DNA from: Clostridia bacterium
GTDB taxonomy: Bacteria > Bacillota > Clostridia > TANB77 > CAG-465
Length of the DNA stretch: 64,000 nt
NCBI GenBank assembly: GCA_030524345.1
Contig: JAUNGP010000001.1
Location: forward strand, 62,001 to 126,000
Direction of reading: 5' to 3'
A program made the translations under genes and the position numbers. The number at the start of each line of letters is the position of its first letter. The first letter of the stretch is position 1. The notes below the pieces were generated by a model. That model saw nothing but the letters and a program-made list of their open reading frames with translations, ran no database searches and had not been told where the DNA came from. This document shows positions 1-64,000 of the stretch, piece after piece.

Positions 1-426
1 TATAATACTAAATATTTTGTTTTGTATTTTAATTCTTTCTTCATTTTTGAAACTCGGTTCTCCCATATTAACAGTAACATCTATTACATATCCATTTTTG
101 ATATTTAATTTTAAAACTTTCACTCCAGCTAGGGTCTCAACAGTCATCACATCTTTTTTTACTAAACCTTTTTCATATGCATATTTGCCAACACATCTTA
201 TGCCATTACCACACATTTCAGCTTCAGTTCCATCGTAGTTAAATATTCTCATTTTTAAATCACAACTACTACTTTTATCAATTAAAATAACACCATCAGA
301 ACCGATTCCAAAATTTCTATTACTTACAAATTTTGCAAATAGCTCAGGATTTTTAATATTATTTTTCAAACAATTTATATATACATAATCATTCCCTATT
401 CCATGCATTTTGGTAAAAAATACCAC
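1..426 (-). CDS. dapF: Diaminopimelate epimerase, N-terminal part (runs off the left edge)
   Basis: Seen: the reverse strand reads GTG GTA TTT TTT ACC AAA ATG CAT GGA..., giving the family signature KMHGIGNDYVYIN at the N terminus, then NFGIGSDG and later DGTEAEMCGNGIRC, which holds the first active-site cysteine. The frame stays open for 142 codons to base 1, so the C-terminal half with the second catalytic cysteine is outside the window. A GTG start at 426 is preferred because AGGTGA lies 5 bases upstream. Family knowledge: DapF interconverts LL- and meso-diaminopimelate for lysine and peptidoglycan synthesis in the cytoplasm. Confidence 0.93.
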   Translation of the reverse strand, partial: MVFFTKMHGIGNDYVYINCLKNNIKNPELFAKFVSNRNFGIGSDGVILIDKSSSCDLKMRIFNYDGTEAEMCGNGIRCVGKYAYEKGLVKKDVMTVETLAGVKVLKLNIKNGYVIDVTVNMGEPSFKNEERIKIQNKIFSII

Positions 427-475
427 ATATATCACCTCATAAAATAATATATGTGACAAATTTAATATATATGAT

Positions 476-1360
476 TTATTCACTTAAATCAAAATCTGGT
501 ACATACTCCTCCTCATGCTCTCCAAGTTCTTGAATATATCCATTTTCAAATCCTAGTTTTTCTACAAAGTTCCAAACTTCATTTAACTCATCTTGATTGA
601 TTTTACGATTAATTTCACGATATTCACAAGCTTTATACGTTGGAAAATATTGTGCCATGATACTAATATACACTTGATTTGATAAATTTTCTTTAATCCA
701 TTCTAATACTTTCTTAGAGTTTTCTATACAATCTGGTAATATCATATGCCTGATTATTATCCCTTTTTGAATCATACCATTCTCATCAAACACAGCATTG
801 CCAACTTGATGGTACATTTCAAGAATTGCTTTTGAAGTAATTTCAAAATAATTACTAACACTGGAATATTTTTTTGCAATATCCGAAAAATAATATTTAA
901 AATCTGGTAAATAAACATCAATATATCCATCTAAAAGTCTTAAGGTTTCAACAGATTCATAACCACTAGAATTATATATAACTGGAATATGAAGCCCCTT
1001 TTCTTTAGCTATTTTTAAAGCAGATATGATATGTGGAACATACATAGTAGGTGTTACTAAATTAAGATTATTTGCACCTTTTTCTTGCTGTGATATAAAC
1101 ACATCCGCTAAATGTTCAATCGTTATTTCCTTTCCATATCCTAAATGACTGATTTTATAGTTTTGACAATATACACATTTTAAATTACATCCCGAGAAAA
1201 ATACCGTTCCAGATTTTCCACTAATGCACGGTTCTTCAAAATAGTGAAGTGAGGCTAGTGCTATTTTGATATTTTTACCAGCACCGCATCTTCCTAAAAA
1301 CTGATTTCTATTCACTCTACACTTCCATGGACAAAGTTCACATTTCTCTAATTCTTTCAT
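476..1360 (-). CDS. PflX-type radical SAM protein (pyruvate formate-lyase activase homologue)
   Basis: About 294 residues. Seen: an N-terminal cysteine cluster (CELCPWKC, then GRCGAG), followed by the radical SAM motif SGCNLKCVYCQN, a CX3CX2C set at about residues 58, 62 and 65 that would bind the [4Fe-4S] cluster. This layout matches the PflX branch (COG1313) rather than true PFL activases. The substrate is unknown for most of this family. A start at 1360 is chosen because a TATAAT box at 1376-1381 leaves almost no leader; a GTG three codons upstream is the alternative. It follows dapF's orientation but has its own -10 element. The family call is strong, the specific substrate unassigned. 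Confidence 0.85.
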   Translation of the reverse strand: MKELEKCELCPWKCRVNRNQFLGRCGAGKNIKIALASLHYFEEPCISGKSGTVFFSGCNLKCVYCQNYKISHLGYGKEITIEHLADVFISQQEKGANNLNLVTPTMYVPHIISALKIAKEKGLHIPVIYNSSGYESVETLRLLDGYIDVYLPDFKYYFSDIAKKYSSVSNYFEITSKAILEMYHQVGNAVFDENGMIQKGIIIRHMILPDCIENSKKVLEWIKENLSNQVYISIMAQYFPTYKACEYREINRKINQDELNEVWNFVEKLGFENGYIQELGEHEEEYVPDFDLSE

Positions 1361-1395
1361 AAATCTCACACAGATATTATATCACAAAAAATAGA

Positions 1396-1546
1396 CAAAG
1401 AAAAGGAGCCCCGAATTCGAGACTCTCTTGAATAGCTTGACCCCGCTACGGGTTCGCCTCGGCGGCGTGCCCTGGAGGTTGCTACCCTCATGCACATACT
1501 CAAAAGTTCATATACGTAAGAAAAAATAAGAAAAAATGAGTATATG
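1396..1546 (-). ncRNA. Candidate structured small RNA (GC-rich unit)
   Basis: Seen: a GC-rich block in an AT-rich genome carrying three compact hairpins, CCCG-CTA-CGGG (1442-1452), CGCC-TCGGC-GGCG (1455-1467) and GAGG-N7-CCTC (1475-1489). It ends on the minus strand in a 7-bp stem with GAATTC loop (1406-1425) followed by TTTTCTTT, which resembles an intrinsic terminator. Upstream at 1553-1581 is TTGACT-N17-TAACAT, a plausible promoter. A 71-residue ORF crosses the block, but its Arg/Ser-rich translation looks like an artefact of GC-rich RNA. Inference: a short non-coding transcript of about 150 nt; I cannot assign it to a named RNA family. Confidence 0.45.
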
Positions 1547-1552
1547 TATGAT

Positions 1553-1581
1553 ATGTTATAAAGGTAGTAACTATCAGTCAA
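1553..1581 (-). promoter_or_regulatory. Putative promoter of the GC-rich RNA unit
   Basis: TTGACT (1576-1581) and TAACAT (1553-1558) are spaced by 17 bases. The -10 box is imperfect, so this is a moderate call. It lies between the end of the surface-protein gene and the GC-rich block. Confidence 0.4.
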
Positions 1582-1611
1582 GACAAGATTTCATGACTCC
1601 TTTTTATCGCT

Positions 1612-1628
1612 ACCAGCTAAAAGCTGGT
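1612..1628 (-). other. Small hairpin after the surface-protein gene
   Basis: ACCAGCT-N3-AGCTGGT forms a 7-bp stem 12 bases after the stop codon of the surface protein. No T-run follows, so it is not a canonical terminator; it may protect the 3' end of the mRNA or belong to the acquired segment. Confidence 0.4.
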
Positions 1629-1639
1629 TCAACTTTCAG

Positions 1640-3979
1640 TTACCAGACTATGTCTGGATTATCCACACCTTCCACCGCAAACTCTGCAGTCACACTAGAT
1701 CCATTGTAGGATACAGTGATCACATAGTTGCTTGCGACTTCTGACGTATGGATTGTGATCGTACCGTCACTGGAAATGTCATAAGACAATCCATTTAACC
1801 CAGATACGCTCACTTCTGACCAGTCAATGTCCCCATCATAAAAAATCTCACCCTGAATATCACTTCCGCAAATGACACTGCTGTCAAACATGGAAATGCC
1901 AGTCAAGGTACCCGCTACCTTTTCAGGTTCGCTAGGTATTTCTTCTTCAGCAGGAGTCTCAGATTCACTCGGAGTTTCCTCTTCAGCAGGAGCCTCAGAT
2001 TCACTAGGTGTTTCTTCTTCTGCAGGAGCCTCAGATTCACTAGGTGTTTCTTCTTCTGCTGGTTTCTCTGTTTCCGTTCCAGGCTGTTGAGCTTCACTCT
2101 CATCATTAGTACCAATCTTGTTAACTGTGAAGTTTACAGACTGGCTTACATCACCATAACTAATAGTAGCTGTGCCACTCTCACTAGGTGCTGCAAAAGT
2201 CCAAGTACCATCGGCGCTTACGCTACCAACACTAACATTGAACTTATTATAGTTAACATTTTCTCCTTCTGCTTTCACTTCAAACTGAAGACTATCGCCT
2301 TCGTATCCGTCGTTACAGATAGGAGCAACATTGATAGAGGTGATTTTCATCTCTGCAGGTGTTTCAGTTCCTGGATTCTCTGTTTCAGTTCCTGGATTCT
2401 CAGGTTTCGGGTCTTCCGTTCCAGGCTGTTGAGCTTCACTCTCATTATTAGTACCAATCTCGTTAACTGTGAAGTTTACAGACTGGCTTACATCACCATA
2501 ACTAATAGTAGCTGTGCCACTCTCGCTAGGTGCTGCAAAAGTCCAAGTACCATCAGAGCTTACGCTACCAATAGATACGTTAAACTTAGTATACTCAATG
2601 TTCTCTCCCACGGCACTAATTGCAAACTGAAGACTATCGCCTTCGTATCCGTTGTCACAGATAGGAGCAACACTGATTTCACTCACTTTCATCTCCACTG
2701 GCTGTTCAGGTTTCGGGTCTTCCGTTCCAGGCTTCTCAGGTTTAGGATCTTCTTCAGCTGGCTTTTCAGTCTTGCTAACCTTGATCACTAATTCCTTTGT
2801 CTTTACATCGCCCTTTTTAAACATACCTTTGCAAATCGTAATTTTAGCATCAGCAGATGCTTCGAATTCGATTTTCAAGGTATTAGCATCAGCAGTAGCA
2901 TTAATGACTTTCACGTTATCGCTACCTACGAGATAATACAACGGTTCAGAAACCGCTTTAAATCCCTTCGGAGCTTTAACGGTGATAATATTTCCATCGA
3001 TAGAATATGTCAGTTTCTGAGTTCCCTCATCATCTAACTCTACCTTAGGATCATCGTCATCATCATCGTCTGTATCACCGCCATGCTGATCATCCACTAC
3101 GATCCTGTCATTGCCATCATCATCTGTTAAATCAACAGTTTCAGTTGGCGTAACCACAACCACAGGTGTGCTATCACCAGGTTTTGGCACTGATGGATCA
3201 TAAATCGGAGTTACACTTCCAGTACCGCCAGTTCCAGCTCCATTACCCTGGCCATCACCCAAAGGGGCACCAGATGTTGCTGGGGTCGAACTACCGCCTT
3301 TTGCTTTGTTTGCCGCGGTTCCGTTTACTGCATTTTTATTGTTTTTCAGAGCTTCCAGTTCTTCCAGTGTCATTGTCCCATTACAAATAGGGCAATTACC
3401 GCAACGAGCCTTATGCTCTTCATACAGTCTCCGAAGCTCTTCATTTGCATTGAGTGCTTCTTCCAGATCCAATTTCAAGTCTTCATTTTCCGAAGTAAGT
3501 TCATCCAGCTTCTCAAGGAGCTCATTATACTGGTCAATAGACACAGACGTAATGTCATCTTCCTGAGACTGTGGCTGAGACTTCGGTGCTGCATTAATTG
3601 GCAAAACCAACATAGAAATAAATCCTACGATGGCCAATACTGCCAATGCAGTCTGTAACTTTTGCTTTCCTAATGTCAATGTTACTATTACTAAGACTAC
3701 TACCAAAGCTGTAATTACGCCGATAATAACATTGCTGGTCAAGAAAGCTGTTACTGCTGCAATGATTACTGCTAATATACTTGTACCATAACTTACTGGT
3801 ACAAAATGATCATAGCAGAAACCATCAGATGCATAGTTGGCATAAATACCAACCACCAGAAGGCTAATGCCTCCTACTACGCAGCCATACGCTGCTCCGA
3901 GCACTACGCTCGATACGATGGTACCAATGACCATCATGATTGCTACCAAAATGGCAGCTGCTTTCTTTGCTTTACTCAT
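1640..3979 (-). CDS. Large repeat-rich Ig-like surface protein with N-terminal membrane segments
   Basis: 779 residues, unrecognised as a whole. Seen in order: three to four hydrophobic segments in the first 130 residues (for example VVGGISLLVVGIYA, IIGVITALVVVLVIV, LAVLAIVGFISMLVLP); a coiled coil (LLEKLDELTSENEDLKLD); a CGNCPICNG cysteine motif; a Gly/Ser/Pro stretch; an Asp-rich run; a beta-rich domain; two near-identical Ig-like repeats (core DGYEGDSLQF...SESGTATISYGD); several copies of a Glu-rich 12-mer containing EAPAEEETPS; and a final Ig-like domain. There is no sortase motif; anchoring is presumably by the N-terminal membrane segments. The gene is clearly richer in G+C and uses different codons from its neighbours, suggesting transfer. 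RBS AGGAGGG supports the start. Role probably adhesion or cell-surface structure (inference). Confidence 0.75.
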   Translation of the reverse strand: MSKAKKAAAILVAIMMVIGTIVSSVVLGAAYGCVVGGISLLVVGIYANYASDGFCYDHFVPVSYGTSILAVIIAAVTAFLTSNVIIGVITALVVVLVIVTLTLGKQKLQTALAVLAIVGFISMLVLPINAAPKSQPQSQEDDITSVSIDQYNELLEKLDELTSENEDLKLDLEEALNANEELRRLYEEHKARCGNCPICNGTMTLEELEALKNNKNAVNGTAANKAKGGSSTPATSGAPLGDGQGNGAGTGGTGSVTPIYDPSVPKPGDSTPVVVVTPTETVDLTDDDGNDRIVVDDQHGGDTDDDDDDDPKVELDDEGTQKLTYSIDGNIITVKAPKGFKAVSEPLYYLVGSDNVKVINATADANTLKIEFEASADAKITICKGMFKKGDVKTKELVIKVSKTEKPAEEDPKPEKPGTEDPKPEQPVEMKVSEISVAPICDNGYEGDSLQFAISAVGENIEYTKFNVSIGSVSSDGTWTFAAPSESGTATISYGDVSQSVNFTVNEIGTNNESEAQQPGTEDPKPENPGTETENPGTETPAEMKITSINVAPICNDGYEGDSLQFEVKAEGENVNYNKFNVSVGSVSADGTWTFAAPSESGTATISYGDVSQSVNFTVNKIGTNDESEAQQPGTETEKPAEEETPSESEAPAEEETPSESEAPAEEETPSESETPAEEEIPSEPEKVAGTLTGISMFDSSVICGSDIQGEIFYDGDIDWSEVSVSGLNGLSYDISSDGTITIHTSEVASNYVITVSYNGSSVTAEFAVEGVDNPDIVW
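1926..2070 (-). repeat. 36-bp tandem repeats encoding a Glu/Pro/Ser-rich 12-mer
   Basis: Several in-frame copies of a 36-bp unit (12 residues, EAPAEEETPSES type) in the linker of the surface protein. The copies are nearly identical in DNA sequence, so copy number may vary by slippage or recombination. Confidence 0.8.
2079..2733 (-). repeat. Tandem ~342-bp duplication encoding two Ig-like domains
   Basis: The segment starting at 2079 recurs at 2421 (offset 342 bp, 114 codons) with few differences. The shared core covers the NEIGTN/NKIGTN end, the SESGTATISYGDVSQSV strand region and the NDGYEGDSLQF region. The linker phrase encoding GTEDPKPE also recurs at the outer edges. Confidence 0.85.
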
Positions 3980-4311
3980 GCTAAAGCCCTCCTATTTGAA
4001 AAATATGTTGATAGTATCGTCGAGCTTTTCCTAGATGTCAAAAAAGAGAGTAGTCATACGGCTGGCAAATGAGACCTACCAATATAACAAAAATCACTTT
4101 GAATTAAATCAAAATGATACATAAATAATTTATTCCTCCCTTCGTCTCAAAATTTCTTGACGATCTAAAAATTACTCTATATATATTATATCATCAATAT
4201 GGCTTTTTGTCAAACTTATGTAACACTTAAAGTGCCTATTTTACTGAATTTGTGGTCAAAAAAATATCACAAGACTTTTTTTACAATCTTGTGACAAATT
4301 TATATCTTTTT
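3980..4311. other. Leader of the surface-protein gene and intergenic spacer
   Basis: About 100 bases directly upstream of the surface-protein start are richer in GC than the rest of the spacer. On the minus strand an extended -10 (TG-T-TATATT) sits near 4078-4087 and would give a leader of about 95 nt. AT-rich spacer follows to 4250, then the terminator of the next gene. No other ORF or known RNA was recognised. Confidence 0.4.
4255..4294 (-). terminator. Terminator of the secreted Ig-like protein gene
   Basis: TCACAAGA (4267-4274) pairs with TCTTGTGA (4287-4294); on the minus strand the stem is followed by TATTTTTTT. It lies just after the stop codon at 4312. Confidence 0.75.
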
Positions 4312-5250
4312 TTATCTTCCTGTATTAGGATTTTGTATCCAGTCATCTGGTTTTGAACTAGTAGTATCATCTACTAATTTAAAATATCCAGATTTTGTAT
4401 CATCTTTTACTTTATTTCCAGCTTTATCAATTGCAGTATCTTTAGCAATTTTTATATATTTTAATCCACCTAAATCGCCTTTAATATTTGATAAAGTTAC
4501 TTTTCTTGTATTTCCATCACCACTTACTTGCACTTTTGCTGTAAATCCATATAATGTAATATCTTTTTCTTTTAAGGTAATAGATTCGACGCCGACATTA
4601 TCAGTATATTCAACTGTAAAAACAACTTCTTCATCAATTTTTACTGATGTAGGAGATGCTTTAGTAATTGATATTTTTGGTGCCTCCGTATCTTTTTCTT
4701 CAGGTTTTTCTTCTTTTGGATTTTCTTCAGAAGGATTTTGATTATTGTTATTATTATTATTTTCATTAGGAGTAGTACTTGGAGAAGGAGTTGGTGTAAC
4801 ACTTGGTGGCGTACTTGGAGTAGGTGTTGGCGTTGGAGTAGGTTCTACCTTATCTCCTTCTATAACTGTAAATGCTGGAGATGCAGGTGTCACTTTTGAT
4901 GATGTAGATCCATTTCTTGCGACTCCCGCTTTTATAGCTATATATCCTGAAGCGCCCACATTTCCTTGTACATTACTTAATACTACTATCTTTTCTTTAC
5001 TGTTTACATTTTGTATACTAATATTAGCAGTTATTCCTCTTGCAAGTCCAACATCGCTCTCTGATATACTAAAACTTGTTGCATTAGTCGCTACCACTCT
5101 ATATGATACAGTACCTCCAACTTTTACAACACCAGAATTTGGTGGATAAATAGATACAGTAGGTGTTGTACTGGCAGCTACAACGAAATTAGAAAACGGT
5201 ATTGTTGTAAATACTAATACAAATAAAATAAGTATTGCTATCTTTTTCAT
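4312..5250 (-). CDS. Secreted two-domain Ig-like protein with Thr-Pro linker
   Basis: 312 residues. Seen: a signal peptide (MKKIAILILFVLVF...VVAAS) with a likely signal peptidase I site near residue 26; a beta-rich domain (about 30-130); a TPTPTPTP/Pro-Ser linker followed by an Asn/Glu-rich run; and a second domain (about 195-300). The two domains are paralogous: both carry a block like SN(V/I)(Q/K)G(N/D)(V/L)G followed by Y(I)(A/K)IK. The second resembles bacterial Ig-like domains with a DNVGV turn. No cell-wall sorting signal is present, although the C terminus ends in NPNTGR. Exported, possibly surface-associated; function unknown. Codon use is AT-rich like the rest of the genome, unlike the 1640-3979 gene. 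Confidence 0.8.
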   Translation of the reverse strand: MKKIAILILFVLVFTTIPFSNFVVAASTTPTVSIYPPNSGVVKVGGTVSYRVVATNATSFSISESDVGLARGITANISIQNVNSKEKIVVLSNVQGNVGASGYIAIKAGVARNGSTSSKVTPASPAFTVIEGDKVEPTPTPTPTPSTPPSVTPTPSPSTTPNENNNNNNNQNPSEENPKEEKPEEKDTEAPKISITKASPTSVKIDEEVVFTVEYTDNVGVESITLKEKDITLYGFTAKVQVSGDGNTRKVTLSNIKGDLGGLKYIKIAKDTAIDKAGNKVKDDTKSGYFKLVDDTTSSKPDDWIQNPNTGR

Positions 5251-5335
5251 AATATCTTCTCCTTTTTTATCACGATTTTCATAATACTTATATTATACCA
5301 CAATTTACATAAATAATCAATCTATTTTCAATATT

Positions 5336-6217
5336 CTAATGTGGATTTATATGAATTATTACATCATATATATAATCAAACTCTTTGATTAACTTGTCTT
5401 TTATCTTTCCAGCAATATCATGACTTACATTAATTGTCATCTCTCCATTCATAGATACCTTCAGGATAATAATATTTTTATTTCCAATCGGTTTTGATAT
5501 CATACTATCTACATGTAATATTTCTTCAAACTCCATAACCTTATTTTCAATATCTTTTTGTTTTTCCTCATCAATATTTGTATCCATTAAAACTTTATAT
5601 GAAGTTTTAAACAATCCAAAGCCTACATATGCTATCCAACATGATATGAAGATACCAATGATTCCATCAATATAATAATATCCTAAATAGCTACCTACAA
5701 TTCCTATAAGAGTTCCTAAAGTAACAAACATATCATTTCTATGATCTTCCATACTTGCCTCTATTAAAAGACTATTATGCTTTTTTCCCTTTACTCTTGT
5801 ATATAAATATAATAAAAATTTAGTAAAGATTGTTATCACACATACTATTACAAGCCAAATAGAAAATTCGACTTGTGCTTTATTAATAATACTTTCTATA
5901 CTACTATTGATCATCATGACAGATGCTACTATCATAGATATACTGATAAGCTGAGTAAATACATACTCAGCCTTACCATGTCCATGAGGGTGATCGTCAT
6001 CATTAGGCTTAGAAGAAATTTTTGCCCCAATATATGACATGAAAGATGCAAAAATATCTCCTGCACTATTTAAAGAATCAGCAAGCATAGCCTGGCTTTT
6101 TGCCATGAATCCTACTATAAATTTCAACGTTAACAATAATAGATTTGCGATAATACCTATTAAGCTTACATGTTTTATAGCTTTTGATCTTCTATTTAAT
6201 TCATCATCATTTTTCAT
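5336..6217 (-). CDS. Cation diffusion facilitator (CDF) family transporter
   Basis: About 293 residues. Seen: several hydrophobic segments, the family motif AMLADSLNSAGD in the second segment (metal-site Asp residues), HDDHPHGHGKAEY-type His-rich sequence (DDDHPHGHGKAEYV), the paired site near HRNDMFVTLG, and a cytosolic C-terminal domain ending DVIIHINPH. Family knowledge: CDF proteins export divalent metals (Zn, Mn, Fe, Co) in exchange for protons; the metal cannot be read here. The ATG at 6217 is preferred over an upstream GTG because GTGAGGG sits just before it. The gene begins 24 bases after valS and may be co-transcribed with it. Confidence 0.92.
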   Translation of the reverse strand: MKNDDELNRRSKAIKHVSLIGIIANLLLLTLKFIVGFMAKSQAMLADSLNSAGDIFASFMSYIGAKISSKPNDDDHPHGHGKAEYVFTQLISISMIVASVMMINSSIESIINKAQVEFSIWLVIVCVITIFTKFLLYLYTRVKGKKHNSLLIEASMEDHRNDMFVTLGTLIGIVGSYLGYYYIDGIIGIFISCWIAYVGFGLFKTSYKVLMDTNIDEEKQKDIENKVMEFEEILHVDSMISKPIGNKNIIILKVSMNGEMTINVSHDIAGKIKDKLIKEFDYIYDVIIHINPH

Positions 6218-6240
6218 AATATCCCTCACTATATGAAATA

Positions 6241-8850
<2,610 letters not shown>

Positions 8851-8863
8851 AAAAATCTCTCCT

Positions 8864-9055
8864 TTATTTTATAAAATAAATTGCTACTAAGCAAATTATA
8901 GCAATCAATGTGCTAATTATTTTTACAATTGTTACAATCTTATTAATATTATCATCTTTTACTCTATTTTTGACGACTCCTCTTGCATTAAATATACAAA
9001 ATACTGAAACAAGTAATATAACCAATGCTACCAATAATTCTATTTTTTCTAACAT
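8864..9055 (-). CDS. Small membrane protein between the T-box leader and valS
   Basis: 63 residues if started at 9055, where GGTGAT lies 6 bases upstream; a longer reading from 9076 has no RBS and overlaps the leader terminator. Seen: two hydrophobic helices (LLVALVILLVSVFCIF and IVKIISTLIAIICLVAIYF) joined by a charged loop (RGVVKNRVKDDN). No family recognised. It ends 13 bases before valS, so it would be controlled by the same T-box. Confidence 0.7.
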   Translation of the reverse strand: MLEKIELLVALVILLVSVFCIFNARGVVKNRVKDDNINKIVTIVKIISTLIAIICLVAIYFIK

Positions 9056-9074
9056 AATAATCACCATCACATTC

Positions 9075-9330
9075 AAAAAACAGTCACTCTTCCTTATTTT
9101 TAAGGACGAATGACTGTATTCGCGGTACCACCTTAATTCATGTACAACTACATGCTCTTAATTACACATTTACCGAGTGTTTCGGAATATGCCTACACAT
9201 TTTCACTTCAACATATCAGCTCCCAAGCTACCTTCAAACATGTTTACTTAAGGGACCTTTCAGCTTATAAGTCTCTCTCTCTAAAAGTAACCTCTATTTT
9301 ACTCCTCTTGATCATAGCATTTCATTAATT
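9075..9330 (-). ncRNA. T-box riboswitch leader, probably Val-specific
   Basis: Seen on the minus strand: the conserved T-box sequence AAGGTGGTACCGCG (9121-9134), followed by a terminator hairpin (CAGTCA...TGACTG, 9081-9116) and six Ts (9075-9080). Upstream is a Stem I-like fold, with AACAT/ATGTT closing an internal region and the probable specifier loop GAA-GTG-AAA; GTG (9204-9206) is a Val codon. Family knowledge: uncharged tRNA binds the specifier and the T-box bulge and favours antitermination. The downstream valS makes Val specificity consistent. Confidence 0.92.
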
Positions 9331-9337
9331 TTAGGAA

Positions 9338-9366
9338 ATTATATCATACTAAATTATAAATTTCAA
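9338..9366 (-). promoter_or_regulatory. Promoter of the T-box / valS transcript
   Basis: TTGAAA (9361-9366), a 17-base spacer, and TATAAT (9338-9343). Transcription would start near 9330, exactly where the T-box leader begins. Confidence 0.8.
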
Positions 9367-9440
9367 GAGTAATAATAAAATTTCATTAACATAATACTTT
9401 TATCAAAAATAGAGGTCTTAAAATTAAGACATCTATTCCA

Positions 9441-9782
9441 TCAACTTTTCATCTTTTCTATTTTATCTAATTTTTTTCTATTATTTTCAAGTATTTGTTC
9501 ATTTTCTTTTATATATAGTTGATTAAGTAATTCTAGTTCTTCTAAAGTTAAATCTTCCATACCAATTATCCCATTCATAATTAATTCCTTTATACATTTT
9601 ATATCCTGTTTTTCAATTCGATTTATATCTATTTCAGTCTTTTTATAATTGCTATCTATATAGTTTAATGAAGTAGTAGCAGGAATTTGTATATACTTTT
9701 CCTTATTGTTATAAAAAATACCAGATATTAAATTAAATAACTCTCTAAAAGGTCTTGACTTTTTAACAACACTTATATTCAT
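9441..9782 (-). CDS. Uncharacterised protein downstream of cca
   Basis: 113 residues, not recognised. Seen: a basic N terminus (SVVKKSRPFRELF), a short hydrophobic patch, and a charged, probably helical C-terminal half (LTLEELELLNQLYIKENEQILENNRKKLDKIEK). No signal peptide or metal motif. RBS GAGGAG is well placed. It follows cca by 20 bases in the same direction, so it is probably co-transcribed; that is the only functional hint. Confidence 0.65.
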   Translation of the reverse strand: MNISVVKKSRPFRELFNLISGIFYNNKEKYIQIPATTSLNYIDSNYKKTEIDINRIEKQDIKCIKELIMNGIIGMEDLTLEELELLNQLYIKENEQILENNRKKLDKIEKMKS

Positions 9783-9802
9783 ATATGCACTCCTCTTTTT
9801 TC

Positions 9803-11197
9803 TTATAAACCTAATTTTTCCATATGTTGATCTAATATTTTCGCTTCATTTACTAATCTATTATTTAAAACAATTTCACTTTTTAGCCTTTCAATCGAAT
9901 TTTTCTTTAATTTGACAGAGGGATCTTCTCTTATATAACCTTCAATACCAGTTTTCCTTATATAATCAAGCAAATTATCTTTTGTGTTTAATTCTGGCTT
10001 TTCAAGTACCAAATCCATAAGTTCGTCTAAAGCTACCGAAATAGCTTTTCCTCTTGGGAATCCTAATTCAATTAAGTCTTTCCCATTAATTGCTAGTTCA
10101 TTTTTCATATAAATAATACTTTTATGATCAATCTTACACAATTTATCTAAAATATGTTCTATAAGCTCCTTTTTGTCCTCATAAAATATAGCTTTCATTA
10201 CACTTAAATATAATGGATAAAGCTGACGTAATTTAGATATTTGCTTTCTTAAAAATTTCTCATCTATCATAGCAATATCATCTGGTATCATATCAATATA
10301 CTTTAGGATATTTAGTACATCTTTTGTTATTGTATTTGGATAATTATATTTTTTTAAATATTTGTATGCAAATTCTATTGATTGTTCTGTATTTTTTCTA
10401 TTATAAAAAAGTACAGAAATCACTACTTTTAATGCTTCTTCATCTGATAAGTCAATTAGATCAAGATTTTTAACTCTTTCATGAACAATTTGATATTGTT
10501 CCTCATATGTTTCATATTGTCTTTCAAATAAAATATTATACAATTCTGTATCTATTAAATATTTCATTCCTGTCTCAAGATGATTAGATATCAATATTTT
10601 ATTTAGCTCATTTCTAATTCTATCTTTTGAAATTTTATTGATTAATTCTTTATTTTTAACAATGGTATTAAATGTTTCTTTTTCAATGCTAAACTCAAGT
10701 TCCGTTGCAAACCTAATTCCTCTAATCATTCTAAGGGCATCTTCACTAAAACGTTTGTTAGGATCTCCAACTGTTCTCACTATTTTACTTTTTATATCTT
10801 TTTTACCACCAAAAATATCAATCAGTCCCTTATCAGGATTATATGCCATTGCATTAATGGTAAAGTCTCTTCTTTCCAAATCATCTTTTAACTCCGAAAC
10901 AAATTTCACACTTTCTGGTTTTCTACCATCTTTATATATACCATCTTTTCTATAAGTAGTAACTTCAAATTCCTTATCTCCCACTAAAATATGTACAGTT
11001 CCATATTTGATTCCTAATGGAATCACTCTATTAAATAATTTCATAATATCTTTTGGTTTAGCATTTGTACACATATCTATATCATTTATTTTTCTTTCCA
11101 TAATATAATCCCTAACACATCCACCTACAAGATATATTTCAAAATTACTTTCTTTAAATACTGCTAGAACCTCTTCTACTTCTGGTAATAATTCCAT
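9803..11197 (-). CDS. cca: CCA tRNA nucleotidyltransferase
   Basis: 464 residues. Seen: the class II nucleotidyltransferase signature VGGCVRDYIMERKINDIDMCT near the N terminus (catalytic DxD in NDIDMC), the ERRDFTINAMAY block and EDALRMIRGIRFATEL, then a long helical body. Family knowledge: it adds or repairs the 3'-CCA of tRNAs. The tRNA genes in this window encode CCA themselves, so repair is the likely main role, though poly(A) polymerase-type relatives share the fold. The unit starts after the ferredoxin terminator. Confidence 0.92.
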   Translation of the reverse strand: MELLPEVEEVLAVFKESNFEIYLVGGCVRDYIMERKINDIDMCTNAKPKDIMKLFNRVIPLGIKYGTVHILVGDKEFEVTTYRKDGIYKDGRKPESVKFVSELKDDLERRDFTINAMAYNPDKGLIDIFGGKKDIKSKIVRTVGDPNKRFSEDALRMIRGIRFATELEFSIEKETFNTIVKNKELINKISKDRIRNELNKILISNHLETGMKYLIDTELYNILFERQYETYEEQYQIVHERVKNLDLIDLSDEEALKVVISVLFYNRKNTEQSIEFAYKYLKKYNYPNTITKDVLNILKYIDMIPDDIAMIDEKFLRKQISKLRQLYPLYLSVMKAIFYEDKKELIEHILDKLCKIDHKSIIYMKNELAINGKDLIELGFPRGKAISVALDELMDLVLEKPELNTKDNLLDYIRKTGIEGYIREDPSVKLKKNSIERLKSEIVLNNRLVNEAKILDQHMEKLGL

Positions 11198-11249
11198 ACA
11201 ATTTCACCTATCATTAGTATAACCTAATTCAAAAATATATTCAATAGTC

Positions 11250-11283
11250 AAAAAAAGAGATATCGTAAAGAAAACAATATCTC
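11250..11283 (-). terminator. Terminator of the acpS-to-ferredoxin run
   Basis: GAGATAT (11257-11263) pairs with ATATCTC (11277-11283); a run of seven Ts follows on the minus strand. It separates the ferredoxin gene from cca. Confidence 0.8.
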
Positions 11284-11301
11284 AAATCAATCACTATATA
11301 A

Positions 11302-11472
11302 TTATTCTTGCTCTGGTGCTCCCATAGGACATACAGCCTTACAAGCTCCACATTCTATACATTTAGTTGGATCTATGACATATTTATCTTCTCCCATAGA
11401 TATTGCGCCAACTGGACATTCTGCCTCACATGCTCCACAAGAAACACATTTATCAGTTATTTTATAAGCCAC
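11302..11472 (-). CDS. 2[4Fe-4S] ferredoxin
   Basis: 56 residues. Seen: two CX2CX2CX3C clusters, [16 protein letters not shown] and [15 protein letters not shown], typical of clostridial ferredoxins. The start is GTG at 11472, set by GGAGGTGAT a few bases upstream. Soluble low-potential electron carrier. It follows ricT by 27 bases, and RicT homologues also bind [4Fe-4S] clusters, so co-expression is plausible. Confidence 0.95.
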
Positions 11473-11499
11473 TTATATCACCTCCCTATAACATATATT

Positions 11500-12363
11500 T
11501 TAATCCTTATTTTCTTCAGTCACTGATGCTTCCTGAATATTATTTTTCTTTTTAGGTTTCCATTTTAATTCATCGGCTAAATAGACTTCATATCTTTCAT
11601 CTTCTTTACCCTCACCAAATCTTACTTTTACCTTAAGCGCTAAAATATCCACACCAACAACTTTTCCAGTTTCTTTACTTTCTTTGACTTCGACTATTTC
11701 TCCTACCTTAGGTAAAGATTTCAAGTTTTCTTTATATGCTTCTTCTTCATATTTCAAGCAACACATTAACTTTCCACAAGCACCAGAAAGTTTAGACATA
11801 TTAATTTGTAATCCTTGCTCCTTTGCCATTTTGATAGTTACAGGGTCAAAATCTTGTATATATGTTCTACAACATATTTCTCTACCACACATTCCAAGAC
11901 AAGGATATAATTTTGTCTCATCACGAGGACCAATCTGTCTAAGTTCTATTCTTGCTCTATATTTGGAAGCTATAGTCTTTACTAAATCTCTAAAATCTAC
12001 TCTTTCTTCTGATACAAAGTATATAATCAATTTAGACATATCAAAAGTATATTCTGCCATTAAAATTTTCATTGTAAGTCCAAGTTTCTTTGCTTCTTTC
12101 TTACAGAATTCTAAAGCTTCCTTTGCTTTTTTTTCATTTTCCCTTATTGTACTAATATCTTTTTCTGTTGCCTTTCGTATAATTTTTTCATATTCTTTAT
12201 CTTCAATTTCATTTTCATTTAGTATTTTTACAACTCTTGCAAGTTCTTCTCCACGCTCACTATTAACCAAAACATGATCGGCTATCTTTAATTCATTATC
12301 TAAAGCATCAAAAAAAGATAATTTTCCTGTCTTTTTAAATCTAACTCCTATTATATTTTTCAT
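11500..12363 (-). CDS. ricT: PSP1-domain protein of the RicT (YaaT) family
   Basis: 287 residues. Seen: an N-terminal PSP1 fold and the hallmark cysteine-rich block CLGMCGREICCRTY followed by SGACGKLMCCLKYE, with RIELRQIGPRDE before it. Family knowledge: in Bacillus, RicT works with RicA and RicF in a [4Fe-4S]-containing complex that affects RNase Y-dependent mRNA maturation, sporulation and competence. Its place directly after holB is the usual Firmicute order. RicA and RicF are not visible in this window. Confidence 0.9.
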   Translation of the reverse strand: MKNIIGVRFKKTGKLSFFDALDNELKIADHVLVNSERGEELARVVKILNENEIEDKEYEKIIRKATEKDISTIRENEKKAKEALEFCKKEAKKLGLTMKILMAEYTFDMSKLIIYFVSEERVDFRDLVKTIASKYRARIELRQIGPRDETKLYPCLGMCGREICCRTYIQDFDPVTIKMAKEQGLQINMSKLSGACGKLMCCLKYEEEAYKENLKSLPKVGEIVEVKESKETGKVVGVDILALKVKVRFGEGKEDERYEVYLADELKWKPKKKNNIQEASVTEENKD

Positions 12364-12373
12364 TCAATACTCC

Positions 12374-13207
12374 TTAAATGTTATCTATTATCTTAAGTAA
12401 CATATTATCTATAATAATATCATAATTACCATTAAATTTTAGTCTATTTTTTGCATTTTCCACAAATTTAATAGTTGAAAATTTATTCTCTTTATACAAT
12501 ATATATTCTAAATACTCCAACATATAACTTGAATTAAATTCAATTTCTTCTGAAGTCTTAAAAGAAGATATAACATCATGACTGGCTAATTTATCATATA
12601 ACCTATCAATTTTAGAGAACTTATCTAGCAAATTATTTTCTATTATATTAATGGTATTTCCTATAGAGCCATCTATAAAATCTAAAATATTATCAGACAG
12701 TCTTATGTTATAATGACTCTCAGCATATTCTTTTACTTCTTCTTTATTAAGTCCTTCAAAAACAATTTCATTTAATCTAGATTGTATAGTTGGAAGAAAA
12801 GAATTTGTATTAGATGATACAAGTATAATCACAACATATTTAGGAGGCTCTTCCAAAGTTTTTAAAAGTGAATTTTGCGATGCCGTATTTAATAAATCAG
12901 CATCATCTATAATATATACTTTTTTATTTCCATATATTGGTGATATATAAATATCATCAATTAACTCTTTTCTTATTTGCTCTACTAAAATATCTTTTTT
13001 ATCTTCCATTTTAGAAATATATTTAAAATCAGGACAACTTTCAAGACTATCCGTTTTTAATATCAGCCTTGCAAATTCTCTTGCAATTTTAGATTTCCCT
13101 ATCCCCTTTTTTCCAGAAAATAAATATGCATGAGAAACATTATCTTTTTCTAAAAAACTCTTTAGTAACTCTTTTTCTTTTTGATGCCCTATAACATTCT
13201 CAAACAT
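12374..13207 (-). CDS. holB: DNA polymerase III subunit delta-prime
   Basis: 277 residues. Seen: N-terminal GHQKEKELL, a P-loop FSGKKGIGKSKIA, a DDADLL Walker B region and a TLEEPPKYVV sensor block, matching clamp-loader AAA+ subunits. The zinc-binding cysteines typical of gamma/tau are absent, as in delta-prime. It would form the clamp loader with the DnaX product encoded at 35504-37018. Gene order lepB-holB-ricT is tight (10-20 base gaps). Confidence 0.9.
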   Translation of the reverse strand: MFENVIGHQKEKELLKSFLEKDNVSHAYLFSGKKGIGKSKIAREFARLILKTDSLESCPDFKYISKMEDKKDILVEQIRKELIDDIYISPIYGNKKVYIIDDADLLNTASQNSLLKTLEEPPKYVVIILVSSNTNSFLPTIQSRLNEIVFEGLNKEEVKEYAESHYNIRLSDNILDFIDGSIGNTINIIENNLLDKFSKIDRLYDKLASHDVISSFKTSEEIEFNSSYMLEYLEYILYKENKFSTIKFVENAKNRLKFNGNYDIIIDNMLLKIIDNI

Positions 13208-13227
13208 ATTTATCTCCTTTCTAAAAC

Positions 13228-13926
13228 TTATTCCAAGGCTCCTATTTTATTAAGTGGCCAAATTCTACAAATAACATAACCATTGATCTTTGAAATTGGT
13301 ACACAACCAAAATATCTTGAATCTCTACTATCACTTCTATTGTCCCCCATAACAAATACAGTTCCCTCTGGTACAATTAAATCTGTATATTCGCCATTTT
13401 TTGGTGTATTAGGTTCTCTAATATAGCTTTCTTCTAATTTTTCATCATTTACATATACACTGCCATCATCACTAATGACAATATGATCACCAGCAACAGC
13501 AATTACCCTTTTTATAAAACTAACTTTTCCAATTCCAACAAATTCATGTAAAAATTTAGTTATTCCTGTATATACTTCATATTGAGCTACTGGATAAGCT
13601 TCATCTTGTTCCACATAAAACTTTATATCAATAGGTGACTCAAAAGTCACTATATCACCACGTTTTAATTCTTTTTTAAATATAGTTGGCCTTTGTAATA
13701 TAACTTTTTCTCCTTCTCTAGCAGTTGGGTACATTGAAGTTTGTTTTACCCCAGATACTGAACCTATAAAATAATTAAGATTTAGATATAATACATACGC
13801 AATAATTACACAAATGATCCATTCAAAAATTTCTTTAAGAATAGCCCTTATTTTTCTTTTTCTTTGATTAGAATCCTCAACTTTTTGATAATCCTCATCA
13901 TCATAATATTTGTTTTCTTCTTCCAT
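13228..13926 (-). CDS. lepB: Signal peptidase I
   Basis: 232 residues. Seen: a charged cytosolic N terminus, one membrane helix (IICVIIAYVLYLNLNYF), the catalytic serine in TSMYPTAREG, the catalytic lysine in FIKRVIAVAGDH, and the family box MGDNRSDSRDSR. Membrane-bound, active site outside; it would process the signal peptides of exported proteins such as the one at 4312-5250. It lies between metG and holB with short gaps. Confidence 0.95.
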   Translation of the reverse strand: MEEENKYYDDEDYQKVEDSNQRKRKIRAILKEIFEWIICVIIAYVLYLNLNYFIGSVSGVKQTSMYPTAREGEKVILQRPTIFKKELKRGDIVTFESPIDIKFYVEQDEAYPVAQYEVYTGITKFLHEFVGIGKVSFIKRVIAVAGDHIVISDDGSVYVNDEKLEESYIREPNTPKNGEYTDLIVPEGTVFVMGDNRSDSRDSRYFGCVPISKINGYVICRIWPLNKIGALE

Positions 13927-13965
13927 CTTTTGTTAGCCTCCCTAAAAATCTATTTAATATACAAA

Positions 13966-15888
13966 CTAATGTATATTAGAACCATTTTCTAAATCACCTA
14001 CATTATTATCTAATACAAGTAATTTTACCACATCCTCATCGCCTGCTGCAAGCAGCATTCCTTGAGATTCAATTCCCCTAAGCTTTGCAGGTTTTAAATT
14101 AGCAACAACTACAACTTGTTTTCCAATTAATTCTTCTTCTTTATAATATTTTACAAGGCCAGATACTATTGTTCTTGTTTCGTTTCCTAAATCAACAGTT
14201 AATTTATATAATTTATCAGCTTTTTCCACTTTTTGAACATTCTTTATTTGACCAACCTTCAATTTTACTTTATCTAAATCATCTATTGTAATATATTCTT
14301 CAACTTCTTCTACTTTTTCATTACCTTCTTCCACTTTAAATAATTCCTTTCCATTTTCAATTCTTGGGAATAAATTCTCACCTTTTACTACAACAGTACC
14401 AACTTTTAATAATCCAAATACTTTTCCACTATCCCAAGTTTGATATTCTTTTTGAACACCAATTTGCTCAAATATTTTTGAAGGAATTTCTATCATAAAT
14501 GCTTGTAATGAAACAGTTATAATTCTTATAGTTTCCACAAGATTGTATAACACATTATTTAATCTTTCAAATTTTTCTTGTTTAGCTAAAATCCAAGGCA
14601 TAGATAAATCAATGTATTTATTAGCTTTAGAAATTACTTCCCAAACTTCACTAATAGCTTCGTTTATTTTCAAATGATCCATTTTTACTTCGACTTTATC
14701 TAATAAATTAGAAGCAAGATTGATTAAATCTTCATCATATTCTTCTACAAAATCAGAATTCTTAGCTTTTATAACTCCATCATTATACTTCTGAACCATT
14801 GCAGTTACTCTACTTACCAAGTTCCCTAAATCATTTGATAAATCTGAATTTGACTTTTCAATAAATAAGTCTTCAGAAAAATTACCATCTTGCCCAAAAG
14901 TAACTTCTCTTAATAGATAATATCTTAATGTATCAACAGAAGTTGCTTTTATATATATTCTAGGATCTTTGTAATTACCAAAAGATTTAGATATTTTTTG
15001 ACCATCTACAACTAACCATCCATGACCGAATATTTTCTTTGGTAATGGTAAATCTAATGCCATTAATATAGCAGGCCAGATAATCGAATGAAATCTAAAA
15101 ATTTCCTTTCCTACCAGATGCAAATCAGCAGGCCAATACTTTTTAAATTTTGTATCATCTACTCCTAAATACCCAAGACCTGTTATATAATTGGTTAATG
15201 CATCTAACCATACATATACAACATGCTTTTTGTCAAATGGCACTTGAATTCCCCAGTCAATTGTTGTACGTGAAACACATAAGTCTTCTAAACCTTTTTC
15301 AAAGAAGTTCTTTATCATTTCATTCTTTCTATTTAAAGGTTCAAGAAATTCTGGATGTTCTTCATAATACTTTAATAATCTATCTTGATATTTAGATAAC
15401 CTAAAAAAGTAACTTTCTTCTTTAACAAGTTTTACATCCCTACCACAATCAGGACATTTACCATCTTTGGCCTGCGTTTCAGTCCAAAAGGATTCACAAG
15501 GTGTACAATATAATCCCTCATAAGAGCCTAAATATATATCACCTTTTTTATATAAGATTTCAAAAATTTTCTGAACAGCAGCCTTATGATCTTCATCTGT
15601 AGTTCTCATATATTTATCATAATTTATTCCCAAATCTTTCCATAGTTCTTTTGCATCGGCTACAATATCATCAACATATTCTTTAGGAGTTTTTCCAGCG
15701 ATTTCAGCTTTTTCCTGTATTTTTTGCCCATGTTCGTCTGTTCCTGTCATGAAAAATACATCATATCCTCTTAATCGTTTATACCTTGCTATTGTATCAG
15801 CCATAAGAGTACAATAACATGTTCCAACATGGAAACTACCACTAGGATAGTATATTGGTGTTGTTATATAATATTTTTTCTTTTCCAA
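13966..15888 (-). CDS. metG: Methionyl-tRNA synthetase with C-terminal tRNA-binding domain
   Basis: 640 residues. Seen: YYPSGSFHVGTCYC (HIGH equivalent), a zinc knuckle (YCTPCESF... CPDCGRD), QKISKSFGN (KMSKS equivalent, about residue 297), and a C-terminal EMAP/Trbp111-like domain (LDKVKLKVGQIKNV... GIESQGMLLAAGDED) that helps tRNA binding and dimerisation. It ends 39 bases before lepB and begins 2 bases after acpS, so it is translationally close to acpS. Confidence 0.96.
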   Translation of the reverse strand: MEKKKYYITTPIYYPSGSFHVGTCYCTLMADTIARYKRLRGYDVFFMTGTDEHGQKIQEKAEIAGKTPKEYVDDIVADAKELWKDLGINYDKYMRTTDEDHKAAVQKIFEILYKKGDIYLGSYEGLYCTPCESFWTETQAKDGKCPDCGRDVKLVKEESYFFRLSKYQDRLLKYYEEHPEFLEPLNRKNEMIKNFFEKGLEDLCVSRTTIDWGIQVPFDKKHVVYVWLDALTNYITGLGYLGVDDTKFKKYWPADLHLVGKEIFRFHSIIWPAILMALDLPLPKKIFGHGWLVVDGQKISKSFGNYKDPRIYIKATSVDTLRYYLLREVTFGQDGNFSEDLFIEKSNSDLSNDLGNLVSRVTAMVQKYNDGVIKAKNSDFVEEYDEDLINLASNLLDKVEVKMDHLKINEAISEVWEVISKANKYIDLSMPWILAKQEKFERLNNVLYNLVETIRIITVSLQAFMIEIPSKIFEQIGVQKEYQTWDSGKVFGLLKVGTVVVKGENLFPRIENGKELFKVEEGNEKVEEVEEYITIDDLDKVKLKVGQIKNVQKVEKADKLYKLTVDLGNETRTIVSGLVKYYKEEELIGKQVVVVANLKPAKLRGIESQGMLLAAGDEDVVKLLVLDNNVGDLENGSNIH

Positions 15889-15890
15889 AA

Positions 15891-16298
15891 CTACTCCTCC
15901 TTATTTGCTTTAACTACAGCCATTGCTATAGCGTTTTCTTTTATATGCGAAATACTAAGATCAATTTCAATATCTAAATCGTGAATTACTTCTTTAATTT
16001 TAGGATTTAAGATGTTTATTCTTGGCCTTTTTCTTAAATCTTCAACATTTTCTATTTCCACATCTAAAAAACTCATATTAAGATTATTTTCTACTAATAT
16101 TTTTGACATAGCCTTATATATTGCTTCCTTTGCCGCAAATCTTCCAGCGTATCTTTGGTATTTCATTTGGCATTTTATACTATCTATATCATCAATTTCA
16201 TTTTGTGAAAATATATTTTCTTTAAATTCCTTCGTATTTTCAATTGCTTCTTGTATTCTTTCTACTTCTATTATATCAGTTCCACAATATATTTTCAT
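15891..16298 (-). CDS. acpS: Holo-[acyl-carrier-protein] synthase
   Basis: About 135 residues. Seen: GTDIIEVERI at the N terminus (metal-binding Asp) and RFAAKEAIYKAM (catalytic Glu/Lys), both diagnostic of AcpS. It transfers phosphopantetheine from CoA to ACP; a substrate ACP is encoded at 24726-24968. The ATG at 16298 is preferred because AAGGA lies 7 bases upstream; a TTG two codons earlier would be too close to it. Confidence 0.93.
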   Translation of the reverse strand: MKIYCGTDIIEVERIQEAIENTKEFKENIFSQNEIDDIDSIKCQMKYQRYAGRFAAKEAIYKAMSKILVENNLNMSFLDVEIENVEDLRKRPRINILNPKIKEVIHDLDIEIDLSISHIKENAIAMAVVKANKEE

Positions 16299-16378
16299 AA
16301 GCAAATCCTTTCTATATAAAGTATAATAAATTTTCTATTTTATATATTGTAATATTTTTGTAACAATTTCTGTATAAT

Positions 16379-16404
16379 GTTCATTTAATTATATATAAAT
16401 GAAC
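16379..16404. promoter_or_regulatory. Palindrome upstream of acpS
   Basis: GTTCATTTA (16379-16387) and TAAATGAAC (16396-16404) form perfect 9-base arms around 8 bases. It lies about 80 bases upstream of acpS in the promoter region of the minus-strand run. It could be an operator; no regulator is assigned. Confidence 0.35.
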
Positions 16405-16477
16405 TGATATATACATATATATATTATACTTTTTTGGCTTTAAAGTCAACATTTTAAAATAAATTTATACAAAAGTA

Positions 16478-16506
16478 TTGATTTTTAAAAATATTAATGC
16501 TATAAT
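16478..16506 (+). promoter_or_regulatory. Promoter of tRNA-Pro
   Basis: TTGATT (16478-16483), a 17-base spacer, and TATAAT (16501-16506), 17 bases before the tRNA. Confidence 0.8.
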
Positions 16507-16522
16507 AGTTTCTGTAACAATT

Positions 16523-16598
16523 CGGGGTGTAGCGCAATTGGTAGCGTACGTGGTTTGGGACCATGGGGTTGCAGGTTCGAGTCCTGTCACTCCGACCA
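16523..16598 (+). tRNA. tRNA-Pro (TGG)
   Basis: Acceptor arm CGGGGTG/CACTCCG, anticodon loop TTTGGGA with TGG, T-loop GGTTCGAGTCC, and an encoded CCA end. Standard cloverleaf. Confidence 0.96.
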
Positions 16599-16635
16599 TT
16601 ATAGAGGAAGTCCAACCTTAAATAGGGACATTTTT

Positions 16636-16661
16636 AGGAGCTCTTATGAGTTCCTTTTTTT
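16636..16661 (+). terminator. Terminator after tRNA-Pro
   Basis: AGGAGCTC (16636-16643), loop TTAT, GAGTTCCT (16648-16655), then six Ts. Confidence 0.8.
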
Positions 16662-16839
16662 GTATATATTACTAATTCTGTAATATTAAAATTTATTGAA
16701 AAAAATACAACCAAGATTTTGCTATTAGAAAAATTTAGGACATAAAAAGTACCTAGAGATATATTAAGAGTTTTTGTCAATGATATAGATTTCATTCTTT
16801 ATAAACCAATCAAATTTTCACTAATAAAAAGGCATCATT

Positions 16840-16884
16840 AAGAATAGCTGATTTTACAACTATATTTCAGCTATTCTTTTATAT
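16840..16884 (-). terminator. Terminator of the XRE regulator gene
   Basis: AAGAATAGCTGA (16840-16851) pairs perfectly over 12 bases with TCAGCTATTCTT (16867-16878). It lies just after the regulator's stop and has A/T-rich flanks on both sides, so it may work in both directions. The stretch from 16662 to 16839 holds no recognisable gene. Confidence 0.65.
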
Positions 16885-16887
16885 TTT

Positions 16888-17715
16888 CTATTCAAAAATT
16901 AATTTACTATTAATACCATTCAATTCTACAAAATTTGTCGCATCCATTGTATCATGATGATTAATAAAAGAATTATTTTTTCCTTTTAAAATTGTCATAT
17001 ATTCTGCATTCTCGGGAAGTTTTACTCTTGCCGTTGAATTAATAATATTTACTTCTAGTCCACCATTAAAACCATCATATTCTGCTTCAATATCACAACA
17101 AGTCGTATTTAATATAATTCTACCTTTTGATTTTCTAACATGTAAATATTTTAAAACTCCATCATATTCTAATTTTTTTATATCAATATTCTCTATATTC
17201 ATAACTTTAGATTTTGCTTTTACTTCAATATCATCAATATATTTTTCAGGTAAATAAATTAATATTTTTACATGATTACAATCTTTTAAGTTGATGTTTA
17301 TATCCATTTTGTTATATATATCATCAATCTTTATTTTCATTAGTTCTTTTATATTTTCCTGACTCAGTACTTCTATTTTCACTTTTTCTTCATTATTTTT
17401 TAATATAGTTAATTCTTCAATATTGTTTTTAGTAATTTTTATATCAAATTTTTTTGCATGTTCTATCTCAATCTCTTTTCTGATCATAAAATCACTATTT
17501 TCCTCATTTTTCAGTACTAATTCATCTTTTAATAATTCATCCAATGAAATTTCAAAAAAATTGCTAACAGCTCTTAAATTTTCTATATCTGGCATTCCTA
17601 TACCATTTTCCCACTTAGTAATTGCCTGTCTTGATACATTTAACTTTTCTGCTAATTCTTCTTGTGTTAAATTTTTTTCTTTTCTTAATGTTTTTAACTT
17701 TTCATTTAACAACAT
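16888..17715 (-). CDS. XRE-family regulator with a C-terminal DUF4097-like beta domain
   Basis: 275 residues from the ATG at 17715, which has AAGGAG at a proper distance; the ATG three codons earlier abuts the RBS. Seen: an N-terminal helix-turn-helix (LRKEKNLTQEELAEKLNVSRQAITKWENG) and, from about residue 80, a repetitive hydrophobic/charged beta pattern (KVKIEVLSQ..., VKILIYLPEKYIDDIEVKAKS..., DGVLKYLHVRKSKGRIILNT) like DUF4097/beta-helix sensor domains. Probably a DNA-binding regulator with a sensing domain. Two direct repeats upstream (17832-17863) could be its own operator. Confidence 0.8.
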   Translation of the reverse strand: MLLNEKLKTLRKEKNLTQEELAEKLNVSRQAITKWENGIGMPDIENLRAVSNFFEISLDELLKDELVLKNEENSDFMIRKEIEIEHAKKFDIKITKNNIEELTILKNNEEKVKIEVLSQENIKELMKIKIDDIYNKMDININLKDCNHVKILIYLPEKYIDDIEVKAKSKVMNIENIDIKKLEYDGVLKYLHVRKSKGRIILNTTCCDIEAEYDGFNGGLEVNIINSTARVKLPENAEYMTILKGKNNSFINHHDTMDATNFVELNGINSKLIFE

Positions 17716-17831
17716 TTTTATCATCTCCTTCTATATAAGGATACATATTTTTTCACATTGTCTCAATCAACATATATTTACAATGCTAAAATTTAATGCT
17801 ACTTTTCGTATCATGCAATACAATTAATCAA

Positions 17832-17863
17832 CTATAGTTTGTAAAAATTTCATCTATAGTTTG
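17832..17863. promoter_or_regulatory. Paired CTATAGTTTG direct repeats upstream of the XRE regulator
   Basis: CTATAGTTTG occurs at 17832-17841 and again at 17854-17863, 22 bases apart (two helical turns), about 120 bases upstream of the regulator start. A related inverted repeat (TATAGTT-GG-AACTATA) lies at 21371-21386. The rest of 17716-18057 holds no recognisable gene. Inference: operator for the regulator. Confidence 0.45.
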
Positions 17864-18011
17864 CAACAATCAATTTCACAATTTTAACAATATCGATATT
17901 TTACTTTAAGATTATCAAATTGAACTAAAAAATAGCACCTCACAAATAACAAGTATTATTTCATCTAACAAACATTATAGCATACTTTTTATTTTATTAT
18001 CATACTCATAA

Positions 18012-18057
18012 CAATAAAAAATTAGCCAAGATTTTCATATTGACTAATTTTTTTATA
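18012..18057 (-). terminator. Probable terminator of the MATE fusion gene
   Basis: A stem pairing AAAAATTAG with CTAATTTTT across a loop of about 17 bases lies directly after the stop codon, with T-rich sequence on the minus strand. The loop is long, so strength is uncertain. Confidence 0.45.
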
Positions 18058-20037
18058 TTACTGATTCAAATTTTTAACATATTCACAAATGATTTCTGCC
18101 GTTTTTTCTGTTCCAATTGAAGAATTTATACATAAGTCATAATTTTGTGTTTTTCCCCAATCTTTACCAGATATTATCTTATAATATCCTGCTCTTGCTT
18201 TATCTGATTTTTCTATATTTTTACTTGCTTTTTGTTTTGTATCATGATACATTTCCATAACTTTAGATATTCTATAATCTTTTGGAGCATAAATAAATAC
18301 TCTTACTAAATTCTTATTTTCTCTTAAAACATAGTCTGCTGCACGACCTACTATAACACAAGTTCCTTTTTTTGCTATTTCTTTTATTACTTTTTCTTGT
18401 GCTTCTATAGCATATTTTACTGGAGATGTAGTCATATATAAATCATATAATGGATCAGTATTAGAGTGTAATTTGTCTACAAACTCTTTATCTAGTCCAC
18501 TTTCTTGAGCTGCTATTGCAGTCATTTCCTTATAATAATATGGTATATTCAATTTTTCTGCTACTAACTTTCCTACATATTTTCCTTGGCTTCCATGCTC
18601 ACGAGCTATTGTTATAATTGCTCCCTCTATTGAGTCTGCAATAGTATTTTCTTTTTCTTTCGATGAAACCAGATTTTTGCCAAGATTTTTAAAGAAATGC
18701 ATAACAAGACCTGATGTGATAACAATTCCTATTACATCCGCAATCGGAGCAGCCCATAATGCCCCAGTAATCCCAATAAAATGTGGCAATATGATTACAA
18801 GTGGTACAAAACATACAATATCTCTTGAAAGCGAAATAATTGCAGCTTTTAAAGGTTGACCAACTGATTGAAAAAATATAGAGGTCATTTTTATAATACA
18901 AGTAAATGTTACAAACATTAAGAATACTCTAAATGTAATAGTAGCAAACTCCATGTATAGATCAGACTCAGTTCCAAATATTCTAATAACTACTTGTGGA
19001 CATATTTCAAATATCATCGTAGAAATAATACCAACAATTATTGTAGCAAATAGTACAGTTTTAAATGTTCCTTTAACTCTATCATATTTTTTAGCACCAA
19101 AATTATATCCCAAAATCGGCTGTGCTCCTAAAATGATACCTACAATAATATTAATTACTATTGTAAATACCTTCATACAAATACCAATTACAGCAATTGG
19201 TATGTCTGCACCATATTTTGACATAGTCCCATATTTGGCTAACATGATGTTACATACTAAAGAAATGATAACGATTGACATTTGCGTTATAAATGTAGAT
19301 ACACCTAGTTTGATCACATTACTAAACAATTTCATATCTAATTTAAAACTATCAAAACATAATTTAAAAGTTTTAGTTCTAAAATAATATACTAACGCTA
19401 TAATAAATGAGATTATTTGGCCTATTATTGTAGCCCACGCTGCACCTTCAATTCCTAATTTAAATATAAAAATAAATACTGGATCTAATATAATGTTTAT
19501 AATTGCTCCTGCCAAAGTAGATGCCATAGAAAATGCTGGTGAACCATCCGCTCTAATAACAGCTGTCATCATATTTGTTAACATGTATATTGGAATAGCA
19601 GATAATATAATTTTAAAATAATCTCTGGCCAAACCTATACTTGCATCTGATGCACCAAATAAATATAGAACTTTATCCATACATAAAAAACCTAGTATTA
19701 CAAATAATATACTAACTATAAAAGTAATAAGAATACTATTTCCTACAGCTTTATGTGCATTTTTGGTATCTTTTCTTCCTTGACACAAAGATAAAAATGC
19801 TGCTGATCCATCACCAAAACACCAAGCGAAAGCTACAGAAATAATTGTAATTGGAAACACTACAGTTGTTGCAGCATTACCCAAATATCCTAGTTCACTA
19901 TTACCAATAAATATTTGATCCACTATGTTATAAAGTGAGCTTATAAGCAATGATAAAATACATGGAATAGAGAACTTCAATAATAATTTAGAAATTTTAG
20001 CTTCTCCTAAATACTTATTTTCTTCTTGATTTTCCAT
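18058..20037 (-). CDS. MATE-family transporter fused to a cytidylate kinase-like domain
   Basis: 659 residues, about 200 longer than a plain MATE protein. Seen: residues 1-450 have the MATE pattern of about 12 membrane helices (LGYLGNAATTVVFPI, IYMLTNMMTAVIRADGSPAFSMA, GAQPILGYNFGAKKYDRV). Residues about 460-659 form a soluble domain starting AIITIAREHGSQGKYVGKLVAEKLNIPYY, with VIVGRAADYVL and RVFIYAPKDYRI, matching the cytidylate kinase-like family (PF13189 type). The P-loop is replaced by the AREHGSQG form usual in that family. Family knowledge: MATE proteins export drugs or metabolites with Na+ or H+; the kinase-like domain's substrate is unknown. A terminator-bearing leader precedes the gene. 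Confidence 0.88.
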   Translation of the reverse strand: MENQEENKYLGEAKISKLLLKFSIPCILSLLISSLYNIVDQIFIGNSELGYLGNAATTVVFPITIISVAFAWCFGDGSAAFLSLCQGRKDTKNAHKAVGNSILITFIVSILFVILGFLCMDKVLYLFGASDASIGLARDYFKIILSAIPIYMLTNMMTAVIRADGSPAFSMASTLAGAIINIILDPVFIFIFKLGIEGAAWATIIGQIISFIIALVYYFRTKTFKLCFDSFKLDMKLFSNVIKLGVSTFITQMSIVIISLVCNIMLAKYGTMSKYGADIPIAVIGICMKVFTIVINIIVGIILGAQPILGYNFGAKKYDRVKGTFKTVLFATIIVGIISTMIFEICPQVVIRIFGTESDLYMEFATITFRVFLMFVTFTCIIKMTSIFFQSVGQPLKAAIISLSRDIVCFVPLVIILPHFIGITGALWAAPIADVIGIVITSGLVMHFFKNLGKNLVSSKEKENTIADSIEGAIITIAREHGSQGKYVGKLVAEKLNIPYYYKEMTAIAAQESGLDKEFVDKLHSNTDPLYDLYMTTSPVKYAIEAQEKVIKEIAKKGTCVIVGRAADYVLRENKNLVRVFIYAPKDYRISKVMEMYHDTKQKASKNIEKSDKARAGYYKIISGKDWGKTQNYDLCINSSIGTEKTAEIICEYVKNLNQ

Positions 20038-20077
20038 TTTTCTACTCCTTTCTCTAATAAAAAATCAATTTCCAGAC

Positions 20078-20128
20078 AAAAAAAACGTATAATTCCGTCC
20101 GAAATTATACGCTTCACGCTGGGTCGAC
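20078..20128 (-). promoter_or_regulatory. Terminator-containing leader (attenuator candidate) of the MATE fusion gene
   Basis: On the minus strand the predicted transcript begins near 20128 and, after about 15 bases (GTCGACCCAGCGTGAA), enters a strong hairpin with arms around CGTATAATT and AATTATACG, followed by eight Ts. The gene starts about 45 bases further on, with its own RBS. So most transcripts should stop here unless something intervenes. No known riboswitch was recognised; the leader is short. Confidence 0.6.
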
Positions 20129-20134
20129 ATTAGA

Positions 20135-20164
20135 ATTATAACATTTTTTTAGCAAAAAAGTCAA
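20135..20164 (-). promoter_or_regulatory. Promoter of the MATE fusion gene
   Basis: TTGACT (20159-20164), an 18-base spacer, and TATAAT (20135-20140). Confidence 0.75.
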
Positions 20165-20282
20165 AGCAAAATTTAAAAAATTTATATTTTTATTTCTTTT
20201 AAACTTCGATTAAAATATCTTTTCATATTGCTTATTCTTTCTTTTTATGATATCATTTCTCATAATAAAAAGAGGTTTTATT

Positions 20283-20540
20283 ATGAGAAATATAAAAATA
20301 AATGGTGTTTATAAACATTTTAAAGGAGATCTATATTTAGTAACAGACATTGCAAAGCACTCAGAGACAAAAGAAAACTTTGTAGTCTATAGAAGTCTAT
20401 ACGGTGAAAATAATTTATATATACGACCAATGGATATGTTTTTAAGTGAAGTAGATCATCAAAAATATCCTAATGTTACACAAAAATATAGATTTGAACT
20501 TCAAGATATTAAAAGTGTAGCGAATCGTTTTAATAATTAA
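20283..20540 (+). CDS. DUF1653-family protein
   Basis: 85 residues from the ATG at 20283, chosen because AGAGG lies 7 bases upstream; an earlier ATG at 20247 has no RBS. Seen: the DUF1653 pattern [21 protein letters not shown], then [25 protein letters not shown]. Small single-domain soluble protein; the family has no established function. It is divergent from the MATE fusion gene and is followed by a clear terminator. Confidence 0.9.
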
Positions 20541-20541
20541 A

Positions 20542-20570
20542 GAGTAGTATTTTTGTTACTACTCCTTTTT
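20542..20570 (+). terminator. Terminator after the DUF1653 gene
   Basis: GAGTAGTA (20542-20549) pairs with TACTACTC (20557-20564), followed by CTTTTT. Confidence 0.85.
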
Positions 20571-20797
20571 CTATTCAACCTCAGTATATTCACCATTCAC
20601 AATTTTGTAAACTTTACTGCCATCTTTAGTGACTGCAAAAGTTCCCATATCATATTTCCTATTTTCCAAATTTGAAAATGCCCCATCTCATAGCACTCTA
20701 TTCCATGAATTTCCACGGTTCCAAAGGTTAAAATTTCATACTCACTTACATTAGCAGGTAAATCTAATTTTTCATAATCAATTTCTTTTAATTTCAA
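20571..20797 (-). pseudogene. Small uncharacterised gene interrupted by a frameshift
   Basis: From a TTG start at 20797 (GAAGGG 6 bases upstream) the frame reads about 39 residues to IHGIECYEMG. At the G4 tract (CCCC at 20681-20684 on the plus strand) the sensible reading moves to another frame: AFSNLENRKYDMGTFAVTK, ending DGSKVYKIVNGEYTEVE and a stop at 20571-20573. One extra G in the tract would give an intact protein of about 76 residues. The uncorrected frame ends in less natural sequence (KIGNMIWELLQSLKM). Either a true frameshift mutation or a sequencing/assembly error. Family not recognised. Confidence 0.6.
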
Positions 20798-20989
20798 GAT
20801 TGTCCCTTCTTCACTTAGCTGATCATTTTTAGTATATCATAAATAATAAAATGTAGTAATATTATGTTCAAAGCTAAATAATTTATGTAAAATTCATTTT
20901 ATGCAAACTTAAATTTGACTTATAAAATTTTATATGTTACAATAAACCATATTTTTATATAACAAATTTCTAATGAAAGAAGTGAAGCT

Positions 20990-21199
20990 ATGCAACACCA
21001 TGAATTTAAAAAAGGTAAAAAGATTCACATCATTCTTAAAGATGGAAATATATTAATTGGAAAGTTTAAAGAAAAAAAGAGTAAGTCGCTTATCATTACA
21101 AATGATAATGGCGAAGATATTCGGGTTAACTTTGCTAACATTCGTTCTTCTACCATATTTAATCCCTCAATGAAAAACAAAGAGCACAGGCAAATATAA
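20990..21199 (+). CDS. Small basic protein, possibly Sm-like beta fold
   Basis: 69 residues. Seen: a Lys-rich N terminus, then a beta-rich pattern (KIHIILKDGNILIGKFKEKKSKSLIITND... VNFANIRSSTIF), with the LKDGNxLxGKF turn reminiscent of Sm/Hfq-like or SH3-like small domains. This resemblance is only by pattern. A promoter (TTGACT-N17-TACAAT) lies upstream and a hairpin follows, so it is a single-gene unit. Confidence 0.7.
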   Translation: MQHHEFKKGKKIHIILKDGNILIGKFKEKKSKSLIITNDNGEDIRVNFANIRSSTIFNPSMKNKEHRQI

Positions 21200-21220
21200 T
21201 TTTACCTGTGTTCTTCTTTA
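21182..21220 (+). terminator. Hairpin after the Sm-like small gene
   Basis: AGCACAGG near the stop codon pairs with CCTGTGTT downstream, followed by CTTCTTT. The T-run is imperfect. Confidence 0.5.
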
Positions 21221-21370
21221 ACATAATATAGCCAAATATTCTTTTTCATTAAAACATAAATCTGATGGTCTCCCTTAATTAGAAATTAAGTTTCTTTTAC
21301 TATATTAACTTGCTTTTTTTTATATTATGTAATATAATATTTGACAATCAACTATTTTTTTCTACTTAAC

Positions 21371-21386
21371 TATAGTTGGAACTATA
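21371..21386. promoter_or_regulatory. Inverted repeat upstream of the deoxyribosyltransferase-like gene
   Basis: TATAGTT-GG-AACTATA is a perfect inverted repeat located about 25 bases after a TTGACA box (21341-21346), just upstream of the RBS of the gene at 21409. It shares CTATAGTT with the direct repeats near the XRE regulator. Confidence 0.5.
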
Positions 21387-21408
21387 ATCTAATGACTAGG
21401 AGGAAAAT

Positions 21409-21924
21409 ATGTCAAAATATCATGTTAAAACTGTAGGTCTTTTTGGTACTTGTGGAAACTCAAAGTGGCGGGATCCATTTATTAAAAGATTCAATGAGCT
21501 TGGTATAAGCTGGTATAATCCTTGCCGCGATGATTGGGATCCGGCAGAAGATTCTTGGCAACTAAAAAATGACAAAATCATATTAATGCCCGTTACTGAT
21601 GAAACCTATGGAACTGGCACTTTATCTGAAAGTGCATTTGGTATCGTTACAACACTTGCATCTATCTATCAAAAAACTACAAAACTTGTCATTTATATTG
21701 CACCTGAAGTAAAATATGATCCAAATAATCCACAACTCAATAACGAAACTGCTATCAAAGAATCAAATCGAGCAAGGAAAATTGTTTCTGAACACATCAA
21801 AATTTTTCATAACTTGCCCAATGTATTTTTTGTAAACAATTTAGATGAAATGTTATCTATATCAGAAAAATTAATAAAATTGTGTGAACTGGAAGATGAA
21901 ATCAGAGAAATGCTTACAAAATGA
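21409..21924 (+). CDS. Nucleoside 2-deoxyribosyltransferase-like protein
   Basis: 171 residues. Seen: GLFGTCGNSKWRDPFIKRF at the N terminus, YNPCRDDWDP, and ETYGTGTLSESAFGIV, which match the nucleoside 2-deoxyribosyltransferase-like family (PF15891 type). Members of the wider fold cleave or transfer N-glycosidic bonds; the substrate here is not known. RBS AGGAGG is well placed. It stands alone between a palindromic site and a strong terminator, so it is probably individually regulated. Confidence 0.8.
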   Translation: MSKYHVKTVGLFGTCGNSKWRDPFIKRFNELGISWYNPCRDDWDPAEDSWQLKNDKIILMPVTDETYGTGTLSESAFGIVTTLASIYQKTTKLVIYIAPEVKYDPNNPQLNNETAIKESNRARKIVSEHIKIFHNLPNVFFVNNLDEMLSISEKLIKLCELEDEIREMLTK

Positions 21925-21929
21925 ATAAA

Positions 21930-21959
21930 ACCGTCTCAGTAATTTGAGACGGTATTTTT
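21930..21959 (+). terminator. Terminator after the deoxyribosyltransferase-like gene
   Basis: ACCGTCTCA (21930-21938) pairs with TGAGACGGT (21945-21953), followed by ATTTTT. The remaining spacer to 22214 shows no recognisable gene. Confidence 0.88.
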
Positions 21960-22214
21960 CATATACATAAAAAAGACAGAGTAACAATAAATGATAAAAC
22001 CCTTTGTGTAAAGGTGGGTATCTTGTTATAACTATTAGGATTCTCATTAATAAATGAGCATTCAACACAAGTTATACTATTCCTGATTCCCATTAAAATG
22101 CTTGTAGATTTTCATATACATTGTTTATCTCTATCTAATTATATTTTAACATTAAATTCCTATTAAGTAAATAGTAAATTAAAAAATTACAATAATTTCC
22201 ACAAAACTATCACA

Positions 22215-22865
22215 TTATTCATTATTATTTTGATGTTTTGGTTTTAATTTTAATTTTCTAATTGGCTTTCTTCCATAAGTTACAGCTTTTTCCTGTAACT
22301 TAAAAATTTCTTGTTGCCATTTTAACCTATATTCTTCTATTTTTTTCCTATCTATTTTCCCATCTATTCCTATTGCATCATCTAAATGAATCTCTTCTCC
22401 ATAGACAACTCTGGTTTTTCTAAATAATCTTGGTTGCTCCAAAAACACAGGAATAATTGGTACATTTGATTTTGCAGAAACATAAAAAGCTCCTGGTTTT
22501 ATTCTTGTTAACTTATTTTTATTGATATCAGATATTGTTCCTTGTGGAAACAACATAAATATTTTATTTTTGCCATCTGAAAAATAATTGATTGCACTAA
22601 GTAATTCTGCTCCGCTATGTCTATCCCTATCTATCTGGACTACATTTATTTTTTCCAAAAACCAAGCAAATAATTTATTTTTAAAGCATTCTTTTTTTGC
22701 AAGAATCCTGATATTATCATTATTTACCCACATAACTGGTCCATCTGCATCACTAACATGATTCGGACACAAAATATACGAACCATTCGATAAATCTTTT
22801 TTATCATATTCTGTAACTCTATATAGAATTTTTCCTACAATAAAATGTCCTATTTTCTTTAACAT
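22215..22865 (-). CDS. 1-acyl-sn-glycerol-3-phosphate acyltransferase (PlsC-like)
   Basis: 216 residues. Seen: the acyltransferase motif NHVSDADGPVMW (an NHX4D form of the catalytic motif), FPQGTISD (motif III equivalent) and a Pro-rich PIIPVF strand, followed by a very basic C terminus. Family knowledge: these enzymes esterify position 2 of lysophosphatidate at the membrane. Third gene of an ACP / acyl-activating enzyme / acyltransferase operon, so it may use acyl-ACP made locally. Substrate not determined. Confidence 0.88.
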   Translation of the reverse strand: MLKKIGHFIVGKILYRVTEYDKKDLSNGSYILCPNHVSDADGPVMWVNNDNIRILAKKECFKNKLFAWFLEKINVVQIDRDRHSGAELLSAINYFSDGKNKIFMLFPQGTISDINKNKLTRIKPGAFYVSAKSNVPIIPVFLEQPRLFRKTRVVYGEEIHLDDAIGIDGKIDRKKIEEYRLKWQQEIFKLQEKAVTYGRKPIRKLKLKPKHQNNNE

Positions 22866-22888
22866 TTCATCCCCCTTTTCTATATTTT

Positions 22889-24712
22889 CTATCTTTTTAT
22901 TTTCATTGTTGTAGTTTTCTCAAATTCCTCTTTTTTGATTTCAATCTTTTTTATAACTTTATATGAGCTCAATCTTCTATTAACCTCTTTAATTTTTTTA
23001 TTCAAAATATCGTAAATTTTTTCTTCTTCCTCAGATTTAATAGAATATTCATGCTCAAAATATTCATATTCTGGTACAATAACTGCAGTAATGATTAAAT
23101 CATCATTCTTAGTACTTTCTCTACCACAAATAATACATTCTTTTACTTCTTTAAGCTCATTTAAAAGCAATTCGATTTCTTCCGGATATATATTCTTACC
23201 ATTTTTTGTTACAATAACATTTTTAGATCTGCCAGTTATATGGATATCTCCATCTTTATCAATATACCCAACATCACCAGATTTAAACCATCCATCTACT
23301 ATTACTTCATCTGTTTTCTCTTTATCCTGATAATATCCAAGCATTAAAGTGTCACTTTTTATCAAAAGTTCCCCTTCTCCTTTTTCATTTGGATGATCTA
23401 CCTTAATCTCTGCACAATTAACGGGTTTTCCAACAGTACCAGCTTTTCTATCATATTCAGGTGTTAGAGCTGCTATCGGAGCGGTTTCTGTAAGTCCATA
23501 TCCTTGTAGCATCACGATTCCAATATCTTCGAACCACCTTATTACTTTTTCATCTATTGGAGCAGCAGCACTTACAATGATTCTAAGATTTCCTCCTAGA
23601 CTTTGATGAATTTCTTTAAATACTTTCTTTTTAATATCAATATTTACGTATTTTAACATATTAGTCATATATATCATTGAATTTACAATACTCTCTTTTT
23701 TGCTCTTTTTTATATTATCAGTAATTTTAGCATACACTTTCTCAATCAAAAGAGGTACTGCAAGCATAGCTGTAGGTTTTGTTTCCCTTAGATTATCTAC
23801 TAAATACCTTAATCCTTCACATACAGCAATGGAAGAGCCATTAGCAAGTGGTAATAAATAACCAATTGTTGATTCATAAGTATGGTGCAAAGGTAATACT
23901 GAAAAAAATCTATCTTCAGGATAAAGTTTTACAAAACTAGATACAGCATTAATGTTCTGGGCTAAATTTCTATTACAAATCATTACGCCTTTTGATCTTG
24001 ATGTAGTTCCAGATGTAAATATAAGTACTTTAAATTCTTCTGGATCAATTTCAATCTTCATAAAATCATTATCGCCAGCAGCTACCATTTTTTTACCTAA
24101 GTCAATCAAATATTGCATTCCAACATCCTTGCCATCTATGCACTTTTCCGAATTCATTTCAATAAAGTACTCAACAGTAGATACATTACTTTTGATCTTC
24201 TCTATAATGTTTTTCTTTTTGCCTGAATATATAATAGCTGAAGCCCCAGATCTATTAAGCAAATTTTCTATTTCATTTGTTGGTATATCTTTATCTAAAT
24301 TAACAGAAACTTGATTAGAACACAAAAGTGTCATATAGGATACATACCAATGATATGTATTTTCTCCTATTATTGCTACCTTTTTGTTTTGAAGACCAAG
24401 TATTTTATTAATACTTGTTCCAAATCCAATAACATCTTCTCTATAATCTCCAAAAGATATAGACTCATATTCTTTCTTATTAAATTTTTCTAAAATAAAT
24501 GGTCTATCTTTATATTTTATCGTATTTTTTTCAAAAATCTCTTTTATTGTTTTATACTCAGTTGGTATATAAGGCCCACTCTTTTTTGGCTTAGATGCAT
24601 TTTTCTTGTCTTTAAATTCTTCAACATTGATTTGTGCTAATTCAGACAAATTATCAAACTTAAATTTTGGAAATTTAAATTCAGGCATCTTTCTATCTCT
24701 TAAAATATTCAT
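22889..24712 (-). CDS. AMP-forming acyl-CoA / acyl-ACP synthetase
   Basis: 607 residues. Seen: the ATP-binding motif IFTSGTTSRSKGVM, GYGLTETAP, the GWFKSGDVGYIDKDGDIHITGRSKNVIV block with the hinge and adenylate-binding residues, and KNGKNIYPEEIE. This matches long-chain fatty-acid adenylate-forming enzymes. Because an ACP gene is directly upstream (14 bases), loading of that ACP rather than CoA is a reasonable inference. The final Lys-rich end (TTTMKIKR) carries the expected catalytic lysine region. Confidence 0.9.
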   Translation of the reverse strand: MNILRDRKMPEFKFPKFKFDNLSELAQINVEEFKDKKNASKPKKSGPYIPTEYKTIKEIFEKNTIKYKDRPFILEKFNKKEYESISFGDYREDVIGFGTSINKILGLQNKKVAIIGENTYHWYVSYMTLLCSNQVSVNLDKDIPTNEIENLLNRSGASAIIYSGKKKNIIEKIKSNVSTVEYFIEMNSEKCIDGKDVGMQYLIDLGKKMVAAGDNDFMKIEIDPEEFKVLIFTSGTTSRSKGVMICNRNLAQNINAVSSFVKLYPEDRFFSVLPLHHTYESTIGYLLPLANGSSIAVCEGLRYLVDNLRETKPTAMLAVPLLIEKVYAKITDNIKKSKKESIVNSMIYMTNMLKYVNIDIKKKVFKEIHQSLGGNLRIIVSAAAPIDEKVIRWFEDIGIVMLQGYGLTETAPIAALTPEYDRKAGTVGKPVNCAEIKVDHPNEKGEGELLIKSDTLMLGYYQDKEKTDEVIVDGWFKSGDVGYIDKDGDIHITGRSKNVIVTKNGKNIYPEEIELLLNELKEVKECIICGRESTKNDDLIITAVIVPEYEYFEHEYSIKSEEEEKIYDILNKKIKEVNRRLSSYKVIKKIEIKKEEFEKTTTMKIKR

Positions 24713-24725
24713 TTCTATCTCTCCA

Positions 24726-24968
24726 TTATAAAATAGATTCTATATAGTTTACTAAATCTTCAACAGTAATAATTTTTTCTACATCTTCATCTTCAATTTT
24801 AACATTAAAAATATTTTCTAGTTTCATAATCAATTCAACAAAATCAAGAGAATCTGCACCTAAATTGTCAACGATGTTATCCTCTTCTTTAATATTACTA
24901 TCATCCTCTAATCCAAGCACTTCAACAAGCGCTCCCTTTATTTCTTCAAAAATTTGTTCTCTACTCAT
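24726..24968 (-). CDS. Acyl carrier protein
   Basis: 80 residues from the ATG at 24968 (AAAGGGG upstream). Seen: acidic helical protein with the phosphopantetheine site LGADSLDFVEL, Ser near residue 40, followed by DEDVEKIITVEDLVNYI. This is unlikely to be the housekeeping FASII acpP by context, since no fab genes are near; it heads an operon with an acyl-activating enzyme and an acyltransferase. Confidence 0.93.
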   Translation of the reverse strand: MSREQIFEEIKGALVEVLGLEDDSNIKEEDNIVDNLGADSLDFVELIMKLENIFNVKIEDEDVEKIITVEDLVNYIESIL

Positions 24969-24995
24969 TATAAAATACCCCTTTCTAAAACGCTT

Positions 24996-25011
24996 GTATA
25001 ACGTATTATAC
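24996..25011. promoter_or_regulatory. Inverted repeat downstream of the ACP promoter
   Basis: GTATAA-CGTA-TTATAC, perfect 6-base arms, lies between the ACP operon promoter and its RBS, a typical position for a repressor site. Confidence 0.4.
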
Positions 25012-25032
25012 TTGCTTTCTAAAATCATCTAT

Positions 25033-25061
25033 ATTATAATATATATGATTGATAATTACAA
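25033..25061 (-). promoter_or_regulatory. Promoter of the ACP operon
   Basis: TTGTAA (25056-25061), a 17-base spacer and TATAAT on the minus strand. The -35 box lies within the 25048-25069 palindrome. Confidence 0.65.
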
Positions 25062-25069
25062 TAATCAAT
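25048..25069. promoter_or_regulatory. 22-bp palindrome between the ACP operon and the TetR gene
   Basis: ATTGATAATT and AATAATCAAT are inverted arms matching at 9 of 10 positions around a central AC. It covers the -35 region of the ACP operon and is about 60 bases before the TetR start. TetR proteins bind such sites as dimers, so this is the likely operator. Confidence 0.65.
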
Positions 25070-25130
25070 TTTCAACATTTTGTTAATTTTTTTACATTTT
25101 GACATTTTTTGTTGTAATTTGGAGGTAAAA

Positions 25131-25700
25131 TTGAAAAAGCAAAACAAATTAAATAAAACAGAAAAGGCATTAATCAATGGAATCGTTGATCTTATGAAAG
25201 AAAAAAAATTAAGTGATATTACAGTAACAGAACTTGCAGAGCACATAGACATGCATCGATGTACTTTTTATTTGCATTTTATGGACATAAAAGATTTAGT
25301 TGAACATATTGAAAGAAAAGTTTTAAATGAATTGTATAAAATCTTAGATAAATACCCCAATCTTTCTACACAAAATAATTTTTCTCAAGTATTTGGTGAA
25401 ATATTATCTATTATTTCTGAAAATAAAGAAATCTGTATCGCTTTAATTGGAAAAAACGGAGATCCTGACTTTATGGATAGAATCAATAACACACTAAATG
25501 AATATATTAAAACAAAAGGATGGTTAAATAACTATCCAAACATAAAAGAATTTGAATATGAATATTACTACACTTTTATCTCAGCAGGTCTTATTAGCAT
25601 ACTACAAAAATGGATATTAAATGATATGAAAGATGATCCCATCTTGATTGCTAAATTACTCGAAAAGATATGTTTAAAAGGTTTAGAAAGTTTAAAATAA
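25131..25700 (+). CDS. TetR-family transcriptional regulator
   Basis: 189 residues from a TTG start at 25131, fixed by GGAGG 5 bases upstream. Seen: an N-terminal helix-turn-helix (ALINGIVDLMKEKKLSDITVTELAEHIDMHRCTFYLHFMDIKDLVEHIE), typical of TetR, with the usual TFYLHF recognition helix. The C-terminal helical ligand domain is unassigned. Divergent from the ACP operon with a 22-bp palindrome between them, so it probably represses that operon and perhaps itself; a fatty acyl effector would be natural but is inference. Confidence 0.88.
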   Translation: MKKQNKLNKTEKALINGIVDLMKEKKLSDITVTELAEHIDMHRCTFYLHFMDIKDLVEHIERKVLNELYKILDKYPNLSTQNNFSQVFGEILSIISENKEICIALIGKNGDPDFMDRINNTLNEYIKTKGWLNNYPNIKEFEYEYYYTFISAGLISILQKWILNDMKDDPILIAKLLEKICLKGLESLK

Positions 25701-25725
25701 AAAATTATTTTAAGCTTTCTTTTTT
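25687..25725 (+). terminator. Terminator of the TetR gene
   Basis: A long stem overlaps the end of the gene (AAAGTTTAAAATAA with TTATTTTAAGCTTT, one mismatch), followed by CTTTTTT. Confidence 0.65.
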
Positions 25726-25742
25726 AGTTACAATTATCTTTA

Positions 25743-25770
25743 ACAATACTCTATTCTCTCTCATAAAATA
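25743..25770 (+). promoter_or_regulatory. Possible sigma-K-type sporulation promoter of cwlJ-gerQ
   Basis: AC (25743-25744), 17 bases, then CATAAAATA (25762-25770) fits the AC / CATAnnnTA pattern of sigma-K. Short, degenerate motif; supported mainly by the sporulation genes behind it. Confidence 0.35.
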
Positions 25771-25799
25771 TTATATACATTAAGTGAAGAGGTGATAAA

Positions 25800-26243
25800 A
25801 TGTTTGATGACAGGGATTTACTAGCTAGAATCATAATGTGTGAAGCTGGCGGTGAAGGAGATAATGGTATGCGTGCTGTTGCATCCGTCATAATGAATAG
25901 AGTAAACTCCAGTACAGGTGAATACTTTAGAGTATCTGAAGGTGGAAATATCAGAAATATAATCATGCAAAAAGGCCAATTTAATTGCGCAACTGATATT
26001 TTAGGTGGAAAATATAATTCACAAAATATTTATAACATGAATCCAGAAGAAATACATTATCAAATAGCAGATTGGGTACTGAGTGGTAATAGATTAAGTG
26101 ATGCTGGAGAAAGCCTATGGTTCATGAATCCATTTAAAATAATATGCCCGCAAGAATTTCCATATAACGGTACTGGTAGACTCCATACAAAAATAGTAAA
26201 TCACTGTTTCTTTGTACCCACTTCACTTTATAATGATACATAA
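25800..26243 (+). CDS. cwlJ: Spore cortex-lytic / cell wall hydrolase, CwlJ-SleB family
   Basis: 147 residues. Seen: the hydrolase_2 pattern LLARIIMCEAGGEGDNGMRAVASVIMNRV, with the catalytic glutamate in CEAGGE, then QFNCA and DAGESLWFMNP. There is no signal peptide, which fits CwlJ, made in the mother cell, rather than exported SleB. Family knowledge: it degrades spore cortex during germination. The next gene is gerQ, needed for CwlJ localisation in Bacillus, which supports the assignment. Confidence 0.88.
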   Translation: MFDDRDLLARIIMCEAGGEGDNGMRAVASVIMNRVNSSTGEYFRVSEGGNIRNIIMQKGQFNCATDILGGKYNSQNIYNMNPEEIHYQIADWVLSGNRLSDAGESLWFMNPFKIICPQEFPYNGTGRLHTKIVNHCFFVPTSLYNDT

Positions 26244-26260
26244 TAGGAAAGGAGAATTTT

Positions 26261-26599
26261 ATGATAGATAATATGAATAGTCGTCAAACAAATGATTTAA
26301 ACAATAATACAACCTCTCCATCTAATATGCCAGAGTCTCTTACCAATTCTATATATACTCCTGGTTTTTTAAGGAACTACATAGGAAGGCTTATGAAAGT
26401 GGAATTTTTGATAGGAACAAGTGGATTACAAGATAGAATAGGAATATTATTAGAAGTTGGTGCAAGCTATATAGTACTAAGATCCGTTCAAGATAATAAT
26501 TTACTGTACTGTGATATTTTTTCCATCAAATTTGTGACAATATCTAGTCAATCATTTATCTATAATTCTAATTATCAATATGGAATATCTACAATATAA
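26261..26599 (+). CDS. gerQ: Spore coat protein GerQ
   Basis: 112 residues. Seen: a low-complexity Asn/Ser N terminus, then FLRNYIGRLMKVEFLIG, QDRIGILLEVGASYIVLRS and LLYCDIFSIKFVTI, which match the GerQ domain. Family knowledge: GerQ sits in the spore coat and is required for CwlJ function. RBS AAAGGAG; 17 bases after cwlJ, so one transcript. Confidence 0.85.
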   Translation: MIDNMNSRQTNDLNNNTTSPSNMPESLTNSIYTPGFLRNYIGRLMKVEFLIGTSGLQDRIGILLEVGASYIVLRSVQDNNLLYCDIFSIKFVTISSQSFIYNSNYQYGISTI

Positions 26600-26602
26600 A
26601 CA

Positions 26603-26636
26603 ATGTACCTCAAATCATCTTTGAGGTACATCTTTT
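26603..26636 (+). terminator. Terminator of cwlJ-gerQ (also faces the next minus-strand gene)
   Basis: ATGTACCTCAAA (26603-26614), loop of 5, TTTGAGGTACAT (26620-26631), then CTTTT. It lies between convergent genes and may act both ways. Confidence 0.85.
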
Positions 26637-27207
26637 AACTACCTTTTACTTCAAAGGGTAAATAAATATAGCCATTACCACTATCCTTAAAGTAAAGTAA
26701 ATTTAATTTTACAAGTCTACTTAACCTATTGCAGGCTGTATTTAATTCAATAGAAAAATGATCTGCAATATCCTTTGAGGATACTGATTGATGCATTTTT
26801 ACATAATGAAAAGTTTCTCTTAAACGATTACTTAAATTTCCAACAACATCTAACTCATGAACATCATTCATCTTAAGAAAAACAATGTTTTTATTATATA
26901 TTTTAGTATAATATAATATAAATGCATTCAAATTCATTTCAACACTTTTGCACATATCTTTTAATATTAATGTAGAGTTTGACTTTCCCATTATAAAATG
27001 ATTCAGATTCGTTAGAAATCCTTCAAGAAATGAAATATCTACGCACATAATGCCCTTAAACGAAAGGACAATATTGTCAAGCAAATATTCATTGTTTTCA
27101 TATATTTTCTTTAATATACTTTTATATAAGTTTCTACCATTGACTTGTAAAACAAGTACGTTATCCAGTCCAATCTTTTTAGCTTCATAAGAAATATTTA
27201 TTTCCAT
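26635..27207 (-). CDS. Probable STAS-like (DUF4325 type) protein with a C-terminal winged helix
   Basis: 190 residues. Seen: an N-terminal half with VVLSFKGI-like strand-turn (NIVLSFKGIMCVDISFLEGFLTNLN), which resembles STAS-like domains, and a C-terminal half RLRETFHYVKMHQSVSSKDIADHFSIELNTACNRLSRLVKLNLLYF, which has the shape of a MarR-type winged helix. No family is certain. Possibly a regulator that senses a partner protein. It stands alone between two terminators. Confidence 0.65.
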   Translation of the reverse strand: MEINISYEAKKIGLDNVLVLQVNGRNLYKSILKKIYENNEYLLDNIVLSFKGIMCVDISFLEGFLTNLNHFIMGKSNSTLILKDMCKSVEMNLNAFILYYTKIYNKNIVFLKMNDVHELDVVGNLSNRLRETFHYVKMHQSVSSKDIADHFSIELNTACNRLSRLVKLNLLYFKDSGNGYIYLPFEVKGS

Positions 27208-27273
27208 ATAATCCCTCCATATAATGAATTCTAGTTTTAAATGTTTGGAAAAATTATATCATATATGTCAATA

Positions 27274-27300
27274 AAAAGTAGTTCATCTTGAACTACTTTT
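27274..27300. terminator. Terminator of the patatin gene
   Basis: AAAAGTAGTTCA (27274-27285), loop TCT, TGAACTACTTTT (27289-27300); on the minus strand TTTTTA follows. It overlaps the patatin stop codon. Confidence 0.8.
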
Positions 27301-28150
27301 ATTTTAAATTATATCTTATTAATTTCTTGGCAACATTATTGAGTCTATCAACTGCCATATCACCGGACATATTATATCTTTCTTTTTCAGCATTATTATT
27401 GATATCTCTTATACACTCAGATATATACTCCAAATTATCAATACCATATTTAAATACACGCGAAAATACATCATCTGCCACACAATATCCAGATGTGATC
27501 ATATCTTTTGAAGATTCCATATCAAAGGATAAAGAACTAGAAATAGATGAGTTAATATTAAAATTTAGCTCTATAATATTTTTATTATTTAAGTTTTGAT
27601 ATATATATTGATTTTTATCAAAATGTACAACGATTAAATAATCATATTCCTGATCACTTAATGGTAAAACTGGTATATTATCAATGATTGCCCCATCTAA
27701 ATACTTAGAACCATTTATTTCAATCGACTTAAATACAGGTATAAAAGAAATAGCAGCTTTTAAATACTTCTCTAACTCGTTTGCTTTAATTCCATTTAAA
27801 TTAATGTAATCAAGTTTCATTTTTGTAATATTTAAACAAGTAATAAAAAAGTCCTTATCTATTTTTTCATTTTCAGCTACAAGCTTAGAAACCTTATCTA
27901 AAATGTTACTTCTTTTTACCGCACTACGCAAAAAATTTCTAATATTAAAAGACTCATTATCCATCCATAATTCTTCAAAAATTTCCAATCTATCACTTAT
28001 ATAAGAATAGGCAGCAAGTGAACCAACAGATGATGCTGAAACATATGTGATATCTTCTTTTTTTACATATTTTTTTAAAGCTTTTAAAACTCCAATCTGA
28101 TAAGCTCCCTTTACCATGCCACCAGATAAAACTAATCCAATCTTTGCCAT
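27299..28150 (-). CDS. Patatin-like phospholipase
   Basis: 283 residues. Seen: the oxyanion motif GLVLSGGMVKGAYQIGVL at the N terminus, the nucleophile region VSASSVGSLAAY (Ala in place of the usual first Gly of GxSxG), and the second dyad residue in KYLDGAIIDNIPV (DGA). Family knowledge: Ser-Asp dyad lipid acyl hydrolases. No signal peptide, so it probably acts inside the cell. The Gly-to-Ala change next to the serine is uncommon but tolerated in some members. Confidence 0.88.
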   Translation of the reverse strand: MAKIGLVLSGGMVKGAYQIGVLKALKKYVKKEDITYVSASSVGSLAAYSYISDRLEIFEELWMDNESFNIRNFLRSAVKRSNILDKVSKLVAENEKIDKDFFITCLNITKMKLDYINLNGIKANELEKYLKAAISFIPVFKSIEINGSKYLDGAIIDNIPVLPLSDQEYDYLIVVHFDKNQYIYQNLNNKNIIELNFNINSSISSSLSFDMESSKDMITSGYCVADDVFSRVFKYGIDNLEYISECIRDINNNAEKERYNMSGDMAVDRLNNVAKKLIRYNLK

Positions 28151-28239
28151 TTTCTCATTCGCTCTCCCAAAATATGTAATAATTTTACAATATTTTTAGC
28201 TTATTGTCAATACGATATGCACATTTTTATTATGTAACA

Positions 28240-29979
28240 TCAAACTTGATTTGTAATCGAATTACCAACATTTTCTATTTCATTTTCCACATCATTGCTT
28301 ATATCGTTATCAATAACAGTATTATCAATCGTTTCGTTGTTATCAATATCGTTTATCACATCATTGATAATTTCATTTGTTATATTATTATCAACAGTGT
28401 TATTTTCTATGACCTCATTTTGAAGGACACTATTTACTACATCATTTTCAACTTTCTCTTCTTTCTTAACTTCTTCTTTCTCATTTGTATTAGATTCAGT
28501 AACAATATTTTTGATAGGATTACTTGGACTTGTCACTTCCCCATATGAACTTTCTAAAACTTTACCATCAAAAACAGCTTTGATTAATGACTTTGCATTA
28601 GATATTGTTGACTCATCTGGAATTAAGACCGATAGTCTTTGATTACCAGCAGTATAAGTATATTCACTAGACCCAACACCATTTAGCGTAATAGAAGTAA
28701 CATTCCAAGTTGGATTTTTATTCAATTGAAATTTTATGAGTTCTAAAATTTCATCAGAAGTCATATTTGTTTGAAATTTTCCATTAAGTGAATTTAATAA
28801 TGAATTATATTTATATATAATAGATGGCGATGAAGCTTTCCTAATGATTGCTTCAATCACAGCCTGCTGATTTCGCCCACGCATAATATCTCCTTCAGCA
28901 AAAGACTTTCTCTCCCTTGAAAAAGCAAGTGCCTGTGAGCCATTCATATTATTATACCCCTCTTGAAAATAATAGTTATCAATATATGAGGTAAAACTAT
29001 ATTCAGAATAAACAATGATTCCACCAAGTGCATCCACTATCTCTTCTAAAGAAGTAAAATTAACTTTTACATAATAATTAATGTTAATATCCAATATATC
29101 TTCAACAGCTCCAATAGATTTATCAATTCCATATATTCCAGCGTGAGTCAGTTTATCCTTATTGCCAGATGTTCCAGGAATTGTAACATAATAGTCTCTT
29201 GGTATATTCGTAAGCAATACTTGATGAGTATTCGGATTTACGGTAACTACTATATTGACATCACTTCTTGAAACTGAGCTAATATCTCCATATGTATCTA
29301 TACCACTAATATACACATTAAAAGGCTCCTCAGTAATTGAACCAACACCTTTTGAGTTTTCATCAACTTTAATCTTAACACTAAATTCATATATTACTTT
29401 CGTATTATTAGAAAAATTTTCTATCTCCTCATTTAAAATTTCTTTATAGGAATTTTCAATCATAATAGCTTGTAAGTCATTTGAAAATAAATCATCACTA
29501 AGTGAAATAACATCAGATTTAGCAATTTGTGTCGTTGTAACCTCTTTTGTTATATTCTCCAAAGCAAGTTTGCTACCTTCATCACCATTTTCTAAATACC
29601 CTAATTTTTCTCCAGATATATCTTGTATTTTTTCATATCGACTATCTTTTAAAACTATTACAGAATAATTCTGAATTTTATAACCAGACCTTGTTACTAA
29701 GTTTAAAAAATTAAATGTATTAACAAAATATATTAGTAAAATTGATATCATTAATATACCAATTCCAGTTATCACATTTAGTTTTTTACTTTTTTGTCTT
29801 CTTTTGAACTGATAAACCGAAACAAAGGCAGCAAAGCCAAGTAAAATGATAATTAATGCAATTAAATACTTAACTGGTAACACATTAATATATAAAATTA
29901 TCCCTACTGTTATCACTGTAATGATCATTAAAATAATAGACAATATAATTCCTAGTTTATTACTTTTAAAATTTTTCAA
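28240..29979 (-). CDS. LytR-CpsA-Psr (LCP) family protein
   Basis: 579 residues, TTG start at 29979 supported by GGGGGG 8 bases upstream. Seen: three N-terminal membrane helices, an accessory region, then the LCP core (VSRSDVNIVVTVNP, LLTNIPRDYYVTI, KLTHAGIYGIDKSIGAVE, VDALGGI, DIMRGRNQQAVIEA). The last 100 residues are low-complexity Asn/Ile/Val/Glu-rich. Family knowledge: LCP enzymes attach teichoic-acid-type or other glycopolymers to peptidoglycan outside the membrane, using lipid-linked polyprenyl substrates and the conserved Arg/Asp residues. Confidence 0.93.
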   Translation of the reverse strand: MKNFKSNKLGIILSIILMIITVITVGIILYINVLPVKYLIALIIILLGFAAFVSVYQFKRRQKSKKLNVITGIGILMISILLIYFVNTFNFLNLVTRSGYKIQNYSVIVLKDSRYEKIQDISGEKLGYLENGDEGSKLALENITKEVTTTQIAKSDVISLSDDLFSNDLQAIMIENSYKEILNEEIENFSNNTKVIYEFSVKIKVDENSKGVGSITEEPFNVYISGIDTYGDISSVSRSDVNIVVTVNPNTHQVLLTNIPRDYYVTIPGTSGNKDKLTHAGIYGIDKSIGAVEDILDININYYVKVNFTSLEEIVDALGGIIVYSEYSFTSYIDNYYFQEGYNNMNGSQALAFSRERKSFAEGDIMRGRNQQAVIEAIIRKASSPSIIYKYNSLLNSLNGKFQTNMTSDEILELIKFQLNKNPTWNVTSITLNGVGSSEYTYTAGNQRLSVLIPDESTISNAKSLIKAVFDGKVLESSYGEVTSPSNPIKNIVTESNTNEKEEVKKEEKVENDVVNSVLQNEVIENNTVDNNITNEIINDVINDIDNNETIDNTVIDNDISNDVENEIENVGNSITNQV

Positions 29980-30211
29980 AATGATATCCCCCCGTATGCT
30001 TAATTATAATATATTTCTTACATTTTTTAAAGAATCTAATAACATTTTTCACATAACTATCACTATTATATAGCATTTTTGTTCATAAAGATTATATATT
30101 ATGGCTCACAAAAAATCGAATTATTCACGCTTTTAGCGTTTCTTTCAACACACTCTAATTGTTTATTTTTTAATTGTTTTAGTGTATATTATTATAAACG
30201 GAGGGATCATA

Positions 30212-30532
30212 ATGAATGATAAAACTATAAACAGAAAAGCTTTTGGAAAAAGAATAAAGGAAGCAAGAGAAAAAATGGGTTACACTCAATCTGAGCTTGC
30301 TGAAGAAGTTGGTGTTTCTCAAAACTTTCTTGGCGATATTGAGAGAGGAATAAAACTTCCCAGTTTAAATAAGTTGATAATTTTATCTAACGTTTTAAAG
30401 CTTAGTCTTGATACAATGTTTGCTGAATCATTAGATAATATTATTTGTGAATCAGAAGAAATTTACTATACAGACAGACAACTAGCCATTATGAAAAGTG
30501 TTATTAAAGCGATTAATGATAATTTTAAATAA
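30212..30532 (+). CDS. Small XRE-family regulator
   Basis: 106 residues from the ATG at 30212 (GGAGG upstream). Seen: a typical helix-turn-helix (RIKEAREKMGYTQSELAEEVGVSQNFLGDIERGIKLPSLNKL) and a short acidic/helical tail. No sensor domain. It is followed by a good terminator. Target genes unknown; the LCP gene is divergent with about 230 bases between, which could be shared control. Confidence 0.85.
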   Translation: MNDKTINRKAFGKRIKEAREKMGYTQSELAEEVGVSQNFLGDIERGIKLPSLNKLIILSNVLKLSLDTMFAESLDNIICESEEIYYTDRQLAIMKSVIKAINDNFK

Positions 30533-30565
30533 AGGTACTCAGTGATCTACTGAATACCTTATTTT
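30532..30565 (+). terminator. Terminator of the small XRE regulator gene
   Basis: AAGGTACTCAGT pairs with ACTGAATACCTT with one mismatch, followed by ATTTTTAT. It also faces the end of tatD on the minus strand. Confidence 0.75.
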
Positions 30566-31329
30566 TATACCTTAAAAAAGTCCTTGGCATTTTGAAATAC
30601 AGCTTTCGAAACATCTTCTACATCTAAATTTTTCATCTCTGCAAGTTTAGCACATATGATTGGTAAATTTAGTGACGTATTTACTGTTCCACGATATGGC
30701 TCTGGAGGTAAATATGGCGAATCTGTTTCAATAACAATTTGCTCTAAAGGAATATCTCTTACATATTCAGTAAATTTCTTACTTCTTTTATACGTTATAT
30801 TTCCACCAAATGCCACCATATAACCATTTTCTAATACCAGCCTTACTAAATCATCATTTGGATGAAAGCAGTGAAATAGAGTCCCATATTCTGCTTTATT
30901 TTCTTTGATAACATGATAAGTATCTAAATAAGCTTCTCTAGAGTGGATAATAATGGGTAATTTTAATGTATTTGCAAGTTCTATTTGATTAATAAATAAT
31001 TCTATTTGCTCTTTTTTATTATCTTTCACAAATGCATAATCTAAACCAATTTCTCCTATTGCAACGACTTTATCATTCTTTTTTTCTTGATATAAATCAT
31101 AAATTTTATGATAGTCATCTTTTGCTACATCATGTGGATGTATTCCAATAGCTGAATATACATAATCATACTTACTTGCTAAATCTATTGTCTTTTTGGA
31201 ACTTTCTGTATTGTACCCAACATCTATAATATACTCAATATTAGCATCCTTACATTTTTTTAATATTTCTTCTTGATTGTTTTTAAATATATCATCGCTA
31301 TAGTGCGCATGTGTTTCAAAAAATTTCAA
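30565..31329 (-). CDS. tatD: TatD-family metal-dependent hydrolase
   Basis: 254 residues. Seen: the metal-binding ETHAHYSD at the N terminus, the GEIGLDYAF block, PIIIHSREA, FHCFHPND and VIETDSPYLPPEPYRG near the end, all TatD signatures. Family knowledge: TIM-barrel DNase/phosphodiesterase of the cytoplasm. It follows the walK-like kinase by 10 bases, an arrangement of uncertain meaning. Confidence 0.93.
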   Translation of the reverse strand: MKFFETHAHYSDDIFKNNQEEILKKCKDANIEYIIDVGYNTESSKKTIDLASKYDYVYSAIGIHPHDVAKDDYHKIYDLYQEKKNDKVVAIGEIGLDYAFVKDNKKEQIELFINQIELANTLKLPIIIHSREAYLDTYHVIKENKAEYGTLFHCFHPNDDLVRLVLENGYMVAFGGNITYKRSKKFTEYVRDIPLEQIVIETDSPYLPPEPYRGTVNTSLNLPIICAKLAEMKNLDVEDVSKAVFQNAKDFFKV

Positions 31330-31339
31330 TTCTTTCCTC

Positions 31340-32728
31340 CTATTTTATACTCATTTTTGTAGGCAATGTAACCACTACTTCTGTCCCTTCATTTACTTTA
31401 CTTTTTATATCAATTGTTCCATCCATTCCTTCAATGATTTCTTTTACAATAGATAAACCTAAACCAGTTCCACCCATTTTTCTAGATCTTGTCTTATCTA
31501 CTCTATAAAACCTCTCAAATATTCTATTCAAATCTTTTTCAGGAATTCCAATTCCATTATCTACCACTTTTATATATATACTTTCATTAATAGCACCAAC
31601 ATATACCTTTATAATTCCCCCATTTGGAGTATACTTGATACTATTGCTTAATATATTCATAATGACTTGTTCTACCGCATCTCTATCTGCATATACACTT
31701 GGTATATTATCAGCGCATATACATTCTAAAGTATGATTTTTTTCTTCTGCCTCAAACTTCATCTTTTCACATACTTTTAATACTAAATCATTGATTGGAA
31801 ACAACATTTTTTTCCAACTAACTCTCTTGTAATCAAATCTTGACAATTGAAGTAAATCAGAAACTAACCTTCCCATTCTATTAGCCTCTTGATTAATTAC
31901 TTTAGAAAACTTTATTACTTCTTGATATGTAAGATCTCCATTCATCATAGTTTCTGAATATCCCTTAATTGAAGTAAGCGGTGTCTTTAATTCATGTGAC
32001 ACATTAGCAACAAATTCTTTTCTTACGTTATCAAGCCTAACTGTTTCTGTAATATTTCTTACCATCATAATAACGCCCATGGGTGTAAGTCTATCACTAA
32101 AAAAGGGAGCAAAAACAATATTTAAATCATTCTCCTCAACATTTGTCTTTACTTCAAAGGTTGTATAATTGGGTAAATACATAATTTTATCAAAATCCAA
32201 ATTAATCTTTAACTTTTCTGATATCTTATCAAAATTATCATCAGATGCTGTAATATTTAATAACCTCATAGCAGCTTTATTCATATGCACAATTTGCCTA
32301 GATATAGAAAAGGCAACAACACCATCAGCCATATGTTCTAGTATGATTTCTGTTTTACTTTGTTGACTATTTAAGTCAAAATTATTCTTTTTAATAAGTT
32401 CCATCATAAGTACATAAGCATCTACTGTATCATCAATTTCTTTTAGATTTCCGTATTCTTTTAAATGCTTTGTATCTGGTATTTTTCCTTCTGCTACTGT
32501 TCTCATTCCCTTTTCAATTTTTTTTAACGGCAATATTATCATTTTAGATACAACACAACTTAAAATATACGAAATAACGACAATTATAAATAAAAATATA
32601 ATATTAGATAATGAAAATATATGTTTCACATCTAATATTCCTTGAGACAGAAGTATAGTAGCTATATACACTATAACTACCATACCAATGCATAAAATAC
32701 TTATACTTCTTTTTATAGAATTTTTCAT
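31340..32728 (-). CDS. Sensor histidine kinase, WalK/PhoR-like
   Basis: 462 residues. Seen: two N-terminal membrane helices with a very short outer loop (VIVYIATILLS and IFLFIIVVISYIL), a HAMP-like linker, a PAS-like domain (ILEHMADGVVAFS...), the HisKA box NVSHELKTPLTSIKGYSE, and N/G boxes (NILSNSIKYTP, DNGIGIPEKDLNRIFERFYR, GGTGLGLSIV). The short extracellular loop and HAMP-PAS layout suit a WalK or PhoR type. Its partner regulator is the adjacent gene, 18 bases upstream. Confidence 0.9.
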   Translation of the reverse strand: MKNSIKRSISILCIGMVVIVYIATILLSQGILDVKHIFSLSNIIFLFIIVVISYILSCVVSKMIILPLKKIEKGMRTVAEGKIPDTKHLKEYGNLKEIDDTVDAYVLMMELIKKNNFDLNSQQSKTEIILEHMADGVVAFSISRQIVHMNKAAMRLLNITASDDNFDKISEKLKINLDFDKIMYLPNYTTFEVKTNVEENDLNIVFAPFFSDRLTPMGVIMMVRNITETVRLDNVRKEFVANVSHELKTPLTSIKGYSETMMNGDLTYQEVIKFSKVINQEANRMGRLVSDLLQLSRFDYKRVSWKKMLFPINDLVLKVCEKMKFEAEEKNHTLECICADNIPSVYADRDAVEQVIMNILSNSIKYTPNGGIIKVYVGAINESIYIKVVDNGIGIPEKDLNRIFERFYRVDKTRSRKMGGTGLGLSIVKEIIEGMDGTIDIKSKVNEGTEVVVTLPTKMSIK

Positions 32729-32746
32729 AAGCCTTTCTCCATAATT

Positions 32747-33448
32747 TTAGTTTGAGACATAGTATCCCATTCCCCTTTTTGTTTGTACATACTGCGGTTC
32801 AGCTGAATTTTTTTCTATTTTTTCTCTAAGTCTTCTAACAGTTACATCAACTGTTCTAGCATCTCCATAAAAATCATATCCCCATACTCCTCGTAAGATC
32901 TGTTCTCTGGTAAATACCTGATTTGGAGCAGATGATAACATTTTTAAAAGTTCGAATTCTTTTATTGTAAGATCAATTGTTTTACTTCCAACAATTGCTA
33001 TATATCTTTCTGGATCTATTATCATATCTTTTATTTTTATTTTATTTTTTGAAGAATTTTTATCATCTTCATTTTCTGGAAGTACATGTTTTCTTAGATT
33101 AGCTTTTACTCTTGCGATGACTTCTCTTATGCTAAAAGGTTTTGTCATATAATCATCTGCACCAAGCTCTAATCCTATTATCTTGTCAACGACTTCTTCC
33201 TTAGCAGTAAGCATAATGATTGGACAAACCAAAGTTTTTCTAAGTTCTTTACAGACATTAAATCCATCAATTTTAGGCAACATTAAATCAAGTAATACCA
33301 AATCAGGATTAACAGAATTAGCCAACTGTATAGCTTCTTCTCCGTCATACGCTACTGTAGTAACAAAGCCTTCTTTCTCTAGGTTAAATTTTAATATATC
33401 AACTATAGGCTTTTCATCATCAACAATTAAAATTCTTTTATCATTCAT
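32747..33448 (-). CDS. OmpR/PhoB-family response regulator, WalR-like
   Basis: 233 residues from the ATG at 33448, placed 7 bases after GAGGTG. Seen: receiver domain (ILIVDDEKPIVDILKFNLEKEG, phospho-acceptor Asp54 in LVLLDLMLPKIDG, Lys in MTKPF) and a winged-helix output domain (LTIKEFELLKMLSSAP, GYDFYGDARTVDVTVRRLREKIE). Family knowledge: WalR controls autolysins and cell wall homeostasis in Firmicutes; PhoB-type control of phosphate genes is the alternative. No Wal accessory genes (walH, walI) are visible. Confidence 0.9.
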   Translation of the reverse strand: MNDKRILIVDDEKPIVDILKFNLEKEGFVTTVAYDGEEAIQLANSVNPDLVLLDLMLPKIDGFNVCKELRKTLVCPIIMLTAKEEVVDKIIGLELGADDYMTKPFSIREVIARVKANLRKHVLPENEDDKNSSKNKIKIKDMIIDPERYIAIVGSKTIDLTIKEFELLKMLSSAPNQVFTREQILRGVWGYDFYGDARTVDVTVRRLREKIEKNSAEPQYVQTKRGMGYYVSN

Positions 33449-33588
33449 ATACATACACCTCATAAACTTTATACTTAAAGCTGGCTACATTATATCATGT
33501 ATGCTTTTTTTTTACCATATTTTTTTGAAATATTTTTCATTTTTTTGTAATTTTAATGTAACATTGTAACAAAGATGAAACTAAATTA

Positions 33589-34371
33589 TTATATAATAAT
33601 ATATCCTAAATTCTCTTTTTCTACATTTAAAATTTTAGAAGCCTTTTCTAAAAAGAAACTATCTGATTTTGTAAGAGTCAGATTAATTGACGATTGATCG
33701 CTTTCTTCTATTCCCATTTCCCTTGCATGATTTACCATGTTATTTACTACTCCTTTTGCACTATCGATCACTTCAATATTTTTAGGAATATTCATTTCAA
33801 ATTCCTTTCTAAAAAGTGGAAAATGTGTACAACCAAGTACAATACTACTAAATTCGTCAAAATTAATTTTTGAAAACTTATCCTTTATATATTTCTCAGC
33901 ATCTACATAATTAATTTTTTCGTAATCTTCTGCAAATCTTACAAGTTTGTCCATTGGTAAAAGTACAGCATTGTTCTTGGCATCTAATCTATCAATTAAA
34001 TTTTGTAACTTTTCTTCCTTTAATGTTAACGAAGTGGCCATCACCAGTACTTTTTTATGATTATTTAATAATAATGCAGGTTTTACAGCCGGTTCTGTTC
34101 CTATAAAGCAAGTTTTTGGATATTTCTCTCTTAACTCCTTTATACAAACACTAGTTGCAGTATTGCAGGCTATCACAATAATCCCACAATTTTTATTTAC
34201 TAAATATTCCATATGATTAAATATAAACTTTTTTACCTCTTCCTTTTGCTTTATTCCATATGGTGCATTCATTATATCTCCAAGATAAATATAGTCTGAC
34301 CTAAATTGATTAATTGCTTCCTTAAAAATAGTCAAACCACCAAGTCCTGAATCAAAAAATCCAATTTTCAT
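33589..34371 (-). CDS. murI: Glutamate racemase
   Basis: 260 residues. Seen: GFFDSGLGGLTIF, IACNTATSVC (first catalytic Cys) and VLGCTHFPLF (second catalytic Cys). It makes D-glutamate for peptidoglycan. It stands alone on the minus strand, with a spacer of more than 100 bases upstream. Confidence 0.95.
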   Translation of the reverse strand: MKIGFFDSGLGGLTIFKEAINQFRSDYIYLGDIMNAPYGIKQKEEVKKFIFNHMEYLVNKNCGIIVIACNTATSVCIKELREKYPKTCFIGTEPAVKPALLLNNHKKVLVMATSLTLKEEKLQNLIDRLDAKNNAVLLPMDKLVRFAEDYEKINYVDAEKYIKDKFSKINFDEFSSIVLGCTHFPLFRKEFEMNIPKNIEVIDSAKGVVNNMVNHAREMGIEESDQSSINLTLTKSDSFFLEKASKILNVEKENLGYIII

Positions 34372-34480
34372 TTAAATTTCTCCTCAATAAGTATAATTTT
34401 TCTATATTTTCTAATAATATGATAAACTATGTTCATAGTTATTATATATTTTTTATCAAATATACATAACGTATATAGAA

Positions 34481-34508
34481 AAGGTGAAGATAAAATCTTC
34501 ACCCTTTT
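34481..34508 (-). terminator. Terminator of the dnaX-ybaB-recR run
   Basis: AAGGTGAAGAT (34481-34491) pairs with ATCTTCACCCTT (34495-34506, one bulge); TTTTC follows on the minus strand just after the recR stop. Confidence 0.7.
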
Positions 34509-35102
34509 TTACATTTCTCTTCTTCCTTCTAAAGCTTTAATAAGTGTTATTTCATCTGTGTATTCTAAGTCTCCTCCAACAGGTATTCCATGAGCTATTC
34601 TTGTAACTGATATTCCAAGAGGTTTTATCAATCTTGAAATATACATAGCAGTAGCCTCACCTTCAACTGTTGGATTTGTAGCAAGTATCACTTCTTTTAT
34701 TTTATCATCACTCAATCTTTGAAGTAATTCCTTAATTTTTATATCACCTGCCGTAATATTATTCATTGGTGATATAGAACCATGAAGCACATGATAATAG
34801 CCTTTATACTCATGTGTTTTTTCCATAGCAATTACATCTTTTACATTTTCAACAACACAAATTATGCTTTCATCTCTTTTGGGATTAGAGCAAATTTCAC
34901 AAGGATCCTTCTCTGTCAAATTAAAACATTTTGAACAAAATTTCACTTTATCCTTTGCAGCTACTAAAACATTAGCCATTTCTTCTGCTTCTTCTTTTGG
35001 AGCCTCCAAAATGTAAAAAGCAAGTCTTACAGCAGTTTTATGACCTATTCCAGGTAGTTTTTCAAATTGATTGATAAGTTTTGTTACAGTTTCTGAATAC
35101 AT
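34509..35102 (-). CDS. recR: Recombination mediator RecR
   Basis: 197 residues. Seen: helix-hairpin-helix [13 protein letters not shown], a four-cysteine zinc finger (CSKCFNL... CEICSN), and a Toprim domain ([18 protein letters not shown]). Works with RecF/RecO in gap repair. The order dnaX-ybaB-recR, here with 2-base to 63-base gaps, is a classic conserved cluster. Confidence 0.95.
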
Positions 35103-35104
35103 AA

Positions 35105-35440
35105 TTAAAACATCCCTGGTATATTAAATTGTCCCAACTCAGCTTGTAGCATAGAATCTGCTTTATTCAAAGCCTCATTTACAGCAGTAATAATTAAATC
35201 TTGTAGCATTTCTACATCATCTGGATCTACTACTTCTGGTTTAATTATAATTTCTTTAATTACTTTATCTCCTGTAGCTTTTACAGTAACAGCACCACCA
35301 CCTGCTGAAGTTTCAATCTCTTTTGCTGCAACAGCTTCTTGTTTTTCTTGCATTTCTTTTTGCATTTTTTGTGCTTGTTTTAAAATATTTTGCATATTTC
35401 CCATTCCACCGCCTGGGAATCCTCCTCCAAATTTACCCAT
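35105..35440 (-). CDS. YbaB/EbfC-family nucleoid-associated protein
   Basis: 111 residues from the ATG at 35440; AAAGGATG overlaps an earlier ATG three codons upstream, making the second ATG more likely. Seen: a Gly-rich N terminus ([32 protein letters not shown]), then [22 protein letters not shown] and the acidic C-terminal helix. DNA-binding dimer located between dnaX and recR as usual. Confidence 0.93.
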
Positions 35441-35503
35441 TTTTATCATCCTTTCTTTACAATCAAAGTTACGAAATCATTATATTATATTTGTAACATT
35501 TTT

Positions 35504-37018
35504 TCAATCTAGTTCAGTATAATTAATATGATTATCTTTTAATACTTGCTCTAGCTTTGAAACTCTATCTTCATTTTTTTCTTGCAATTTTACAATCACA
35601 TTACTTGATATATTGTACTCACTGGACAATATTTCTTGAATTGTTGATATACTATCTTCTGCTTTTAAAATATTATATGCAAATTCATTTTTAGTAATAA
35701 TGATTGTTTTATCATCATTTACATATATTCCAGCTCCTGCTAAAGCTGAATATAACTTTATTTTTCCCCTTTCAATTACTACTTTTTTTAACTCTTCTAT
35801 ATTAGAGAACTCTTTTACTTGTAAACTTTGGATACTTTCAGTTGATGATTCTTGTTGAGATTTTGAAACTGTAACGTTTTTCTTCTCAGCAAAATTTCTC
35901 TTATTATCTAGTTCTTTTCGCAAGACAGATATTTCTTTTTCTAAATTATCAATTTTTAAAAACACTTCTGATAAGTCAATATTTTTAGGATCTATACTAT
36001 CTTTTATATTGCAAAGTTCTACTATACTGGATTTTAAAAGTATACTAGGAGTAGAAGTAAGTCTTAAATCGTTATCAAGCTTTGAAAATCTATCTATTAT
36101 ATTGATGATTCTATCCTTATTTACGTCTTTATGATTAATTAATATATCTAAAAAAGCTTCTGCAATTTGTGAACAAAATTGTCTTAAATCTTTTCCTTTT
36201 TGAATTACTTTATCCACATTTTCAACAGCTTTGATCGAATCATATTCTAAAATATTTGATACAACTTCTGATACAATTTGGGTGTCAACAGCACCAACTA
36301 TTTTCAAAACATCTTCATATTTTAAAATATCTTTACTTTCAGAAACACATCTTTCTAAAATACTTAAAGCATCTCTTGCAGCGCCATCGGCAAGCTTAGC
36401 AATATACTTACAAGCTTCTTCCTCATATTCAACCCCTTCAGAATCAAGGACATATTCTATCCTTTTTAGTAAATTTTCTTCAGATAACCTATTAAATTCA
36501 AATTTTAAACATCTTGATAAAATAGTAACTGGTATTTTATGCTGCTCAGTAGTAGCAAGAATAAAAACTACATTCTCTGGTGGTTCTTCAAGAGTTTTCA
36601 ACAATGCATTAAATGCACTAGTAGTAAGCATATGTACTTCGTCTATAATATAGACTCTATATTTTACATCCACTGTAGCATATACAACTTCTTGACGTAT
36701 CTGTCTGATATTTTCAACACTATTATTGGAAGCAGCATCCATTTCTACAACATCTGTGGTATTTCCCTCTATAATATTTTTACAGACTTCACATTCATTA
36801 CATGGCTCTCCATCATGAGGATTTAAACAATTAATAGCCCTAGCAAATACTTTAGCCGCGCTTGTTTTTCCAGTCCCTCTGGTACCACTAAAAAGATACG
36901 CATGTGATATCTTTCCAGTTTTGATCTGGTTCTTTAAAATTTTAGTTACACTTTCCTGACCAATGATATCATCAAATGTATCAGGTCTATATTTTCTATA
37001 TAATGCTATATATGACAT
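35504..37018 (-). CDS. dnaX: DNA polymerase III subunit gamma/tau
   Basis: 504 residues. Seen: YRPDTFDDIIGQE, P-loop SGTRGTGKTSAAK, zinc cysteines (CNECEVCKN), DEVHMLTTSAFNAL and TLEEPPENVVFI, then the collar and a tau-like C-terminal part. Clamp-loader ATPase that joins HolB (12374-13207). No programmed-frameshift A-run was noticed, so only the full-length form is predicted. The SRP RNA gene lies directly upstream. Confidence 0.95.
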   Translation of the reverse strand: MSYIALYRKYRPDTFDDIIGQESVTKILKNQIKTGKISHAYLFSGTRGTGKTSAAKVFARAINCLNPHDGEPCNECEVCKNIIEGNTTDVVEMDAASNNSVENIRQIRQEVVYATVDVKYRVYIIDEVHMLTTSAFNALLKTLEEPPENVVFILATTEQHKIPVTILSRCLKFEFNRLSEENLLKRIEYVLDSEGVEYEEEACKYIAKLADGAARDALSILERCVSESKDILKYEDVLKIVGAVDTQIVSEVVSNILEYDSIKAVENVDKVIQKGKDLRQFCSQIAEAFLDILINHKDVNKDRIINIIDRFSKLDNDLRLTSTPSILLKSSIVELCNIKDSIDPKNIDLSEVFLKIDNLEKEISVLRKELDNKRNFAEKKNVTVSKSQQESSTESIQSLQVKEFSNIEELKKVVIERGKIKLYSALAGAGIYVNDDKTIIITKNEFAYNILKAEDSISTIQEILSSEYNISSNVIVKLQEKNEDRVSKLEQVLKDNHINYTELD

Positions 37019-37045
37019 TCATTTATCACCTCATAAATATATAAA

Positions 37046-37125
37046 AACCAAGCACATAGAGTATAATGCTTATTGCTGCTTCCTTCCGGATCTGACAAGG
37101 TTCACAGTTCTCTATCGCTTGGCAT
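37046..37125 (-). ncRNA. ffs: Signal recognition particle RNA, small (4.5S-type)
   Basis: On the minus strand GCCAAGC pairs with GCTTGGT at the ends, and the apical loop holds the conserved SRP sequence CTTGTCAGATCCGGAAGGAAGCAGCA in the two-part form GTCAGATCCGGAAGGAAGC. It ends in TTTTTA. The position next to dnaX is typical. About 80 nt, so it lacks the Alu domain found in Bacillus SRP RNA. Confidence 0.95.
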
Positions 37126-37169
37126 GAATACATTATACATCATTACTAAAACAATTTCAAGTATATTTT

Positions 37170-37853
37170 TTATTTTAATTGAAAAACATATTTAGATAAA
37201 TCTTGCCTTAATATACTAATTCCATTATTAAGTAATTCTTCAGGTGGTAATTTAAATTTTAAACTACAAACACTCTTTTTTCCCGTTATATCAATAATGT
37301 TTAAGTTACATTCAAAACTCATCTGAAGTTCCTCTATTTTTATATCAATATCTTTAAGAAAAGTTCCATCAAATGTGATTTTTTTAGTATTTTCAGGCGC
37401 CTTCACATCATTCATAAATTGAACATTATCAACATTTAATTCGATATAGTATTGATCATCTTTTTCCTCAGGATATATCTCTACACTTTCAATTTTGGTA
37501 TTTAGATCATATTCTTCCTCAAAACCAGTTTGTGATAATACTAAGCTACCACTTTTGATAGGCGCTACAAATTTTATATTATCTAAATAAATCCTACTGA
37601 CATCTATATTTTTGGCAATTAAAATACTAATTTTATTGTTTTGAGATAAGTTAAAAGTTAAATCGGAAATATTTTCAGCTTTTTCATTAGTATCTAGTTC
37701 ATCTACTTTAGCATATGAATTCACTACCAAATCATTAATTCTAAAATTTCCTTGATTAATATCACCAGTTGTATCCAATAAATTCATTGCAATTAAAACA
37801 GTGATTATTAAAGAGATGACAATTACAAAAAATATTATTTTCTTTTTACTCAT
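37170..37853 (-). CDS. Membrane-anchored uncharacterised protein
   Basis: 227 residues. Seen: one N-terminal membrane helix (IIFFVIVISLIITVLIAMNL) followed by an outside domain of about 195 residues rich in beta-type alternation (KISILIAKNIDVSRIYLDNIKFV, SVEIYPEEKDDQYYIELNVD). No cysteine or known catalytic motif. Not recognised. Single gene between the SRP RNA and the 59-residue gene. Confidence 0.7.
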   Translation of the reverse strand: MSKKKIIFFVIVISLIITVLIAMNLLDTTGDINQGNFRINDLVVNSYAKVDELDTNEKAENISDLTFNLSQNNKISILIAKNIDVSRIYLDNIKFVAPIKSGSLVLSQTGFEEEYDLNTKIESVEIYPEEKDDQYYIELNVDNVQFMNDVKAPENTKKITFDGTFLKDIDIKIEELQMSFECNLNIIDITGKKSVCSLKFKLPPEELLNNGISILRQDLSKYVFQLK

Positions 37854-37949
37854 ATATCCCCCTCATATACTAATATATATTGCTATTATACTACACCTAG
37901 CATAAAAATACAACCTCTTAAATATATATTTATATAAGGAGGAAGTAGT

Positions 37950-38129
37950 ATGAATAACTTATTTGGGAACTCATCAAACTCTATTTTGAATAATTGCAAT
38001 TTTAACGACCTAGACATTAACAAATTACTCATAATAATACTACTTCTTACGGATAAATTAAATATAGAAGCTATTCATGTATATAGAAATAATTTTGTAG
38101 TATCCTTAGGAACTTTTACAGACGATTAA
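37950..38129 (+). CDS. Small uncharacterised protein (59 residues)
   Basis: The frame begins MNNLFGNSSNS and ends FVVSLGTFTDD. RBS AAGGAGG at 8 bases and a strong terminator directly after the stop support a real gene. Seen: an Asn-rich start and a hydrophobic middle (LLIIILLLTDKL). Not recognised; the small, Asn-rich form would fit a spore or surface peptide, which is only a guess. Confidence 0.6.
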   Translation: MNNLFGNSSNSILNNCNFNDLDINKLLIIILLLTDKLNIEAIHVYRNNFVVSLGTFTDD

Positions 38130-38130
38130 A

Positions 38131-38160
38131 AAAACAACCAAAATAAGTTTGGTTGTTTTT
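38131..38160. terminator. Bidirectional terminator between the 59-residue gene and the virD4-like gene
   Basis: AAAACAACCAAA (38131-38142), loop ATAAG, TTTGGTTGTTTT (38148-38159), with T-runs possible on both strands. Confidence 0.85.
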
Positions 38161-38166
38161 ATATCA

Positions 38167-40233
38167 TTAATGTGAATCACTCTTTCCAAATAATTCATCA
38201 AATTTCTTTTCTAACTCAATTTGAAGATCAATATCTGTAGCAGCTCCAGAAGATTTATTAGTATTACTTGATACATTTGATGTAGTAGTATTCTGATTTG
38301 TCTTTGGTACAGAATTAATAATTGGTCCACTAATCGGTTCCTCTATCTCTACTTTTGGTCCTACTGCTGCTTTTGAAGGTACGGCTTGTGGTCTTGATGG
38401 CATTGTAATATCACTATCAATATTAACATCCATACTTCTTGCTCTCATTTTTTCTGCAAGTCTTCTTTTAGTATCCTCAAGATGCTTTTGAACATCCATG
38501 ATCTTTATTGGAAGTATTTCAGTTTTTGGCATTTCCTTAATATCATGTATTTCAAACTTTTTAGCATTATCTCTTTCAGGATGGTATTTATAATACCAAG
38601 CCTTTTTAGCTTTAATAGGTCTTAAACCTCTAACAATAATAATTTCTTCGTTTGGATCTAAACGTTTTAATTCATCAACAGTCATAAGTTCTCTACCTTG
38701 ACGCTGTTCGCTAACAGAAACGCCTTGTTTTGTTTTTCCATCTTTATCTTTACTAACAGATTTACTCTGTATTTTAATTGTCTTTTGTCCTAAACTCTTT
38801 GAAAAATACTCACAAGTTTTGATAGACTGACTTCCTAAAAACAATTGCGTATCGCAGTTACCGACAATTGTTTCAAAATTATCTTTATATAAAGACTCTA
38901 GTTGGTCTAATGCCTGAATAACAATTGATATACTAATACCCATACTTCTTGTAACACTTAGTTTTCTTTCAAAATCTGGGATTTGACCAATATTTGCAAA
39001 CTCATCTAATAAGAAATATACCTGATTATTCAACGTACCGCCATTTCTATCTGCTTGTAAAAATAACTTTTGTAGCATTTGTGAAAAGAACATTGTTGAA
39101 ACAAAATCATAAGTACTATCAGAAGTTGAAGTTATAACATAAATAGCAAGCTTTTTCCTTCCCAAGTCATCAAAATTGATATTATTTGATGTTGTTATTC
39201 TTTGCATTGCAGGAGTATCAAATGTACTAATTTTAGATATTGTAGATATAATGATACTTTGCATTGTTTTATCAGCAGAAGTAGCAAAGTTTTCGTATTC
39301 TTTTCTACCTGGGTGTTCTGGTTTTAATTCTTCTAAAAATATCTTTTTAAATACTTCTCCATCTGCTCCACCAGCACGAATGATATTAAGACAGCTAGAT
39401 ATATTTCTCTCTTCTGGTGGTAATACGGAAATAACATAGTAAATACAAGCCTTTATTAACATTTTTGCAGTATCATCCCAGAAAGTATCACCTGTGGTAC
39501 CAGCACCTTTTTTTGCACCGACAACTAATGTTTCAGCTAAAACATCAATGCTTTTATTATCAATAATATGTGATAAAGGGTTATATCTATCACTATACTC
39601 AGGATTTACTAAGTTAAAGGCTTTTACTTCATACCCTCTTGATTTTAAAAATCCAGATGTTTCTCTAAATAGTTCCCCTTTAGGATCTGTAATAACATAT
39701 GAGCCTAAAGTTTGCAAAATATTAGGTTTGATATAACAAGCAGATTTACCAGTACCAGAACCACCAATGACAAGTACATTTTTATTAATTAATACTTTTT
39801 TCAAGTCAGTTCCTAAATAATGATCTCTACTTAATATAAAGCCATTTTTTCTATTTAAAATTTCTTTTCCATCAGATAACTTTTTAAATTCTTCTCCATT
39901 TTTACTCCAGTCACTTGAACCACTTTCAATTCCATCATAATCACTTGATTCATTCTTTTTCATTTTATATGCTATATAAAATCCAAAAAATATTAAAAGT
40001 GTAAAAAGTGATGCTTTTAAGAAAAATCCAAAATCAGAGAAAATTCCACTAAAGAAACTAAAACTTGTAATGGCTGGCAATAAATTATTAAACACTGCCG
40101 TAAGTATGTTTTCATCTTCACCAACATGACTAACCGCAAACGTCAAAGCGCCTATGAATATTATATCAAATATTACATAGGCGATTAATAATGGTTTTAT
40201 TTCTCTTTTTAAATCTTCAAAAAAATTTCTCAT
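38167..40233 (-). CDS. VirD4/TraG-type coupling ATPase
   Basis: 688 residues. Seen: two N-terminal membrane helices, a Walker A VLVIGGSGTGKSACYIKPN, the following block VITDPKGELFRETSGFL (Walker-B-like Asp), RYNPLSHI, and the second motif YFLLDEFANIGQIPDFERKLS with the typical QALDQLESLY. The last 120 residues are Pro/Thr/Asn-rich. Family knowledge: VirD4-type ATPases recognise and pump DNA or protein substrates at type IV secretion channels. No relaxase, VirB4 or mating-channel gene is next to it; the preceding genes are two unknowns. It matches conjugative-element coupling proteins most closely. Confidence 0.92.
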   Translation of the reverse strand: MRNFFEDLKREIKPLLIAYVIFDIIFIGALTFAVSHVGEDENILTAVFNNLLPAITSFSFFSGIFSDFGFFLKASLFTLLIFFGFYIAYKMKKNESSDYDGIESGSSDWSKNGEEFKKLSDGKEILNRKNGFILSRDHYLGTDLKKVLINKNVLVIGGSGTGKSACYIKPNILQTLGSYVITDPKGELFRETSGFLKSRGYEVKAFNLVNPEYSDRYNPLSHIIDNKSIDVLAETLVVGAKKGAGTTGDTFWDDTAKMLIKACIYYVISVLPPEERNISSCLNIIRAGGADGEVFKKIFLEELKPEHPGRKEYENFATSADKTMQSIIISTISKISTFDTPAMQRITTSNNINFDDLGRKKLAIYVITSTSDSTYDFVSTMFFSQMLQKLFLQADRNGGTLNNQVYFLLDEFANIGQIPDFERKLSVTRSMGISISIVIQALDQLESLYKDNFETIVGNCDTQLFLGSQSIKTCEYFSKSLGQKTIKIQSKSVSKDKDGKTKQGVSVSEQRQGRELMTVDELKRLDPNEEIIIVRGLRPIKAKKAWYYKYHPERDNAKKFEIHDIKEMPKTEILPIKIMDVQKHLEDTKRRLAEKMRARSMDVNIDSDITMPSRPQAVPSKAAVGPKVEIEEPISGPIINSVPKTNQNTTTSNVSSNTNKSSGAATDIDLQIELEKKFDELFGKSDSH

Positions 40234-40254
40234 ATACCATTCCTCACTCTACTA

Positions 40255-40476
40255 TTAAATTATCGGTTCATCTTCTTCTGCTAATACTTTTTCATCTCTT
40301 TTTATCATATCAATAGCACCAACCTGTTGTTCTTCTCTTACTTTTTGTATTGTACTATATCCAACTAAGGTTTCTATTCCAGTAATCTCTGGATCATGTT
40401 TTAATAGTTCTCCACCATCACAAACACCCGAACATACTGTGATGGCAATTCTTTTATTTCCTTCTTCAATATTCAT
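40255..40476 (-). CDS. Uncharacterised protein (73 residues) before the virD4-like gene
   Basis: Seen: a short soluble protein with ITVCSGVCDGGELLKHD near the N terminus and an acidic C-terminal end (EKVLAEEDEPII). No membrane segment and no recognised domain. RBS GGAGGA supports the start. It lies 21 bases before the ATPase gene and 68 bases after the next gene upstream, within one probable transcript. Confidence 0.6.
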   Translation of the reverse strand: MNIEEGNKRIAITVCSGVCDGGELLKHDPEITGIETLVGYSTIQKVREEQQVGAIDMIKRDEKVLAEEDEPII

Positions 40477-40544
40477 AATTAAATCCTCCCAAATATCATA
40501 TACATACTACATTTATATTACATTTATACTATATTTAAAAATAA

Positions 40545-41072
40545 TTAATCCACCATCTCGAATTTTAGTTCAAGTACTATATATGGCTTATGTGGCAATA
40601 ATTTACATCTACCTTTTATTTCGCCACTCACTTCATCTCTATACAAAACTGGTCTTACTTCTTCACCTGTTTGTGTATCAATAATAGAGAAATGCCTTTT
40701 CATATTTGGTGTAAACTCTACTTCTTTATACTCTATGCCCTCTTGATTATAAATTGAACCATATCTAAGTGGTACATTTGTTTCAGTCGCACTAAAGCCT
40801 TGGTCAGAAAGCTCACCTGTACTAAGTATTGCTTTAGAATTTGTAAGAGTAAGTAATACAATTAATTGTTTTTCCTCATTCCCCTTTATTACACTAAATA
40901 CTTTCTTTACTTTTCCATCTTCTTGAACATCAACACATTCAATTTTTTGTAAAGACAAAAGAGCATTCCCTTTTCTATACTCTTCTTCATTTTTTTCTAC
41001 CAAGAAAGCTATAGTATTCATTTCTGGCATATCAATAACCTCAAATTTATTCATTTGTATCAAAGGTTCCAT
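40545..41072 (-). CDS. Uncharacterised protein (175 residues) leading the virD4-like unit
   Basis: The ATG at 41072 is used because AGAGG is 6 bases upstream and a promoter puts transcription start near 41109, beyond the ATG at 41111. Seen: a soluble, mixed alpha/beta protein (FEVIDMPEMNTIAFLVEKNEEEY, LLSLQKIECVD, KQLIVLLTLTNSKAILSTGEL). No recognised domain. It opens the unit ending in the VirD4-type ATPase. Confidence 0.65.
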   Translation of the reverse strand: MEPLIQMNKFEVIDMPEMNTIAFLVEKNEEEYRKGNALLSLQKIECVDVQEDGKVKKVFSVIKGNEEKQLIVLLTLTNSKAILSTGELSDQGFSATETNVPLRYGSIYNQEGIEYKEVEFTPNMKRHFSIIDTQTGEEVRPVLYRDEVSGEIKGRCKLLPHKPYIVLELKFEMVD

Positions 41073-41115
41073 AGATTTTACCTCTTTCTCAGATAATAAT
41101 ATCTGGTACATTTTT

Positions 41116-41144
41116 ATTATACTACATTTTTATGTAAATTTCAA
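41116..41144 (-). promoter_or_regulatory. Promoter of the 41072-38167 unit
   Basis: TTGAAA (41139-41144), 17 bases, TATAAT (41116-41121). Near-consensus sigma-A promoter between the CofE-like gene and this unit, so the ATPase unit is independently transcribed. Confidence 0.8.
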
Positions 41145-41170
41145 TAGTAAAAGTATTATTTTTAAAAGCT

Positions 41171-41866
41171 TTATGCTTTTCTAACTAATATTAATGGTGT
41201 TAAAGTCTTTGCTTGCCCAGCAGGATTATCTTTTATCATCATTTTTAATTCTTCATCTGAATACTCAATTGAATCACTTCTACCAAGTATTTCAACATTA
41301 AAATCATTTGCATCAACAATCATCGCTTTCACGCCTGTTTTTTCATATATTTCATTACATACCCCAGTAGAATTTTCTGGTATTCTAATTCCAAAATTTG
41401 CATAATCAGTAAATACATTTCCATAAAATCCGTCTAAACCACTGATTTCTGGTCCAACTATTTTATAAAATACACCTTTTTTTCCAAATAATTTACAAAT
41501 TCCACCAGCAATAGCAGCGTATAGAACTTTAAATCTACCACATAAATCAATTGCAAATTGCATTTTATATGGGTTATCCACTCCAACTCCTGCATCACTT
41601 TTCATAGCAAATTTAGATAAAAACTTAGCAAGTCTTGATACCTTTACATCCTTTTTATAGACCACTCTTTTTTGACATAAGCCAATAATTTTTTCACTTA
41701 TAGAAACTATATCACCATCTTGATATATAGGTTTTACATATTTCTCTATAATATCAATATAATTTTCACCAATTTGAACATAATGAGTCTGAATGGCATG
41801 CCTTAAATATTTTTGACCATTTACCATTATCTCAACATTTTTTCCTTCATTTGCTTTAAATTCCAT
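41171..41866 (-). CDS. CofE-like F420-0:gamma-glutamyl ligase-family protein
   Basis: 231 residues. Seen: the family pattern GDIVSISEKIIGLCQKRVV, VGVDNPYKMQFAIDLCG, GKKGVFYKIVGPEISGLDG, and VKAMIVDANDFNVEILG. These match the F420 ligase family (PF01996). In archaea and actinobacteria CofE adds glutamate to F420, but most Clostridia do not make F420, so the substrate here is unknown. No other F420 gene is visible. Confidence 0.85.
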   Translation of the reverse strand: MEFKANEGKNVEIMVNGQKYLRHAIQTHYVQIGENYIDIIEKYVKPIYQDGDIVSISEKIIGLCQKRVVYKKDVKVSRLAKFLSKFAMKSDAGVGVDNPYKMQFAIDLCGRFKVLYAAIAGGICKLFGKKGVFYKIVGPEISGLDGFYGNVFTDYANFGIRIPENSTGVCNEIYEKTGVKAMIVDANDFNVEILGRSDSIEYSDEELKMMIKDNPAGQAKTLTPLILVRKA

Positions 41867-41953
41867 AAGAACCCCTCATTTCTTTATTTTACTATGATTA
41901 GTATAATACAAAAAAAAATAAATGTCAATGATTTGACATTTATATAATTGAAT

Positions 41954-42282
41954 AAAGCATTTCATAAGCCGGATTCTGTTTTAAATAGTCATTTATCTAG
42001 AATATATATCACTATATATTTCAAGCCACCAACCACGAAAGATGACGGGCCGTCTTAACCTTTCTATTTTGGTGTTGCACCAAGTGGGGTTTACACCATC
42101 TTTATGTCTCCATAAAGATCCGTGAGCTCTTACCTCACATTTTCACCCTTACCATAAAATGGCGGTTATTTTCTGTTGCACTTTCCTTAGGATCACTCCC
42201 ACTAGACGTTATCTAGCACTACTGCCCTATGGTGTCCGGACTTTCCTCTTGAGCAGGCTCAAGCGACTATTAGAAATACTTT
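41954..42282 (-). ncRNA. rnpB: RNase P RNA
   Basis: On the minus strand the ends AAAGTATTTC and GAAATGCTTT pair as P1. Inside are the conserved blocks GAGGAAAGTCCGGAC, CAGGGCAGTAGTG-like CATAGGGCAG, GTAAACCCCACTTGGTGCAA and the 3' motif ACAGAATCCGGCTTA. Length about 329 nt, normal for bacterial RNase P RNA. Processes tRNA 5' ends with the RnpA protein. Confidence 0.96.
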
Positions 42283-42402
42283 GATATATATTATAACACA
42301 ATTTTCTTAAAAAATAAACAAAAAAATATTTTTTATATAAATAATTAAATGCATAAATAAATTTAATTTTTCCATAATAAAAAATAAGGAGAATTATCAG
42401 TT

Positions 42403-44004
42403 ATGGAAGAAAATAAAATTTCAAATTTAAACAGTTCTGATGATATTATCAATTATATTAAAGATAGTACCTTTAATTCGCAAGACATTGTATATAAGGA
42501 ATTAATAATACAAGATGAAAAAATACATATTGTTTACGACGAACCAATGGTAGATACCACTACCATATCTGACTTTGTTATCCGCAGTATAAAAAATTCC
42601 GTTAACGAGAAAATTTTTGAAAATATTGACAATAAAATTGAAAACTTCGAAGAAGAAAATAATAATACAAAGATATCCCTAGAAAATAAAATTGAGCAAA
42701 AACTAAAAAAATTAAATAAAAATACTTCAAAAGAAATTGAACAGATAGTAACAAATTTAGAAAAAATTATTACAATAGGAAAAATAAAAAAATTAGATTT
42801 AACACAAGATGATATTTTTTACTATCTATTTTCAGGTTTTACATGCGTTATATATCATACCATCATATATGCAGTAAATACACGAGGAAATATTGATAGA
42901 AGTATTAGTGAACCAACCAGTGAAAAAAATATAAAAGGACCAAAGGATGCTTTTACTGAGAATTATCAAAATAATATAGGTTTAATTAGAAAACGTATTA
43001 AAAGTGAAAAATTAGTATTAGAGGAATCTAAAGTTGGACGAAGAAGCAAAACTAAAATAGGAATCATGTATATTGAAGATATTGCAAGACCGAACTTAGT
43101 CGAATATATTAAAGAAAAACTCAAAAAAATTAATATAGATGCAATTCTTGATAGTAATTATATTATGGAAATCTTAGAAGATTCTGATAAAACAGATTTT
43201 CCAACTATGATTAGTACTGAAAGACCCGATCTAGTTTCTAATATGCTTTTACAAGGAAGGCTAGCATTAATTGTTGAAAATAGCCCTTTTGTTTTAATCA
43301 TTCCAGCTTTTATTACTGATTTTATCAATAATGTAGAAGATTACTATCAAAAAAATGTAAACCTATTCATAACAAAAATAATACGATATATAGCATTTTT
43401 TATCACGATCTTTACACCCGCAATATATGTTGCTCTGACCACTTTCGATCAAGAGACCATACCAACTCAACTACTTTTATCATTTACAACACAAAGAGAA
43501 GGAGTTCCTTTTCCTGCCTTTTTAGAAGCCTTTATCATGATAGTTTCTTTTGAATTATTACGAGAAGGTGATTTTAGAATACCAAATACTGGTGGTAGCA
43601 CTCTTTCTATTGTAGGTGCATTAATTCTTGGAGACGCTGCAGTCAATGCAGGAATCGTATCTCCAATCATGATAATTGTCATCGCTATAACAACAATATC
43701 TGGACTTATGTTTACAGATATAAACATGGCAAATGCTCTTAGAACTTGGCGATTCATACTATTAATATTTGCAAGTATGGCAGGACTTGTTGGAGTTGCT
43801 GTAGGCCTTTTCTTGCTTATTATAAAACTTGCCAGTACTACAAGTGCAACTAAGCCATATACTTACCCTATTGCACCAATTAATCTAAATTCAATTATGA
43901 AAAATCTATTTAAGAGAAAAAATATATCAAATGATACCAAAAGGCAAAAAATACTTACTAATAATTTAACAAAATATGTAAAGATTAAGGAGCAAGCAAA
44001 ATGA
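42403..44004 (+). CDS. gerKA: Spore germination receptor subunit A (GerA family)
   Basis: 533 residues. Seen: a large hydrophilic N-terminal part, then the GerA-family core: RRSKTKIGIMYIEDIA, LVEYIKEKLKKINIDAILDS, DFPTMISTERPD, ENSPFVLIIPAF, and membrane segments (YIAFFITIFTPAIYVALTTF, FPAFLEAFIMIVSFELLREGDFRIP, GGSTLSIVGALILGDAAVNAGIVSP). Family knowledge: inner-membrane part of the germinant receptor in the spore. The three-gene A-C-B order, with 4-7-base overlaps, is a standard operon type. Gene symbol chosen by family; the germinant is unknown. Confidence 0.93.
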   Translation: MEENKISNLNSSDDIINYIKDSTFNSQDIVYKELIIQDEKIHIVYDEPMVDTTTISDFVIRSIKNSVNEKIFENIDNKIENFEEENNNTKISLENKIEQKLKKLNKNTSKEIEQIVTNLEKIITIGKIKKLDLTQDDIFYYLFSGFTCVIYHTIIYAVNTRGNIDRSISEPTSEKNIKGPKDAFTENYQNNIGLIRKRIKSEKLVLEESKVGRRSKTKIGIMYIEDIARPNLVEYIKEKLKKINIDAILDSNYIMEILEDSDKTDFPTMISTERPDLVSNMLLQGRLALIVENSPFVLIIPAFITDFINNVEDYYQKNVNLFITKIIRYIAFFITIFTPAIYVALTTFDQETIPTQLLLSFTTQREGVPFPAFLEAFIMIVSFELLREGDFRIPNTGGSTLSIVGALILGDAAVNAGIVSPIMIIVIAITTISGLMFTDINMANALRTWRFILLIFASMAGLVGVAVGLFLLIIKLASTTSATKPYTYPIAPINLNSIMKNLFKRKNISNDTKRQKILTNNLTKYVKIKEQAK

Positions 44005-45245
44005 AATCAAAAATTTTATTTTTATTAACAGTTATGTTTTTATTAAATGGTTTAAATAATGCTCGTGAATTAAACGAACTCGCTATTGTATCGGCAATAG
44101 GTATTGATCTAGATGAAAATGGGGATTATATAATAACTTCACAAATTTTAAATACAAAGAAAGAAAATAGCTCCGGAAGTGGCTCTGGAAGCTCTAGCGG
44201 ATCAAGCGAAATTGTTGTTTTTAACTCTAAAAGTGATAATATACAAACTGCTCTTAGAAATACAATCAAAGAATCTCCAAGAAAATTATATCTTGCCCAC
44301 ATGGAACTCTTGTTAATATCAGAAAAGGTAGCAAAAGATAAAGAAATTCTCGATACTCTAAATTTCTTTATACGTGACAACGAGGGGAGTAATGACTTTA
44401 TGTTAGTTGTAACCAAAAATTCAACACCTCAAGAAGTCTTACAAATAACAACACCACTCGAATCTAATCCTGCTCAGAACATAAAAGATAGTATTCTAAC
44501 TACTCATAGATATAAAGGAATTGCTACTGATAATATATTAAGTGATAATATTTCCATGTTTAAAAGAGAAAGTCAAACTTCTATGGTAACTGCTATCGAA
44601 ATTGATCAGCAAAAAAAAGATTCTAACAATTCTGAAAAACAAGAAGAAAATACACAAGAAAGTAGCATTGAAAACATCAATCAGCAAGAGCAAAGTAGTG
44701 ACTCTAATCAAAATTCAAACATAAAAATATCCGGCTTATGTTTCTTTAAATATAAAACTTTGAGTGGCTATTTGGAAAATGATGAAAGCTATATATATAA
44801 TATTATAATGGATCAGGCAGATAGTGGAATTATATCACTTGGAAAAGGTGAGGATTTAATGGTAATTGAGCAAATTAATTCAAGTTCTAAGCTAGTGCCA
44901 AGAATAGAAAATACTGAATATTTTATTGATATCTCAGTAGATATGAGTTGTAATATCACAGAAACTGGTAAAAATGTAACGCTCGATACAGAGCAAAATA
45001 TACAATATTATGAAAAACAAGCTGGAGAATTTCTAAAGGAAAAAATTGAAGAATTAATCGAAAAATCCAAAACTGTTTACGATTGTGATCTATTCAGTTT
45101 AGGAAACGTTTTTTATAAATATAAAAATAATGACTATAATCATTTAAAAGCAAAATATGGAAATGATTATTTTAAACATATCAATACAAATGTAGATGTT
45201 AATATAACTTTTCCATCTGAAGGAGGTATTAATCATATATGGTAA
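44001..45245 (+). CDS. gerKC: Spore germination receptor subunit C (Ger(x)C family), without lipobox Cys
   Basis: 414 residues. Seen: an N-terminal hydrophobic stretch, then RELNELAIVSAIGIDLDENGDYIITSQ, typical of the Ger(x)C family, with a Ser/Gly-rich insert (SGSGSGSSSGS) and an extended Gln/Ser-rich linker near residue 210-240. Oddity: the usual lipobox (GCW before the RELNE block) reads LLNGLNNARELNE, so leucine stands where the lipidated cysteine should be; there is no Cys in the first 30 residues. The mature protein may be anchored by an uncleaved signal segment instead. It overlaps subunit A by 4 bases. Confidence 0.9.
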   Translation: MKSKILFLLTVMFLLNGLNNARELNELAIVSAIGIDLDENGDYIITSQILNTKKENSSGSGSGSSSGSSEIVVFNSKSDNIQTALRNTIKESPRKLYLAHMELLLISEKVAKDKEILDTLNFFIRDNEGSNDFMLVVTKNSTPQEVLQITTPLESNPAQNIKDSILTTHRYKGIATDNILSDNISMFKRESQTSMVTAIEIDQQKKDSNNSEKQEENTQESSIENINQQEQSSDSNQNSNIKISGLCFFKYKTLSGYLENDESYIYNIIMDQADSGIISLGKGEDLMVIEQINSSSKLVPRIENTEYFIDISVDMSCNITETGKNVTLDTEQNIQYYEKQAGEFLKEKIEELIEKSKTVYDCDLFSLGNVFYKYKNNDYNHLKAKYGNDYFKHINTNVDVNITFPSEGGINHIW

Positions 45246-46369
45246 TGAATAATGTGACACCCCCAAGTGATGAGAACAATAAAATAAGTACTTGGGGCTA
45301 CTCTAGCTTTATGGTAACGCTCACTAAGAGTGGTTTTCTTGGAATGGCTTCCTATATCATGTTTTCATATAGTAGTATTAATACATATCTGTCAGCTATA
45401 CTTGGAACTATGATTGGAATATTACCATTACTCATTTTTATATTTATCATAAAACATAGTGAAAATAAAGATATTATAGATTTAAATATAACAATATTAG
45501 GAAAATTCTTTGGTAATATTTTAAATACCATACTTAATATAACTGTGCTTTTTATGTCAGTACTTGCATTATACAATATTTCACAATTTGTGGATATTCA
45601 ATATATGCCAGACACTGATACAAACTACTTAAGAATACTAATATTAATTCCAATTGTGTACGCAGCCAGTAAAGATATAAGTGTCATATCAAAAATTAGT
45701 CAGATTATTTTTTGTATTAATCTTACTATATTTATTTTAACGATACTTGGATGTATAGATGCTTGTGATGTAGATAATATATTTCCATTTATGAAAGATG
45801 GTATATCTCCAGTTATAAAAAGTACATTAATATATGTCATATTTACTACATTTCCAATGTTTTTACTAACTATCATTCCACAAAGTAGTATAGTACAGGA
45901 AAAATCCAAAATTCAAAAAATATTTTTCATGTATATGCTTGGTAATTTAATGCTAATTTTTATTATAATGATAACAGTCTTTATATTAGGAGAAGATTTA
46001 ATACCTATGTTTCGATATCCGGAATATATAGCATTGAAAAGATTTAAATTATTTGAAATTATTGAAAGAGTCGAGAACACCTTGTCTTTACAATTTGTTT
46101 TCAATTCTATTATGTACTTAATTGTATCTTTTCACTTTATCATACAAAGTTTAAAAAAGATATTAAAAAGTAAAAAAATAGAAAATCTTTTTCCATATGT
46201 ACTAGCAGCTATTATATTAGTACTTTCTAATATCTTTTTTAAAAATACAGTAAAGTCAACAGAATTTATAAAACAATATATTCCATATATTATTTCAATT
46301 GGCCTTTTTATACCAATGTTTATTACATTTATTATTCTAATTATAAAAAATATAAAAGCAAAGTGTTGA
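45239..46369 (+). CDS. gerKB: Spore germination receptor subunit B (GerAB/amino acid permease-like)
   Basis: 376 residues. Seen: about ten hydrophobic segments and the GerB-family opening (TWGYSSFMVTLTKSGFLGMASYIMF), YAASKDISVISKISQII, ILGEDLIPMFRYPEYIALKRF. Member of the APC-like superfamily; in spores it forms the transporter-like subunit that binds the germinant. It overlaps the C gene by 7 bases and is followed by a strong terminator. Confidence 0.92.
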   Translation: MVMNNVTPPSDENNKISTWGYSSFMVTLTKSGFLGMASYIMFSYSSINTYLSAILGTMIGILPLLIFIFIIKHSENKDIIDLNITILGKFFGNILNTILNITVLFMSVLALYNISQFVDIQYMPDTDTNYLRILILIPIVYAASKDISVISKISQIIFCINLTIFILTILGCIDACDVDNIFPFMKDGISPVIKSTLIYVIFTTFPMFLLTIIPQSSIVQEKSKIQKIFFMYMLGNLMLIFIIMITVFILGEDLIPMFRYPEYIALKRFKLFEIIERVENTLSLQFVFNSIMYLIVSFHFIIQSLKKILKSKKIENLFPYVLAAIILVLSNIFFKNTVKSTEFIKQYIPYIISIGLFIPMFITFIILIIKNIKAKC

Positions 46370-46393
46370 TTTTTTTAACACTTTGCTTTATTT
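46355..46393. terminator. Terminator of the germination operon
   Basis: AAAGCAAAGTGTT (46355-46367) pairs with AACACTTTGCTTT (46377-46389), followed by ATTTTA. It overlaps the end of gerB and faces the lipase gene on the other strand. Confidence 0.85.
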
Positions 46394-47325
46394 TACATGT
46401 ATTTTTTAGTCCATTCTATTATCTCTTCATATATATCCTCTCTACATACTTCGTTTAATAATTCATGTCTTAAATTAGGATATAACTTAAGTTTAATATT
46501 AATATGATTCGTTTTTATGTAATTATGATACACTTCCAATACTCCATTTCCATTATCTCCTACCGGATCATCATTTCCAGATAGAAGAAATATTGGAAAA
46601 TCTTTAGGCGTCTTTTCAAATATTTTTATTTCATTGGAAAGTATATTTAAGTTAAATAAATCCTTATAACCACTAACTGTAAAGACAAAATCTCCTATCT
46701 TATCATTTTCATATATTGGTAACATCGATTTATCACTACTCAACCAATCATATTTAGATTGGTTAGGCCTAAATTTTTTATTAAACTCTCCAATAACCAT
46801 ATTAGTGAGCATCTTGCTACGATACATTTTTCCCTTTCTCATACTAATAGCATCGGCAAGTTTTACTCCTGCTGGAACTAGCTTATTTAATGCACCAGTC
46901 CCCATTATAATTGCTCCATCTATTTTATTTGCATATTTAGAAATATAGATCCTTGCAATAAAAGAACCCATGGAATGTCCAAAAAGAAAATATGGTATTT
47001 TAGAATATTTCTTCTTTACCAACTTTGTCATCAAATAGAGATCTTCTACCATATACTTATAACCATCCTTATCTGCAAAAAAACCTCTTTCTTCTTGTTT
47101 TACATGTTTTCCATGGCCTAAATGATCATTTCCACACACAATATAATTTTGATTAGTTAAATATTTTATAAATCCTTCATATTTCTCAATATATTCACAC
47201 ATACCATGTGAAATTTGTATAATTCCTTGCACTTTTTCCACATCTTTTGGCGTATATATTTGTCCATAGATTCTATCAACCTTATTAGAACTTAAATATT
47301 CAACTTCTTCTTTACAAAAACTCAT
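46393..47325 (-). CDS. Alpha/beta hydrolase, monoacylglycerol lipase/lysophospholipase-like
   Basis: 310 residues. Seen: QISHGMCEYIEKYEGFIKYL, HLGHGKH, the nucleophile elbow FLFGHSMGSFIAR, SGNDDPVGDNG (Asp region) and LYPNLRHELLNE (catalytic His). This matches the serine aminopeptidase S33/lysophospholipase family. Probably cytoplasmic, since there is no signal peptide. Substrate not determined; related enzymes hydrolyse monoacylglycerols or lysophospholipids. Confidence 0.9.
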   Translation of the reverse strand: MSFCKEEVEYLSSNKVDRIYGQIYTPKDVEKVQGIIQISHGMCEYIEKYEGFIKYLTNQNYIVCGNDHLGHGKHVKQEERGFFADKDGYKYMVEDLYLMTKLVKKKYSKIPYFLFGHSMGSFIARIYISKYANKIDGAIIMGTGALNKLVPAGVKLADAISMRKGKMYRSKMLTNMVIGEFNKKFRPNQSKYDWLSSDKSMLPIYENDKIGDFVFTVSGYKDLFNLNILSNEIKIFEKTPKDFPIFLLSGNDDPVGDNGNGVLEVYHNYIKTNHINIKLKLYPNLRHELLNEVCREDIYEEIIEWTKKYM

Positions 47326-47383
47326 AAAATCACCTAATCAAATTATATCATATATAAATTTTTATACAATATCCACACAATAA

Positions 47384-47405
47384 TGTGGGAAATCCTCCCA
47401 CATTT
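47384..47405 (-). terminator. Hairpin after the 47441-47936 ORFs
   Basis: ATGTGGGA pairs with TCCCACAT around a short loop on the minus strand, followed by TATTG; weak T-tract, so it may be a processing or partial termination site. Confidence 0.4.
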
Positions 47406-47440
47406 TAAATCTTCCTAGTATGCCTTAACATTCACATACT

Positions 47441-47647
47441 TTAAGCCAAGTGCCTGCGCCATAACTTTGCTACATCTTTTGGCACTGCTATAGTAAGTAC
47501 TCCATTCTTACTGAATAAAAAGGCAAATTTCTTATTTACTACTAAAGTCATGTATTTTTTCTGACACTTATACGGTTTCCGAATGCACATCACATAGTAC
47601 TTATCTTCATCCAGATACTCTGATGTAATTTCATAATTTGTTTCCAC
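47441..47647 (-). CDS. Uncharacterised small protein, possibly the 3' part of a frameshifted gene
   Basis: 68 residues if started at GTG 47647 (GGAG 11 bases upstream). The same frame is open and protein-like for 25 further codons upstream (KVDLKYQVNDDIEYGPDGVS), up to a stop beside the end of the 47706-47936 ORF. This suggests that the two ORFs were one gene. Seen: alternating charged/hydrophobic pattern (KYMTLVVNKKFAFLFSKNGVLTIAVPKDVAKLW). Not recognised. Confidence 0.4.
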   Translation of the reverse strand: METNYEITSEYLDEDKYYVMCIRKPYKCQKKYMTLVVNKKFAFLFSKNGVLTIAVPKDVAKLWRRHLA

Positions 47648-47705
47648 GACTATTGAAACTCCATCCGGCCCATATTCAATGTCATCATTTACTTGGTATT
47701 TAAGA

Positions 47706-47936
47706 TCAACTTTCCTGAGTTATCCATTTCTGATATTCATATGCTTTCTGTACCATTTTAAGTGTAGGTACATCTTTTACAATATATGTCGTTCCCATAT
47801 ATAAAAAAGACATATATCTCTTATCATTTTTCCTATAAAGTGGTAATTCTAACTCTTCATATTCTTCAAACTTTGAATCATAAAGTTCAATTAAATTAAT
47901 ATCATACAAAAAAGAAAAAATGAGAAGAATATACAA
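47706..47936 (-). CDS. Uncharacterised small ORF after gyrA, probably a gene remnant
   Basis: 76 residues from TTG 47936, but this start lies inside the gyrA terminator hairpin and lacks an RBS, so the true N terminus may be missing. Seen: NLIELYDSKFEEYEELELPLYRKNDKRYMSFLYMG and VKDVPTLKMVQKAYEYQKW; not recognised. It meets the 47441 ORF in another frame (see findings). Confidence 0.35.
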   Translation of the reverse strand: MYILLIFSFLYDINLIELYDSKFEEYEELELPLYRKNDKRYMSFLYMGTTYIVKDVPTLKMVQKAYEYQKWITQES

Positions 47937-47944
47937 TTCTCCTC
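47911..47944 (-). terminator. Terminator of gyrA
   Basis: GAGGAGAAT and ATTCTTCTC pair (47922-47944) and are followed by ATTTTTTCTTTTTT on the minus strand. Confidence 0.75.
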
Positions 47945-47955
47945 AATTTATAATT

Positions 47956-50412
47956 TTATTCTTCTATATTTTCTTCCTCTGTTGGTAGCTTTGCAATGTT
48001 AATTACTTTTCCACCATCTGAAGTCCTCATAAGGGTAACACCTTGCGTATTTCTTCCAAGTACACTAATATCTTTTACATTGATTCTTATAACAATACCT
48101 GTATCAGTAATCATCATGATATCATCATCATCATTTACAATTTTTACCCCAATTATATGGCCTGTTTTAGCTGTAGTTTTATAAGTAAGTACACCTTTAC
48201 CGCTTCTTCCTTGTCTTCTATACTCCTCTATTTCAGTACGTTTTCCAAAACCATTTTCAGTTATTGCAAGTATATATCCGTTTTCATCACTAATAGGCTC
48301 CATACCTACAACTTTATCATCCTTTGATAATGTAATTCCTTTAACACCCATAGATGTTCTTCCTACAGCCCTTACATCTTCTTCAGTAAATCTTATAGAT
48401 AATCCACTTCTTGTTACCATTACAATATCATTAGATCCATCTGTAAGTCTTACATCTATTAACTCATCATCTTCTTTTAAGGTTATACCTTGGATACCTG
48501 TCTTTCTGATATTACTATACTCAGAAAGTTTTGTTTTCTTGATCAGTCCATTACGTGTAGCCATTAGAACATATAGATCTTCATTATAATCTTTAACTGG
48601 TATAACAGCAGCAATCTTTTCACCTTGTGCAAGTTGTAATAAGTTTACAATTGCTGTTCCCTTAGCTGTTCTACCCGCCTCTGGTAACTCATATGCTTTC
48701 AATCTAAATGCCCTACCATTATTTGTAAAGAACATAATATAGTCATGCGTAGATGTAACAAAAAGATGTTCTACAAAATCTTCTTCACGAGTATTCATAG
48801 CAGTAAGACCCTTTCCACCACGTCTTTGACTTCTATACACATCAGCAGCTATTCTCTTTACATACCCAAAGTGAGTAAGGGTTACTACATTCGTTTCTTC
48901 TTTTATAAGACTTTCTATATCAATGTCTCCCTCGCCATGAATTATAGCAGTCTTTCTTTCGTCCCCATAATTATTTTTAATTTCTATTAATTCTTGTTTT
49001 ATTATATCTTTTACAAGCTGCTCAGAAGCAAGTATTTCATTTAAATGTTTGATTAAATCTACTAAACTATTATACTCATCCTCAATTTTTTCTCTTTGTA
49101 ATCCCTGTAAAGTTCTAAGTTTCATTTCAAGAATTGCTGTAGATTGCACTTCTGATAATCCAAAAGATTCCATAAGCCTTTGTTGTGCATTATCATAAGA
49201 CTCTCTAATGATTTTAATTACCTCATCTATATGGTCTATAGCGATTCTTAAACCTTCTAAAATGTGAACTCTAGCTTCAGCTTTTTTAAGATCATATCTA
49301 GTTCTTCTAATTATTACGTTTTCTCTGTGTTTTATATATTCTGCAAGTATCTCTCTTAAAGCGAACACTTTAGGCTTACCATCCACCAAAGCAAGCATTA
49401 ACATACTTTGTGTTGTTTGTAATTGAGTATGTTTATATAACATATTTAGAACAACATTTGGATTTGCATCTTTTTTTAATTCAATAACTATTCTTAAACC
49501 TTCTCTATCAGACTCATCTCTTAAATCTGATATTCCCTCAATAGTCTTTATTTGAACTAATTTAGCTATATTTTCTACAAGAGCAGCTTTATTTACTTGA
49601 TAAGGAATTTCTGTAACTATAATCTTATATCTTCCCCTATTATCTTCTTCTATTTCAGCTTTAGACCTTACACATACTTTTCCCCTTCCAGTGGTGTATG
49701 CGCTTCTAATTCCTTCTTTACCAACAATAATACCTGCAGTTGGAAAATCGGGACCTTTTATATATTCCATCAATTCTTCATTAGTTATATCCGGATTATC
49801 TAGTTGGGCTATAGTTCCATTTATAACTTCAGTAAGATTATGAGTTGGAATATTACATGCCATACCAACAGCAATACCATAAGAACCATTAATTAGCAAG
49901 TTAGGCAGTTTTGCTGGCAGAACAGAAGGCTCTTTTAATCTATCATCATAATTTGGTACAAAATCTACTGTTTCCTTATCCAAATCAGCAAGCATTTCAA
50001 GAGATATTTTATGAAGTTTTGCTTCTGTATACCTCATTGCAGCAGGAGGATCATTATCAATAGAACCAAAGTTACCATGTCCATTTACAAGAGGATATCT
50101 TAAAGAAAAGTCCTGAGATAAACGAACCAAAGCATCATATATAGCAGAATCACCATGTGGGTGATAATTACCCATAACATCACCAACGATACTTGCTGAT
50201 TTTCTAAACGGTTTTTCAGGCCATAAAGAAAGTTCATTCATTACATACAATATTCTTCTTTGTACAGGTTTCATTCCGTCTCTTACATCAGGCAAAGCAC
50301 GTGATACAATAACACTCATGGCATAGTCAATGTATGATCTTTTCATTTCTTCTTCTATTTTTACTGGTACAATTTTTTGTGCCGATAAAAAGTTTTCATC
50401 ATTAATGTCCAT
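47956..50412 (-). CDS. gyrA: DNA gyrase subunit A
   Basis: 818 residues. Seen: the N-terminal winged helix/tower start ([29 protein letters not shown]), the active-site region [22 protein letters not shown], catalytic Tyr in AMRYTEAKL, and six beta-pinwheel repeats. The GyrA box QRRGGKG is present, which separates it from ParC. gyrB is not in the window. Promoter TTGCTT-N17-TATAAT (50442-50470) precedes the gene. Confidence 0.97.
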
Positions 50413-50441
50413 TTATTCATACCTCCAATATTTACTCCCTT

Positions 50442-50470
50442 ATTATACAGGAAAAAAAATAAAAAAGCAA
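50442..50470 (-). promoter_or_regulatory. Promoter of gyrA
   Basis: TTGCTT (50465-50470), 17 bases, TATAAT (50442-50447) on the minus strand, preceded by TG. Confidence 0.7.
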
Positions 50471-50480
50471 GTCAAACTTC

Positions 50481-50508
50481 TTGAAATTTCATTCAAATAT
50501 GATATAAT
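50481..50508 (+). promoter_or_regulatory. Promoter of the DnaJ-like gene
   Basis: TTGAAA (50481-50486), 16 bases, TATAAT (50503-50508), divergent from gyrA. Confidence 0.7.
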
Positions 50509-50549
50509 GTAAAAAAGTTGAAACAATTAGTTTTTTAGAGGGGTAATAT

Positions 50550-51494
50550 ATGAAATACAAAAACTATTATGAGATATTAGGGGTATCAAGAAAAACTCCT
50601 TTGCAGGAAATAAAACTAAATTATAGACAGCTAGCAAAGCAGTATCATCCTGATACCAACAAAAGTCCAGAAGCTGAAGAGAAATTTAAAGATGTTAATG
50701 AGGCATATGCAACATTAACAAATGAAGAAAAAAGAAAAAAATATGATAAACAAGTGGCAAGACTAGGCTATGGATTTGTAGATTCAAGCTCTAGTTTATC
50801 TAATGTAAAATATGAATTTAAATCCGGAATGAACGCATTTAATGATTTGCTTACAACAATTTTAGGATTTAAAAAGGAAAATACTGAAGAAGAAACGCAA
50901 ACAGAAACTTTAGATGCAAAGCAAGAGGAAAATAAGACTAAGAAAAAGCCCATCAAAGGAACTGATATTATCACACACCTAGACGTGAGCCTTGAAGAAG
51001 GGTACTTTGGTGTAGAGAAAAAAATTGCAATAAAAGCCTTCAAGGCTGGAATGAGAACATTTTCTGTAAAGGTTCCTATTGGAATAAAGAGTGGAGATAA
51101 AATTAGATTAGCAGCTCTTGGAAATCCTGGAAAAAATGGTGGAAAAAATGGTGATTTAATCATAAATGTAAGACTTATTGATGATTCTGAATTTAGTCTT
51201 GATGGTGTGGATCTAGAAAAAGAAATTGAAATAACACCTGCAATAGCTGCACTTGGAGGCAAATATAAACTTCAGGTTATGGATGAAAAATTATTTGTCT
51301 CTTTGCCTAAACATCTTAGGGATGGTGAAATTGTAACTGTTCCAAATAAGGGATACATTGATGAAAATGGAGATAGAGGAAATTTGAATTTAAAAATTCA
51401 TATTGATATGCCCGTTGATATTTCTGAAAGAGAAGAAGAATTATATCAACAATTACTAAATATTGAAACTAGAAAAGATAATATTTATTTATAA
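50550..51494 (+). CDS. DnaJ-like co-chaperone without zinc finger (CbpA type)
   Basis: 314 residues. Seen: J domain YYEILGVSRKTPLQEIKLNYRQLAKQYHPDTNKSPEAEEKFKDVNEAYATL with the HPD motif, then a spacer and a DnaJ C-terminal peptide-binding domain (THLDVSLEEGYFGVEKKI, PIGIKSGDKIRLAALGNPG). The Cys-rich zinc-finger region is missing, so it is a class B/CbpA-like protein, not DnaJ itself. It would stimulate an Hsp70. Single gene with its own promoter and terminator. Confidence 0.92.
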   Translation: MKYKNYYEILGVSRKTPLQEIKLNYRQLAKQYHPDTNKSPEAEEKFKDVNEAYATLTNEEKRKKYDKQVARLGYGFVDSSSSLSNVKYEFKSGMNAFNDLLTTILGFKKENTEEETQTETLDAKQEENKTKKKPIKGTDIITHLDVSLEEGYFGVEKKIAIKAFKAGMRTFSVKVPIGIKSGDKIRLAALGNPGKNGGKNGDLIINVRLIDDSEFSLDGVDLEKEIEITPAIAALGGKYKLQVMDEKLFVSLPKHLRDGEIVTVPNKGYIDENGDRGNLNLKIHIDMPVDISEREEELYQQLLNIETRKDNIYL

Positions 51495-51497
51495 ATG

Positions 51498-51527
51498 AAA
51501 ATTCAGCCTTTTGTAGGCTGAATTTTT
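51498..51527 (+). terminator. Terminator of the DnaJ-like gene
   Basis: AAAATTCAGCC (51498-51508) pairs with GGCTGAATTTTT (51516-51527). It also faces the MBL hydrolase gene on the minus strand. Confidence 0.8.
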
Positions 51528-51544
51528 GCTATATATCACAATTT

Positions 51545-52351
51545 TTACAACACATTATATTCCTCATTAATTTTGGCAAGAGAAATATAATAATCTTTTG
51601 GAAATACTTTTATATAATCCTCATCCTTTAAAGAAGCTTTTAAATGTGATGCTAAAATTCTTTGAACACCGCTATCAATTAGATCTTCTACTATTTCTTG
51701 AGTTTTTCCATGATATCCAGGTAAAGTCTTTGCACTATCTTTATTGGGATGTCCAGAATCAATCAGTGTACATCTAGAGTTTTTACAAAAAGCTCTAATT
51801 TTTCTTGATGCATATGCAATATCAGAAGTATATACAAAACTTTCATTTTCTTTTTCTATTTTAGTTGCATATGATTCTCCCCTATGCTCAGCCTGACAAA
51901 AAGAAAAGGTATATCCATCTAATTTAAGCAAAGTTTTTTCATTTATAATGTATATATCAAATATGTTCTTTAATACTTTGACATATACATACATTAAGCT
52001 CCTTTTAGGTAAATATACTTTCACCTTTTTATTACTTTTCTTACCTTTTTTATTAAATAAGTTTTTGACATCATTTACAAAATTTCTTTTTAATAGAATC
52101 ATACTTAATGGTATCATATCAAATGAATGGTCAATATGATTGTGTGAGATAATAAAAATCGTGTTATATATACTCTCATTATTTAGTTTTAATTCTTTAA
52201 AAAGTCTAGGTAAAATACCAATACCAAAATCTAATATAACTGGCTTGCTAAGTCCTTTTATATAATATCCAGAGCATGGATATTTATGAATTCCCTTTAT
52301 ATTTGGAGCATAGTTACCAAGTACTTTTAACCTTATCTTAATACGGTTCAA
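51545..52351 (-). CDS. MBL-fold metallo-hydrolase (RNase Z-like)
   Basis: 268 residues. Seen: the metal-binding motif ISHNHIDHSFDM (HxHxDH), an acidic downstream site (YTSDIAYAS), TLIDSGHPN and a late HLKASLKDEDY. The order and spacing fit the RNase Z/ElaC side of the MBL fold, but the flexible arm of true tRNase Z is not evident. Substrate unknown; a nucleic acid is possible. It is on its own, convergent with the DnaJ-like gene. Confidence 0.85.
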   Translation of the reverse strand: MNRIKIRLKVLGNYAPNIKGIHKYPCSGYYIKGLSKPVILDFGIGILPRLFKELKLNNESIYNTIFIISHNHIDHSFDMIPLSMILLKRNFVNDVKNLFNKKGKKSNKKVKVYLPKRSLMYVYVKVLKNIFDIYIINEKTLLKLDGYTFSFCQAEHRGESYATKIEKENESFVYTSDIAYASRKIRAFCKNSRCTLIDSGHPNKDSAKTLPGYHGKTQEIVEDLIDSGVQRILASHLKASLKDEDYIKVFPKDYYISLAKINEEYNVL

Positions 52352-52439
52352 TTTTTTTCCTCCTTAAAAATTATTTTTTCCAGAATCATATAAAAAATCC
52401 CTATAATTATATCAAAATAAAATAAATTAGCAATAAAAA

Positions 52440-52466
52440 AGAGCATATTGTTATATTATATGCTCG
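52440..52466 (-). terminator. Terminator of the 35-residue micro-gene
   Basis: GAGCATAT and ATATGCTC form a stem overlapping the micro-gene's last codons, followed on the minus strand by TTTTTTATT. Confidence 0.8.
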
Positions 52467-52563
52467 CAACCACTAATTTTATTTTCTGATCATTTACTTT
52501 TATCTCAACTTTCTTTAATTCTTTTATTTCAACTTTTCCATTTGTTTTATAAATTTTTACCAT
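52456..52563 (-). CDS. 35-residue micro-protein with consensus promoter
   Basis: The frame starts MVKIYKTNGKVEIKE and ends LVVASI. Seen: strongly basic/acidic alternation, then a short hydrophobic end. The ATG at 52563 has GGAGG 9 bases upstream; 24 bases further up is a perfect TTGACA-N17-TATAAT promoter, and a clean intrinsic terminator follows. This full set of signals, in a 110-base unit, strongly suggests a real small protein, not an accident. No family recognised; lacks membrane helices. Confidence 0.75.
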   Translation of the reverse strand: MVKIYKTNGKVEIKELKKVEIKVNDQKIKLVVASI

Positions 52564-52586
52564 ACTGATCTACCTCCTACAATAGT

Positions 52587-52615
52587 ATTATACCACATTT
52601 TCAGTTTTATGTCAA
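52587..52615 (-). promoter_or_regulatory. Consensus promoter of the micro-gene
   Basis: TTGACA (52610-52615), 17 bases, TATAAT (52587-52592), both perfect matches to the sigma-A consensus; among the strongest promoters seen in this window. Confidence 0.88.
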
Positions 52616-52624
52616 CTAAATTAT

Positions 52625-52665
52625 AATAAAAATAGAAGAATAGTAATATCAACCATCCTTCTATT
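52625..52665 (-). terminator. Probable terminator of dnaI
   Basis: AATAGAAG pairs with CTTCTATT across a loop of about 19 bases, followed by TTTTATT on the minus strand. Confidence 0.45.
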
Positions 52666-52674
52666 TTTATAAAA

Positions 52675-53691
52675 TTAACCATATATTTTTTTCTTCTTTA
52701 ATCTTATATCCTCTCCTACAAATTTACATATTGTAAAACTACCAATCAATCTTGACATTACTCTTTCATCATATTCTTTATATAACTCTTTTAAAGTCAA
52801 ATTGGTAGAAATAAGCATTTTTTTGTTCTTCAATAGTCTAGTATTTATAATATTAAATAATTCAGTAAACTTATTGTTACTCATTGTTTCAGTACCCAAA
52901 TCATCGATGATTAACAAATCTACATTAAATATTTTATTATATTGTTCTTTTTCTAACCCAGTTTTATTATACGAAAATTTATATTCTATGACTTTATCCA
53001 TTAATACTGGTGCAGTTTGATACACAACTGTCTTTCCTTGTTTAATAACTTCGCTTGCAACACAATTAGCAAGAAATGTCTTTCCAAGTCCAGTATTTCC
53101 AACAAATAATAAATTTTTTTGCCCAGGATTATTAATATTTTGAGAAAAATAATAAGCTATATTTCTTATATTTTCTATATTTTCCATAGGAGATTTCTCT
53201 ATCCCATATTTTTCTCTGTCAACATTTTTGGAATAAAATCCAAAATCAAATGTGTCAAAGTTTTCCTCCTCTAATTTATATATATTAACTTGCTTATATG
53301 TCTCATTTATCATTGCTTGTGAAAAGCAATTGCACATACTATAATTATTTTCTTTGACAACAACTCCTGTATCTTTACATTTTTCACATTCAAATTTCGG
53401 TTCAAAATCTTTTTTAGTTATTCCTATTTTTTTAAGTTCTCTTTCATATTTTTTTTCAAGTTTTTGCAATTTAATTGCTAAATTTTCTTGTTCGATTTGT
53501 CTTGTTAAATTATCAGAAATCAGTATTGTTTTTGTCGTTTTTATTGCAATTAAATTTATTTCATTTTCGATTTCACCCAAAATAGGGTATTTTGCATAGA
53601 TATCATCTTTATATCTTTTTGATTTTTCTATTGCGAGTTGTCTTTTCAAATCGTATTCTCTTTTTATTTCTCTGTATATACTACTATCCAT
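52675..53691 (-). CDS. dnaI: Primosomal ATPase, DnaC/DnaI-type helicase loader
   Basis: 338 residues. Seen: a long helical N terminus (KRQLAIEKSKRYKDDIYAKYP) with a zinc-like CEKCKDTGVVVKENNYSMCNC, then an AAA+ ATPase with Walker A FVGNTGLGKTFLANC, Walker B LLIIDDLGTE and sensor region STNLTLKELYKEYDERVMSRL. Matches DnaI-type loaders that place the replicative helicase. It follows dnaD by 21 bases in the conserved dnaD-dnaI order. Confidence 0.9.
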   Translation of the reverse strand: MDSSIYREIKREYDLKRQLAIEKSKRYKDDIYAKYPILGEIENEINLIAIKTTKTILISDNLTRQIEQENLAIKLQKLEKKYERELKKIGITKKDFEPKFECEKCKDTGVVVKENNYSMCNCFSQAMINETYKQVNIYKLEEENFDTFDFGFYSKNVDREKYGIEKSPMENIENIRNIAYYFSQNINNPGQKNLLFVGNTGLGKTFLANCVASEVIKQGKTVVYQTAPVLMDKVIEYKFSYNKTGLEKEQYNKIFNVDLLIIDDLGTETMSNNKFTELFNIINTRLLKNKKMLISTNLTLKELYKEYDERVMSRLIGSFTICKFVGEDIRLKKKKIYG

Positions 53692-53712
53692 AGCAAAATC
53701 CTCCTATTTTAC

Positions 53713-54669
53713 CTATACATTATCATAAAATGACTCAATATCATCGTATTCTCTTTGCTCATAATTTTGATATTTAGGTTTCGCTTTACTAGAACTTTCT
53801 TTACTGCTTTCAGTCCCAATGCCTTGACCTTCTTTTTTAATATCCTCCAACGTTTTATAACCTTTTTTATGCCAACTTGAAAGAATTGCATCTACATACT
53901 TTAAAGAAGGATTAGATTTAGCAACAGTTCTTTTCAATGCCTCTTCGATTATATTAAATTCATATTTATATTCCTTTATCCAAGTATCTATATACTGCTC
54001 TTCGTATTTTGTAAAATTACGATTTAGTCTTAAGGCTTTTTGGATTTTCTGCTTTATCTTTTGAATATTATCATAACTTTCTAAAAATTCCTCAAGTTGT
54101 TCAAAAGTCTTTACTCCTCCTCTATACCAATTTTCTGCTACTGCATATACATACTTTCTATTTAAAGCTTTTCTTTCTCTACAATAATGAAAAAGTGCTA
54201 TCATAACCTCTTCTGAAAAAGAATAATTCTTAAATAATGTTCCAATATCAGTATACCAACCAAGTGACATAATACCTTGAAAAAAACTTTCGTTGATAGC
54301 AGAAGCTGCAGCCATTCTTTTCCTTTCAAGTTCTGATTGTACTCTATTGACTTTTGGCTCCATTTTAGGTATATATGATTTATTAACCTCTACATCTTTT
54401 AAATCTACTACTATGAATCCCTGAGAAGTTTTAGTAATCAATTCTTCAGCTTGCAAAACATCTAAACTATTAGATATCTCAGCCTCTGTAACCCCAAGTT
54501 GCTTTGCAAACTCTGATATTTCTAATTCCATCTTATTTTTTAAAACAAATAGGATATATAGATACAATTTAATATCAATACCTTGTAAAGAATTCATATA
54601 ATTTAATATAAATAAGTCTGATATACTTGTGTCACTAAGTTCCATTTTATTTTTTGATACGAATTTCAT
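53713..54669 (-). CDS. dnaD: DnaD-family replication initiation protein
   Basis: 318 residues. Seen: an N-terminal winged-helix region (ELEISEFAKQLGVTEAEISNSLDVLQAEELI) and the DnaD/phage-associated C-terminal domain (YDNIQKIKQKIQKALRLNRNFTKYEEQYIDTWIKEYKYEFNIIEEALKR... YVDAILSSWHKKGYKTLEDI). Primosome protein that acts with DnaI and DnaB. The type IV-like cassette lies 76 bases upstream in the same direction. Confidence 0.9.
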   Translation of the reverse strand: MKFVSKNKMELSDTSISDLFILNYMNSLQGIDIKLYLYILFVLKNKMELEISEFAKQLGVTEAEISNSLDVLQAEELITKTSQGFIVVDLKDVEVNKSYIPKMEPKVNRVQSELERKRMAAASAINESFFQGIMSLGWYTDIGTLFKNYSFSEEVMIALFHYCRERKALNRKYVYAVAENWYRGGVKTFEQLEEFLESYDNIQKIKQKIQKALRLNRNFTKYEEQYIDTWIKEYKYEFNIIEEALKRTVAKSNPSLKYVDAILSSWHKKGYKTLEDIKKEGQGIGTESSKESSSKAKPKYQNYEQREYDDIESFYDNV

Positions 54670-54745
54670 AAAAAATTTCTCCCATTAAAATCTTTCCTAT
54701 AATGCTCAATTATATCATTACTTTCAAATTTTTACAATATATTTA

Positions 54746-55072
54746 TCACTTATATCTCTCATTTTTCATCTTGATAAATTTCATATCAACATAGATTCCT
54801 CTATGCATCATAAAAGTTAATATTGATAAGATAACATTAATAGCACTCTCATTATTAACATTTACAATGATAATAGAAATAATAGGTACTGTTAAAAATA
54901 AAAAAATATATACAGATTTTTCCAAAGCTATATTAGCTATATCTAATAGATTAATTACGATAAATATATAAATCAAGATAACACACAACGACTTATAATC
55001 TATTATTCCTAACCATTTACTACTTCTTTTATAAGTTGTATATAATATTTTTTCATTTATTTTATTTCTCAT
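54746..55072 (-). CDS. Small membrane protein, VirB3/PrgI-like by position and form
   Basis: 108 residues. Seen: a basic N terminus with YKRSSKWLGIIDYKS, two adjacent hydrophobic segments (LCVILIYIFIVINLLDIANIAL and SVYIFLFLTVPIISIIIVN) and a cytosolic basic end. This short two-helix form is like VirB3/PrgI proteins of type IV systems, but there is no diagnostic motif; the assignment rests mainly on the neighbouring genes. It ends the cassette 2 bases after the preceding gene. Confidence 0.55.
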   Translation of the reverse strand: MRNKINEKILYTTYKRSSKWLGIIDYKSLCVILIYIFIVINLLDIANIALEKSVYIFLFLTVPIISIIIVNVNNESAINVILSILTFMMHRGIYVDMKFIKMKNERYK

Positions 55073-55074
55073 TT

Positions 55075-55893
55075 TTAATTACCTCCAACTATTTTTGCAA
55101 ATATACTACTTATAAATGAATTTATTTTATATAGTAAATAAAGTGATCCTATCAATATTACTTTATACATTGGAGATTTTAAATCTTTATATACAATTGG
55201 TATAAGGATGATTAATTTAATAAAAATTTGCATAGATAAATTCACGATCAATGTTTTTAACCACATTTTAGAAAAGCCACTTGTTATATTACTACAAAGC
55301 CCTATTATAGCAAAGGGAGAGATCAATAATAATATAACCACAGTAACATATCTAATTGAAAGTGTGATAAGAATCGATATTGATCCCAAAGAAACCATAC
55401 TTTTCAAAATCCCTTCAATACTTAAAAAATCACTTTTTTCAATATTTTCTATTTGATATATATTTTCTTTTAACATAGAAAATGTTATTTCTTTGTTTGT
55501 ATAACTTTGACAAAAAATATCCACTCCACTTGATATTCCATCAAATATTTTAAGACATATTCCACAGATAAAATAACTATTATTTACAAGTATTCCAATT
55601 ACAATAATTCTAATTAGGAAATGATATATATTCTCTACATTCTTACCATTATATATACTAATAATCTGTGTTAATACATAGTGTAAAACATATAGAAGGA
55701 TTAGTGCATTTGCAAGTATTACTATTCCATTTAATTCACCTTCTACATAGAAATATTTCAGAGGCTCTTTTGTTAAAATATCTGGTTTTACATCAATAAT
55801 ATTATCAAGTATATCATATACTTCTTTTTCAAGTACTTTAAATATTTTCTCCGAAAACATATTTAAATTACTTATAATATCTTGTTCTTTCAT
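55075..55893 (-). CDS. Polytopic membrane protein, VirB6/TrbL-like
   Basis: 272 residues. Seen: an N-terminal helical region, then about six hydrophobic segments (GIVILANALILLYVLHYVL, IIVIGILVNNSYFICGICL, ILITLSIRYVTVVILLLISPFAIIG, KTLIVNLSMQIFIKLIILIPIV), including the RYVTVVILLLISPFA type of segment common in VirB6/TrbL channel proteins. Start shares one base with the preceding stop (TAATG). Channel component by analogy; no enzyme motif. Confidence 0.65.
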   Translation of the reverse strand: MKEQDIISNLNMFSEKIFKVLEKEVYDILDNIIDVKPDILTKEPLKYFYVEGELNGIVILANALILLYVLHYVLTQIISIYNGKNVENIYHFLIRIIVIGILVNNSYFICGICLKIFDGISSGVDIFCQSYTNKEITFSMLKENIYQIENIEKSDFLSIEGILKSMVSLGSISILITLSIRYVTVVILLLISPFAIIGLCSNITSGFSKMWLKTLIVNLSMQIFIKLIILIPIVYKDLKSPMYKVILIGSLYLLYKINSFISSIFAKIVGGN

Positions 55894-56222
55894 TATTTAA
55901 GAATTGTCTCTATAAATTTAATTATTAGATTTAAAGATAAAATGATGCCATAACAAAATATTGCATTTATGATTACTTTTTTTCCAATACGCATCTTTTC
56001 TTCATCTCCAAAACTAAATTTTCTAATTAAAGCTCCAGAAGCTATTGCAACACCTGCTGCAGGTGTTGATAGTTTAACTAAATATCCTTGAATCTCTTTT
56101 AATGCTGTATTTAGTTTGTTAACGAGAGTAGGATCTGTTTTAGCATACACATTATTACCAAATATAAAAAGAACAAACAAAAATAAGGAACAAAATATAA
56201 ATATCTTTTTTCTTTCACTCAT
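55893..56222 (-). CDS. Small exported membrane protein, VirB2-like pilin candidate
   Basis: 109 residues from the ATG at 56222 (GGAG 8 bases upstream). Seen: a signal peptide (FIFCSLFLFVLFIFGNNVYAK), a short loop with KLSTPAAGVAIASGALIRKF, then a second hydrophobic helix (VIINAIFCYGIILSLNLIIKF). Short signal-peptide proteins with two helices are the usual form of VirB2/T4SS pilins. Its overlap-type coupling with both neighbours supports one functional unit. Confidence 0.6.
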   Translation of the reverse strand: MSERKKIFIFCSLFLFVLFIFGNNVYAKTDPTLVNKLNTALKEIQGYLVKLSTPAAGVAIASGALIRKFSFGDEEKMRIGKKVIINAIFCYGIILSLNLIIKFIETILK

Positions 56223-56227
56223 TAGCA

Positions 56228-58051
56228 TCACTCCAATCTTTTTAAATAACCTTTTTTATATAATTTCATATTTTTACCATCTGATATTAATAAAACTGCC
56301 TGAAAAGTTTCTAATACCATAGTAAAATAATTTTCATTAAATATGTATTCATCTTTTTCAGAAAATGAAATTCCTTTTGCAATTGATGATCTATCATTTT
56401 TGAAATGATTTGTCATTATACTAAAGCTAGTATTTTGGGCGTTTTCTGAATAGTTAGTAGTCTTTAAATCTTTTATTTCCTTCCCAATCTGCTTTATTAT
56501 TTCATTGACAGTATAAAGATCATCATTTCTAAACCATATTTTATTAACCAAGTTTTGAATTATAACCCTAGTGGCATATTCATTATTTAAAGTATTTAGA
56601 AGAGAACTATAACTTTGCATACTTATCACATTAATACATTTATACTCTCTTGAAAGCGAGAAAAAATGAGCATCTTCTACATTTGCAATTTCTTGATATT
56701 CATCACATATGAAAAAAACTTCTTTCTTGAAATAAATCTTAGATAAAATTTGTTTTTGAAAATCCAACTTTAAATAGGTTGCTATTATCTTTAATAGTTT
56801 TCTATTCTCACCTATATTGATAGATAAAACATAAATATTGTTATAAAAATCAATATCATCACTCTTTCTACAAAACTTTTTATATAGTAAATTATCAGAT
56901 ACAAAAATACTTGTTATTCTTGTAATTTCAGATTTGATAATTCCAATTGTTCTATCATCTAATTTTAAAAATTCATTTTTTATATTTAATATAGCAGCAT
57001 TAATATTAAATAATTCATCATCCTTAAATTGATTTTTTAATATTTTCTCCTTTATATGATTAATGCTATCCAATAAATACTCCTTTTCATTCACAAGTCT
57101 GTGTATCTCATAAAAATTTACAATTAAGCCTTTTGCTCGAATAATCGTTATAAAATCACTTAAGAAACTTTCTACTTTATCAAGCCAATAGGAATCTGAA
57201 TTTTTTGTATCTGATAATAAGGTAAGCACTAGTTTAAGCTCACTTGCAATTTCTATACTAGATTTATTAGGTTTATCTATTGGATTATATTTAAAGTCAT
57301 TATCTAAAGATATTTCTACTACATTAACAGATATATTATTTTTAGAGATAATGCTCTTTAAGTTTTGTACATAATTTCCTTTTACATCAATTATTAAACC
57401 CAAAATATTCTTTTTTACTAATTCTAATACTATATTGGAAATAGCTGAACTAGTCTTACCACTACCTATGCTTCCAGTTATCAATATATTTTGAAATATA
57501 CCATTATTTTTAATACATATGTTGTCATCGTTTTCATCTTTCCCTAAAAATATTTTTAAATCATTATCTTCTGATGTGAAATTGACAGATTTTTTATCAA
57601 TATAGTATGACATAAAATTATATATCATATTAATTGTAAATAAAGAAAAAAATATAAAATAAAGAATTTTAAAAATAAAGAAATATTTCCCTAACATAGA
57701 TGAAATATCTATATTTTTTGAAAAAATTGTTATATATAAAAAATTAGATTTTATAAAATTGTAACTAAAAGCAATTTTAATTATTAAAACATTGATATAT
57801 ATAATAAATGTAATATATATCTTTCTTGGTGATATCCATGACCTTATAGAATTAATAGAATAAAAATATTTAGAATAAAACTTTTTATTTTTTGTATCAT
57901 CTAAGTTGCTAGTTATATTTGGCAGATTACTATTTATATACTTATCTAATTTTGCTCCACTTCTATTAAGTATAAATAGCTTATCAACGAGAGAATATAA
58001 CTTAAAGATTAAAAAGATAAAATATGCAAGAAATTCTATAATGTAAAACAT
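56228..58051 (-). CDS. VirD4/TraG-like ATPase of a compact type IV-like cassette
   Basis: 607 residues. Seen: four hydrophobic segments in the first 150 residues, Walker A NILITGSIGSGKTSSAIS (about residue 190), LGLIIDVKGNYVQNLKS, NPIDKPNKSS (a short, changed NPL box), and VFFICDEYQEIANVEDAHFFSLSREYKCINVISMQSYSSL, the TraG/VirD4-type second motif. It differs from the 38167-40233 ATPase (different length, four instead of two membrane helices). First gene of a four-gene run with coupled starts. RBS GGTGAT. Probable energising ATPase of the cassette (inference). Confidence 0.85.
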   Translation of the reverse strand: MFYIIEFLAYFIFLIFKLYSLVDKLFILNRSGAKLDKYINSNLPNITSNLDDTKNKKFYSKYFYSINSIRSWISPRKIYITFIIYINVLIIKIAFSYNFIKSNFLYITIFSKNIDISSMLGKYFFIFKILYFIFFSLFTINMIYNFMSYYIDKKSVNFTSEDNDLKIFLGKDENDDNICIKNNGIFQNILITGSIGSGKTSSAISNIVLELVKKNILGLIIDVKGNYVQNLKSIISKNNISVNVVEISLDNDFKYNPIDKPNKSSIEIASELKLVLTLLSDTKNSDSYWLDKVESFLSDFITIIRAKGLIVNFYEIHRLVNEKEYLLDSINHIKEKILKNQFKDDELFNINAAILNIKNEFLKLDDRTIGIIKSEITRITSIFVSDNLLYKKFCRKSDDIDFYNNIYVLSINIGENRKLLKIIATYLKLDFQKQILSKIYFKKEVFFICDEYQEIANVEDAHFFSLSREYKCINVISMQSYSSLLNTLNNEYATRVIIQNLVNKIWFRNDDLYTVNEIIKQIGKEIKDLKTTNYSENAQNTSFSIMTNHFKNDRSSIAKGISFSEKDEYIFNENYFTMVLETFQAVLLISDGKNMKLYKKGYLKRLE

Positions 58052-58059
58052 ATTTCATC

Positions 58060-58089
58060 ACCATCGCCATTCTAGCATGTCTTTTTACC
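58060..58089 (-). promoter_or_regulatory. Possible promoter of the type IV-like cassette
   Basis: TTGAAA, 17 bases, TAGAAT on the minus strand about 20 bases upstream of the ATPase start. Transcription would begin only about 13 bases before the ATG, so this is uncertain. Confidence 0.4.
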
Positions 58090-58166
58090 TTTTTCAACTA
58101 TTTTCTTGAAATTTTACAAAAAACAACAAAACTTCTACTTTTTCGACATTTTTCACACATTTCATA

Positions 58167-58195
58167 TTATGATATCATTAAATATAATATCATAA
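58167..58195. promoter_or_regulatory. Inverted repeat upstream of the type IV-like cassette
   Basis: TTATGATAT (58167-58175) and ATATCATAA (58187-58195) are perfect 9-base arms about 120 bases upstream of the ATPase gene and 40 bases before the tRNA promoter. It could be a regulator site for either unit; not assigned. Confidence 0.35.
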
Positions 58196-58236
58196 CTAAA
58201 AAATTAATAAAAAAAGTAAAAAATTTCAAAAATCTA

Positions 58237-58265
58237 TTGACAATCAAAAAAAAATATTGTATTAT
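58237..58265 (+). promoter_or_regulatory. Promoter of the tRNA-Lys/Glu/Thr cluster
   Basis: TTGACA (58237-58242), 17 bases, TATTAT (58260-58265). Confidence 0.85.
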
Positions 58266-58292
58266 ATATGAGCAAGCAACATTACATTTTAT

Positions 58293-58368
58293 GGGCCATT
58301 AGCTCAGTTGGCAGAGCACTTGACTTTTAATCAAGTTGTCCGCAGTTCGAACCTGCGATGGCTCACCA
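58293..58368 (+). tRNA. tRNA-Lys (TTT)
   Basis: Acceptor GGGCCAT/ATGGCTC, anticodon loop CTTTTAA, T-loop GTTCGAACC, encoded CCA. Confidence 0.96.
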
Positions 58369-58375
58369 TAAAATG

Positions 58376-58450
58376 GGCCCGTTGGTCAATCGGTTAAGAC
58401 ATCGCCCTTTCACGGCGGAGTGAGGAGTTCGACTCTCCTACGGGTCACCA
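58376..58450 (+). tRNA. tRNA-Glu (TTC)
   Basis: Acceptor GGCCCGT/ACGGGTC with discriminator A and encoded CCA; anticodon loop CTTTCAC (TTC). Confidence 0.95.
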
Positions 58451-58465
58451 TTTTATATGTTGTAT

Positions 58466-58541
58466 GCTGGAATAGCTCAGCTGGTAGAGCAACGGTCTTG
58501 TAAACCGTAGGTCCTCAGTTCGAATCTGAGTTTCAGCTCCA
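58466..58541 (+). tRNA. tRNA-Thr (TGT)
   Basis: Acceptor GCTGGAA/TTTCAGC with discriminator T and encoded CCA; anticodon loop CTTGTAA (TGT). Confidence 0.95.
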
Positions 58542-58552
58542 TTAAAAATAGA

Positions 58553-58587
58553 AAATATCAGGTATTTAAGATACCTGATATTTTTAT
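58553..58587. terminator. Terminator of the tRNA cluster, also facing mutY
   Basis: AAATATCAGGTAT (58553-58565), loop TTAAG, ATACCTGATATTT (58571-58583), then TTATT. Symmetric, so usable from both sides. Confidence 0.85.
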
Positions 58588-58625
58588 TATTTATATAATT
58601 TGCTCTATACTGATCTTAACATCTA

Positions 58626-59678
58626 TCATTCCTCTCCATAATCAAATAATGTTGGTTCAAAAAAAATTTTAAATTTTGAAAATGCGGTCGGAAGAGAATA
58701 CTTTTCTTCAATTTCATCAATATCTTTCCAAATAAATTCTGTATTTTTTTCCTTTACTTCTATTTTATACCCTATCATATTCCATTCAATATGTGTAAAT
58801 ATATGCTTTTCTTTTCCTATATATTGAATTTTCTTTGCACTTAAATTCCATTCTCCCAATTTTTTCGATATCTTATCTTCATCTAAAAAAGTATCCATAT
58901 TTGGAAATTCATACATATTAGCTAGTAACCCCTTAGAATTTCTTTTTCTAATAGCAAATTTATTTTCATGATATAATAAAAAAATAGTTTTTTCTTGTAT
59001 TTTTCTTTTCAACTTTTTTTCCCTTACGGGAATTAAGTCTGTTAATTTATCACGCTTAGCAATGCAAATTTTATTTAAGGGACATTTGAAACAAAAGGGT
59101 TCACCATTTGGAACACAAATTACTTCTCCAAGTTCCATTAATCCTTGATTAAAATCACCGGAATTTTCAGGCATAATTTTCTTTAACTCATTTGTTATCT
59201 CCTCTTTTGTCTGTGGCAACAAAATATCTTTGGTACTTCCTATTACTCTGGACACTACTCTTAAAACATTTCCATCAACTGCAGGCACCTTTTCATGAAA
59301 AGCAATTGAGGCGATTGCTCCTGCTGTATATTCACCAATTCCAGGTAATTTTATTAGTTCTTCATAGCATTCTGGCATTCTCCCATCGTACTTTTCCATC
59401 ATTATCTGAGCTGCTTTTTTTAAATTTCTAGCTCTACTATAATAACCTAATCCTTCCCATAATTTTAGTAATTTTTCTTCCTCTATTACTGCTAAGTCAT
59501 GAATAGTAGGAACTTCTGTTATAAACCTATGATAATATTTTTTTACTGCTTCAATTCTTGTTTGTTGTAACATAATCTCAGAAAGCCAAATATGATATGG
59601 TACTATCTGTTCCCTCCAAGGTAATATCCTTGCATTTTCTTGATACCAATTTAAAATGGGTGTAACAATATCTTTCAT
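58626..59678 (-). CDS. mutY: A/G-specific adenine glycosylase
   Basis: About 350 residues from the ATG at 59678. Seen: ILPWREQIVPYHIWLSEIMLQQTRIE, the helix-hairpin-helix LPGIGEYTAGAIASIAF, catalytic Asp in PAVDGNVLRVVSRV, the [4Fe-4S] cysteines (CVPNGEPFCFKCPLNKIC), and a C-terminal NUDIX-like domain recognising 8-oxoG. Removes A opposite 8-oxoguanine. No RBS precedes this ATG directly: a 12-codon ORF with a good RBS ends one base before it, suggesting coupled translation. A longer TTG start at 59705 is the alternative. Confidence 0.93.
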   Translation of the reverse strand: MKDIVTPILNWYQENARILPWREQIVPYHIWLSEIMLQQTRIEAVKKYYHRFITEVPTIHDLAVIEEEKLLKLWEGLGYYSRARNLKKAAQIMMEKYDGRMPECYEELIKLPGIGEYTAGAIASIAFHEKVPAVDGNVLRVVSRVIGSTKDILLPQTKEEITNELKKIMPENSGDFNQGLMELGEVICVPNGEPFCFKCPLNKICIAKRDKLTDLIPVREKKLKRKIQEKTIFLLYHENKFAIRKRNSKGLLANMYEFPNMDTFLDEDKISKKLGEWNLSAKKIQYIGKEKHIFTHIEWNMIGYKIEVKEKNTEFIWKDIDEIEEKYSLPTAFSKFKIFFEPTLFDYGEE

Positions 59679-59966
59679 CTTATATATACATGATATATTC
59701 AACAAAATATATCATCATTCTCCTCCTTATTCTTTTTTATTAATTCTAACAGAAATAACTTCATTTGTCTACCAATACTGCCCTTTTAACTAATTTTTCC
59801 ATAAAAACCATACCATTAAGTTCTGGTGATATAATTTGCACTGCTATTTTACTCTATCTTATTTTTAGTTACCACTCAATAAATCAAAATTTATCTCTCC
59901 ATATATTCTAAATATTAAAATCAAAAAGTAATGATATTTTTTATCCAATCATGAATCATCTATATT

Positions 59967-59996
59967 TGATATCATTTTTGTGGTATCACTTTTTTT
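59967..59996 (+). terminator. Orphan plus-strand terminator-like hairpin
   Basis: TGATATCA (59967-59974) pairs with TGGTATCA (59981-59988, one wobble), followed by C and seven Ts. No plus-strand gene lies in front of it, so it could end an unseen small RNA. Confidence 0.5.
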
Positions 59997-60014
59997 CAAA
60001 CTTATATTTCATAA

Positions 60015-60043
60015 TTGACTTACTTATATAAATAATATATACT
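60015..60043 (+). promoter_or_regulatory. Promoter of the DUF4870-like gene
   Basis: TTGACT (60015-60020), 17 bases, TATACT (60038-60043), 20 bases before the start codon region with AGGAGG. Confidence 0.75.
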
Positions 60044-60063
60044 TTACACTAGGAGGTTATATT

Positions 60064-60423
60064 ATGGAAAATCAAAATAATAATATTCAATCTAATAACA
60101 ATCAACAAAACAATAAAAGCAAAATAGTTTTATCTTATATTATCCCTTTAATTGGTTTAATTTTTGTTTTAAGTGAAAAAAATGCTACTAGCATTGAGAA
60201 AAGAAATTATGCTCAAGCTGCCACATTATTTATTTTGGACATCATTCTTTTTATAATAAGCTTGTTAATAGGATTTATTGGCATACCATTTATTGGAACA
60301 ATTATTAGTTTTTTACCAACTGTATTATTCATATTTGCTATTATAGCCGCAATAAAGTCAGACTCAACTGAAATATACAAAATACCAGCCATATACGATT
60401 TATCAGAAAAAATCTTTAAATAA
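60064..60423 (+). CDS. Small membrane protein, DUF4870/Tic20-like
   Basis: 119 residues. Seen: an Asn/Gln-rich cytosolic N terminus, then three hydrophobic segments (IVLSYIIPLIGLIFVL, ATLFILDIILFIISLLIGFIG, FLPTVLFIFAIIAAI) with RNYAQAATLFI between, the pattern of DUF4870-type proteins. Function unknown. It has its own promoter and a strong terminator. Confidence 0.8.
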   Translation: MENQNNNIQSNNNQQNNKSKIVLSYIIPLIGLIFVLSEKNATSIEKRNYAQAATLFILDIILFIISLLIGFIGIPFIGTIISFLPTVLFIFAIIAAIKSDSTEIYKIPAIYDLSEKIFK

Positions 60424-60424
60424 G

Positions 60425-60474
60425 TTAATAGTACCAATTTAGTTATTTATATTTACTAAATTGGTACTATTTTT
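60425..60474. terminator. Terminator between the DUF4870-like gene and tdk
   Basis: AATAGTACCAATTTAGT and ACTAAATTGGTACTATT form a long perfect stem, with T-rich ends on both strands. It serves the two convergent genes. Confidence 0.88.
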
Positions 60475-61042
60475 AGCCTTCAATATATTTTTTATAACAT
60501 TTTCTACAAACAGACTTGTAAGAGTCATTGCCACCAATTAATATCTGTTCGCCTTTATTTGTTGCTTTACCGTCTATTAGTCTCATATTACAAGTAGCTT
60601 TTGCTCCGCATTCACATATTGTCTTTATCTCTTCTATTTTATCAGCTATTTCCATCAAATATTTTGATCCTTCAAAAAAATTCAATCTAAAATCAGCCCT
60701 AAGTCCATAACAAATTACTGGTATATCTAATTTATCAACAATATCACTAATTTCTTCCACTTGTTTTTTATTCAAAAATTGAGCTTCATCTATCAAAATA
60801 CAATCTGCTATATATCCATAATCCCTAACCAAATTATAAATATTTGTATCTTGCTTAAAAATTTCCGCATCTTTTTGAAGACCAATTCTAGTAGTTACTT
60901 TTCCAAGACCATATCTGTCGTCAATTCCTGATGTTAATATAATTACTTTTTGATCTCTTTCTTCATAATTATATGCTACCTTCAACAAATCTATTGTTTT
61001 TCCTGACCCCATAGCTCCATACCTAAAATATAACTTTGCCAT
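60473..61042 (-). CDS. tdk: Thymidine kinase
   Basis: 189 residues. Seen: P-loop RYGAMGSGKTIDLL, the DEAQFL motif, ICYGLRADFR, and zinc cysteines (CECGAKATC and CRKCYK), typical of type II thymidine kinases. Salvages thymidine to dTMP. Promoter TTGCAA-N17-TACAAT at 61060-61088 and RBS GGTGAT precede it. Confidence 0.96.
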   Translation of the reverse strand: MAKLYFRYGAMGSGKTIDLLKVAYNYEERDQKVIILTSGIDDRYGLGKVTTRIGLQKDAEIFKQDTNIYNLVRDYGYIADCILIDEAQFLNKKQVEEISDIVDKLDIPVICYGLRADFRLNFFEGSKYLMEIADKIEEIKTICECGAKATCNMRLIDGKATNKGEQILIGGNDSYKSVCRKCYKKYIEG

Positions 61043-61059
61043 AATCTATCACCACAAAA

Positions 61060-61088
61060 ATTGTATCATTGAAAGATTCTTTTTGCAA
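61060..61088 (-). promoter_or_regulatory. Promoter of tdk
   Basis: TTGCAA (61083-61088), 17 bases, TACAAT (61060-61065). The stretch from 61089 to 61253 holds nothing recognisable. Confidence 0.65.
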
Positions 61089-61253
61089 TCATAATTTAAT
61101 ATAACTTAAATACCAAAAATGTTTGATAACAAATAGTGTTAAACCGCCCAGTTTTGAAATATTATTTTGATTGTTAATTAAATTTAGATTAATCTTTTAT
61201 ATACTGCATAAAATAAAAAATACGATTATACAAGATAATTGATAATCGCAATT

Positions 61254-61496
61254 TTAATTTTTATTTTTCTCTATTAATTTCATTCCCTTTTCATAATCTT
61301 CTCTTTTTACAAATATAGAACAATTAAATAAATTTTCCATATTACCAGCAAAATAAAAATCTAACTGACCCAAATATTCTATATTATTGTTTTTTAAAGT
61401 ATAACAATACTCATTATTATATCTATTACTATATGAATTTACTTTATATCTACATAATTCTACCCATTCGAAATCATCAATTTTTTTCATTATCAT
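61254..61496 (-). CDS. Uncharacterised protein, DUF2007-like
   Basis: 80 residues. Seen: WVELCRYKVNSYSNRYNNEYCY, IEYLGQLDFYF and the C-terminal IFVKREDYEKGMKLIEK, which recall small DUF2007/putative signal-transducing proteins with their VxxEDxxxAxxLI end. The start overlaps the end of the glycerophosphodiesterase by 20 bases, so translation is probably coupled. Weak family call. Confidence 0.6.
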   Translation of the reverse strand: MIMKKIDDFEWVELCRYKVNSYSNRYNNEYCYTLKNNNIEYLGQLDFYFAGNMENLFNCSIFVKREDYEKGMKLIEKNKN

Positions 61497-62244
61497 AAAT
61501 ATTCTCCTTAGCGTTTATGATTCCCATTAGTTTTTCATAATGATCAAAAATCATTCCATCACACAATTTATTGTACCTATCATATTCATCTTTACTCGTT
61601 AAAGTCCATCCAATTAAGTATATCCCATTTTTATGGTATTTGTTATACATTTTTTCTGTAATATCTTCTATTTTATATGCAATAAAATCGGGCTTTACAA
61701 AAACATTAAATAACATTTTACTTAAAAAGAAATTTAAAAAAGGAGAAATTGTATCTATTTTTTTGGCAGAAAGCTGACCTCTTATCATACTTTTATCATG
61801 TTTTTTAAACCATAGCAGTGATAATGGATTAAAAGATTCTATCGCATATTCTCCATCATACTTTTTTAATACTTCGAATAGTTTGCTTTCTAAAGCACCA
61901 ACAGTTCCTCTATTTTTAATTTCTATAATAATTGGTACTTTTCCATCCACTACTTTTAATACTTCCTCAAATGTTGGTATCTGATTATTCGTACCCAATA
62001 ATTTTAACTCTTTAATTTCTTTTAAAGAGAGCTCTTCTACTATTTTGTTAACACCTGTTATTTTTTCTAGATTATGATCATGGACTACTACTAAATAATG
62101 GTCTTTTGTCAAATGAACATCTAATTCAATACCAATATTTTTTTCCACAGCAGCTCTAAAAGCAGGTATTGAGTTTTCCACATTATTAGCATCATTTTGA
62201 TGTATTCCCCTATGTGCTACAAATCTATATTTATCTATATCCAT
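61477..62244 (-). CDS. Glycerophosphodiester phosphodiesterase
   Basis: 255 residues. Seen: FVAHRGIHQNDANNVENSIPAF, GIELDVHLTKDHYLVVVHDHNLEKITG with the catalytic HRG... ELDVxxTKD... HD signatures, and a late LIGWTLTS. No signal peptide, so intracellular. Breaks glycerophosphodiesters to glycerol-3-phosphate and an alcohol. Confidence 0.93.
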   Translation of the reverse strand: MDIDKYRFVAHRGIHQNDANNVENSIPAFRAAVEKNIGIELDVHLTKDHYLVVVHDHNLEKITGVNKIVEELSLKEIKELKLLGTNNQIPTFEEVLKVVDGKVPIIIEIKNRGTVGALESKLFEVLKKYDGEYAIESFNPLSLLWFKKHDKSMIRGQLSAKKIDTISPFLNFFLSKMLFNVFVKPDFIAYKIEDITEKMYNKYHKNGIYLIGWTLTSKDEYDRYNKLCDGMIFDHYEKLMGIINAKENIYDNEKN

Positions 62245-62294
62245 AAAATCACCTTATATTTATATTTTATAATAAATATATATTTTTTTCAATA

Positions 62295-63155
62295 TCACAG
62301 ACCATTTACAATATTGATATAATCCTGGATAGTTAATTCTTCTGCTCTAACATTTAAACTAATATTATTTTTTAATAATATATTTTCTATTTGGGATTTA
62401 TTGAATCCCATAAAATGTGTAGATTCTAAGGAATTTGATAGTTTTTTCCTTCTTTGAGCAAATGCTGAATGTATTAATTTAAAAAATACTTCTTCATTAT
62501 CTACTTGGTATTTTTTATTTTTAATCAATTTAATAACTGCTGAAGTAACATCTGGAGCTGGAATAAAACTAGAATTTGGAACAATGAATTTGATATCTGC
62601 ATCGGATAAATAGTCAACCATAATAGTCAGTATTCCATAAGCTTTTGTTTTTGGTTTTGCTATCATTCTTTCTGCTACTTCTTTTTGCACCATAACAATT
62701 ATCTCATCTATTCTCTCTGATTCTTGTAATAGCTGAAATATAATTGGTGTAGTTATATAATAAGGTAAATTTGCAACTACCTTTATTTGTTCATATTTTG
62801 TATTATTTTTTAATTCTACCTTTTTAATTAATTCGTCTATATTTATTTTTAAAACATCTTCATTTAATAACAAATAATTATCATATTTTCCTAATCTATC
62901 ATTTAATATTTTTTCCATATTCTTATCTATTTCTATTAATATAGAAAATTTAGAATTATTGATAATATATTCTGATAAATTACCAAGACCAGGACCTATT
63001 TCAATTACTAAATCATTTTTACCAATATTAGATATTTCTATAATATTTTTCAAAATATTATCATCAATTAAAAAATTCTGTCCAAACCTTTTATTAGCCC
63101 TTATATGATACTGATTCATTATTTTTTTTGTAATATTAAGTGTATTCATTTTCAT
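62295..63155 (-). CDS. rsmA: 16S rRNA dimethyladenosine transferase
   Basis: 286 residues. Seen: RANKRFGQNFLID, SAM motif I VIEIGPGLGNLSEYI, the catalytic NLPYYITTPI, AERMIAKPKTKAYGILTI and a helical C terminus (AFAQRRKKLSNSLES). Dimethylates two adjacent adenines near the 3' end of 16S rRNA. RBS GGAG 5 bases before the ATG. Confidence 0.96.
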   Translation of the reverse strand: MKMNTLNITKKIMNQYHIRANKRFGQNFLIDDNILKNIIEISNIGKNDLVIEIGPGLGNLSEYIINNSKFSILIEIDKNMEKILNDRLGKYDNYLLLNEDVLKINIDELIKKVELKNNTKYEQIKVVANLPYYITTPIIFQLLQESERIDEIIVMVQKEVAERMIAKPKTKAYGILTIMVDYLSDADIKFIVPNSSFIPAPDVTSAVIKLIKNKKYQVDNEEVFFKLIHSAFAQRRKKLSNSLESTHFMGFNKSQIENILLKNNISLNVRAEELTIQDYINIVNGL

Positions 63156-63173
63156 TTTTACTCCTAAGAAAAT

Positions 63174-63214
63174 AATTGCTAGTTTTTTAAACCAGCAATT
63201 AATGAATTTTTAAT
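63174..63214 (-). terminator. Terminator of the transglycosylase gene
   Basis: AATTGCTAG (63174-63182) pairs with CCAGCAATT (63192-63200) with one wobble; ATTTTCTT follows on the minus strand. Confidence 0.65.
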
Positions 63215-64000
63215 TTATAAACCACCATTAGAAATTAATATTGATCTATAATACAATACTGAATCCCCATAGGAATTGTTAGCTATTCTACCATTATATG
63301 CATTTAATGCAGTAACTGTATCTCCATATGTTCCCATATAATATGAAAATAAATAAGCTCCCGCTGCCATATTATCATAAGGGTCGAAGAAATTACTAAT
63401 TCCTAATTTATACATTAAATTAGTATGATTTGAAATATGAATCTGGCAAAGCCCATATGAATTTCCTCCACCTAATGCATTTGGATTATACCCACTTTCT
63501 TTATACATAATTGCAAGAAAAGTTTCATAATCAATTCCATATCTATTACATAAATTATATGCATATTGTTGTTGTTCTACTGGTAATGCTATATTATATG
63601 CTCTAAAGCCACCATCTACTGGTGCTGACACTACTGAATTTACTAATGCACTTCTTGAAACAGTAACTCTAGTACCAACTTCTACAACTTTATTTCTAGC
63701 TTCTGCTAAGATTTCAGAATTTACTTCTGCTCTTTCTATTTCTTCATTATTGTTATATCTAACTATATAACTAGTTGTTTTCTGTCCTTCTACTCCCTCT
63801 TGAACAGTTTGGGTAGTTCCTTTATCAATTTCAGGATTATCTTTTGTTTCTTCTTCAAATGGAATAGATTCAATTACTTCTTCAAATTTAGCAACCATTG
63901 GTGAATAATCAGCCTTCATACTATCAATATCAATTTTTGCTAATTCTTTTTCAGAAGATATAGTAATTTCCATCCCATCTACTATTTTATCAGTTTTATT
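63215..64000 (-). CDS. Lytic transglycosylase-like protein, C-terminal part (runs off the right edge)
   Basis: At least 261 residues; the frame is open to the right edge and no RBS supports the ATG at 63973, so the N terminus is probably outside. Seen: a Glu/Lys-rich region, TTSYIVRYNNNEEIERAEV, then the SLT-type core YGIDYETFLAIMYKESGYNPNALGGGNSYGLCQIH (catalytic Glu in KESGYNP) and DPYDNMAAGAYLFSYYMG, TALNAYNGR. Probably a cell-wall lytic enzyme, exported; the signal peptide would lie beyond the window. Confidence 0.88.
   Translation of the reverse strand, partial: NKTDKIVDGMEITISSEKELAKIDIDSMKADYSPMVAKFEEVIESIPFEEETKDNPEIDKGTTQTVQEGVEGQKTTSYIVRYNNNEEIERAEVNSEILAEARNKVVEVGTRVTVSRSALVNSVVSAPVDGGFRAYNIALPVEQQQYAYNLCNRYGIDYETFLAIMYKESGYNPNALGGGNSYGLCQIHISNHTNLMYKLGISNFFDPYDNMAAGAYLFSYYMGTYGDTVTALNAYNGRIANNSYGDSVLYYRSILISNGGL

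Follow-up and report, generated by a model that had tools for sequence, protein, structure and literature searches.

Nearly all functions known for the type IV secretion systems (T4SSs) of Gram-positive bacteria amount to one-way DNA transfer (PMC12857230). The closest parallels to the genes described here are the archaeal DNA-import systems Ced (CedA, CedA1, CedB, CedD) and Ted (TedA-C) (PMC9905601, PMC11868833), the ComB system of Helicobacter pylori (PMC12857230, PMC13395361) and a chromosomal T4SS of Patescibacteria (PMC12102498). Ced and Ted combine a VirB2-like pilin, a VirB6-like channel and VirB4-type ATPases; they are chromosomal, domesticated and devoid of a relaxase, some species have the parts at separate loci, MinD/ParA genes lie near Ted, and the VirB4 N-domain is divided between CedB and CedD (PMC9905601, PMC11868833). 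ComB comprises VirB2, VirB3, VirB4 and VirB6, does not need VirD4, includes a VirB11-type ATPase whose gene lies away from the rest, and is found with ComEC and without a relaxase (PMC12857230, PMC13395361). The patescibacterial system belongs to monoderm cells, is fixed in its lineage, lacks a relaxase, and has a VirB2-like pilin and a split VirB4 (a TrsD gene plus VirB4), its genes being located close to dnaA/dnaN (PMC12102498).

These likenesses recur in the Clostridia system reported below, as do the VirB4 ATPase group and, putatively, the VirB3/PrgI and VirB6 homologues of the conjugative MPF-FATA machines of Firmicutes (CD1110/CD1115, PrgI). Unlike Ced and Ted, the Clostridia system is bacterial and retains a VirB3-like protein, usually VirD4 and partly VirB11/TadA; the CedB profile NF041017 reached 43.3 bits where its cut-off is 700, indicating no close sequence relationship, and no LexA box was found upstream of the cassette, so that nothing points to a damage response like that of Ced. 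Whereas ComB is a diderm machine with VirB7-VirB10 and a proven import phenotype (PMC12857230, PMC13395361), none of these four subunits was recognized among the operon proteins scanned with Pfam and NCBIfam, and import is a proposed function of the Clostridia system. Its location near gyrB/gyrA, where one genome has recF and dnaN on the far side of gyrB, resembles that of its patescibacterial counterpart. The latter belongs to another phylum, however, and the arrangement in Clostridia is different: in two related families the operons flank dnaD-dnaI and gyrA and point toward each other, and the partners include MinD-like and, in many relatives, VirB11/TadA- and TadB-like proteins. Neither a pilin array nor VirB8 nor a cell-wall hydrolase was recognized in the two operons. 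In contrast to MPF-FATA elements, finally, it is vertically inherited at a fixed chromosomal site, and the genome under study has no MOB-P relaxase. No earlier description of a conserved T4SS of this kind in Clostridia was found in the open-access literature; to that extent, the suggestion of an undescribed system made in a sequence-only reading of this DNA holds.

The window, i.e. the whole stretch of 64,000 nucleotides that was analyzed, carries on its minus strand a cassette of four open reading frames (607, 112, 272 and 108 aa) running from 58051 to 54746 with spacings of -4, -1 and +2 bp, followed at a distance of 76 bp by dnaD and, 21 bp beyond it, by dnaI. A tRNA cluster adjoins the cassette. 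In the order of transcription, the features are:

58069..58097, minus strand: likely cassette promoter (TTGAAA-17-TAGAAT with TG)
56228..58051, minus strand: virD4-like coupling ATPase, 607 aa, hydrophobic helices N-terminal (PF10412, PF12696)
55893..56231, minus strand: VirB2-type pilin, 112 aa (PF18895 match and alignment)
55075..55893, minus strand: VirB6-like polytopic membrane protein, 272 aa (AF2 model against PDB; order-wide family)
54746..55072, minus strand: VirB3/PrgI-like small membrane protein, 108 aa (profile match to a PrgI-like protein of another Clostridia genome)
54709..54737, minus strand: conserved extended -10 promoter of dnaD (TTGTAA-17-TATAAT with TG)
53713..54669, minus strand: dnaD, conserved neighbor (DnaB_2, 2.4e-30; synteny)
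52675..53691, minus strand: dnaI/dnaC-type helicase loader, conserved neighbor (NF005304, 9e-98; synteny)
47956..50412, minus strand: gyrA (in related families f3 and f5, the VirB4-bearing partner operon lies directly behind it)

The four-gene cluster is genuine, and the protein calls made from the sequence stand. The VirD4-like protein matched PF10412 (5e-12) and PF12696 (1.5e-7), and its Walker A (GSIGSGKT) and Walker B (FFICDEYQ) motifs are both intact in the window's genome; it yielded weak partial matches only among plasmids and no match among phages. Distant matches in Acidobacteria, Verrucomicrobia and one gammaproteobacterium (L034-L042) occur in different gene neighborhoods. The pilin matched PF18895 (T4SS_pilin) at 5.1e-7 (30.1 bits; cut-off 26.6) and TrbC at 1.1e-4. 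Its signal peptide, ending in VYA, precedes two hydrophobic helices linked by a charged RKFSFGDEEK loop; a search of the PDB with its profile returned no confident match. The third protein had no match in Pfam. Its AF2 model (pLDDT 79.5, pTM 0.73) found its best PDB matches in the TrwI/VirB6 chains of R388, with a Foldseek probability of 1.00 but an E-value of 1.5e-2, and a Z-score of 10.5 over 231 residues; such a helical-bundle match is not conclusive alone, and the predicted VirB6 identity is supported by context. The profile of the fourth protein matched the PrgI-like neighbor of VirB4 in another Clostridia genome (L179; E 1.3e-7), which itself matched PrgI at 6.9e-5, below the curated cut-off, so that the label VirB3/PrgI-like follows a chain of weak matches. 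The AF2 model of this protein was too weak for a structure search, and its direct comparison with an 81-aa protein of the relative L033 gave no match.

The apparent lack of a VirB4 ATPase turned out to be an artefact of the window's edge. A VirB4 divided into two genes, one for the N-domain and one for the ATPase (VirB4-B), lies on the same contig, 34 kb from the cassette and 28 kb past the edge, thereby refuting the notion of a minimal device operating without VirB4; a PF03135 search missed it, and the CD1110 profile (2.9e-85 for the VirB4 of G043, for instance) and a protein search found it. VirB4-B matched the solved VirB4 structure 4ag5 (1.1e-34) and was collinear with residues 201-793 of the unsplit VirB4 of L033 (E 1.6e-44), where the gene is clustered with those for VirD4, the pilin, VirB6, a VirB3-like protein, RcpC, a MinD-like protein and TadA. 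The N-domain gene, which adjoins virB4 in 34 genomes, matched the N-termini of TrsD and VirB4 (NF041427 TrsD, 7.8e-9, under the curated cut-off of 200 bits). The same operon (locus B) encodes a MinD/CpaE-like ATPase and a conserved protein of ~240 aa and, in many relatives, VirB11/TadA-like and TadB-like proteins. VirB4-B was found in 35 of the 36 genomes of the family; G033 carries the cassette and no VirB4-B. Families f3 and f5 have the operon VirB4-MinD-p243 opposite the cassette, the two facing each other with dnaD-dnaI and gyrA between them and VirB4 lying 6-12 kb from VirB3. The proposal that the two halves of the system occupy separate loci was thus correct as to the split and mistaken as to the partner, which is this operon outside the window and not the VirD4 at 38-41 kb. 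The latter belongs to another subfamily (CD1115-type), has matches in all 36 family genomes and resides in a core-gene neighborhood with dnaX and recR. The co-occurrence seen between TadA and VirD4 was left out of the evidence, since phylogeny confounds it.

Across the order, the VirB6 profile detected its family in 316 of 385 genomes, usually as one copy, and in 44 of 48 genera, all genomes compared being draft assemblies. Gene order within the cassette is constant in the family, with or without VirD4, and nearly all genomes read have the cassette at the same syntenic position; recurrence of the same genes in the same order across family and order shows that the arrangement is not due to chance. 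In the window's family, the cassette and VirB4 trees correlated with that of dnaD plus dnaI (r 0.73 and 0.92, respectively; Mantel p 5e-4) and with each other (r 0.80, Mantel p 5e-4), and dN/dS ranged from 0.06 to 0.41 for the cassette genes and up to 0.44 for those of locus B. Within this family, the genes of the system have been passed down vertically, and purifying selection acts on them. No relaxase was seen at either locus and no MOB-P relaxase (PF03432) in the window's genome; PF03432 is absent from 26 of the 36 family genomes.

These observations bear on whether the genes are the debris of a conjugative element. Such would have been expected had VirB4 and a relaxase always accompanied them in relatives; VirB4 does lie nearby, across gyrA, in f3 and f5, but no relaxase was seen there. 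Neither variable insertion sites, in nearly all genomes read, nor trees discordant with the species, within the family, were seen, and a simple degraded element is contradicted by order-wide presence and, within the family, by vertical inheritance and purifying selection. That the system is what remains of an integrated conjugative element on its way to loss would fit the adjoining tRNA cluster, the broken cassette copies seen in G003, G019 and G028, and the complete cluster of L033. Given order-wide presence, a shared syntenic position in nearly all genomes read, family trees that follow the species, dN/dS values under 0.45, intact ATPase motifs in the window's genome and no relaxase seen alongside, however, this explanation is largely refuted and very improbable. 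We consider instead as well supported, with a probability of about 0.8, that the cassette is one half of a domesticated, relaxase-less, origin-proximal split T4SS fixed in the chromosome across an order of Clostridia.

The link to replication genes had been overstated in describing the cassette as fused to primosome genes. In 30 of the 32 genomes in which virB3 and dnaD are neighbors (0.5 expected), the gap between them contains an extended -10 promoter immediately before dnaD; the same promoter type was found upstream of virB6 or virB3 in none of the 32. dnaD is thus probably a transcription unit of its own, and dnaD-dnaI are neighbors of the cassette rather than part of a fusion. Six of 17 virD4 upstream regions scored at least 11 (0.25 expected), and the promoter before virD4 likely belongs to the cassette.

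In most genomes read, VirD4 heads the operon, and most other lineages examined have kept it. In the family, 19 of 36 genomes carry it; its loss in 13 genomes fits a single event in one clade that kept the other parts, and VirD4 is in this sense dispensable. The family-wide CD1115-type VirD4 could replace it, and the loss therefore does not exclude export.

We infer assembly as one machine, pilus formation, a DNA cargo and its direction. Our first and tentative choice for a function is DNA uptake or exchange. After processing, the VirB2 pilin would be assembled by the split VirB4 motor on a membrane platform of VirB6 and VirB3, helped in those genomes that have them by VirB11/TadA and TadB as accessory drive. 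The resulting pilus or channel would span the single membrane and the wall, and chromosomal DNA would be taken up or exchanged between neighboring cells, much as Ced acts in archaea and as ComB takes in DNA in Helicobacter; ComEC could perform the final membrane step, and VirD4 would be a dispensable receptor for exported substrates. ComEC (PF03772) is encoded in all 36 family genomes and also in 10 of 14 control genomes of bacteria without such a T4SS, so that its presence lends weak support. Slightly bolder, and offered with a little more reserve, is the proposal that the whole order imports or exchanges chromosomal DNA through this origin-proximal domesticated conjugation machine, a Gram-positive counterpart of Ced and ComB in which VirD4 became secondarily dispensable.

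Our second choice, rather doubtful, is a surface pilus that does not transport DNA, made by the VirB2-VirB3-VirB4-VirB6 core for adhesion or signaling as proposed for Bartonella Trw; the clade devoid of VirD4 would have kept only the pilus function. The core retained after VirD4 loss could suffice for this, the Tad-like partners are pilus-assembly proteins, and adhesive pili figure among VirD4-less systems in a review (PMC12857230). Most other lineages examined retain VirD4, however, and each cassette has a single pilin with a well-conserved core and no variable pilin array. Somewhat less probable, and unlikely in our view, is a machine exporting proteins or chromosomal DNA, in which VirD4 (its own or the CD1115-type) feeds substrates to VirB4/VirB6, on the model of the Streptococcus suis 89K T4SS or gonococcal DNA release; the leading position of VirD4 in the operon and the second, family-wide VirD4 fit this option, but no recurring effector-like gene was seen beside either operon and the remainder of the system outlived the loss of VirD4. 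Least probable of these functions, and quite improbable, is that the chromosome maintains a channel used by relaxase-bearing mobilizable elements of some strains. Relaxases do occur away from the cassette locus in 10 of the 36 family genomes, but several of the elements carrying them supply their own VirB4 on the same contig, and a host benefit explaining order-wide retention is not evident.

An order with small genomes seems to have made a T4SS a fixed cellular organ amid its replication genes, and one clade has dispensed with the coupling protein. This makes testable what role a T4SS plays once it has stopped working for a mobile element, and which of its subunits tasks other than export require.

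The genome that carries the window (1.71 Mb in 39 contigs, 99.85% complete) is, like all genomes used here, a draft assembly. Four tight genes on one strand, with dnaD 76 bases on, had been reported from the sequence alone, and the ORF layout agrees:

Window 58051 to 54746, minus strand: four packed ORFs (the cassette), then dnaD after 76 bp and dnaI 21 bp further
Window 58293 to 58541, opposite strand: tRNA-Lys, tRNA-Glu and tRNA-Thr, just upstream of virD4
Window 38167 to 40233: a second VirD4, of the CD1115 type
Contig C36 (the window's contig, the window being its bases 62001-126000), 153788 to 155536: VirB4-like ATPase, 583 aa

Pfam identified the first cassette ORF as a VirD4 (PF10412, 5e-12; PF12696, 1.5e-7) and the second as a VirB2-type pilin (PF18895, 5e-7, over the cut-off), and returned no family for the VirB6-like and VirB3-like proteins. 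All five best PDB matches of the AlphaFold model of the 272-aa protein (pLDDT 79.5, pTM 0.73) were TrwI, the VirB6 protein of R388, at a VIA-align Z score of 10.5 across 231 residues that is not conclusive alone for a helical bundle; because every top match was a VirB6, and given the operon context, we read the modelled protein as VirB6-like. The family profile of the 108-aa protein matched (1.3e-7) the protein directly preceding VirB4 in another Clostridia genome, which in turn weakly resembles PrgI, a chain of weak matches hinting at a VirB3/PrgI-like protein. Thus, the protein calls of the sequence-only reading were borne out by Pfam for VirD4 and pilin and by model and context for VirB6, the VirB3 call being traced through the weak profile chain.

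That reading had also described a system without VirB4, and a PF03135 search of the window's genome gave no match. This claim fell when a CD1110-type profile and direct protein searches revealed the VirB4-like ATPase on the same contig, 28 kb beyond the window edge, and the suggestion of a system split over two loci held, the VirB4 operon (locus B) lying 34 kb from the cassette. Gene orders were as follows:

Locus B: VirB4 N-domain (about 140-214 aa), VirB4 ATPase, MinD/CpaE-like ATPase, optional Tad-like genes, ~240-aa protein
L033 (MAG contig labelled Symbiobacteriaceae), single cluster: ParB-like, VirD4, pilin, VirB6, C39 peptidase, VirB3-like, VirB4, 422-aa protein, RcpC, MinD-like, TadA, TadB-like

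Locus B was detected in 35 of the 36 genomes of the family; in 15 genomes a gene for a VirB11/TadA-like ATPase, mostly accompanied by one for a TadB-like protein, stands between the MinD-like and ~240-aa genes. In profile comparisons, its ATPase aligned to residues 201-793 of the unsplit 798-aa VirB4 of L033 (E 1.6e-44) and its small gene, weakly, to residues 27-86 (E 4e-4), the small gene also matching TrsD and VirB4 N-termini; the alignments show a VirB4 divided into an N-domain gene and an ATPase gene. Since the single L033 cluster spans both sets of parts, cassette and locus B look as if they were the opposite ends of a single ancestral cluster. The ~240-aa protein (L071:8910-9659 and homologues) is conserved and has no significant Pfam match; its gene is the last of the VirB4 operon in almost every family genome, and also in genomes of two related families of the order, f3 and f5.

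All 20 VirB6 loci fetched from f3 and f5 had conserved context as far as contigs and ORF calls permit, namely virD4-pilin-virB6-virB3 and then dnaD-dnaI, barring a contig end or a few intervening genes. Where the fragment was long enough, the run was usually directed at gyrA, behind which, on the opposite strand, lay the ~240-aa protein, MinD-like, VirB4 and VirB4 N-domain genes (virB3-to-VirB4 distance 6.3-11.8 kb in the seven genomes measured). One stretch (G048) reads gyrB, VirB4 N-domain, VirB4, MinD-like, ~240-aa protein, gyrA, and another (G128) continues past gyrB into recF and dnaN (gyrB, recF and dnaN recognized by eye from sequence); thus the f3/f5 system sits among replication-origin genes, a position that locus B has left in the window's genome.

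The cassette had been described as fused to dnaD-dnaI. The adjacency is conserved, but the joint unit was not confirmed: in 30/32 genomes, against 0.5 expected in shuffles, dnaD is immediately preceded by a predicted extended -10 promoter (TTGNAA-17-TGNTATAAT, varying slightly), which was found upstream of neither virB6 nor virB3 in the 32. Promoter-like sites also precede the cassette itself in several genomes. We therefore read dnaD-dnaI as a neighbor with probably separate expression, its proximity reflecting chromosomal place and not proving joint function.

VirB6 profile matches were found in 316 of the 385 order genomes (44 of 48 genera), nearly always in single copy, with no strong match in sampled genomes outside the order. 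Three of the 36 family genomes (G001, G030, G031) lack VirB6, probably through assembly gaps because the adjacent dnaD is missing too. Within the family, tree distances for dnaD+dnaI were correlated with those for the cassette (0.73) and for VirB4 (0.92), and the latter two with each other (0.80; Mantel p 5e-4). Close pairs gave dN/dS values of 0.06-0.41 in the cassette and no higher than 0.44 in locus B. The system is thus fixed and vertically inherited, inheritance and selection having been examined within the window's family. In 11 relatives, too, the region upstream of the cassette contains a tRNA-like sequence, which may be the relic of an integration site used long ago. A DUF3800-I RNA (RF02969; L092:350-479, E 1.3e-8) lies near one cassette (G024).

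The absence of a relaxase, noted earlier for the window, extends to the whole genome for MOB-P, the type covered by the genome-wide search; ten of the 36 family genomes do have one, always away from the cassette locus. Of a degraded element, with VirB4 and relaxase alongside in relatives, only the VirB4 part was seen, in the seven genomes measured. A conjugative element was rejected, because the searched relaxase and mobility both fail.

The cassette virD4 is present in 19 family genomes and gone from 13 others, all of which keep virB6-virB3-dnaD-dnaI and 12 of which keep the pilin; a 64-aa remnant persists in G004. The dnaD+dnaI tree places all 13 in a single clade, which makes one loss of VirD4 the probable history. 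TadA and TadB are missing also from the sister genomes of this clade (G000, G007), and VirD4 loss probably came after theirs. In the virD4-less clade (L081-L092, L121-L123), a putative structured RNA of ~200 nt (for example L082:4978-5213) occupies the former virD4 space, immediately 5′ of the pilin gene. Its two long-range helices comprise 23 pairs, with 96% of cells paired and two-sided changes at 9 pairs versus 2.9 in shuffles; it had no Rfam match in the loci scanned and is possibly cis-regulatory for the pilin operon.

VirD4 is thus dispensable, with the reservation that the CD1115-type VirD4, for which each of the 36 family genomes has a match above the cut-off, could stand in. No ICE genes were recognized around this lone gene in its dnaX, recR core-gene neighborhood, and it is possibly the coupling protein of a second T4SS, whose VirB4 occurs in about 28/36 family genomes. 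One such chromosomal system (L070; G000:C6, about 16-28 kb) encodes TrbC/VirB2-like pilins, PrgI-like and VirB6-like proteins and a split VirB4 (474 and 685 aa); that of G029 has in addition a 1279-aa multi-domain cell-wall hydrolase.

The widely kept core comprises pilin, VirB6, VirB3, split VirB4 and the MinD-like ATPase, and with VirB4, VirB2 and VirB6 present the system is a T4SS. No prior description of such a system was found in the open-access literature searched. Its part list is close to that of archaeal Ced/Ted, in which DNA is imported by a pilin together with VirB6-like and VirB4-like proteins, MinD/ParA genes lie near Ted, some species have divided loci, and a relaxase is not recognized (PMC9905601), although by sequence the present system is not a member of the Ced family. 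It is also close to ComB, which requires a separately encoded VirB11 ATPase (PMC13395361). The T4SS of Patescibacteria is likewise lineage-fixed, relaxase-less, TrsD-split and origin-proximal (PMC12102498), but the system described here comes from a different phylum, has Tad-like partners and is laid out differently.

VirD4-less T4SSs serve in DNA uptake, as adhesive pili, or in protein export by other routes (PMC12857230). Given the likeness to Ced/Ted and ComB, and ComEC in 36/36 family genomes, DNA uptake or exchange would be our first, tentative choice; a pilus, the adhesive role named for such systems, seems unlikely, and export a little more so. The products of both operons would assemble into one machine, whose cargo and direction of transport we infer. 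We read the two loci as a domesticated split T4SS (probability about 0.8).
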